Shown in pieces: positions 1 to 37,771 of a stretch of 37,771 nucleotides of DNA. The stretch's first letter is position 1. The number at the start of each line of letters is the position of its first letter. Under the pieces are notes generated by a model. That model was given only the letters and a program-made list of their open reading frames with translations. It did not search any database and was not told the DNA's origin. Position numbers and translations under genes: made by a program. The DNA comes from Candidatus Cybelea sp. (GTDB lineage Bacteria > Vulcanimicrobiota > Vulcanimicrobiia > Vulcanimicrobiales > Vulcanimicrobiaceae): contig DASXFZ010000035.1 in the NCBI GenBank assembly GCA_036489315.1, positions 1 through 37,771 of the forward strand, read 5' to 3'.

Positions 1-471
1 GTCTTCGCGCGGCTTGATTTTGACCAGCGTGAACTCACCGTGCAGCTTCTTGCCGTGCAGAATGAACTTGATCTTGCCGTTGGCGATCTCTTTGGCCGGA
101 TCGCTCCCTTCGGCAAGCGTGTAGGTTCCATTATCCCAAACGATGACGCTGCCGGCGCCATATTGGCCGGCCGGTATCGTCCCCTCGAAGTCGCGATAGT
201 CGAGCGGATGATCCTCGACGTGCATTGCGAGCCGGCGATCCAGCGGCTTGAGGGTCGGCCCCTTCGGAACGGCCCACGAGGCGAGCACCCCGCCGGCCTC
301 GAGGCGAAAGTCGTAGTGGAGCCGCGTCGCGCGGTGCATCTGCACGACGAAACGGAGCTGCTCGGGCGCCTTCTCCTTGCGGCCGCTCGGTTCGGGCGTC
401 TGCTTGAAGTCGCGCTTCTTGCGATAGGTCTGCAGGGAGCCGGGTGTCGCTCCGGCGCGCTTGACGGCCAT
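1..471 (-). CDS. ligD: LigD-type DNA 3'-phosphoesterase (PE) domain protein, 3' end outside window
   Basis: The visible 157 residues match the 3'-phosphoesterase domain of bacterial NHEJ ligase D, a Mn-dependent enzyme that trims 3'-phosphate and ribonucleotide ends. Seen directly: FVVQMH (41-46), LHYDFRLE (51-58), SWAVPKGP (65-72), EDHP (86-89), FEGTIP (95-100) and QYGAG (103-107), with the histidines (46, 52, 84, 88) and Asp54/Arg56 expected of the active site. The start is ATG at 471, which gives the short basic lead-in (RKKRDF) normal for this domain; no strong ribosome binding site is visible. The reading frame is open to the window edge, so it may be a stand-alone PE protein or the N-terminus of a PE-ligase-polymerase fusion. 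It is divergent from the membrane protein gene starting at 516. No Ku gene is in the window. Confidence 0.88.
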   Translation of the reverse strand, partial: MAVKRAGATPGSLQTYRKKRDFKQTPEPSGRKEKAPEQLRFVVQMHRATRLHYDFRLEAGGVLASWAVPKGPTLKPLDRRLAMHVEDHPLDYRDFEGTIPAGQYGAGSVIVWDNGTYTLAEGSDPAKEIANGKIKFILHGKKLHGEFTLVKIKPRED

Positions 472-515
472 GGCGAGTTGGCGTTCGACGCCGCATCGCG
501 CTACCCTTAGAGAGC

Positions 516-800
516 GTGATCTACGATGCAATCGGTATCGTCTTGGCGTTGGGCGTCGCCCTGGGCGCATGGCGGAACAGCGCGCGCGGCGGCGGCTACT
601 ACGACCGCGAGATCTACGGCATGAACTCCGCGACGCACGTCCGCTACGCGTTGGTCAGTTTAGCGTTTGCCGGGTTCTTCATCGCGGCGTACGTCCTTGC
701 GCTGCGCGCGGCAGGCATCGTCGCGCTGGCGCTGTATGCGTTGCTCGCCGTGTTCTACCTGACGTCGTTCCTGCGGGGAGCCGCCGACACCGATGAATGA
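516..800 (+). CDS. small membrane protein, unknown function
   Basis: A 94-residue protein with three hydrophobic stretches (about residues 4-19, 44-66 and 67-87) separated by a short polar loop rich in Gly, Tyr and Arg (RGGGYYDREIYG). The start is GTG at 516. I do not recognise a family. Its last 8 bases overlap the start of the DUF255 thioredoxin-fold gene, so the two are probably co-transcribed and translationally coupled; a role in the same membrane or redox process is only inference from that. It is divergent from the ligD-like gene, with 44 bases between them for both promoters. Confidence 0.6.
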   Translation: MIYDAIGIVLALGVALGAWRNSARGGGYYDREIYGMNSATHVRYALVSLAFAGFFIAAYVLALRAAGIVALALYALLAVFYLTSFLRGAADTDE

Positions 801-2577
801 GTTTCGCTTTTCACCACGCCCGAATCGAGCCGGCGAGATCGACTGGATGGCCTGGGGTGCAGACGCGTTCGCGCGGGCCGAGGCCGAAGACCGGCCGATT
901 CTTCTCTCAATTTCGGCGGTGTGGTGCCACTGGTGTCACGTCATGGACGAAACGACGTACTCCGACCCGGGTGTCATCGAGACGATCAATCGCCGCTTCG
1001 TGCCGATTCGGGTCGACAACGACAAGCGTCCCGACGTCAACTCGCGGTACAACATGGGCGGCTGGCCGACGACGGCGTTTCTTACGCCCAGCGGCCGAAC
1101 GCTGACCGGCGCGACCTACCTTCCCCCCGCGCAGATGCGGCGCGCGCTCGACGAGATCGCGCGCTTCTACACCGAACATAAACCCGAGATCGACGAGCTG
1201 CCCGCACCCGCGGCCCAGAGCCGCGGCGTTGAGGGCGCGAGCGAAGAACTCACCGGCGCGCCGATCGCGCATCTCTTGGCACAGCTCGAGGCCGGTTACG
1301 ACGAGCAGTACGGCGGCTTCGGCGAAGAACCGAAGTTTCCGCAAGCCGAGTCGCTCGAGTTTCTGCTCGTGCAGTGGCGCGCGACCGGCGAGCAGCGCTG
1401 GTACGAAATGGTTGCGCGAACGATTCTCGGGATGTCGCGCGGCGGAATGTACGATCACGTCGAGGGCGGCTTCTTTCGCTACTCGACGACGCGCGACTGG
1501 AGCGTGCCGCACTTCGAGAAGATGGCCGAGGATCACGCCGGGCTGCTGCGCGTGCTGGCCGAGCTCGTGCTCTTTGCGCACAACGACGAATTCCGCACGA
1601 CGCTCGTCTCGGCGACCAACTACGTCCAGCAGATACTACGCGACGCGCAGACCCAGCTCTATGCGGGCAGTCAGGACGCCGACGAAGCGTACTACGCGCT
1701 CGCGCTCGAGCAGCGCCGCGCGCTCGCCTCGCCCTTCGTCGACCGCACGTCGTATACGAACTGGACCTGCGCGCTCGCGGGCGCTCTTTGTCTCGTCTCG
1801 CGCGCGCTCGACGACGACGCGCTGCTCGCGCAGGCGAACGCGACGCTCGACGCCGTCGGGCAGCGGCTCGTCGCCCCCGACGGACTTCTGTACCACGTTC
1901 TCGCTCCCGGCGGTACGCCGGAGGTACGCGGCCTGCTCACCGATCACGTCGCCTATTGCCGCGCGCTGCTCGACGCGCACGAGATCTCCGGCGAAGAGCG
2001 CTTTTTCGCCAGAGCGCAAGCAATCGCGCAGACGACGATCGAACACTTCGGCGCGCCAGGCGGCGGCTTTTACGATCGCCGCAAGTCGGGCGAACGCCTT
2101 GGGAATCTTGCGGTAGAGGACCGCCCGATCGTCGACAACGGCCTTTTCGCCGAATGCTTACTGCGCCTGCAATCGATGAGCGGTTCGGCGACTTATCGCC
2201 AACGGGCGAGCGCGACGCTGGCGTTCTTTGCGCCGGTCGCCGAGCGTGCCGGAACCTTCGGCGCTACCTACGCACGCGCGCTGGCGAGGTACCTTGCACC
2301 GGAGATCGCGGTTCGCATCGCCGGCGATCCGGCGGCTACCGATTCTTTCCGCGAGGCTGCGCTGCGTTTGCCGTCGCCGTTTCTCTCGATCCGCACGCTG
2401 ACGCCGGCGCAAGCCGAACTGGAGGGCCTGCCGCCGCAGCCGGCCGCATACGTGTGCGTCGGTGTAACCTGCGGGGCGCCGATAGAGCGCGCGCAAGCGA
2501 TGCGCGAGGCCTACGATGCAGTACGGACGAAGGTCAGCCAGTACCAGCAGCCCCAGAGCCCGACGGTAATCGAGTAG
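793..2577 (+). CDS. DUF255 / YyaL-type thioredoxin-fold protein with six-hairpin domain
   Basis: A 594-residue protein of the YyaL/SPATA20 family. The N-terminal third is a thioredoxin fold: SAVWCHWCH at 41-49 (redox CxxC at Cys45/Cys48), followed by VDNDKRPDVN (74-83) and the cis-Pro loop GGWPTTAF (89-96). The remainder is an alpha/alpha barrel related to N-acylglucosamine epimerases, with the family motifs GGFGEEPKFP (174-183) and GGMYDHVEGGFFRY followed by WSVPHFEKM (217-244). The biochemical role of this family is not settled; a redox or sugar-related function is usually suggested. It is somewhat shorter than typical members (about 650-700 residues). The start overlaps the preceding small membrane protein by 8 bases, and the 3' end overlaps the convergent GT-C-like gene by 67 bases. 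Confidence 0.9.
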   Translation: MNEFRFSPRPNRAGEIDWMAWGADAFARAEAEDRPILLSISAVWCHWCHVMDETTYSDPGVIETINRRFVPIRVDNDKRPDVNSRYNMGGWPTTAFLTPSGRTLTGATYLPPAQMRRALDEIARFYTEHKPEIDELPAPAAQSRGVEGASEELTGAPIAHLLAQLEAGYDEQYGGFGEEPKFPQAESLEFLLVQWRATGEQRWYEMVARTILGMSRGGMYDHVEGGFFRYSTTRDWSVPHFEKMAEDHAGLLRVLAELVLFAHNDEFRTTLVSATNYVQQILRDAQTQLYAGSQDADEAYYALALEQRRALASPFVDRTSYTNWTCALAGALCLVSRALDDDALLAQANATLDAVGQRLVAPDGLLYHVLAPGGTPEVRGLLTDHVAYCRALLDAHEISGEERFFARAQAIAQTTIEHFGAPGGGFYDRRKSGERLGNLAVEDRPIVDNGLFAECLLRLQSMSGSATYRQRASATLAFFAPVAERAGTFGATYARALARYLAPEIAVRIAGDPAATDSFREAALRLPSPFLSIRTLTPAQAELEGLPPQPAAYVCVGVTCGAPIERAQAMREAYDAVRTKVSQYQQPQSPTVIE

Positions 2578-3671
2578 GCCGCAAGCACGTAGCCCCAACG
2601 CGGAAAGCGTTCGCGGACTCCGAGCATCATCAGCACGACCAAGAATGGCTCGAAGTCCAGCGCGTGACGCATTCCGAACTGGGCGAAGCCGTTGACGTAA
2701 TACAGCAGGTTCGGAGCAGCTACTAAAATGACGCAGGCCCAGAGCGCAACCACCCAGCGCGCCGGTGAACGAGCGAGAAAGGCGAGGATGAGCGCGGGGG
2801 ATGTCCACGTCAGCGCAAGGCCGGAATATTCCGGCCGCAGCCACGGATAGGCTCGCAAGAACGTCGGCAGCTGCACGAAGAACGACCAGAGTTGGTTGGG
2901 AAGATATTCGAAGCGAAACGGCGAGCCGGTCGGCATTCCGGCCTGATCCTGGTGGTACCAGGCCGTGTAGCCGATATCGTTCCACGTCCCCCAGCGTGCC
3001 TGGTTGTAAAGAATCCAGAGTATTGCGAGCGGAAGGAGCGCGGCGCCAAACGAGACGAACCGGCGTATCGCCGCGGCGCGCGGCGCGTCGGCCGCCAATA
3101 AGTACGCGTAGACCGGGAGAGCCAGGATCATCGAAAACCGCGATTCGACGGCGCAAACCGCGAATAGCGCGACGAGCCAGCCGCGCCGCCGGCCGGCAAG
3201 TTCCAGCAACGCGAGCATCGTGAAGCAACAGGCGCAGACGTGCGCGATGAACCACACGTCGCCGAGCATCGCGCACCAGAGAAGATCGGTCCCGGCCAAG
3301 AAGAACGCGCAGATCCAGGCGATGCTCGAGCGACGCAGGCCCAAGCGTTCGCCGAGTTCCCACGTCGCGCCGATCGTAATGCCGGCCAACACGGCAGCGA
3401 GCACCGTCTGATTCGTTTGCCCGCCGAAGAGCGCCGCGAACGGCATCAGTAAGATCGCGGGCAGCGGCGCTTCGATGATGAAGTAGTGTCCGTTGTACGG
3501 CAGCGCGTCGATGTACGCGCCCGGCCAGTCTATCCACGCGTGCCCGGAGAGCAGCGCCTGCGCCAACAGGACGAAGTTGTTATAGGGTGTCGGTCTGAGA
3601 TGCGAGAGCAGCGCCGTAACGGCAAATGCGAGTAAGCCCGCGCCGGCCGCGGGTGCAATCCGCAGCTTCAA
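2511..3671 (-). CDS. polytopic membrane protein, GT-C-like glycosyltransferase candidate
   Basis: About 386 residues with roughly nine to ten hydrophobic segments. The first periplasmic loop carries polar and acidic residues (NNFVLLAQALLSG then HAWIDWPGAYIDALPYNGHYFIIEAPLP), a layout typical of GT-C fold lipid-sugar-dependent glycosyltransferases, so transfer of sugars at the membrane is my inference. The chosen start is TTG at 3671, overlapping the stop of the upstream gene in a TTGA arrangement; the frame stays open further upstream, but that part is basic, non-hydrophobic and lies inside the neighbouring gene, so it is unlikely to be translated. It is probably in one operon with alaS and the exported protein. 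The C-terminus overlaps the end of the convergent DUF255 gene. No exact family is recognised. Confidence 0.68.
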   Translation of the reverse strand: MKLRIAPAAGAGLLAFAVTALLSHLRPTPYNNFVLLAQALLSGHAWIDWPGAYIDALPYNGHYFIIEAPLPAILLMPFAALFGGQTNQTVLAAVLAGITIGATWELGERLGLRRSSIAWICAFFLAGTDLLWCAMLGDVWFIAHVCACCFTMLALLELAGRRRGWLVALFAVCAVESRFSMILALPVYAYLLAADAPRAAAIRRFVSFGAALLPLAILWILYNQARWGTWNDIGYTAWYHQDQAGMPTGSPFRFEYLPNQLWSFFVQLPTFLRAYPWLRPEYSGLALTWTSPALILAFLARSPARWVVALWACVILVAAPNLLYYVNGFAQFGMRHALDFEPFLVVLMMLGVRERFPRWGYVLAAYSITVGLWGCWYWLTFVRTAS

Positions 3672-4360
3672 AAGGCCGGCAGCGACGGGCGCGGCAAGGG
3701 TTTGGGCGTCTGGAACGTCGAGGGCGGCAGGCTCTCGGGGAAGCGATACTCGCCCCAAACGATTCGCTCGCGCGCGAGCTTCGTTCCAACCAGCGCGCTG
3801 GCGCTGGCCACGACCGGCAGCCAATACTTTCCAAACGAGCCAAACTCGATCTCTCCATCGCCCGCGACGCCCGGCCCCGCGGTGTGAAAGCGCACGGCAC
3901 GCGGGAGGTAGTTCGCACCGTCGATCGTCAGCCGGTCGATCCAAACGCCGGCGCCGCGATGCAGCGGCGTCGCTTCGTAGACGTAGTCGAGGTGATGCCC
4001 GTCCTTAGACGTACCGAGGAAGAGGAGCTCGTAGGCAGTCGCGCTGGGTGCGAAACGGCCGACGGTGTAACGCTCCTCGCGCTGCGAAAAGCGCACGGCC
4101 TTGTGGCGCAGCGCGATGCCGTCGATCGCCAGCGTCTCATCGCGCACGCTCGTCCCGCTTCGATAGATGGTGTGGCGCTGCTCGATGTTGCTGGGCCCGA
4201 CTTGTGAAACGGTGTACGAGTAGACCACGACTTTCGGCGAGACGACGTGCGCCAGCGCGAGCGCGTAGCGCTGCAGCACGTAGGCGGAATCGAGCTCTCC
4301 GCCGCCGGCGCCGCTCGCGCCGAGCAACGCCGCTGCCGTCAGCATTACCAGCCGCTTCAC
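3668..4360 (-). CDS. exported protein of unknown function
   Basis: A 230-residue protein with a short signal peptide (MKRLVMLTAAALLGASGAGG, cleavage probably near residue 20) and a beta-rich mature part without motifs I recognise. The start is GTG at 4360, in a four-base GTGA overlap with the alaS stop; the stop likewise overlaps the start of the membrane protein gene that follows. This coupling suggests an operon alaS - exported protein - membrane protein. The mature part has features reminiscent of outer-membrane or lipoprotein-associated beta proteins (alternating polar and hydrophobic strands such as VVVYSYTVSQVG and RHTIYRSG), but no function can be assigned. Confidence 0.72.
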   Translation of the reverse strand: MKRLVMLTAAALLGASGAGGGELDSAYVLQRYALALAHVVSPKVVVYSYTVSQVGPSNIEQRHTIYRSGTSVRDETLAIDGIALRHKAVRFSQREERYTVGRFAPSATAYELLFLGTSKDGHHLDYVYEATPLHRGAGVWIDRLTIDGANYLPRAVRFHTAGPGVAGDGEIEFGSFGKYWLPVVASASALVGTKLARERIVWGEYRFPESLPPSTFQTPKPLPRPSLPAF

Positions 4361-6969
4361 GTCAAAACGGCATCACGAATCGCGCGCAGCGCTGCCTGCG
4401 CGCCCGCCGGATTGCTTCCGCCGCCTTGCGCGACGGCCGCCTGCCCTCCGCCTTTCCCCGCGACCAACGGAGCCGCGAGCTTCACCAGGTTGCCCGAGTG
4501 CACGCCTTCGCCGATCAGATCGTCGCTCGTGCTGACGAGCAGGCTGACGCTGCCGTTGTCCACGCCCGCCAGCGCCACCACGCCGCTGCGCAGCTTACTG
4601 CGAATCGCGTTGCCGAGGTGCCGCAGCGCCTCGCCGCCCGCCTCGGGAACGATCGCACCCACAAAGGCGCGATCGCCCTTGCGCTCGGCCCGCTCGACGT
4701 AGTGCTCGGCTTCGGAGGAGGCGATGCGCGCGCGCAGCTGTCCGAGCGACGTCTGCAGATCGCGCACGTCGCGCTGCATTCGCTCGACGCGTTCGTGCAG
4801 CTCGTCGGGTGCCGCCGACATCGCCGATGAAAGCGTAGCGATCAAATCGCTCTGTTTGGTGGCGTGATCCTCGGCCGAAGCCGAGACGCACGACTCGATT
4901 CGCCGTATGCCGCTGCCGATCGAAGACTCGGAGAGAATGACGAACATGCCGAGCTCTCCGGTCGAATGCGAGTGCGTGCCGCCGCAAAACTCCAGCGACG
5001 GCCCAGCCTGTACGACGCGTATCATGTCGCCGTACTTCTCGCCGGCCATCCAAACCGCGCCCGTCTTCTTCGCCTCCTCGAGCGGCAGGACGCGGGTAAC
5101 CAGGTGTGCGTCGTCGCGGATCATCTCGTTGACCCGACGCGCGACCGCGCGCCGCTGCTCGGGCGTCAGCGCGCCTTTCGGCCAGCGAAAATCAAAACGC
5201 ATGCGGTCGATGCCAACCCACGAGCCGGCTTGATTGACCTCGTCGCCGAGCACCTCTTTGAGAGCGCGCTGCAGGAGGTGCGCCGAGGTGTGATGGCGGC
5301 GGATCTCACGGCGCCAGTCGTCGGCGACGCGAGCGGTAACGGCATCGCCGACCGACATCTCGCCCTCGACGACTCTTCCCAAGTGCGCGATCGCTTCGCC
5401 CATGTACTGCGTGTCCGCGACGTCGAAGCGGGCGCCCTCGCGCACGATCGTTCCTCGATCTCCGATCTGGCCGCCGCGCTCGGCGTAGAATGAAGTTCGA
5501 TCGAGAACGAGCGTGCCTTCCTCGCCGCTCTTCAGTGAGGCGACGGGCCTGCCGTCCTTGAGCGCGGCGACGATTTCGCCGCCGATTTCGAGGCCTTCGT
5601 CGTAGCCGGTAAAGGAGCTGCGCAGCGCCGGCAGGTCGGCCAGCGCCACGACCTCGCGTTTTGCCGCCGCATCCCGGCGCGCGCGCTGGCGCTGTTCTTC
5701 CATGAGCCGGTCGAAGCCGACGGTGTCGACTTGGGCACCGCGCTCGCCGGCGATTTCGCGTGTGAGCTCGAGCGGAAAGCCATACGTATCGTGCAGCAGA
5801 AACGCCTCGTCGCCGCCGATGATGCCTTGGCGCTTCGCGATTGCATCGTCGATGACGCGCTCGAGCATGGCGACGCCGCGCTCGAGCGTGCGATCGAAGA
5901 TCTGCTCTTCGTTCCGTATCGCATCGGCAATCCGCGACGCGCTCTCTCGCAGCTCGGGATAGCCGGGTTCGAGCGAGCGGATCGCCGCCGGTACGAGCTG
6001 TGCGAAAAAGCCTTCCGGATAGCCGAGAAGCTTTCCGTTGCGTACCGCGCGGCGAATCAAGAAGCGGAGCACGAAGCCGCGATCGGTGTTCGACGGGTAG
6101 ACGCCGTCGTTGATCAGGAAAGTTGCCGAGCGCAGGTGATCGGCGATGATGTTTTGGCGAGCCTGCTGCTCTCGTTCGTCGAGCGTCGTGCGCCCGATCG
6201 GCGGCTGAGCGGCAACCAAATCCGTGAAGAGATCCGTTTGGTACATCGACGCGAAGCCGTTGCAGATCGCAAGCATGCGTTCGAGACCCGCACCGGTGTC
6301 GATCGCCTTGCGCGGCAGATCCTCCAGTTGGGCGTCGGCCGTCCGGTTATACTGCTGAAAGACGACGTTCCACAGCTCGACGTACCGGTTTCCGAGATTC
6401 GGCCCGGTGTCGCCGGGACCGCTCGCGTACTCGACGCCGGTATCGTAGAAAATCTCGGTGCACGGGCCGCACGGCCCGGTCGCACCCATCGTCCAGAAAT
6501 TCTCTTCGTCGAAGCGCGTGACCCTGGCTGGATCGAGCCCGGCTTCGTCGATCCAGATGCGGGCGGCTTCGTCGTCCCCGGTGTGCACCGTGACGTAGAG
6601 CCTCGCCGGATCGAGAGCCAGCACGCCGGTTACGAACTCCCACGCCCAGCGGATCGCGTCGCGCTTGTAATAATCGCCGAAGCTGAAGTTGCCGAGCATC
6701 TCCAGAAAAGTGCCGTGCCGTCCGGTCCGGCCGACGCTCTCGATGTCGCTCTTCGCGCCCGCGACGCGCAGGCAGCGCTGAACCGTTACGACGCGCGGCG
6801 CGGGCGCCGGCTGTTCGCCGAGAAAGACCGGGACGAACTGCTCCATGCCGGCTATCGTGAAGAGCGTCGTCGACATTTCGTGCGGAACGAGGGTAGCAGG
6901 CCCAAGCAGCTTGTGCTGCTTGTCCACGAAGAAGTCTATCCACGCCTGTCTCAGTTCCTGGCTCTTCAT
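4357..6969 (-). CDS. alaS: alanine-tRNA ligase
   Basis: A complete 870-residue alanyl-tRNA synthetase, charging tRNA-Ala in the cytosol. Catalytic domain: FLEMLGNFSFGDYYK (88-102, motif 2 region), TGPCGPCTEIFYD (164-176) and DTGAGLERM (224-232, motif 3). Editing domain: HTSAH at 560-564 and CGGTH at 662-666, the four zinc-binding residues that clear Ser/Gly mischarging. The C-terminal oligomerisation (C-Ala/DHHA1) domain ends with GKGGGQAAVAQGGG. The length is normal for the family. The start is ATG at 6969, immediately downstream of a perfect extended -10 (6979-6987), which predicts a leader of only a few bases. The next gene downstream overlaps by four bases. Confidence 0.98.
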   Translation of the reverse strand: MKSQELRQAWIDFFVDKQHKLLGPATLVPHEMSTTLFTIAGMEQFVPVFLGEQPAPAPRVVTVQRCLRVAGAKSDIESVGRTGRHGTFLEMLGNFSFGDYYKRDAIRWAWEFVTGVLALDPARLYVTVHTGDDEAARIWIDEAGLDPARVTRFDEENFWTMGATGPCGPCTEIFYDTGVEYASGPGDTGPNLGNRYVELWNVVFQQYNRTADAQLEDLPRKAIDTGAGLERMLAICNGFASMYQTDLFTDLVAAQPPIGRTTLDEREQQARQNIIADHLRSATFLINDGVYPSNTDRGFVLRFLIRRAVRNGKLLGYPEGFFAQLVPAAIRSLEPGYPELRESASRIADAIRNEEQIFDRTLERGVAMLERVIDDAIAKRQGIIGGDEAFLLHDTYGFPLELTREIAGERGAQVDTVGFDRLMEEQRQRARRDAAAKREVVALADLPALRSSFTGYDEGLEIGGEIVAALKDGRPVASLKSGEEGTLVLDRTSFYAERGGQIGDRGTIVREGARFDVADTQYMGEAIAHLGRVVEGEMSVGDAVTARVADDWRREIRRHHTSAHLLQRALKEVLGDEVNQAGSWVGIDRMRFDFRWPKGALTPEQRRAVARRVNEMIRDDAHLVTRVLPLEEAKKTGAVWMAGEKYGDMIRVVQAGPSLEFCGGTHSHSTGELGMFVILSESSIGSGIRRIESCVSASAEDHATKQSDLIATLSSAMSAAPDELHERVERMQRDVRDLQTSLGQLRARIASSEAEHYVERAERKGDRAFVGAIVPEAGGEALRHLGNAIRSKLRSGVVALAGVDNGSVSLLVSTSDDLIGEGVHSGNLVKLAAPLVAGKGGGQAAVAQGGGSNPAGAQAALRAIRDAVLT

Positions 6970-6978
6970 TCGATTGGC

Positions 6979-6987
6979 ATTATACCA
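6979..6987 (-). promoter_or_regulatory. extended -10 promoter for alaS (near-leaderless)
   Basis: On the minus strand this reads TGGTATAAT, a perfect TGnTATAAT extended -10. There is no recognisable -35 at 17 bases upstream (CATGAG), as expected for extended -10 promoters. A start about seven bases downstream of the hexamer falls near 6972, two to three bases before the alaS ATG, and no ribosome binding site fits, so a leaderless or near-leaderless transcript is predicted. It lies in the 75-base gap after the sigma factor gene. Confidence 0.6.
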
Positions 6988-7044
6988 GGCGCACGGCGAG
7001 CCTCATGCAGGAAGTGGCGGACCGCCTGCTGCGGCCGCCTGGAG

Positions 7045-7848
7045 CTACTCGGCCAGTACGGCGCGCAGCTTCTCCAGGGCCTTGGCCTGGAGCCGCGAGA
7101 CGTGCATCTGCGACACGTTCAGCCGTTTGGCGATCTCCGTCTGCGAGACCGATTCGTAAAAGCGCAAGTAGATGATGACGCGCTCGCGCCCGCTGAGTAC
7201 GCCGAACGCGCGCTCGAGGTTCGCCCGGTCCTCCAAGAGCTCGAGCCGGGCGTCGGTCACCCCCACCGTGTCGGCGAGCGTCTGCGACTTTTTGTCGGCG
7301 TCTCCGGAGACCTCGCTATCCAGCGAGAGAAGGTTGTAGGCCTGTCCCAGCTCTTGGGCTTCGAGGATCTCGTCTTCGCCGGCGTTGAGATGTTCGGCGA
7401 GCTCGGCGACGGTCGGGCTGCGGCCCAGCGCAATCGCAAGCTTATCGCTTGCCCGGTTGACGGCGAGATTGAGCTCCTGCAGGCGCCGAGGCACCTTGAC
7501 GGCCCAGCCTTTGTCGCGAAAGTAGCGCTTGATCTCGCCGACGATCGTCGGCGTCGCGTAGGTCGTAAACTCCACGCCTCGCTCGAGATCGAATCGATCG
7601 ATCGCCTTGAGCAGGCCGACGGTGCCGACTTGAACGAGATCGTCGAGCGGCTCGCCGCGATTGGCGAACTTTACGGCTAAGAAGCGCACCAAGTTAAGGT
7701 GTACGACGACCAGCTCGTCGCGCACCCGTTCGTACTCCGCGTCGGGCGTCTCGGGTGAATCGTCATGCCGCCGGCGCAGCTCGATGAAGCCGGCAAAAAG
7801 CGCACGCGTTCTCTCGCGGTCGCGGCGTGCGTCGTCGCGTTCGAACAC
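7045..7848 (-). CDS. SigB/SigF/SigG-family RNA polymerase sigma factor
   Basis: A 267-residue group 3 sigma-70 factor, which would redirect RNA polymerase to stress or developmental promoters. Region 2 spans about 44-113 with DDLVQVGTVGLLKAIDRFD (69-87) and the -10 recognition segment FTTYATPTIVGEIKRYFRD (94-112), diagnostic of the SigB/F/G type. Region 3 is about 125-195, and region 4 (about 212-262) has the helix-turn-helix SQTEIAKRLNVSQMHVSRL. The start is GTG at 7848, overlapping the last base of the RsbW-like gene, so expression is coupled to its predicted antagonist. It is the last gene of the operon cysteine desulfurase - DUF948 - YtxH - RsbV - RsbW - sigma. The predicted control is partner switching: RsbW holds the sigma factor until dephosphorylated RsbV competes for it. 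Confidence 0.94.
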   Translation of the reverse strand: MFERDDARRDRERTRALFAGFIELRRRHDDSPETPDAEYERVRDELVVVHLNLVRFLAVKFANRGEPLDDLVQVGTVGLLKAIDRFDLERGVEFTTYATPTIVGEIKRYFRDKGWAVKVPRRLQELNLAVNRASDKLAIALGRSPTVAELAEHLNAGEDEILEAQELGQAYNLLSLDSEVSGDADKKSQTLADTVGVTDARLELLEDRANLERAFGVLSGRERVIIYLRFYESVSQTEIAKRLNVSQMHVSRLQAKALEKLRAVLAE

Positions 7849-8282
7849 TAGGTAGCGGAAGCCACCCTTTTGACCATCAGCAAATCCGTTCCCATCTGCG
7901 CGCTGACGTCGTAACTGACCTCGTCCATCAGCGTGCGGATCAGGAAGATTCCCAGCCCGGCGATGCGCGCCTCATCGAAGTTCATGTTCGGCGCCTCAGC
8001 CAGGTGCACGCCGTGACGTCCGCTGTCGCGCACGCGGATTCGCAGCGAGTCGGAGAGCGCTTCGCACGTCAAATCGATGAACTCGCCGTGCCCCTCGTGC
8101 TGAATTACGGCGGTGCACGCTTCGGCGACGGCAAGCTTCACGTCCTCGATCTCTTCGATCGAGAAGCGCAGACGGTTGGCGACCGTCGCGGCCGCCAGGC
8201 GCCCCAGAGCGACCCACTCCGGCCGGGACGGGATGCGCAGCTCGACGAGTTCTCGCTGCACGTGCTCGACCGCGGGATTCAC
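7848..8282 (-). CDS. rsbW: RsbW-like anti-sigma factor (GHKL ATPase fold) with altered N-box
   Basis: A 144-residue HATPase_c protein of the RsbW/SpoIIAB class, expected to bind the adjacent sigma factor and phosphorylate RsbV. Seen: an N-box region AEACTAVIQHE (53-63), a G1-box-like RDSGRHG (85-91) and a good G2 region GLGIFLIRTLMDEVSYD (109-125), ending in GTDLLMVKRV. In the N-box the Mg-coordinating Asn (E-A-C-T-N in the family) is Ala58, checked on the DNA. This makes kinase activity doubtful, while sigma binding could persist. The start is GTG at 8282 in a GTGA overlap with rsbV; the stop overlaps the sigma gene start by one base. The context strongly supports the anti-sigma role. Confidence 0.9.
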   Translation of the reverse strand: MNPAVEHVQRELVELRIPSRPEWVALGRLAAATVANRLRFSIEEIEDVKLAVAEACTAVIQHEGHGEFIDLTCEALSDSLRIRVRDSGRHGVHLAEAPNMNFDEARIAGLGIFLIRTLMDEVSYDVSAQMGTDLLMVKRVASAT

Positions 8283-8623
8283 GCCAAGGCCTTCATCGCG
8301 GCGTCCTCGCTCTCGAAGATGCCGAAGATCTTTACCAGGCCGGTGATGTCGAAAATCTTCTTTATCTGGGGATTCGTGCAGACGAGGTTGACCGAACCGC
8401 CGTGCTCGCGAACGCGTTTGAGGCCGCCGATGAGCACGCCTAGGCCGGTCGAATCGATGTATCGCACCTTTTCCAAATTGATGACGAGGTAATAGACGCC
8501 TCGATCGATCAGCTCACCGATCGCGTCCTTCACCTTTGGTGACGTGTAGACGTCAATTTCGCCGCTCAGGTCGACGACGTAACAATCGCCCGGCGCCTCG
8601 CGCACGTTCACCTTGATGTCCAA
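8279..8623 (-). CDS. rsbV: RsbV-like anti-anti-sigma factor (STAS domain)
   Basis: A 114-residue STAS-domain protein that would free the sigma factor by binding RsbW when unphosphorylated. The phosphorylation site sits in VRYIDSTGLGVLIGG, with Ser58 in the same place as Ser58 of SpoIIAA and Ser56 of RsbV. The N-terminus MDIKVNVREAPGDCYVVDLSGEIDVYTSP is the standard first strands of the fold. The start chosen is TTG at 8623, preceded by GAGGG with suitable spacing and lying just after the stop of the YtxH-like gene; the frame is open further upstream, but that part lacks STAS character and overlaps ytxH. The stop overlaps rsbW (GTGA). Confidence 0.93.
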   Translation of the reverse strand: MDIKVNVREAPGDCYVVDLSGEIDVYTSPKVKDAIGELIDRGVYYLVINLEKVRYIDSTGLGVLIGGLKRVREHGGSVNLVCTNPQIKKIFDITGLVKIFGIFESEDAAMKALA

Positions 8624-8627
8624 GTCT

Positions 8628-8966
8628 TTATCCCTCGGCTTTCCGCTGCAGCTCGTCGCGCGTCTCTTGCGCGGCATTCTGGGCCTCGGCGACCGCCGCG
8701 TCGATGTTCGAGCGAGCGTCCTCGACGACTTGGCGCCCGCGTTCGTAGAGGTCCGAGACGCTGGACTGCCAGACTGAGGTAACGCTCGTAACCTTATCAC
8801 GCAGATCGCCCGTGGCGTCCATCGCAAAATCTCCCGCTTCTCGCGCCTTACCGGCAATCCGGTCGCGAGCCTCTTCCTGCGTGACGATCACCGCTGCGGC
8901 CGCACCGGCGGCTGCACCGATGAGAAGACCGGCGAGGAAACCTCCCCCGCCATTGCCCTTGCCCAT
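8628..8966 (-). CDS. ytxH: YtxH-like general stress protein
   Basis: A 112-residue protein with a Gly-rich N-terminus, a single membrane-like helix (GFLAGLLIGAAAGAAAAVIV, about 9-28) and a long charged, probably coiled-coil tail (TQEEARDRIAGKAREAGDF onward to the end). This is the YtxH/gas-vesicle-like domain layout. In Bacillus subtilis ytxG-ytxH-ytxJ are co-transcribed general stress genes; their molecular role is unclear. Here it sits between the DUF948 (YtxG-like) gene and rsbV, with a ribosome binding site (GGAG) in the short gap upstream. It is probably membrane-anchored with the tail in the cytoplasm. Confidence 0.8.
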   Translation of the reverse strand: MGKGNGGGGFLAGLLIGAAAGAAAAVIVTQEEARDRIAGKAREAGDFAMDATGDLRDKVTSVTSVWQSSVSDLYERGRQVVEDARSNIDAAVAEAQNAAQETRDELQRKAEG

Positions 8967-8973
8967 GATTTAA

Positions 8974-9354
8974 TTACTCCCTAGCAGTTGACTCTTTTCC
9001 CGTAACCAAGCGTCGTAAACCGGCCGTTATTCCGCTGGCGACGGCGCCGGCGTTCACGATCGCCGGTGAGACCGCGCTCTTGGTGAGATCGGCGGTGCGC
9101 GAGAGGGCCTCTGCCGTCTCGCCGAGCGACTTGGTCACTTCGTCAACATGAACCAGTGTGTTTGCGACCGGAACGCCGACGTTCTCGAGCTGCCGATCTA
9201 CCTCGTCGAGCGTCGTCCGCAGTCGCGTCAGCGTCTTCGCAAGCGCCAGGCTTGCGACCAAGATGCCAATGCCGACGAGCAGGGCTCCCACCCCGACCAG
9301 AACGTCGAGGATGAACCCGCCATACTGCGTCCCGTTCAAAGCTTCTGCCTCCAA
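8974..9354 (-). CDS. DUF948 (YtxG-like) membrane protein
   Basis: A 126-residue protein with one strong transmembrane segment (about 13-39, ILDVLVGVGALLVGIGILVA) followed by an amphipathic helical region (TLTRLRTTLDEVDRQLENVGVPVANTLVHVDEV...), the pattern of DUF948, the family of B. subtilis YtxG. The function is unknown; members are stress-induced membrane proteins. It is 7 bases upstream of the ytxH-like gene and 24 bases downstream of the cysteine desulfurase-like gene, so it is most likely part of the same transcript as the rsbV-rsbW-sigma genes. Confidence 0.78.
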   Translation of the reverse strand: MEAEALNGTQYGGFILDVLVGVGALLVGIGILVASLALAKTLTRLRTTLDEVDRQLENVGVPVANTLVHVDEVTKSLGETAEALSRTADLTKSAVSPAIVNAGAVASGITAGLRRLVTGKESTARE

Positions 9355-9378
9355 AGGCGCGCGCGGTTCGTTTCGAGT

Positions 9379-10554
9379 CTACCCATTCCCGCCGCTGGGC
9401 ATCGCAAACGCGCAACGCTCGCGAAGCCGCGCGACCAGCGACGGTACGGCGGCCACGACCCGGTCGATCTCGCCGGCGGTCGTCGTTGTTCCTAACGAGA
9501 AGCGAATCCCGCTGCAGGCTTGGTTCCCAGGATACATCGCGGAAAGGACGTGGCTGGGCTCGAGCCTCCCCGAGGTACAGGCGCTCCCTGCAGAGACCCC
9601 GATTCCAGCCAGATCCAAGGCAACGAGCAGCTCGCCGGCCTCCACCTCCTCGAAGCTCATATTGGAAAGGTTGGCGAGCCGTGGCGCGCCGGCGCCGTTG
9701 ACGCTGACGCCCGGAACTGCGCGGCGTAGCTCGCTCTCGAGGCGGTCGCGCAACGCCCCGATACGAGCGACGGCACTCGCGCGCTGCGCGACGGCCAGCT
9801 CGAGTGCGAGCGCCAAACCCGCAATGCCCGCAACGTTCTCCGTGCCGGCGCGGCGGCCCGACTCCTGGCCTCCGCCCAGGGCCAGCGGCTGCAGCGGCAC
9901 GCCTTCACGCACGAAGAGCACGCCCACACCCTCCGGGCCCCCGAATTTGTGAGCGGAGAGCGAGAGCAGGTCCACCCCCAGCTCGGCGACGTCGACCGGC
10001 AGCCAGGCCGGGGCGGCAACGGCGTCGGCATGGAGCAAGACCCGGCGAGCCCGGGCGATCGCCGCCAGCTCGGCGATCGGCTGCACCGTCCCCACCTCAT
10101 TGTTTGCATACATCACCGCGGCGCAGATCGGCTGAGAACCGAGAGTCCGCTCGAACTCTTGGGGATCGACCCTTCCGTCTGCGTCGACGGGGATCGCGCT
10201 CCCGGGCGCCGCACGTTCGCGCGACGGCTCGAGAACGGCCAGAACGGAGTGATGCTCGACCGCCGACGCGATGACGCGCGCGCCCGCAGCAGCAGCCTGC
10301 AGTACGCCGAGTATTGCCAGATTATTCGCTTCGGTTCCACCGGAAGTAAAGACGATTTCGGTACGCTTCGCGCCGAGTACCCGGGCAACGCGATCCCTCG
10401 CGTCGTCGAGCACGGCGCGCGCGAGACGTCCCTCGAAATGCAACGAGCTGGCATTGAAACCGCAACGGAGCGACGTTTCCGCTATGAGATTCGCGACCTC
10501 CGAGCGCATCGGTGTAGTAGCGGCGTGATCGAGGTAAATTCGTTCAGAATTCAC
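9379..10554 (-). CDS. cysteine desulfurase-like PLP enzyme (class V aminotransferase)
   Basis: A 391-residue protein of the NifS/IscS family, which takes sulfur from cysteine for Fe-S clusters and thio-modification. Seen: YLDHAATTP (7-15), SGGTEANN (71-78), the PLP-stacking histidine in VEHHSVL (His101), NNEVGTVQPI, the PLP lysine in SAHKFGGP (Lys203), RAGTENV, and the persulfide cysteine in GSACTSGR (Cys326). The conserved Gln after the PLP Asp (DAVQ in the family, Gln183 of IscS) is Ala180 here (HADAVAAP), checked on the DNA. The start chosen is GTG at 10554, with GGGAG six bases upstream; an in-frame extension to 10608 lacks family similarity. First gene of the stress-type operon; no thiolase or scaffold gene is adjacent, so its sulfur acceptor is unknown. 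Confidence 0.88.
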   Translation of the reverse strand: MNSERIYLDHAATTPMRSEVANLIAETSLRCGFNASSLHFEGRLARAVLDDARDRVARVLGAKRTEIVFTSGGTEANNLAILGVLQAAAAGARVIASAVEHHSVLAVLEPSRERAAPGSAIPVDADGRVDPQEFERTLGSQPICAAVMYANNEVGTVQPIAELAAIARARRVLLHADAVAAPAWLPVDVAELGVDLLSLSAHKFGGPEGVGVLFVREGVPLQPLALGGGQESGRRAGTENVAGIAGLALALELAVAQRASAVARIGALRDRLESELRRAVPGVSVNGAGAPRLANLSNMSFEEVEAGELLVALDLAGIGVSAGSACTSGRLEPSHVLSAMYPGNQACSGIRFSLGTTTTAGEIDRVVAAVPSLVARLRERCAFAMPSGGNG

Positions 10555-10589
10555 AGGTCGCTCCCAGAGTTTTGCTCTAATATCGGGTT

Positions 10590-10669
10590 GTGCGAAGCTC
10601 CAACGCACACTCCGAGAAGTAGCAACGGGAAACTGGCGGTTCGAGAATCACTCGAACCGCCTCTTTTTT
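10590..10669 (+). ncRNA. candidate small RNA ending at an intrinsic terminator
   Basis: The plus strand of this intergenic region carries TAATAT at 10578-10583 as a possible -10, then a stem-loop (TGTGCG / CGCACA with a 9-base loop, about 10590-10610) and then the terminator hairpin at 10635-10669. No plus-strand gene precedes the terminator, so an RNA of roughly 80 bases is a reasonable reading. No good -35 is visible and I recognise no known RNA family. Its 3' part is antisense to the last codons of rarA. The alternative is a terminator that merely guards against antisense transcription. Confidence 0.3.
10635..10669 (+). terminator. intrinsic terminator, plus-strand orientation
   Basis: A perfect 11-bp stem (GGCGGTTCGAG, loop AATCA, CTCGAACCGCC) followed by TCTTTTTT, i.e. 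a textbook Rho-independent terminator for plus-strand transcription. All annotated genes on both sides run on the minus strand. Read on the minus strand the same hairpin contains the rarA stop codon in its loop and is followed only by AGTTTCCC, a weak U-tract, so it may also stabilise or partly terminate the rarA message. Confidence 0.65.
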
Positions 10670-11937
10670 GCAGTCGCGCGCGCGGCGATATCCGCTTCTG
10701 CTCCTTGCTTCCCTGGAGCGTAGTACTGGCGGCCGCGCAAGTTGGACGGCAGATTTTCGGTAACGACGTCGTAATCGTCGTGTGCGTAGTGATATCCCTC
10801 ACCGTAACCTAAGCCTCGCATAAGGCGCGTCGGTGCGTTGCGCAGATGCAGCGGCACCGTCTCGTTGCGAGTCTCCAGCACGTCGGCCATCGCCGCGCCG
10901 TAGCTGCGCCCAACGCTGTTGCTTTTCGGCGCCGTCGCGAGATAGAGCGTCGCGTGCGCCAGGGCAAAGAAGCCTTCCGGCATGCCGACGAAGTGCACCG
11001 CCTGTTGCGCGGCAACCGCAATCTGCAGCCCGGCCGAATCGGCGAGCCCGACGTCTTCCGAGGCCAGGATCACGAGCCTGCGAGCGATGAAGAGCGGATC
11101 CTCGCCGTCCTCGATCAGGCGCGCGAGCCAATAGAGTGCCGCATCCGCATCGCTCGCGCGCAGCGACTTGATCAGCGCGCTGATCGTGTCGTAGTGCATG
11201 TCGCCCGCGCGATCGTAGCGTCCTTGCCGGCGCTGCATCGCCTCGCGAACAACGTTAACGTCGATCCGGCCGCCGGCTTCGGGCGTCGACGCGCCCGCGA
11301 GTTCGAGTGCGTTGAGCGCGGCGCGTGCGTCGCCGTTCGCAAAACCGATCAGAAGCGCGCGCGCTTCGTCGTCGAGCGTCAGCGGCTTGCGGCCCAATCC
11401 GCGCTCGGTGTCGCGCAGCGCGCGGTCGACGATCTCACCGACGTCTGCATCGGAGAGCGCCTCGAGTACGAATACGCGCGCGCGAGAGAGCAGCGCAGAG
11501 TTCACTTCGAACGACGGATTCTCGGTCGTCGCACCGATGAGCGTTATGGTTCCGTCCTCGACGGCGGGAAGCACCGCATCCTGCTGCGCTTTGTTAAAGC
11601 GATGGATCTCGTCGATGAAAAGAATCGTGGCCTTCCCGGAGCGCCGGCGTATCTTTGCCTCGTTAACGACGCGGCGCAGATCGCTCACTCCGGCATTGAC
11701 CGCCGAGATTCGCTCGAAGTACGCGCCCGTACGCGCGGCGACCACCTCGGCCAGCGTCGTCTTACCGCTGCCGGGCGGTCCCCAGAGAATCATCGACGGC
11801 ACGGCGTCGCGTTCGATCACCGTTCGCAGCGTGCGGCCGGGGGCCAACAGGGCCGCTTGTCCGACGAACTCGTCGAGCGTCCGCGGCCGCATGCGGGCCG
11901 CCAACGGCGCCGCCAGCGACGGAAAATCGAACAACAT
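10648..11937 (-). CDS. rarA: replication-associated recombination protein RarA (MgsA), AAA+ ATPase
   Basis: A 429-residue clamp-loader-like AAA+ ATPase that acts at stalled replication forks. Seen: RMRPRTLDEFVGQ (15-27), Walker A GPPGSGKT (53-60), Walker B ILFIDEIHRFNKAQQD, sensor 1 GATTENPSFEVN, and the C-terminal tetramerisation part with YWLARLIEDGEDPLFIARRL and ASEDVGLAD, all hallmarks of RarA/MgsA/WRNIP1. The length is normal. Its start is 7 bases after the lptA-like stop, so it looks like the last gene of the long minus-strand series; its stop lies inside the loop of the hairpin described at 10635-10669. Confidence 0.96.
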   Translation of the reverse strand: MLFDFPSLAAPLAARMRPRTLDEFVGQAALLAPGRTLRTVIERDAVPSMILWGPPGSGKTTLAEVVAARTGAYFERISAVNAGVSDLRRVVNEAKIRRRSGKATILFIDEIHRFNKAQQDAVLPAVEDGTITLIGATTENPSFEVNSALLSRARVFVLEALSDADVGEIVDRALRDTERGLGRKPLTLDDEARALLIGFANGDARAALNALELAGASTPEAGGRIDVNVVREAMQRRQGRYDRAGDMHYDTISALIKSLRASDADAALYWLARLIEDGEDPLFIARRLVILASEDVGLADSAGLQIAVAAQQAVHFVGMPEGFFALAHATLYLATAPKSNSVGRSYGAAMADVLETRNETVPLHLRNAPTRLMRGLGYGEGYHYAHDDYDVVTENLPSNLRGRQYYAPGKQGAEADIAARATAKKRRFE

Positions 11938-11944
11938 ACCTCGC

Positions 11945-12739
11945 CTACGGCGAGACGCTCGGCGCGGTCACCGGAGCGCCGGGCTCGGTCACCGGCTGGG
12001 TCAACGCGTTCTTTGGAATCTTCAAGGGTTTGGGAGTGGCGAGCTTGCGGTGGAACTCTCCGGGAAACTGCATCGTGACGTCGCCTTGGGCGTGCGCCTC
12101 GCCGCTAACGGTGTTGTAGAGAACCCTCTGGGCGTTCATGCTTCTCGACCCCGAGACGATGTGCACCGCGCCCTCAAGGAGCAGGCTGTGCGCGCTGTCG
12201 TCGAGCGTTCCGTTGTCGGCCGTAACGACCGTGTCGTTTTGAACGTAGCGAACGTTGCCGATCGCCTTGTAGATCTTGGCAGCACCGTCGATCTGAGCCT
12301 TGTCGGCCGTTAACGTCGACGGACTCGAAGGCTGCGCTGAGGCCGGCGTTTCACCGGCGAGGCTGCCGGCGCTTCCTTGCGAGTCGTGCACGATGACGTG
12401 TCCGTTAAGGAAGAGTACCTGCTTTTTATAGTTGCCGTTCGCGCTGTCGGCGGTAACGTCGCCGCCTACGCGCGTCATCACGACCTTCGCCGGCGTATTG
12501 AAGTCGCCGGTTTTGAAGTTGGCATTGAGCGAGTTTGCCTTCACCGTCCAAACGCCGAGGTCGAATGAGGCGGGGGGCGGGCCGCCTTTCGCGGCCTTGC
12601 CGACGCCCGGGACGCGTTTAGGCACCGGTGTTGCGCCGGGAGGCGGGGCCGGACGGATCACCGTTGGCGGGGGCGCGGCCTGCGCGAGCGGCCCGAGCAT
12701 GGTCAGCGCGCCGATGACGGCAGCGAGAATGCGAATCAT
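11945..12739 (-). CDS. LptA/OstA-like periplasmic protein
   Basis: A 264-residue exported protein: signal peptide (MIRILAAVIGALTMLGPLAQA, about 1-21), a Pro-rich linker (about 23-57), then repeated beta-strand units of the OstA/LptA type (about 62-230), e.g. VTADSANGNYKKQVLFLNGHV, LTADKAQIDGAAKIYKAIGNV and VTADNGTLDDSAHSLLLEGAV. LptA-fold proteins bridge lipopolysaccharide or lipid transport across the periplasm, so this supports a diderm cell. The C-terminus is Pro-rich. The ATG overlaps the stop of the tsaC-like gene by four bases. No lptB/lptC/lptF is in the window, so the precise partner is unknown. Confidence 0.8.
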   Translation of the reverse strand: MIRILAAVIGALTMLGPLAQAAPPPTVIRPAPPPGATPVPKRVPGVGKAAKGGPPPASFDLGVWTVKANSLNANFKTGDFNTPAKVVMTRVGGDVTADSANGNYKKQVLFLNGHVIVHDSQGSAGSLAGETPASAQPSSPSTLTADKAQIDGAAKIYKAIGNVRYVQNDTVVTADNGTLDDSAHSLLLEGAVHIVSGSRSMNAQRVLYNTVSGEAHAQGDVTMQFPGEFHRKLATPKPLKIPKNALTQPVTEPGAPVTAPSVSP

Positions 12740-13410
12740 TGCGTCTGCGTACGTACCTTTACCGTGGGGCGCTCGATGGGTCCGAGGAGCTCCGCCAGAC
12801 GCGCTTGTGAGAGCGCGCCTTCCCGAAGCAGCCGCGGATGCGTACCGGAGAGATCGATGATTGTCGATTCGACGCCGTAGCGAACCGGCCCGTGCTCGAC
12901 GAGCAGATCGGCCGGCGCGAGCATCGAGCGTTCGCCGTCTCCGAGGTACGGCCGGCCATTACGCGCTACCGCCGTCGTGCCGGCGATCGGGCCGCACCGT
13001 TCGAGCAGCGCGCGGGCGAATGGATCGTCGGGCACGCGGAACGCGAGGGTATCGAGCCCGGCCGCGAGTTCGTCGCTGACGAAGGCCGGCTTGCTGATCA
13101 AGACGATAACGGGACCGGGAAGCAGCCGCTTCGCAAACTGCGCCGCCAGCGGATCGGCGGCCGCGTACTCGAGGAATTCCTGCACCGAGGCGACGTGCAT
13201 CGTAAGCGGACGCTGGTCGGGCCGCCCTTTTGCGGCGTAGACGCGGTCGATCGCCGCGGAGTCGTAGGGATCGCAGCCGATCAAGTAGCTCGTATCGTTG
13301 GGGAAAATGACCGTTTCGCCGGAGAAGACCGCTCGCGCGACCTCCTCGGCAACATCGTCGAATCCGGCTGCGGCCGCATCGATGATGCGCCCCCAGCGCT
13401 CCGTCGGCAT
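12736..13410 (-). CDS. tsaC: YrdC/Sua5/TsaC-family protein (L-threonylcarbamoyladenylate synthase-like)
   Basis: A YrdC-domain protein of about 224 residues. The family makes threonylcarbamoyl-AMP for the t6A modification of tRNAs reading ANN codons. Supporting motifs: GETVIFPNDTSYLIGCD, the KxR-type YAAKGRPDQRPLTMHV, LLPGPVIVLI, and the C-terminal VESTIIDLSG followed by LLREG. The usual P-S-A-N-x-S-G loop is replaced by TTAVARNG, checked on the DNA, so activity may be altered. I chose ATG at 13410; an in-frame GTG at 13452 would add 14 residues, but its only good Shine-Dalgarno is about 19 bases away. The stop overlaps the lptA-like start (ATGA). Confidence 0.82.
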   Translation of the reverse strand: MPTERWGRIIDAAAAGFDDVAEEVARAVFSGETVIFPNDTSYLIGCDPYDSAAIDRVYAAKGRPDQRPLTMHVASVQEFLEYAAADPLAAQFAKRLLPGPVIVLISKPAFVSDELAAGLDTLAFRVPDDPFARALLERCGPIAGTTAVARNGRPYLGDGERSMLAPADLLVEHGPVRYGVESTIIDLSGTHPRLLREGALSQARLAELLGPIERPTVKVRTQTQ

Positions 13411-13495
13411 ATCTTCATCATTCCACGATGAGCCGGGGGTTAGCTGTGCCACCTCACGTACGCTTGCGCGCTCCTCCTAGAACCCGACCGGCTCC

Positions 13496-15867
<2,372 letters not shown>

Positions 15868-15873
15868 TAGGGA

Positions 15874-15897
15874 TTTACCGTTCGCGTAGGCGGTAAA
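15874..15897. repeat. short inverted repeat between atpC and murA
   Basis: TTTACCG at 15874-15880 and its perfect complement CGGTAAA at 15891-15897 are separated by 10 bases in the 35-base atpC-murA gap. It could form a small stem in the mRNA, separating atp from murA expression, or be an operator. No U-tract follows on the minus strand, so it is not an obvious terminator. Confidence 0.4.
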
Positions 15898-15902
15898 CTC
15901 GC

Positions 15903-17865
<1,963 letters not shown>

Positions 17866-17881
17866 CTACGACGTGTCCCAC

Positions 17882-18772
17882 CTACTCGACCCCGAGCGCT
17901 TCGGCGCCGCCGACGATTTCGAGCAGCTCTTTGGTAATCGCGGCCTGGCGCGCGTTGTTCATCGCGATCGTCAGCTCGTCGATCAGCTTCGAGGCGTTAT
18001 CGGTAGCATTGGTCATCGCAACGAGCTGCGCGGCGAAGAAAGCGGCGTCGGTCTCGAGCATCGCCGAGTAGATCGTGAACTCGAGATACTTCGGCAGGAG
18101 CCGCGAGAGCACGCGCTCCGGCGAGGGCGCAAACTCGATCACCCCGCGCGGACCCCCACGCGCTGCTTCCGGCTTCGCGTCGCGGTGAAAAGTCGAAAGA
18201 TCTTCGGCAAGGATCGGCACGAGCTTGCGCCGCTGCGGGCGCTGGACCATCATCGTCACGAGCTTCTGTGAGACGAGCACGATCTCGGAGATATCGCCGC
18301 GGCCGAAGTCGTCGGCGGTTCGACGCGCCACCTCGCGTGCGGTCTCCAGTTTCGAGTCGGCTCCGAGCGGCCACGAGGGATAATCGGCGATGCCTAAGCG
18401 GCGTACCGCATTGCGCGCTTTGACGCCGACGGTGTAGTAGCGCACGGCGCCCTGGGCGCGCGCAAAGTCCTCGGCAGCGCGTATGACGTTGGAGTTGAAC
18501 GCGCCGGCGAGCCCCTTGTCGGAGCTCACCAAGATGATCCCGGGCGGAGCTCCCTCCTTCCCAGGCTTCATGAAGGGATGGTCGACGGATGAAACCGCGG
18601 AGATCAAATCGCCGAGCATTTCGCCCAGCGCATCGGCGTACGGACGCGCGCGCTTCTGCGCCGCCTCGGCTCGGCGGATCTTTGCCGCGGCGACCTGTTT
18701 CATCGCCTTGGTGATCTGCTGGGTGTTTCTCAGCGACCGAATCCGGTCGCGCAGATCTCGTACGGAAGGCAT
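17882..18772 (-). CDS. atpG: F1Fo ATP synthase subunit gamma
   Basis: 296 residues; the rotating shaft of F1. Typical N-terminal coiled-coil (SVRDLRDRIRSLRNTQQITKAMKQVAAAKIRRAE) and C-terminal helix (MLETDAAFFAAQLVAMTNATDNASKLIDELTIAMNNARQAAITKELLEIVGGAEAL), with the central Rossmann-like region ILVSSDKGLAGAFNSNV. The start ATG at 18772 is six bases after the atpA stop. Normal length; nothing unusual apart from the 73-base gap to atpD. Confidence 0.97.
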   Translation of the reverse strand: MPSVRDLRDRIRSLRNTQQITKAMKQVAAAKIRRAEAAQKRARPYADALGEMLGDLISAVSSVDHPFMKPGKEGAPPGIILVSSDKGLAGAFNSNVIRAAEDFARAQGAVRYYTVGVKARNAVRRLGIADYPSWPLGADSKLETAREVARRTADDFGRGDISEIVLVSQKLVTMMVQRPQRRKLVPILAEDLSTFHRDAKPEAARGGPRGVIEFAPSPERVLSRLLPKYLEFTIYSAMLETDAAFFAAQLVAMTNATDNASKLIDELTIAMNNARQAAITKELLEIVGGAEALGVE

Positions 18773-18778
18773 CGGTGC

Positions 18779-20278
<1,500 letters not shown>

Positions 20279-20299
20279 GCGTAAGCTTTCTTCGTTCGA

Positions 20300-20842
20300 C
20301 TATGAGATGGTAGAGAGTTCTCGGGCGAGGCTGTCCAAGCGGCCGGCGATCGTGGCGTCGATACGCCGATCGCCCATCACCAGCCGCACGCCGCCGATGA
20401 GCTTCGGATCGACCTCTTGGGTAACTTCGAACTTCTTGCCGTAGGCGAGCTCGAGCTTCTCGACGAGCGCCGCGTATTCGTCGCGTTCGAGCGGGCGAGC
20501 GGAGGTCATCACGAGCGTCTCGGCACCGCGTGCCTTGCGCTGCAGTGCGAGAAACTCTTTGACGAGCGCACCGAGCAGCGTTTCGCGGCGCTTGCGTACG
20601 AGCAGCAGCAGCGTGTGGAGCGCGACGGGGTCGACCTTTTCGCCGAAGGCTTCGGTTAGGAGCCGTTCCTTATCGGGTCGGGGCACGACGGGCGAAGCGA
20701 AGAACTCGTAGATCTCGCCGCGGTCGCCGATCGCGCCGGCGATTGCCGTTAGATCGGAGGCGATCTTCTCGCCGATTCCGCGTTCCCGGGCGAGCATATC
20801 GACGGCGACGGCATAGCGGCGCGCAAGCGTCTGATTAACCAC
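20300..20842 (-). CDS. atpH: F1Fo ATP synthase subunit delta
   Basis: 180 residues; connects the peripheral stalk to the top of F1. The N-terminal helical domain starts with LARRYAVAVDMLARERG, and the C-terminal sequence VTQEVDPKLIGGVRLVMGDRRIDATIAGRLDSLAREL is the family signature. The start chosen is GTG at 20842, with GGAGGG six bases upstream, overlapping the atpF stop by 8 bases; the upstream in-frame extension would be inside atpF. Confidence 0.94.
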   Translation of the reverse strand: MVNQTLARRYAVAVDMLARERGIGEKIASDLTAIAGAIGDRGEIYEFFASPVVPRPDKERLLTEAFGEKVDPVALHTLLLLVRKRRETLLGALVKEFLALQRKARGAETLVMTSARPLERDEYAALVEKLELAYGKKFEVTQEVDPKLIGGVRLVMGDRRIDATIAGRLDSLARELSTIS

Positions 20843-21338
20843 GCGCGCCCTCCTGCAGCGTGCCGGCAAAGCCTTCGATCAGACGCTCGTCGACCGAGGG
20901 TCCGATCCGGCGTGCCGCGTCGTCGCGCGCGATCTTCAGCGCGCGCTCGACGAGATCGTCACGCAGCTGCTGCCGGGCCGCCGCGCGCGCGCGTTCGAGC
21001 TCGCCTTGGGCATCTCGCAGCGCGCGTTCTCCCGACTCGGTGGCCTCGGCGAGCATCGCTTCGCGCTCGCGCGCGCCGTGCAGCTCGGCACGCTGCGCGA
21101 TCAGCTCCGCGTCGCGGCCGGCGCTGCGGATGGCCTCGTGGAGTGCCCCCAGCACCCCTTTGACTTCGTCGCGATGGCGTTCCGCCTCGGCGATCTGCCG
21201 GTTGCTGCGCTCTTGGGCCGCCATCAGCACCGGTTTGAGAAAGCGGTTCCATATGTAGACGAGCACCGCTATGAAGACGATCGAAGATACAACCTGGCTC
21301 CAGACGGCAATTTGAATGTAGAGCCGAGCGTCGCTCAT
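20835..21338 (-). CDS. atpF: F1Fo ATP synthase subunit b (second copy in the operon)
   Basis: 167 residues; peripheral stalk. One N-terminal membrane helix (about 9-31, QIAVWSQVVSSIVFIAVLVYIW) followed by NRFLKPV and a long charged helix (QERSNRQIAEAERHRDEVKG onward) as in b subunits. Two adjacent b-type genes imply a b/b' heterodimeric stalk as in cyanobacteria and several other phyla. The start overlaps the other b gene by four bases. Confidence 0.9.
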   Translation of the reverse strand: MSDARLYIQIAVWSQVVSSIVFIAVLVYIWNRFLKPVLMAAQERSNRQIAEAERHRDEVKGVLGALHEAIRSAGRDAELIAQRAELHGAREREAMLAEATESGERALRDAQGELERARAAARQQLRDDLVERALKIARDDAARRIGPSVDERLIEGFAGTLQEGARG

Positions 21339-21769
21339 CTCGAGGCCTCCGGAATCACGCGATCGAGCATGAAGTCGGCGAGTCCCCGGACCGCCTGCGG
21401 CTCTCCGGCGCGCGCCTCCTCGAGCTCCGTGCGCACCGTCGCCTGCGCCTGTTCGACGGCCTGCTGCGCACGCTGTGAGTAACCGATCGAGATTTCCGCC
21501 GCCTCGTTCGAAGCCGCAGCGCGCTGTGCTGCGACGCGATGCTCGGCATCGCGCCGCGCGGCAGCGCGGATCTCTTCGGCCTGCGCCCGCAGCGTGGCCG
21601 CTTCGGCTTGATAGCGGTCGTAGTCGGAGACCAGGCTGTTGATGTACTGCCGTCGCCGGGAGATCGCGGCCGCGACCGGGCGCAAAAAGACCACGTACAA
21701 CACCGCGAAAAAGATCGCGAAGTTGATCAGCTGCACGACCAGCGTCCCGTTGACCGACAGGAACGACAT
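21335..21769 (-). CDS. atpF: F1Fo ATP synthase subunit b/b' (first copy)
   Basis: 144 residues; MSFLSVNGTLVVQLINFAIF then a membrane helix and FLRPVAAAISRRRQYINSLVSDYDRYQAEAATLRAQAEEIRAAARRDAEHRV, the standard single-pass plus coiled-coil layout of subunit b. It lies between atpE and the second b gene, six bases after atpE. I cannot tell from sequence alone which of the pair corresponds to b and which to b'. Confidence 0.9.
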   Translation of the reverse strand: MSFLSVNGTLVVQLINFAIFFAVLYVVFLRPVAAAISRRRQYINSLVSDYDRYQAEAATLRAQAEEIRAAARRDAEHRVAAQRAAASNEAAEISIGYSQRAQQAVEQAQATVRTELEEARAGEPQAVRGLADFMLDRVIPEASR

Positions 21770-21775
21770 CGAGCC

Positions 21776-22054
21776 TTATTTCACCAGCGACGAGATGATC
21801 GCCGGAACCCTGGCGACGACGAGCAGGATGTAGAACGAGAGCGCGATGGCGATGAACGGCACCGCTTCCAAGACGCCGACGCCCAGGAACATGAACAGGA
21901 AGATGTTGGGCCGCGCCTCGGGCTGCCGGGAGATCGACTCGACCGCCTTTGCGGCAACGGTTCCGTCGCCGACGGCCGAACCGAAGGCCACGCCCGAGAT
22001 GATGATGCCGAACGAGATGAGCGCTGCGGCTGCGATTAAAGCTTGGGGATTCAA
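21776..22054 (-). CDS. atpE: F1Fo ATP synthase subunit c
   Basis: 92 residues; two membrane helices joined by the polar loop SRQPEARPN (Arg43-Gln44-Pro45-Glu46), forming the rotor ring. The ion-carrying carboxylate is Glu63 in helix 2 (GVGVLEAVPFIAIAL). The residue after it is Ala, not Ser/Thr, and no Gln is seen in the matching place of helix 1, so the Na-binding signature is absent and proton coupling is inferred. It lies between atpB and the b genes with 6-12 base gaps. Confidence 0.96.
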   Translation of the reverse strand: MNPQALIAAAALISFGIIISGVAFGSAVGDGTVAAKAVESISRQPEARPNIFLFMFLGVGVLEAVPFIAIALSFYILLVVARVPAIISSLVK

Positions 22055-22066
22055 GGGTTTTCCTTT

Positions 22067-22798
22067 CTAATGGTCGTCGGCAAGCGCCAGCGAGAGATAG
22101 ACGATTGCCAGCAACGTAAAGACGAAAGCTTGGATCGTTCCAACGAAGAAGTTGAAGAACTGAATCAGCACGGGCACGACGGCGACGCCGAGCGAGAGAT
22201 TGAAGAAGCCGATGCTGATGTGCGCGAGGATGATCGAGGTCACGATGATGAAGAGCAGCTCGCCGACGAAAATATTAAAGAAGAGCCGCGCGGCAAGCGT
22301 GATCGGTCGAAGGATCTCGTCGAGAACGTTGACCAGAAAGAGGGCGGGGAACGGTTTGAACACGTGTCCGAGATAGCCCGCGCCCTTTTTGCGAAACGCC
22401 ACGACCTGAATCATGAAGAAGACGACGAGCGCAAGCGGAACGACGGTGTTGAGGTCGGCCGTCGGCGAGCCGCCGAAGGGCAGACCCAACGCCTTGAACG
22501 GCAGCATGCCGAACTGGTTGAGCAAAAAGATGAAGATGAAAAGGGCGACGAAAAACGGGACGAACGGCTCTCCCTCCTCGCCCAGCACGCTCGTGACCAG
22601 ATCGGCGATATAGTTGAAGACCGCTTCGAGCACGGCTTGGCGTCTGGTCACATACGGCGATCGGTAGCTGGCGCCGATCCAGCCGAGGAACAGCAACGCC
22701 ACGATCATGACGAGCCAGGTCGTCACGATTGTGTCGGCATGAACCGCCCCGAGGACGGGCAGATGCCAGAGTATGTGTTCGCCGATGTGTTCGTGCAC
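22067..22798 (-). CDS. atpB: F1Fo ATP synthase subunit a
   Basis: 243 residues, about six membrane helices; provides the half-channels for ion translocation. The essential Arg is Arg171 in RPITLAARLFFNIFVGE, where the common LFGN is LFFN. The C-terminal helix IQAFVFTLLAIVYLSLAL and FLLNQFGMLP are family features. The start ATG at 22798 lies 12 bases after the atpI-like stop. Confidence 0.96.
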   Translation of the reverse strand: MHEHIGEHILWHLPVLGAVHADTIVTTWLVMIVALLFLGWIGASYRSPYVTRRQAVLEAVFNYIADLVTSVLGEEGEPFVPFFVALFIFIFLLNQFGMLPFKALGLPFGGSPTADLNTVVPLALVVFFMIQVVAFRKKGAGYLGHVFKPFPALFLVNVLDEILRPITLAARLFFNIFVGELLFIIVTSIILAHISIGFFNLSLGVAVVPVLIQFFNFFVGTIQAFVFTLLAIVYLSLALADDH

Positions 22799-22810
22799 CG
22801 ATAGTGTCCG

Positions 22811-23221
22811 TTAAGGCTTCCGTCTAAAGACTCGCAGCGCGCCTAAGGCATACGCGGCGAGGGGGAAAAAGAAACCAGCCAAAAACGGCCCGAGCGACCA
22901 CCACGGTCCGCGGGCCGCCAGCGCCGCGGCTACTATACTAAAGCCCGCCAGCCGCAGTAAACTACTTAACCCAAAGAAGATGGGGCTGCGCGTTTCCGCC
23001 AAGCGCTCGCTACCTCGCATGATCGCGAGCATGTTGGCGATTCCGCAAACGGCTCCAACCGAAAGCGCCAGACTTGCAAACCAGGACAACGGCAAGAGAA
23101 GGAGTGAGAGGGCGGCGGCCACCGCGCCGGAGACCGCTGCAACGGACCACTTGAGACGATAATAGGCCGCGAGATCTGCCGTCGACTCGGCGCCGCTGTA
23201 GCTACGTCGGTCCGGAGGCAT
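22811..23221 (-). CDS. atpI: AtpI-like membrane protein
   Basis: About 136 residues with four hydrophobic segments and a short cytoplasmic N-terminus, in the exact position of atpI (ATP synthase assembly/c-ring factor) just before atpB. Motifs are weak, as usual for the family: YYRLKWSVAAVSGAVAAALSLLLL, VCGIANMLAIMRGSERL, and a GPFLAGFFFPLAAYALGAL last helix. The start is uncertain: ATG at 23221 (GGGA 5 bases upstream) is used here; in-frame ATGs at 23236 and 23269 are alternatives. Confidence 0.72.
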   Translation of the reverse strand: MPPDRRSYSGAESTADLAAYYRLKWSVAAVSGAVAAALSLLLLPLSWFASLALSVGAVCGIANMLAIMRGSERLAETRSPIFFGLSSLLRLAGFSIVAAALAARGPWWSLGPFLAGFFFPLAAYALGALRVFRRKP

Positions 23222-23413
23222 ATCCTTCCCAGCCATCAGTTGTCTAGGAGTCCGTGGGGTTGTGCCCATTTTCGGATTTTGCGACGAACTTTGTTCGAAG
23301 ACGAGGCGCGATGAGCGACAAAAGCGGCGCTTTGCGAGCGAAGAGCAACGAAGTATTCGGACAAAAGGCGGCGCAAAGACGAGAATTTGGCATAACCCTA
23401 CAGGCTCCTTAGC
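23222..23413 (-). other. leader region between atpZ-like and atpI-like genes
   Basis: This is the largest break inside the minus-strand series and is less GC-rich than its surroundings. It contains a small perfect stem (CGAAC-TTT-GTTCG, about 23264-23292 region) and, on the minus strand, a 49-codon frame from 23393 to 23244 with AAGGAG 11 bases upstream. That frame has codon use unlike neighbouring genes and a Cys/Ser-rich product without recognisable features. It may be an mRNA leader, a promoter region for the core atp genes or a dispersed repeat; I cannot decide. Confidence 0.35.
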
Positions 23414-23602
23414 TTATGTCATTGACTTCGCGAGCAGACGAAAGGCCGAGTACGCGCCGACGATGCCGCCGGCCATCAATCCGCCGGGCGCGAAGGCGGG
23501 CTGCGCGAACCGTTCCGCCGCTAGTATTCCGGCGCCGAGCCCGAGGATGGCGCAGCCGGCGAAGCTTCCGCCGGCGAGGAGAACCGGCAGAAGCGTCTTC
23601 AC
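23414..23602 (-). CDS. atpZ: AtpZ-like small membrane protein
   Basis: 62 residues forming two Gly-rich membrane helices (about 5-28, LPVLLAGGSFAGCAILGLGAGILAA, and 38-58, APGGLMAGGIVGAYSAFRLL). Size, hairpin topology and position upstream of atpI/atpB fit AtpZ (F0F1-ATPase subunit, Ca/Mg transporter-like family). The ATG overlaps the wecB stop by four bases (ATGA), so it is translated with the sugar-epimerase gene although it belongs functionally to the ATP synthase. Confidence 0.7.
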   Translation of the reverse strand: MKTLLPVLLAGGSFAGCAILGLGAGILAAERFAQPAFAPGGLMAGGIVGAYSAFRLLAKSMT

Positions 23603-24771
23603 TGCGGGGAAACGACCTTAGGGTTCTTCGGGTCGAAAGGTTCGGGATAGCCTCCCGAGCGCAGCCGAGCCAGCAGCCACTCGACGATCCGCGGCGAGGC
23701 AAAGCCGTCGCCGTAGGGATTCTGCGCGTGGGCCATCGCCGTGTAGGCGGCCTCGTCGGTGAGCAGCCGGCTCGCAGCCTCGAGAATCCGCTCTCGCCGG
23801 TGACCGATCAGCGCCAGCGTCCCGGCGGCGAGGCCTTCGGGGCGCTCGGTCTCGTCGCGCATGACGAGGACCGGTTTTCCTAGGCACGGCGCCTCTTCTT
23901 GAATGCCGCCCGAGTCGGTGAGGACGAACGTCGATCCTTTGACCGCGGCGACCATCTCGCCGTAGTCGACCGGGTCGACGAGCCAGATGCCCGGTGCCTC
24001 GCCCAGGAGCTCGCGCGCGATCGGAGCCACCCGCGGCGAGGGATGGACCGGCCAGTAGATCTGGGGTTTGAGCGGAAGCTCGCTGATCGCCCGCAGGGCT
24101 TCGCATATCTCACCCATGTGGGGATGGTTTTCGCGGCGGTGCGCGGTGACGACGACGATCGGGCGTGCCGGATCGAGCTCGTCCCAGCGCGGCGGCGTGG
24201 CGAGATCGCGACGCCGCGCCGTTTCCAGGAAGGCATCGATAACGGTGTTGCCCGTCACAACGACGTCGTTGGGTTCGACGTTCTCGACGAGCAGGTGTTC
24301 GCGCGCCAGCGGCGTCGGGGAAAAGTGGTACGACGTGATCGTCCCGGTCAGCCGCCGGTTCATCTCTTCGGGAAACGGCAGCCAGCGATTGCTGGTGCGC
24401 AGACCCGCCTCGACGTGCCCGACCGGAATCTGCTGATAGAAGGCCGCCAGCGCCGCCGCCGTGCTCGTCGTCGTATCGCCGTGAACCAGCACGACGTCCG
24501 GGCGCGCGTCGGCGAGTGCCGGCTCCATTCCCGTCAGGACGCGCGTCGTGATCTCAGTGAGCGTCTGGTCCTCCGTCATCACGTTGAGGTCGTAGTCGGG
24601 AACGATCGCAAAAAACTCGAGCAGATCGTCGAGCATGCGGCGGTGCTGCGCGGTCACGCAGACGCGGTGGACGATATCGGGCTGCGCCTGCAGCGCGTGG
24701 ACGACCGGGGCCATTTTGATCGTGTCCGGGCGGGTGCCGAAAACGGTCATTACCCGCAGTTCATTCGACAT
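23599..24771 (-). CDS. wecB: UDP-N-acetylglucosamine 2-epimerase (non-hydrolysing)
   Basis: 390 residues; interconverts UDP-GlcNAc and UDP-ManNAc for cell-surface polymers. Seen: VFGTRPDTIKMAPV (the family normally has GTRPE), VHGDTTTSTAAALAAF, GHVEAGLRT followed by FPEEMNRRLTG, VTGNTVIDA, TAHRRENH, and the UDP-binding LTDSGGIQEEAPCLGKPVLVMRDETERPEG. GT-B fold and normal length. It overlaps wecA by one base (TAATG) and atpZ by four. Together with wecA it would initiate a ManNAc- or GlcNAc-containing wall or surface polysaccharide. Confidence 0.95.
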   Translation of the reverse strand: MSNELRVMTVFGTRPDTIKMAPVVHALQAQPDIVHRVCVTAQHRRMLDDLLEFFAIVPDYDLNVMTEDQTLTEITTRVLTGMEPALADARPDVVLVHGDTTTSTAAALAAFYQQIPVGHVEAGLRTSNRWLPFPEEMNRRLTGTITSYHFSPTPLAREHLLVENVEPNDVVVTGNTVIDAFLETARRRDLATPPRWDELDPARPIVVVTAHRRENHPHMGEICEALRAISELPLKPQIYWPVHPSPRVAPIARELLGEAPGIWLVDPVDYGEMVAAVKGSTFVLTDSGGIQEEAPCLGKPVLVMRDETERPEGLAAGTLALIGHRRERILEAASRLLTDEAAYTAMAHAQNPYGDGFASPRIVEWLLARLRSGGYPEPFDPKNPKVVSPQ

Positions 24772-25820
24772 TATGATACGTGCCTAAAGACGTGCGTGAA
24801 CTCGCCCGAGAATGCGAGCGCCACCGCTCCGAGAACGAAGCAGACCGCGTACAAAAGCAGCACGGCTTGGCGCACGTTGAGACCGAAGCGAAAGATCAGC
24901 TGGTGGTGAAAGTGTCCGCGGTCGGCTTCGGTGATCCGCTTGCCGCTGGTCGCCCGCCGGACGATAGCCGCTGCGGTGTCGAGCACCGGAAGGGCCAAAA
25001 CGAGCAGCGGGACGACGATGCTGATCGCAATGGCCGTCTTGCTGGCACCGATTATAGAGACCGTGCCGAAGACGTAGCCGATGAAGAGCGATCCCGCATC
25101 GCCGAGGATGATGCGGGCCGGATTAAAGTTATAAGGAAGAAAGCCGAGCGCCGCACCCGCCAGCGCGATGACGACCAGGGCGACGACCGGATTCGCGTGC
25201 AGTACCGCGATGATGAAGAGGAAGATGCTGGAAATCGCCGCGACGCCGGCGAGCAGACCGTCGAGGCCGTCGAGGAAGTTGATCGCGTTCATCATGCCGA
25301 CGTACCAGAGCAGCGTCAGCGGGACCCCGACCCAGAGCGGAAAATCGATCCAGTTCGTGCCGGGATTACGGTCGAAGGGATTGTTGATGCCCGGGATGAC
25401 GAATCCGTAGAGCATCGAGATCGACGCGACGACGACTTGAGCGATCAGCTTGTTTCGCGGGCGCATCTGCATCACGTCGTCCCAAATGCCGACTCCGACG
25501 ATCAGCAGGCTCCCGAAGAGCAGCCCGACGAGTTTGTGCACCGCGTCGAACTGATCGCCCGGAGGCATAAGGCGGAAGGGCGAGGCCATCGCGACGCCCA
25601 GCACGGCAAAGAGCGCGAAGGCGAACCCGAAGAAAACCGCGATGCCGCCGATGCGCGGTTTGGGCGAGTCGTGCATGCGCCGCTCGTCCCCCGCGGCATC
25701 GACGATTCCGAGACGATTCGCCAGCCGGACGATCAGCGGAGTACCCAGGAGACTGACGAGCCCCGCCAAGCCGAAAGCCGCCGCGTACACCGCGGCAGCG
25801 CTCAGCACGTGAGGATTCAC
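24771..25820 (-). CDS. wecA: undecaprenyl-phosphate GlcNAc-1-phosphate transferase (WecA/TagO family)
   Basis: 349 residues, about ten to eleven membrane helices; transfers GlcNAc-1-P to undecaprenyl phosphate. Seen: KPRIGGIAVF (54-63), GIWDDVMQMRPRNKL with Asp114-Asp115, NAINFLDGLDGLLAG (178-192), ILGDAGSLFIGY, and the cytoplasmic HFHHQL. These are the PNPT-superfamily catalytic motifs. The start is GTG at 25820, in a GTGA overlap with comEB; the long upstream in-frame extension lies in comEB and is not real. It acts immediately before WecB-dependent sugars in surface polymer synthesis. Confidence 0.94.
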   Translation of the reverse strand: MNPHVLSAAAVYAAAFGLAGLVSLLGTPLIVRLANRLGIVDAAGDERRMHDSPKPRIGGIAVFFGFAFALFAVLGVAMASPFRLMPPGDQFDAVHKLVGLLFGSLLIVGVGIWDDVMQMRPRNKLIAQVVVASISMLYGFVIPGINNPFDRNPGTNWIDFPLWVGVPLTLLWYVGMMNAINFLDGLDGLLAGVAAISSIFLFIIAVLHANPVVALVVIALAGAALGFLPYNFNPARIILGDAGSLFIGYVFGTVSIIGASKTAIAISIVVPLLVLALPVLDTAAAIVRRATSGKRITEADRGHFHHQLIFRFGLNVRQAVLLLYAVCFVLGAVALAFSGEFTHVFRHVS

Positions 25821-26260
25821 CCCCGCGCTCCTTCGAGCATCGAATAGGCCAGTACGGCTACTCCGGCTTCGGCCAGCAGCTGCGCTGCGATCGGATCTGG
25901 GTACGGCTGATCGTAGACGATCTTCGCGACGCCGGCGCTGATCAGCAGCTTCGAACAGTTCACGCACGGCTGATGCGTGCAGTACGCAACGGCCTCGGCC
26001 AGACTGACGCCGTGCAGCGCGCCTTGAACGACCGCGTTGGCTTCCGCGTGCGTCGCCCGCACGCAATGATCGTTTACCAGCTCGCAGCCGACTTCAGTGC
26101 AATGCGCGACGCCGCGCGGCGCGCCGTTATAGCCCGTCGTGAGAATGCGGTGCCCGCGCGTCAGCACACAGCCGACGGCCGCTCGCGGGCAGGTCGCGCG
26201 CGTGCTGACGGTCTGCGCGATCTGCATGAAGTACTCATCCCAACCGGGGCGCACGGGCAA
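25817..26260 (-). CDS. comEB: dCMP deaminase / ComEB-type zinc deaminase
   Basis: 147 residues of the cytidine/deoxycytidylate deaminase family. Zinc site: THAEANAV (His and catalytic Glu) plus QPCVNCSKLL (two Cys); extra metal ligands typical of dCMP deaminases appear as CPRAAVG and HCTEVGCELVNDHC. It would convert dCMP to dUMP for thymidylate synthesis. The start is TTG at 26260 (GTG two codons in is an alternative), two bases after the glyA stop. In Firmicutes the homologue is called ComEB because of its operon, not because it is known to act in competence. Confidence 0.9.
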   Translation of the reverse strand: MPVRPGWDEYFMQIAQTVSTRATCPRAAVGCVLTRGHRILTTGYNGAPRGVAHCTEVGCELVNDHCVRATHAEANAVVQGALHGVSLAEAVAYCTHQPCVNCSKLLISAGVAKIVYDQPYPDPIAAQLLAEAGVAVLAYSMLEGARG

Positions 26261-26262
26261 CG

Positions 26263-27510
26263 TCAGGGGACGTCGAAGCGAGAGGTTAGCTCGCGTACGC
26301 GGGCTCCGAGCCGCTCGATCTGAGAGCGCTGCTCGATATCGCCGAAGGCGTCACAGATGATCCGCGCCACTTCGCGGCACTCCTCGACGCCGAAGCCGCG
26401 CGTCGTGATCGCCGGCGTCCCGACGCGAATGCCGCTGGCGACGAACGGCTTCTGCAGATCGAAAGGAATCGCGTTCTTATTGACCGTGACGCTGATCTCG
26501 TCCAAATACGCCTCGACCGCTTTGCCGGTGAGGCCTTTGACCGATACGTCGACGAGCATCAAATGGGTATCGGTTCCGCCGCCCACCAATCGCAGTCCCG
26601 CGCGCGTAAACTCGTCGGCCATCGCACGCGCGTTTTCGACGACGCGGCGCTGGTAGTCGACGAACTCAGGCGCGAGCGCTTCGCCGAAGGCCACCGCCTT
26701 CGCCGCGATCGTGTGCATCAACGGGCCGCCTTGGATGCCGGGAAAGACGCTCTTGTCCAGCGGCTGCGCCCACTGGCTGGTGCACAGCACGAAACCGCCG
26801 CGCGGACCGCGCATCGTCTTGTGCGTCGTCGAAGTGACGAAATCGGCGACGGGGATCGGCGAGGGATGAAGCCCCGCGGCGACCAGGCCCGCGACGTGCG
26901 CGAAGTCGACGAGCAGGGTCGCGCCGATCTCCCGCGCGATCTCGGCAAAGGGTTCGTACTCCATGATGCGCGGATAGGCGCTCGCCCCGGCGACGATCAG
27001 CTTCGGCCGGTGCTCGCGCGCGAGCGAACGCACCTCGTCGAAATCGATCAGCTCGGTATCTTTGCGGACGCCGTACGCCAGCGCGTTATAGAGCTTTCCT
27101 GAGAAGCTGACCTTCGTTCCGTGGGTAAGGTGCCCGCCGTGCGCGAGCGACATTCCCAGAACCGTGTCGCCCGGCTGCAGCACGGCCATGAAGACGGCCA
27201 TGTTCGCCTGCGCGCCCGAGTGCGGCTGCACGTTGGCATGATCGGCTTTAAAGATGCGACCGAGCCGCTGGAGTGCAAGCGTCTCGGCGACGTCGACCCA
27301 CTGGCAGCCGCCATAGTACCGCTTTCCCGGATAGCCTTCGGCGTATTTATTGGTCAGAACCGATGCATTGGCTTCGCGAACGGCTCGGCTCGCGTAGTTC
27401 TCCGACGCAATGAGCTCGAGGTTCTCGCGCTGCCGCCGCTCCTCGCCGGCGATCGCGGCGAAGAGCTCGGGGTCCGCCGACTCGATGTGGTTTGGGGTCA
27501 GGATCTCCAT
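26263..27510 (-). CDS. glyA: serine hydroxymethyltransferase
   Basis: 415 residues; PLP enzyme making glycine and methylene-THF from serine. Seen: [55 protein letters not shown], the PLP lysine in [14 protein letters not shown], and the C-terminal [15 protein letters not shown]. The start is ATG at 27510, matching the family N-terminus; the open frame upstream is intergenic. First gene of the long minus-strand series, divergent from the isomerase-like gene at 27602. Confidence 0.97.
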
Positions 27511-27601
27511 TGCCGTGCTTCTTTGGGTGTTTGCGCGCCGGTGACCTTGAGAGTGCTGGGACGAGGGTGAGCACCGGTGAGCGGTCGAAAATCCGAGCCC
27601 G
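27511..27601. promoter_or_regulatory. divergent promoter region glyA / isomerase-like gene
   Basis: A 91-base gap between two divergent genes, so it should hold promoters for both, including the main promoter for the glyA-to-rarA series. It contains a CACCGGTGAGC-type repeat (two copies of CGGTGA near 27550-27580). I see no clear -10/-35 pair on either strand. Confidence 0.35.
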
Positions 27602-28354
27602 ATGAAGCTTGCTTGCGCGAGCAGTGCCTTCGGGCGCGAGATCGAGAACGGCGAGCTCACACAACTCGAGTTTTTGGATCTATGCGCGCACGAGCTTGCG
27701 TGCGACGGCGTCGTGCTGGACGTGCACCATTTCCCTCGGGTCGACGCCGACTACCTCGCACAGATCAAGAAGATGGCCACCGACTGGGGACTGACGATCG
27801 CCGCGCTGAGCGACGCGAGCCTCTTCAAGGCAGAGGGCAGCTGCGTCGAGCGGATCTTCGACTACGCCGTCACGCTGGGCGCGCCGCTGATCGCCGCACC
27901 GCTCTGCTACGAAACGGAGTGCTCTTGGCCGCAACAGCTCGCGCGGTTGGGCGACACGACGTCGCTGGCCAAAGCGGCTAACGTTACTCTTGCGCTGCGA
28001 AACGCGCCTTCGACGTTTGCGAACAGCACGCACGATTGTAAGCGCGTTGTTAAAGAGACGGACTCCGCGTGGCTGCGGTATGGCCCCGATCCGGCGGCGC
28101 TCGACGGCGCGAGCGATCCACGCGCACTCGCACCGAACACCGTGCTGCTCTGGGCCCGCGTTCGCGCGGCCGAGCCGCAAACGATCGCCGTCGCGCAAGC
28201 ATTCGCCGGCTTCCGCGGCTTTGTCGTCCTCGACGAGCCCGGGGAAGACGCGGACGTCCGGCTCGCCGGCATCGCGCTGCGCGAGTGGCGCGACACCCTC
28301 TGCCAAGCCGCAAAGAGGAACTCAACCACAGATAGCGTCTTGCCCACGCGGTGA
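27602..28354 (+). CDS. sugar phosphate isomerase/epimerase-like TIM-barrel protein
   Basis: 250 residues resembling the xylose-isomerase-like TIM barrel (AP endonuclease 2 superfamily) sugar isomerases. The N-terminus is typical ([40 protein letters not shown], then [29 protein letters not shown]). The region after about residue 110 is more diverged and the usual metal-binding Glu/Asp/His set is not obvious to me, so catalytic activity is uncertain. Substrate unknown. A 7-bp hairpin (28359-28376) follows the stop without a U-tract. Confidence 0.72.
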
Positions 28355-28703
28355 ACGAACCTGCGTTCTCGCAGGTGGGTGCGGCCCGGGCGCCCGTCCG
28401 CCAAGCATCGAGCCTCGCGATCCGTCGTCCCCGGAGCTTATGCTCCCTAGGTTTTCTAAGTCGGTTCGGTACCAACGTGCGCTGCGCGCTAAGCGCAGTC
28501 GAGCCCCTCTACCGTACCACCGCCGGTCAAGGGGGCCTGCGCCGGGTAGAGCGGTGGCGCAGTACGGCTCAGAGCGGGAGCATGGTTACGCTCTTCGCCG
28601 CACCGCGCCACCGCTCTACCCGGCACGGGCGTTTAGGAAGCTGCTGAACTTTGCGCGCGGAGCAAGCTAGTAGAAGGCGGATGTTTCCCGAAAGCGCGCT
28701 TCG
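28355..28703. other. 349-base non-coding region with serial hairpins
   Basis: The largest gap in the window. It contains five stem-loops in a row: ACCTGCG/CGCAGGT (28359-28376), GGAGC/GCTCC (28433-28446), CTGCGC/GCGCAG (28482-28498), GCCCCT/AGGGGGC (28503-28536) and the long element at 28541-28624. No tRNA or other known RNA is recognised. Short open frames cross it on both strands but run through the palindromes and look non-coding. The promoter for the downstream dgcA-like operon should lie in its last 60-80 bases. Confidence 0.5.
28541..28624. repeat. 84-base long-hairpin (palindromic) element
   Basis: A perfect 20-bp inverted repeat (28541-28560 and 28605-28624) whose interior continues as an imperfect stem (GT/AC, GGC/GCC and AGAGCG/CGCTCT with short symmetric mismatches) closing on a 12-base loop near 28577-28588. 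No transposase is nearby. The structure suits a REP/MITE-type dispersed palindrome or a structured RNA. Confidence 0.7.
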
Positions 28704-29723
28704 ATGTCTGCGATAACGATCTCCGTTACGGCGATGGACCTGCCGCTGGTTCACGTGTTCAAGATTGCGCGGGGCGAAGAAGCGGTCGCACGTACTGCAC
28801 TCGTGCGCGTGAGAGCCGGCGACCATGAGGGTCTCGGCGAGGCGACGCCCGTCGAACGCTACGGCGAGAGCGTGGAGAGCGTCATCGCCTACTTCGACGC
28901 ACATCCTCCGAGCGGCGACGACCCCTTCGCACTCGAGACGCTGCTGGACGCCCGCATCCCCGCCGCCGCGCGCGCCGGCCTCGATATCGCCCTTCACGAT
29001 CTCATCGGCAAGCAGCTCGGCAAACCGCTTTACGCCTTGCTCGGCCTCGACCCGTCGCAGACCCCGACGACTTCGTTTACGATCGGGATCGCGCCGCCGG
29101 ACGAGATGCTGCGCAAGGTCGATGAAGCGGCACACTATCCGATCCTCAAAGTGAAGGTCGGCGGCGGGCCGCCCGCCGACGACGTCGAGATGATCGCCGC
29201 GATTCGCGCCCGTTACGGCGGCGCGATTCGCATCGACGCCAACGAGGGCTGGACCGTGCAAGACGCGATCACGACGCTGCGCGAACTCCAACGCTATGAG
29301 ATCGAGTTTTGCGAGCAGCCCGTGCCGGCCGGAAATCCGCAGTGGCTGCGCGCGATCCGCGAGCGGGTCGACATCCCGATCGTCGCCGACGAGGACTGTT
29401 TGGTTGCAAGCGATCTTCCTCCGCTGGGCGGCTGCATCGACGGCGTCAACGTAAAGCTCGCGAAGACCGGCGGGATTCGCGGCGCACTCGCGATGATCCA
29501 CACCGCGCGGGCGATGGGCTTGAAAGTCATGCTCGGCTGCATGGTCGAGAGCGCCATTGCCGCAAGCGCCGCGGCGCATCTCTCGCCGCTCGTCGACTGG
29601 GCCGATATCGACGGGCCGCTGCTGATCGCCGACGACCCGTTTGCCGGCGTCGGCTACGACCGTGGAAAGCTCGTACTTTCGGACGAGCCTGGTCTGGGCG
29701 TACGCGCAAAGGAGGCGGCGTGA
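28704..29723 (+). CDS. dgcA: enolase-superfamily dipeptide epimerase / N-acetyl-D-Glu racemase (DgcA-like)
   Basis: 339 residues of the muconate-lactonising subgroup. Catalytic set seen: LKVKVGG with Lys149 and Lys151, metal ligands Asp178 (RIDANEG), Glu204 (FCEQPVP) and Asp229 (VADEDC), and Lys251 (NVKLAKTGG), plus MLGCMVESAIA. Family members epimerise L-Ala-D/L-Glu; when paired with a DUF1611 protein, as here, the enzyme is usually named DgcA and racemises N-acetyl-D-Glu. First gene of a six-gene operon; it overlaps the DUF1611 gene by four bases. Confidence 0.9.
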   Translation: MSAITISVTAMDLPLVHVFKIARGEEAVARTALVRVRAGDHEGLGEATPVERYGESVESVIAYFDAHPPSGDDPFALETLLDARIPAAARAGLDIALHDLIGKQLGKPLYALLGLDPSQTPTTSFTIGIAPPDEMLRKVDEAAHYPILKVKVGGGPPADDVEMIAAIRARYGGAIRIDANEGWTVQDAITTLRELQRYEIEFCEQPVPAGNPQWLRAIRERVDIPIVADEDCLVASDLPPLGGCIDGVNVKLAKTGGIRGALAMIHTARAMGLKVMLGCMVESAIAASAAAHLSPLVDWADIDGPLLIADDPFAGVGYDRGKLVLSDEPGLGVRAKEAA

Positions 29724-30784
29724 CGCGGCGCCGCTACGCGGTTCTCGCGCCCGGCCATTTCGCAACCGATGCCAAGACCGCGCATGGCGTTATTGCGTAC
29801 GGAAACGACGAGATCGTTGCGGTCATCGATCCCTGCGCCGCCGGCAAGCGTGTGAACGAGGTGCTGCCGCACCTCTCCAGCACCGCACCGATCGTTGCCA
29901 ATCTTACGCAGGCGCTGGAACATGGGCCGACTTCGCTTCTGATCGGAACGGCGCCCAGAGGCGGCGGCCTTCCACCGGACTGGCGGGAAGAAATTACGCA
30001 GGCGCTTCGCGCGAAGCTCGAGGTCGTCAGCGGGCTGCATCAGCAGCTCGGAAGCGACCCCGAGTTTCGCAGCGTCGCCGTTGCCGCCGGTGCGACGATT
30101 TGGGACGTGCGCGAGCCTCCCGAAGTGCCGATTTTCTCAGGCGAAGCGTACGGCATCGAGGCGCCGGTCGTGCTGACGGTCGGTAACGATTGCGCGGTCG
30201 GGAAGATGACGGCGGCACTTGAGATCGTGCGCACGGCGCGTGCCGCCGGAACCAACGCGCAGTTCGTTCCCACCGGCCAGACGGGGATCATGATTGCCGG
30301 CTGGGGGATCTCCGTCGACCGCGTCATCGCCGACTTTGCGCCCGGCGCAGCCGAACAGCTCGTTCTCGTGGCCGCGCGCGGCGGCGCCGAGCTGATCGTC
30401 GTCGAGGGGCAAGGGGCGATCAACCACCCCGCGTACGCACCCGTAACGCTCGCGCTCATGACGGGATGCGCGCCCGATGCGCTGATCCTGGTCTGCGATC
30501 CCGTGCGCCGGGTCATTGAAGAATACCAGACGCCGGTGCTGGGCTACGAGCGTTTGATCGCCCTTCACGAGGCGCTGTCGGCGGCGATCAAACCGGCACC
30601 GGTCGTCGGCATCGTACTCAACACCAGACACCTTACGGAGGAGCACGCGCGCGCGCAAGCCGTGCGAGCGCGCAAGGAGACGGGCCTGCCGGCCGAGGAC
30701 ATCGTTCGCTTCGGCGCGCAAGCCTTCTACGAGCAGATTGCGCAGCGGATCGTCAAACGGCGGCCGTCAACCGCCGGCCGGTGA
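29720..30784 (+). CDS. dgcN: DUF1611 protein (DgcN-like N-acetyltransferase)
   Basis: 354 residues: an N-terminal Rossmann-like domain (about 1-145, e.g. VIAYGNDEIVAVIDP and LLIGTAPRGG) and a C-terminal P-loop domain resembling dethiobiotin synthase (GNDCAVGKMT, 155-164; VPTGQTGIMIAGWG; VEGQGAINHPAY). DUF1611 proteins paired with DgcA have been described as D-glutamate N-acetyltransferases (DgcN). The start is GTG at 29720 with GGAGG four bases upstream, in a GTGA overlap with dgcA; the longer open frame upstream lies within dgcA. The P-loop suggests an additional nucleotide-dependent step that is not well understood. Confidence 0.85.
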   Translation: MTRRRYAVLAPGHFATDAKTAHGVIAYGNDEIVAVIDPCAAGKRVNEVLPHLSSTAPIVANLTQALEHGPTSLLIGTAPRGGGLPPDWREEITQALRAKLEVVSGLHQQLGSDPEFRSVAVAAGATIWDVREPPEVPIFSGEAYGIEAPVVLTVGNDCAVGKMTAALEIVRTARAAGTNAQFVPTGQTGIMIAGWGISVDRVIADFAPGAAEQLVLVAARGGAELIVVEGQGAINHPAYAPVTLALMTGCAPDALILVCDPVRRVIEEYQTPVLGYERLIALHEALSAAIKPAPVVGIVLNTRHLTEEHARAQAVRARKETGLPAEDIVRFGAQAFYEQIAQRIVKRRPSTAGR

Positions 30785-32403
30785 AACCGCGTTTCTTTGT
30801 CGCCGGGCTGCTCGCACTGCTCCTAGGAGCGGCTGCGTGCTCGCGACCGGCGCCGCCCTCCGCGGGCGAGCGCAATGCGTGGACGGTCCCGGGCGTCGTG
30901 CGTCTGGGCGAAGACGAAGAGCCCGACGGGCTCAACTTGATGTACGCACATACGGCCGCGAGCGATACGATCTCCGGGCTGCTCTATTCGTTCATCCTGC
31001 GGTACGACGCGCGAGGCGACTACGTCCCCGACCTTGCCACGCGCGTTCCAACGCTGCGCAACGGCGATATCAGCCGCGACGGCAGGCAGATCGTCGTGCA
31101 TTTACGCAAGGGCGTCGTCTGGGCCGACGGCGCGCCGCTGACGGCCGCCGACTGGCTCTTCACGTACCGGCTCGTACGCGATCCGCAGACGGCGGTCAAG
31201 AGCACGTACGGGTGGGACGAAATTGCATCGGCGTCGGCACCGAATCCGTACACGATCGTCATTCGCCTCCGCCGCGCGAGCGTGCGCGTTCTGGGGATTC
31301 TCGCCATGGGCGGGGCGGGCTATCCGCCGCTGCCGCTCCATCTGCTCGCCAAGGTCCCTGACTTGCGCCGGTCGGCCTATAACGAGCACCCGCTTTCGAG
31401 CGGACCGTACGTACTGAAAGCGTGGAACCACGGAAGCTCGCTCACCTTCACTCCGAACGCGCGCTATTTCCGCGGAGCGCCGAAGCTCAAAGAGGTGATC
31501 TGGAAGGTCGTTCCCGATGTCAACACGCTCTTGAACGAGCTGGCGACGCACGAGGTCGACGTTTACCCCAGCGTCAACGCCAACAACGTCGCGCGCCTTT
31601 CGTCGATTCCGGGAATCGCTGTTACGCACCGCCTCAGCGCGAACTGGCGACATCTGGGAATCAACCTTAGCCGTCCGCAGCTCGCCGACGCGCGGGTGCG
31701 CCGAGCAATCGCCGAGGGCGTCGACTGGGCGCGCATCGAGCACGACGTCTTTCACGATCTCGATCGGCTCGCGATCTCCGACATCTTCCCGGAGTCGTGG
31801 GCGGCCCCGAAACTACCCGCGTACCGCTACGATCCCGGCGACGCAAAGCGATTGCTGGCGCAGGCGGGATGGCGGTCCGGCCTCGACGGCATCCTCGTGA
31901 AAGGGCCGCTCGCGATGCGCTTGACGATCTACGCCACGACCGGCCACCAAGAGAACACCGAATCGCAAGTGCTGATCCAGGCGATGTTGCGCAAGATCGG
32001 CATCGACATCGAAGTCCGTAACTATCCCGGAAGCTATCTCTTCGCGCAGAACGGGCCGCTGTACACCGGCCGCTACGATCTCGAGTGGTCGATCGAAACC
32101 AACGGTCCCGACCCGGACAACTCCGGCAACTGGGCCGGCGCCTTCATTCCGCCGCGCGGTGCGAACACGTCGTGGCTGAACGATCCGATCGTGAACGCTA
32201 CGAGCCTCGCCGCGGCGAGCACGTTCGATGAGAACGCGCGCAAGGCACTCTACCAGCGGGAAGAGGAACGGATCCGCTACGTCGTGCCAGCCGTCTTCTT
32301 CAGCTGGCAAACCGACTACACCGCGATGAACGCGGATCTCAAGAACTACATTCCTGCGGCATTCATCGGCGACACCTGGAACGCGTGGCAGTGGACGATC
32401 TGA
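30781..32403 (+). CDS. family-5 extracellular solute-binding lipoprotein (peptide type)
   Basis: 540 residues of the SBP_bac_5 (DppA/OppA) family. It has a lipoprotein signal peptide (FFVAGLLALLLGAAAC, lipid Cys20) and family features such as YDARGDYVPDLATRVP, GRQIVVHLRKGVVWADGAPLTAADWLFTYRLVRDP, HPLSSGPYVLKAW, NSGNWAG and INLSRPQLADARVRRAIAEGVDW. It likely captures peptides outside the inner membrane. No permease or ATPase gene is in the window. GTG start in a four-base overlap with the DUF1611 gene; the context suggests D-Glu-containing peptides as ligand. Confidence 0.9.
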   Translation: MKPRFFVAGLLALLLGAAACSRPAPPSAGERNAWTVPGVVRLGEDEEPDGLNLMYAHTAASDTISGLLYSFILRYDARGDYVPDLATRVPTLRNGDISRDGRQIVVHLRKGVVWADGAPLTAADWLFTYRLVRDPQTAVKSTYGWDEIASASAPNPYTIVIRLRRASVRVLGILAMGGAGYPPLPLHLLAKVPDLRRSAYNEHPLSSGPYVLKAWNHGSSLTFTPNARYFRGAPKLKEVIWKVVPDVNTLLNELATHEVDVYPSVNANNVARLSSIPGIAVTHRLSANWRHLGINLSRPQLADARVRRAIAEGVDWARIEHDVFHDLDRLAISDIFPESWAAPKLPAYRYDPGDAKRLLAQAGWRSGLDGILVKGPLAMRLTIYATTGHQENTESQVLIQAMLRKIGIDIEVRNYPGSYLFAQNGPLYTGRYDLEWSIETNGPDPDNSGNWAGAFIPPRGANTSWLNDPIVNATSLAAASTFDENARKALYQREEERIRYVVPAVFFSWQTDYTAMNADLKNYIPAAFIGDTWNAWQWTI

Positions 32404-33284
32404 ACGCCGGAACGTTTACGCAAAAACTGGGAGCCGACGAAACGACCCGCCTCTTCTTCGAGGCCTCCCGGCGCGGCGTGCTGAGTTGGAACACGCATAC
32501 GGAGAGCGGCCGTCTCTCCTTCCGCCTGCTTCGCGCGCACCTGCCCGCGGGGGACTGGCTCGACCACTCCGAGTGGAGGCCCGGCGGGGCGAAGTCACTG
32601 AGCCCGTCGCACGATGACACCGTCGTCGAGGTCGACGTCATCCGCGCGGCGCAGCCGTTCGACGGCATCGAGGTTCGTGCGCCCGGCGTGCACTTCGAGC
32701 AGCTGGCGTTTTCCGCACCGGTACGGGTCCGCGACTCGCTTCCCTACGCGAGCCACTCGCTGATCTTAGACGTTCCCGCGCGCTCCCAGTACGCGGAGCA
32801 GCCCAACGAGCGTGGGTGGTGCAGCCCCGCGGCGCTTTCGATGATTCACGCCTATCACGGAATCGAGGTTTCCGTAACCCAGACAGCGCGCGAAGTCTTC
32901 GACCGCTCGTACAACGGAACCGGCAACTGGGTCTTCAACGTTGCCTACAGCGGCCGTCTCGGTTTGCGCGCCGCCGTGGCGCACCTGCGCAATCTCGATC
33001 ACGCCCAGCGTCTGATCGAACGAAATCTTCCGCTAGCGATCTCGTACTCGTGGAGTGCGGGCGAGCTTCCGGGCGCGCCGCTGGAACGCTCGGACGGCCA
33101 CCTCGCGGTGCTCTGCGGGTTTACGCGCGCCGGCGACTGCGCGATCAACGATCCGGCGGCCCCAAACGTACGCGTCGTCTATCCGCGAGCCGCCCTCGAG
33201 CGAATCTGGCAGCGCAACGACGGCATCGCCTACGTCATCGCACCGGTCGGCATCGAATACGCCGATGTGCTCAACGGCACGTGA
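32385..33284 (+). CDS. C39-like cysteine peptidase
   Basis: 299 residues with a diverse N-terminal domain (about 1-125, beta-rich) and a C-terminal papain-like C39 domain: VPARSQYAEQPNERGWCSPAALSMIHAYHG with Cys146, SDGHLAVLCGF with His239, and INDPAAPN with Asp256. No signal peptide is visible, so a cytosolic role is inferred, possibly cutting imported peptides, which would parallel the NlpC/P60 peptidase YkfC in the Bacillus ykf murein-peptide operon. GTG start at 32385 overlaps the solute-binding gene by 19 bases (GTG at 32391 is an alternative). Confidence 0.82.
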   Translation: MAVDDLNAGTFTQKLGADETTRLFFEASRRGVLSWNTHTESGRLSFRLLRAHLPAGDWLDHSEWRPGGAKSLSPSHDDTVVEVDVIRAAQPFDGIEVRAPGVHFEQLAFSAPVRVRDSLPYASHSLILDVPARSQYAEQPNERGWCSPAALSMIHAYHGIEVSVTQTAREVFDRSYNGTGNWVFNVAYSGRLGLRAAVAHLRNLDHAQRLIERNLPLAISYSWSAGELPGAPLERSDGHLAVLCGFTRAGDCAINDPAAPNVRVVYPRAALERIWQRNDGIAYVIAPVGIEYADVLNGT

Positions 33285-34849
33285 ACGTCGCTGGGGAGCT
33301 GCTCGAGATCGCCCGCGGCGCGTTGGCCTGCGGCGCCGCCGGCTGCGGCGGCCCGCTCTCCGGCGCCGAACTCGCTCTCGTTCGCGCCGCCGGCCGCCCC
33401 GCAAAATACGCGGGCCGCAGCATCCGCGCCGCCATTCGCGACGGCGGGGATCCGCTCGGAGATGGTCTCTGCGCGGCCCGCTCGCGGGTGGCGCGCCGCA
33501 CCCTCGGCACGTTCTACACGCCTCCCGCAATCGTCGACGCGATGACGCGCTGGGCACTGGAACGCCGTGCCGAACGGCTCGTCGACGCAGGCTGCGGAAG
33601 CGGACGGTTCGCAGTCGCCGCGGCTAAGCACGACCGTTTCCTGGCGCTCATCGCCGTCGACGTCGACCCTCTGGCCACACTGATGACGCGCGCGGCGCTC
33701 GCTGCCGTCGGCGCGGCAAACTCAAGAGTCATCAACGAGGATTATCTCTTCGCCCGCATCGAGCGAATTGCCGGACGAACCGCCTTTGTCGGAAATCCGC
33801 CCTACGTTCGTCACCACGAGCTGACGCCGGCAGTCAAGGCGAGAGCCTCCGCGATTGCGAGCGCCATCGGTTCGAGCATCTCTGGTCTGGCCGGCCTGCA
33901 CGTCCTGTTCTATCTCGCAACCTTGGCGCTGCACGCCAAACGCGGCGACGTCGGCTCCTTCGTGACGAGCGCCGAGTGGCTCGACGTGCGTTACGGCGCC
34001 TTTCTTCGCGACGCGTTTGCCGGCGAGCTTGGCGGACGCGGGCTTGCCGCTTTCGATCCGCGCGCGAGGCCGTTTGCCGATGCGATGACCACCGCTGCGA
34101 TAACGACCTTTTCCATCGGAAGCGCAACGCGATTCGTTACGCTCTCGCAGCTCACCGACCCAGCGGCGATCTCACTGCGTGGGGGACGGCGGTGCGAGCG
34201 TTCCGAGCTCGCACGTACGCCGCGCTGGTCCGCGCTCTTCCGAGGAACCCAAGAGCGCGACGAGGCCGGGCGGATCGGCACGCTCTTTCGCGTCTCACGA
34301 GGACAAGTCACCGGCGCAAACGGCTTCTTCGTCATGTCCAAGGCCTGCGCGAGCGAGCGCGGCATCTTACGGCACTGCGTTCCGCTCGTCGCCTCCGCGA
34401 AAGAAGTCCTCGAATCAGGCGGGATCGTGCGCGATGCTGCGCACCGCATGGTCGCGCTGCAGATTGACTCCGAGGCCCACGTTCTCGCAGACGAAGCGCT
34501 CGCAGACTACGTTCGCGCGGGGGAGGCCGCGCAAATTCACCGCGGGTACATCGCGAGCCGGCGCCGCCCGTGGTACTCGCTCGTCTTTCCCCGGCCGCCG
34601 ATCGTCGGAACCTATATGGCTCGCAGCGCTCCGTGCTTTGCCCGCAACCCGGACGGCCTCGGGCTGCTCAACGTCGTTCACGGACTCTACCCGCGCCGGC
34701 CGCTGGACGAACGGACGCTCGAGCACGTCGTTGCATCGCTCAACGCCAGGCGCGCGAGCTTCGTCGGCAAGGGCCGAACCTATCACGGCGGGCTGGAAAA
34801 GTTCGAGCCTCGCGAAATGGAAGCGCTCCCGCTCGACCTATCCGAATGA
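33281..34849 (+). CDS. TaqI-like (N6-adenine) DNA methyltransferase, solitary
   Basis: 522 residues. Motifs: LGTFYTPPAIVDAM (75-88, motif X), VDAGCGSGRF (101-110, SAM-binding motif I), and the N6-amino catalytic motif NPPYVRHHE (172-180). The C-terminal half has a TaqI-like target-recognition region (TLFRVSRGQVTGANGFFVMSK, and later YHGGLEKFEPREMEALPL). No restriction endonuclease gene accompanies it. GTG start overlaps the peptidase stop (GTGA), and its stop overlaps the next gene (ATGA). Target sequence unknown. Confidence 0.9.
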   Translation: MNVAGELLEIARGALACGAAGCGGPLSGAELALVRAAGRPAKYAGRSIRAAIRDGGDPLGDGLCAARSRVARRTLGTFYTPPAIVDAMTRWALERRAERLVDAGCGSGRFAVAAAKHDRFLALIAVDVDPLATLMTRAALAAVGAANSRVINEDYLFARIERIAGRTAFVGNPPYVRHHELTPAVKARASAIASAIGSSISGLAGLHVLFYLATLALHAKRGDVGSFVTSAEWLDVRYGAFLRDAFAGELGGRGLAAFDPRARPFADAMTTAAITTFSIGSATRFVTLSQLTDPAAISLRGGRRCERSELARTPRWSALFRGTQERDEAGRIGTLFRVSRGQVTGANGFFVMSKACASERGILRHCVPLVASAKEVLESGGIVRDAAHRMVALQIDSEAHVLADEALADYVRAGEAAQIHRGYIASRRRPWYSLVFPRPPIVGTYMARSAPCFARNPDGLGLLNVVHGLYPRRPLDERTLEHVVASLNARRASFVGKGRTYHGGLEKFEPREMEALPLDLSE

Positions 34850-35586
34850 AAACGCTAACGCAGATCGAGAGCGCGGTTATCCGCTGCCGCAAGTGCCCGC
34901 GGCTGCGAACCTTCGCCGCCGAGATCGCACGCGAGAAGAAGCGCGCGCATCGCGACTGCGACTACTGGGGAAAGCCGGTGCCGGGCTTCGGCGATCCGCA
35001 GGCACGCGTGATCTTAGTCGGTCTCGCGCCGGGCGCGCACGGGAGCAATCGCACCGGCCGCCCGTTCACGGGCGATGCATCTGGAGGCTTTCTTTATCCC
35101 GCGCTCTATCGAGCCGGCTTTGCCTCCGCGCCGGTCGCGATCTCGCGCGACGACGGGCTGCGCCTCGCCGACTGCTTCATCACCGCCGCCGCACGCTGCG
35201 CGCCTCCGCAGAACAAACCGGCGCCCGGCGAACTGCGGAACTGCTTTCCCTACTTGTTGGAGGAGTTCGATGCGCTGCAGCGCGTCCGCGTGACGATTGC
35301 GTTGGGCGCCATCGGTTTCGCGGCGATTTTGAAGATGCTCCAAGCGCGCGGCTTTACGTTCGACGGCGCCAAGCCCAGCTTCTCACACGGCGCGCACTAC
35401 CGCGCCCGACTCGGGGAGCGCGTCATCGATGTGATCGCGTCGTTTCATCCCAGCCGGCAGAACACGAACACCGGCAAACTGACCGTGCCGATGTTCGACT
35501 CCATCTTTACGAAGGCACGCCAGATCCTCGGAGTAGATTCGGGAGGGTTATGTTCCGATGACGAATGTGTCCGAGTCGGAATGTAA
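34846..35586 (+). CDS. family-5 uracil-DNA glycosylase (UDGb-like, Fe-S)
   Basis: 246 residues. Fe-S cysteines Cys14 and Cys17 (CRKCPRL) with Cys118 and Cys133; motif I GLAPGAHGSNRTGRPFTGD (59-77), typical of UDGb; motif II HPSRQNTNTGKLT (201-213). The fold removes uracil or deaminated bases from DNA. ATG start overlaps the methyltransferase stop. The last 17 or so codons (from about residue 230) are read through a repeat unit that also supplies the stop codon, so the natural C-terminus was probably near residue 228. Confidence 0.92.
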   Translation: MKTLTQIESAVIRCRKCPRLRTFAAEIAREKKRAHRDCDYWGKPVPGFGDPQARVILVGLAPGAHGSNRTGRPFTGDASGGFLYPALYRAGFASAPVAISRDDGLRLADCFITAAARCAPPQNKPAPGELRNCFPYLLEEFDALQRVRVTIALGAIGFAAILKMLQARGFTFDGAKPSFSHGAHYRARLGERVIDVIASFHPSRQNTNTGKLTVPMFDSIFTKARQILGVDSGGLCSDDECVRVGM

Positions 35587-35589
35587 CCG
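35531..35589. repeat. solo copy of MITE-like repeat, overlapping the glycosylase 3' end
   Basis: This 59-base unit begins like the left arm of the element at 35606-35757 (GAGTAGATTCGGGA..GGTTATGTTCCGA, one mismatch) and continues directly into its right-arm sequence (GACGAATGTGTCC..GTAACCG at 35560-35589). It looks like an internally deleted derivative of the larger copy. It encodes the final residues and stop of the upstream glycosylase gene. Confidence 0.75.
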
Positions 35590-35605
35590 CTTCGGTGCCG
35601 CAACC

Positions 35606-35757
35606 GAGTAGATTCGGGACGGTTATGTTCCGATGAGGACCGTCTGACCGAGCGCTGGAGCAGGATGCGGAAGGCGCGAGGCAGTCGATAGGAGCGCCAC
35701 ACGGATGTGGCGCGACGAATGTGTCCGAGTCGGAATGTAACCGTCCCGAATCTACTA
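35606..35757. repeat. MITE-like element with about 28-bp terminal inverted repeats
   Basis: The left arm at 35606-35633 (GAGTAGATTCGGGACGGTTA then TGTTCCGA) and the right arm at about 35730-35757 are inverted copies differing mainly at two adjacent bases. About 96 bases lie between, with an internal stem (GCGCCACA / TGTGGCGC, around 35694-35714). The right arm reaches the aspS stop codon. No transposase in the window. Confidence 0.75.
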
Positions 35758-37518
35758 CTTCCCGCCCGGGATCGGTGCGCTGCGAAGATGCAGATCGGCC
35801 ATCAGCTGCGCGGGGACGGCGCTCGGCGCGTCCATCATCAAATCGCGGGCGACCTGGTTCTTGGGAAGCGCGATGACTTCGCGGATATTCTCTTCGCCGC
35901 AGGCGATCATCACGATGCGGTCGATGCCCAGCGCCATCCCGCCGTGGGGCGGCGCACCGTAGTCGAGGGCGCGCACGAAGAATCCGAAGCGATCCTCGAT
36001 CTGTTCGGGCGTCAGCCCCAGCATCTCGAAGATCTTCCGTTGTTCGCCCGGCTTGTGAATGCGGATCGACCCCGAGCCCAGCTCGTAGCCGTTCAGCACG
36101 AGGTCGTAATGCTGGGCGCGCATCTTCGTCGGCGCGGAATCGATCAGCTCCCAATCGCCGGGTGCGGGCGCAGTGAACGGGTGATGCGCGGGCGCCGGCT
36201 TGCCGGTCTCTTCGTCGATCTCCAGGTACGGAAAGCCGGTCACCCAGGCGAACGCATACTGCTGTGGATCGCGCAGGCTGCAGCGCGCCCCAACTTCGTT
36301 GCGCATCTTGCCGGCGACTGCGCGAGCCAGCTCGTCTCGGTCGGCGAAGAGCAGGATCGCGTCGCCGGTCTGCGCCTGCACGGCGGATGTCACCGCCGCG
36401 ATGTCGGCCTCGCTTAGGAACTTCGCCGCCGAGGATTTCGTGCCGTCGGCGCCCAGCGCGAGCCAGACCATGCCTTTGCCGCCGAACTGCTTAGCGGTTT
36501 CGGTGAGCGCGTCGAAATCGCGACGCGAGAGCTCCGCGCCTCCCGGATAGCGCAGCGCGACGATTGCGCCGCCGGCCTCCAGCGCCGAGCGAAAGACGAC
36601 GAACTCCGTGTTTGCAAAGACGGAACCCACATCGGCCAGCTCCAGGCCGAAGCGAAGGTCGGGTTTGTCGAGCCCGTATTTGGCCATCGCTTCCTGATGC
36701 GTGAGGCGCGCAAAAGGCGGCAGCTCGAGGCCGAGCACGCTCTTCCACACGTAGCGCATCGCCGATTCCATCGTATCCAACACTTCATCTTGCGTGCAGA
36801 ACGACATCTCGACGTCGAGCTGGGTGAATTCCGGCTGGCGATCGGCCCGCTGATCCTCGTCGCGCATGCATCTGGCGATCTGCACGTACTTCCCGAAGCC
36901 CGCGATCATCATGATTTGTTTGAGCATTTGCGGCGACTGCGGGAGCGCGTAAAAGGCCCCAGGATATAGCCTGCTGGGAACGAGGTAGTCGCGCGCACCT
37001 TCCGGCGTCGACTTGATCAGCATCGGCGTCTCGATCTCGACGAAGCCGCGCTCGTCGAAGAAGTCGCGCATCGCCTTGACGATGCGATGGCGCAGCCGGA
37101 TGTTCTCCTGCAAACGCGGCCGTCGCAGATCGAGATATCGGTACTCCAAGCGCAGATTCTCGTCGACGTCTTCGTCGACGTTGATCTGGAACGGCGGTAC
37201 CGCCGAGCGGTTCAGAATCTCGAGCGCCTCGATCGCCACTTCGACGTCGCCGGTTCCCAAGCGCGGGTTTTCGGTGCCCGCCGGCCGGCGCCGCACGGTA
37301 CCGCGGACGTTGAGCACGTCCTCGTGACGCAGGTGCTCGGCTTGCGAAAAGCTCGGATGCTGCGGATCGAAGACGATTTGCGTGACGCCCTCGTGGTCGC
37401 GCAGATCGACGAAGATCAGTCCCCCGTGATCGCGCCGGCGATTCACCCAGCCGTTGAGCTCGACGGACTCCCCGGCGTCGCCGGCTCGCAGCGCGCCACA
37501 CGAAACCTTAACCGTCAC
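35755..37518 (-). CDS. aspS: aspartate-tRNA ligase (probably non-discriminating)
   Basis: 587 residues; bacterial-type AspRS with the N-terminal OB-fold (WVNRRRDHGGLIFVDLRD), motif 1 region (ENIRLRHRIVKAMRDFF..GFVEIETP), motif 2 (FGKYVQIARCMRDEDQRADRQPEFTQLDVEMSF), GAD insertion and motif 3 (GMALGIDRIVMI). Residue 31 is His, as in non-discriminating bacterial AspRS that also charge tRNA-Asn for GatCAB; discriminating enzymes have Leu there. GTG start at 37518 with GAGGG upstream. The start overlaps the edge gene by 11 bases. Confidence 0.97.
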   Translation of the reverse strand: MTVKVSCGALRAGDAGESVELNGWVNRRRDHGGLIFVDLRDHEGVTQIVFDPQHPSFSQAEHLRHEDVLNVRGTVRRRPAGTENPRLGTGDVEVAIEALEILNRSAVPPFQINVDEDVDENLRLEYRYLDLRRPRLQENIRLRHRIVKAMRDFFDERGFVEIETPMLIKSTPEGARDYLVPSRLYPGAFYALPQSPQMLKQIMMIAGFGKYVQIARCMRDEDQRADRQPEFTQLDVEMSFCTQDEVLDTMESAMRYVWKSVLGLELPPFARLTHQEAMAKYGLDKPDLRFGLELADVGSVFANTEFVVFRSALEAGGAIVALRYPGGAELSRRDFDALTETAKQFGGKGMVWLALGADGTKSSAAKFLSEADIAAVTSAVQAQTGDAILLFADRDELARAVAGKMRNEVGARCSLRDPQQYAFAWVTGFPYLEIDEETGKPAPAHHPFTAPAPGDWELIDSAPTKMRAQHYDLVLNGYELGSGSIRIHKPGEQRKIFEMLGLTPEQIEDRFGFFVRALDYGAPPHGGMALGIDRIVMIACGEENIREVIALPKNQVARDLMMDAPSAVPAQLMADLHLRSAPIPGGK

Positions 37519-37771
37519 TACGACCCTCTTTTACGCCGGAGACGTAGTGGTATTGCAGGATCAGCTCCCGCGCGAGGCGCGAACGGGCGGAGCGCCGGTC
37601 GATCGAGGCCAGCAGCGTCGGAAAGCGCGTCAAGAGCGAATGCAGGCCGAGCGAGACCGGCGTCATCCCCAAGTTCAGCATGACGTCGAAGCTGGGATGC
37701 TTGCGATAAAAGCGCGCGGTCGACCGTCCGGCGAGACGCATTTTCTCCTTCTGGTCGTCGTGCGACACATC
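37508..37771 (-). CDS. C-terminal part of an unidentified protein, cut by window edge
   Basis: Visible C-terminal 87 or so residues; the frame stays open to the edge, though a GTG at 37768 could also be a start. The segment is basic and hydrophobic (RLAGRSTARFYRKHPSFDVMLNLGMTPVSLGLHSLL ... ARELILQYHYVSG), which recalls the C-terminal tail of family 2 glycosyltransferases, but this is a weak impression only. Its stop overlaps the aspS start by 11 bases, suggesting co-transcription with aspS. Confidence 0.45.
   Translation of the reverse strand, partial: DVSHDDQKEKMRLAGRSTARFYRKHPSFDVMLNLGMTPVSLGLHSLLTRFPTLLASIDRRSARSRLARELILQYHYVSGVKEGRSDG

Follow-up and report, generated by a model that had tools for sequence, protein, structure and literature searches.

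In the genome of a bacterium of the Candidatus Eremiobacterota, assigned to Candidatus Cybelea sp., the genes for two small, apparently membrane-anchored proteins, one of the DUF948 (YtxG/FacZ-like) family and the other YtxH-like, lie immediately before an rsbV-rsbW-sigma gene array. This arrangement raises the question whether the two proteins are outputs of the sigma factor, inputs to the partner switch that would control it, or simply old neighbours of that switch. We believe, at a probability of roughly 0.78, that the locus is a self-amplifying, partner-switched general stress operon of the SigB/SigF type, with DUF948 and YtxH among its outputs.

The five genes and their products

The genes in question occupy the minus strand of the window (the whole 37.8-kb stretch of DNA that was analysed) in the order DUF948, YtxH-like, RsbV, RsbW and SigB/SigF-type sigma factor, as confirmed by a check of the window coordinates. 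From upstream to downstream, the features of the locus are:

9379..10608, minus strand: cysteine desulfurase (iscS/nifS type), conserved upstream flank, outside the switch
9385..9409, minus strand: GTTTGCGATGCCCAGCGGCGGGAAT, predicted promoter of sigma-B type serving DUF948, within the 3' end of iscS
8974..9354, minus strand: membrane protein of the DUF948 (YtxG/FacZ-like) family with a TTG start codon; a single hydrophobic helix at the N-terminus is followed by a long one
8996..9020, minus strand: GTTTACGACGCTTGGTTACGGGAAA, predicted promoter of sigma-B type serving ytxH-rsbV-rsbW-sigma, within the 3' part of the DUF948 coding sequence
8628..8966, minus strand: small YtxH-like membrane protein; a glycine-rich hydrophobic helix at the N-terminus is followed by a long one
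8279..8623, minus strand: RsbV, anti-anti-sigma factor (STAS) with a TTG start codon; Ser58 is in the phospho-acceptor motif, IDSTG
7848..8282, minus strand: RsbW, anti-sigma factor (HATPase_c_2); N-box Asn replaced by Ala58
7045..7848, minus strand: SigB/SigF-type sigma factor; sole TIGR02980 match over the cut-off in the genome
4357..6969, minus strand: alaS, conserved downstream flank, outside the switch

A first-pass annotation of this DNA had placed DUF948 and YtxH directly upstream of rsbV-rsbW-sigma with minimal spacing, and the coordinates bear this out: the gap between DUF948 and ytxH is 7 bp and that between ytxH and rsbV 4 bp, and further downstream rsbV overlaps rsbW by 4 bp and rsbW overlaps the sigma gene by 1 bp. 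The sigma factor belongs to the SigB/SigF/SigG family (TIGR02980, 287 bits at a curated cut-off of 234.35), of which it is the only member over the cut-off in the whole source genome. Unlike B. subtilis SigB, it misses the cut-off of the SigB equivalog, TIGR02941 (222 against 315 bits), and on these profile scores it is not classed as SigB itself. The other two components of the switch are recognized readily, RsbV by PF01740 (85 bits, cut-off 22.6) and TIGR00377 (100 bits, cut-off 53), and RsbW by PF13581 (80 bits, cut-off 27.4).

The two proteins encoded upstream are more diverged from their Pfam models. The window DUF948 protein matches PF06103 at 25.7 bits (E 1.3e-5), below the Pfam cut-off of 37.2, and the YtxH-like protein matches PF12732 at 18.1 bits (E 0.0037; cut-off 37.5). 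The names can nevertheless be considered settled because the aligned orthologs match the respective families at E<=0.001, in 38 of 38 cases for DUF948 and 27 of 34 for YtxH. Across the phylum, the gathering score of PF06103 is exceeded in 5 of 118 genomes, and the YtxH proteins of other classes reach about 72 bits with PF12732. Structure models of both proteins are all-helical with low pTM (0.31 for YtxH and 0.41 for DUF948) and suggest, with modest confidence, that each consists of one hydrophobic helix and a long helix.

State of the partner switch

The phospho-acceptor serine of RsbV, Ser58, is present in 148 of the 150 other aligned rows. In the RsbW kinase, the intact N-box contains both a glutamate and an asparagine. 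In the window protein, this motif reads EACTAVIQHE, with Glu54 kept and the asparagine replaced by Ala58, and the overall score of the protein is below the cut-off of the RsbW equivalogs. The alanine is found in the window and the rows from the same genus, and asparagine in 71 of 139 rows, which are not all independent; among relatives, this position is highly variable. Within the source genome, there are 13 HATPase_c_2 matches including this RsbW, and the asparagine is present in all six of the others that were read. Given the absence of this residue, kinase action in this switch may depart from the usual mode, and because the RsbV serine is nearly invariant while the RsbW asparagine is lost, RsbV may be phosphorylated by a kinase other than RsbW. 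Phosphatases of the PP2C family (PF07228, the RsbU/SpoIIE kind) have eight matches in the genome, none of them in the operon, and these external phosphatases are the expected place of signal input.

RsbV is conserved at a level of at least 68% across 80 loci of the class and, in many of the relatives, more strongly than the adjacent alaS and iscS products, a pattern that looks as if this protein had many partners.

Conservation within the class

The 80 class loci were gathered by a scan with RsbV and, accordingly, were chosen for having this RsbV; they come mainly from Candidatus Eremiobacterota, the rest being labelled 'bacterium', WPS-2 or Vulcanimicrobiota, or apparently misnamed. The complete DUF948-YtxH-RsbV-RsbW-sigma order was found in 73 of these loci, some of the exceptions being cut by contig ends; rsbV is the gene immediately after ytxH in 79 of the 80, and in 73 of them alaS lies no more than 6 kb beyond the sigma gene. 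A second set of class relatives, partly the same genomes (41 searched, 39 with a DUF948 match), showed the five-gene order in 37 of 38 loci. By these counts, the arrangement is far beyond chance. The association is not unique to the genome under study, and the earlier proposal that target and regulator form one unit gains substance from its retention in both sets. One shared reading frame of rsbW and sigma was seen (L131), possibly a frameshift, and there was no ytxH-rsbV fusion protein among the loci examined.

Two further observations concern individual loci. The YtxH match in L064 (G024, C175:3550-3717) has an internal stop codon, so this gene may be broken or misassembled. Between rarA and sua5, locus L059 carries three LptA-like stretches in tandem, compared to a single one in the window.

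Sigma-B-type promoter motifs and a second putative target

The search pattern for promoters, GTTT followed by GGGWAW, was set from the SigB/SigF consensus with a spacer of 12-18 and narrowed to N15 after hits were seen, the wider spacers being used again for the locus counts and window shuffles. In the 37.8-kb window, GTTT-N12-17-GGGWAW has exactly two matches, both in this locus, and so does GTTT-N15-GGGWAW; in 60 shuffled versions of the window, sites with the wider spacing occurred 0.47 times on average and at most twice. The two sites end about 30 bases before the start codons of DUF948 and ytxH. An exact match inside the reading frame of DUF948 is present in 21 of 78 loci (the window included) against 0.15 expected when codons are drawn synonymously from local usage; this embedded site is, by that measure, conserved far beyond what synonymous codon choice allows. 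With up to one mismatch, the motif precedes DUF948 or ytxH in 59 of 75 class loci compared to 8.8 in shuffles, and is absent from this position in the remaining 16; these locus counts overstate the number of events because related loci are not independent. The motif is rare before rsbV (2/80), rsbW (1/80), sigma (6/77), alaS (4/73) and iscS (4/67), and in lineages without the embedded site GTGT-N16-GGGWA often occurs before DUF948. Thus, the feature expected of an autoregulated sigB-type operon, a sigma-B-type motif inside or before it, is present here as a sequence motif. Extension of the motif to other classes was rejected: the exact form lies upstream of ytxH in 3 of 12 sigma-bearing loci, at distances of 205 to 499 bases.

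The motif agrees with published ones, namely GTTTAA-N15(+/-2)-GGGTAT for the B. subtilis SigB promoter and KTTTW-N12-17-GGGWAW for the Bacillales consensus, both according to PMC9847131. In the entire source genome, there are 15 exact GTTT-N15-GGGWAW sites compared to six for the reversed control. Two of these belong to this locus and one precedes a gene for a KGG repeat protein (PF10685, over the cut-off); the other 12 are not before an obvious same-strand gene and most look like chance, so the motif alone predicts poorly. Among 60 relatives, 25 showed the KGG protein, and the motif precedes the first KGG gene in 22 of these 25 loci but the second in none of 22. In one locus with a tandem pair (L318; G000, C64:3500-6500), the motif is located about 90 bases upstream of the conserved start region of the first gene, with none at the second.

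Distribution beyond the class

The loci from other classes and other phyla were picked by a YtxH match and therefore say nothing about genomes that lack one. The other-class sample comprises 26 YtxH loci from 24 genomes, and rsbV directly follows ytxH in 23 of them, that is, in 23 of the 24 genomes. Behind these 23 pairs, rsbW and sigma are found in 12, a contig end in one, and neither gene in ten (G043, G045, G049, G051, G054, G056, G059, G062, G066, G075). At E<=1e-60, no SigB/F-type sigma factor was detected in any of these ten genomes, three of which are 69-75% complete. The ten span seven families, one of which (f15) shows both the sigma-bearing and the sigma-less state, so that loss of sigma is likely at least there. 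DUF948 was recognized by the class profile in one of the 23 loci, the Pfam model adding G050, where it is beside ytxH, and alaS lies within 6 kb in one of 23. In five other-class genomes, the RsbV linked to ytxH is 61-67% identical to that of the window, compared to no more than 40% for the other RsbV-like proteins. One genus (g55; four genomes, G055, G068, G072 and G081, loci L288-L291) has rsbV-rsbW-sigma without a recognized ytxH; ABC-transporter-like genes are located upstream.

In other phyla, where we took from the listed YtxH matches those that exceed the Pfam cut-off and set the weaker ones aside, rsbV directly follows ytxH in 3 of 63 loci from two families. Two genomes of one family (G163, G310) have ytxH-rsbV-rsbW-sigma-alaS with mreB upstream, and the third (G238) has a DUF948-ytxH-rsbV trio without sigma. 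The linked RsbV of G163 is less similar to the window RsbV than an unlinked one (46 vs 57% identity), and in G200 the switch lies nearby on the opposite strand (L201). A SigB/F-type sigma factor over the cut-off was found in six other-phylum genomes; in two of these, both from one family, ytxH is part of the operon. Elsewhere among these phyla, alaS adjoins DUF948-ytxH (L209, G187) or ytxH (L220, G271) without a switch, and one genome has rsbV-rsbW-sigma-alaS without ytxH (L293, G268). Conservation of the gene order across phyla, which the first-pass annotation had proposed as a check, thus holds through this phylum and in a few distant cases but is not widespread elsewhere. As a separate observation, ytxH-rsbV-rsbW-sigma is flanked in another phylum (L221, L230) by mreB on the upstream and alaS on the downstream side, and the window likewise has these two genes on either side.

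Outputs, inputs or neighbours

The most probable role of DUF948 and YtxH is that of targets of this sigma factor within its own operon, as suggested by the sigma-type motifs before both genes and the same motif before the GsiB-like KGG gene. Under this scenario, RsbW would keep the sigma factor inactive until unphosphorylated RsbV releases it; the freed sigma would then read the GTTT-N15-GGGWAW promoters before DUF948 and, within the DUF948 coding end, before ytxH, yielding more DUF948, YtxH, RsbV, RsbW and sigma, along with the GsiB-like KGG stress protein encoded elsewhere. The two membrane-anchored helical proteins would serve as front-line outputs that guard the envelope or the division site. 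We infer from sequence that the sigma factor reads these motifs, that it is controlled by partner switching and that DUF948 and YtxH are protective. The role in cell division reported for FacZ/YtxG, a DUF948 protein (PMC10914604, PMC12716459), fits an envelope-protecting output.

Alternatively, one or both proteins could be inputs that feed the state of the envelope to the switch, as the first-pass annotation had suggested; YtxH, for instance, might hold RsbV or RsbW at the membrane until a disturbance of the envelope. We regard this as unlikely, although the juxtaposition of ytxH and rsbV in ten other-class genomes with no such sigma detected, as well as in the sigma-less trio of G238, is not explained by output from the sigma factor, and the close similarity of the linked RsbV proteins to that of the window points in the same direction. 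The promoter anatomy, however, points to output, ytxH-rsbV fusions were not encountered, one genus retains the switch without ytxH, DUF948 mostly goes undetected in the other classes, and in G163 it is the unlinked RsbV that is closer to the window protein. Among the papers listed by our literature searches, none describes a physical link between either membrane protein and RsbV or RsbW. An input role is more plausible for YtxH, via RsbV, than for DUF948. Conceivably, YtxH and RsbV comprise a functional pair separable from sigma, in which YtxH would tie RsbV to the membrane and the envelope state would set how much RsbV is available to RsbW-type partners, the sigma operon being one of several outputs; we consider this version equally doubtful. 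Should DUF948 and YtxH be both inputs and outputs, they would form a feedback loop.

It is also conceivable, if quite improbable, that alaS is an old neighbour of DUF948-ytxH as well as of rsbV-rsbW-sigma, and that these two groups are found together merely by having stayed in place. The loci of other phyla in which alaS accompanies DUF948-ytxH or ytxH without the switch, or the switch without ytxH, are compatible with such a history. By contrast, the ytxH-rsbV pair is kept in the other classes although alaS is seldom within 6 kb there, and the sigma-type promoter motifs that the genes share link them by function.

Comparison with known stress operons

The order rsbV-rsbW-sigma is common to this locus and the sigB operon of B. 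subtilis (PA-rsbR-S-T-U-PB-rsbV-rsbW-sigB-rsbX). The predicted internal sigma-B-type promoter is another likeness, given that, according to PMC7522486, a SigB promoter inside the B. subtilis operon drives rsbV-rsbW-sigB. The window operon differs in that DUF948-ytxH hold the promoter-proximal place and in that rsbR, S, T, U and X are missing among the five genes and the identified flanks. DUF948 and YtxH are also encoded next to each other in the ytxG-ytxH-ytxJ cluster of B. subtilis, which lies apart from sigB, whereas in the window the pair leads the sigma operon, with too little space between ytxH and rsbV to accommodate a ytxJ.

PMC8346170 lists promoters for the SigB homologs of Streptomyces coelicolor, among them GTTTGC...GGGTAC and GTGTAG...GGGAAC, that are similar to the GTTT and GTGT forms before DUF948; that species, however, has nine SigB homologs with cross-recognition, against one SigB/F-type sigma factor over the cut-off here. 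The B. subtilis GsiB is likewise a KGG repeat protein behind a SigB-type motif, but in Eremiobacteria the KGG gene is mostly a tandem pair with the motif at the first gene only. Taken with the description of gsiB as a target of SigB whose motif is close to consensus (PMC9847131) and the entries of ytxG, ytxH and ytxJ in a SigB regulon list (PMC7824861), the motif before the KGG gene makes for a close parallel with Bacillus.

The core of the Bacillus SigB response, that is, rsbV-rsbW-sigma, YtxG, YtxH, GsiB and the GTTT/GGGWAW promoter, would thereby be extended to a little-studied soil phylum with very few cultures, the first isolate of which is described in PMC9758169. In addition, the presence of ytxH beside rsbV in genomes where no such sigma factor was detected makes RsbV a concrete candidate partner for the small protein YtxH.
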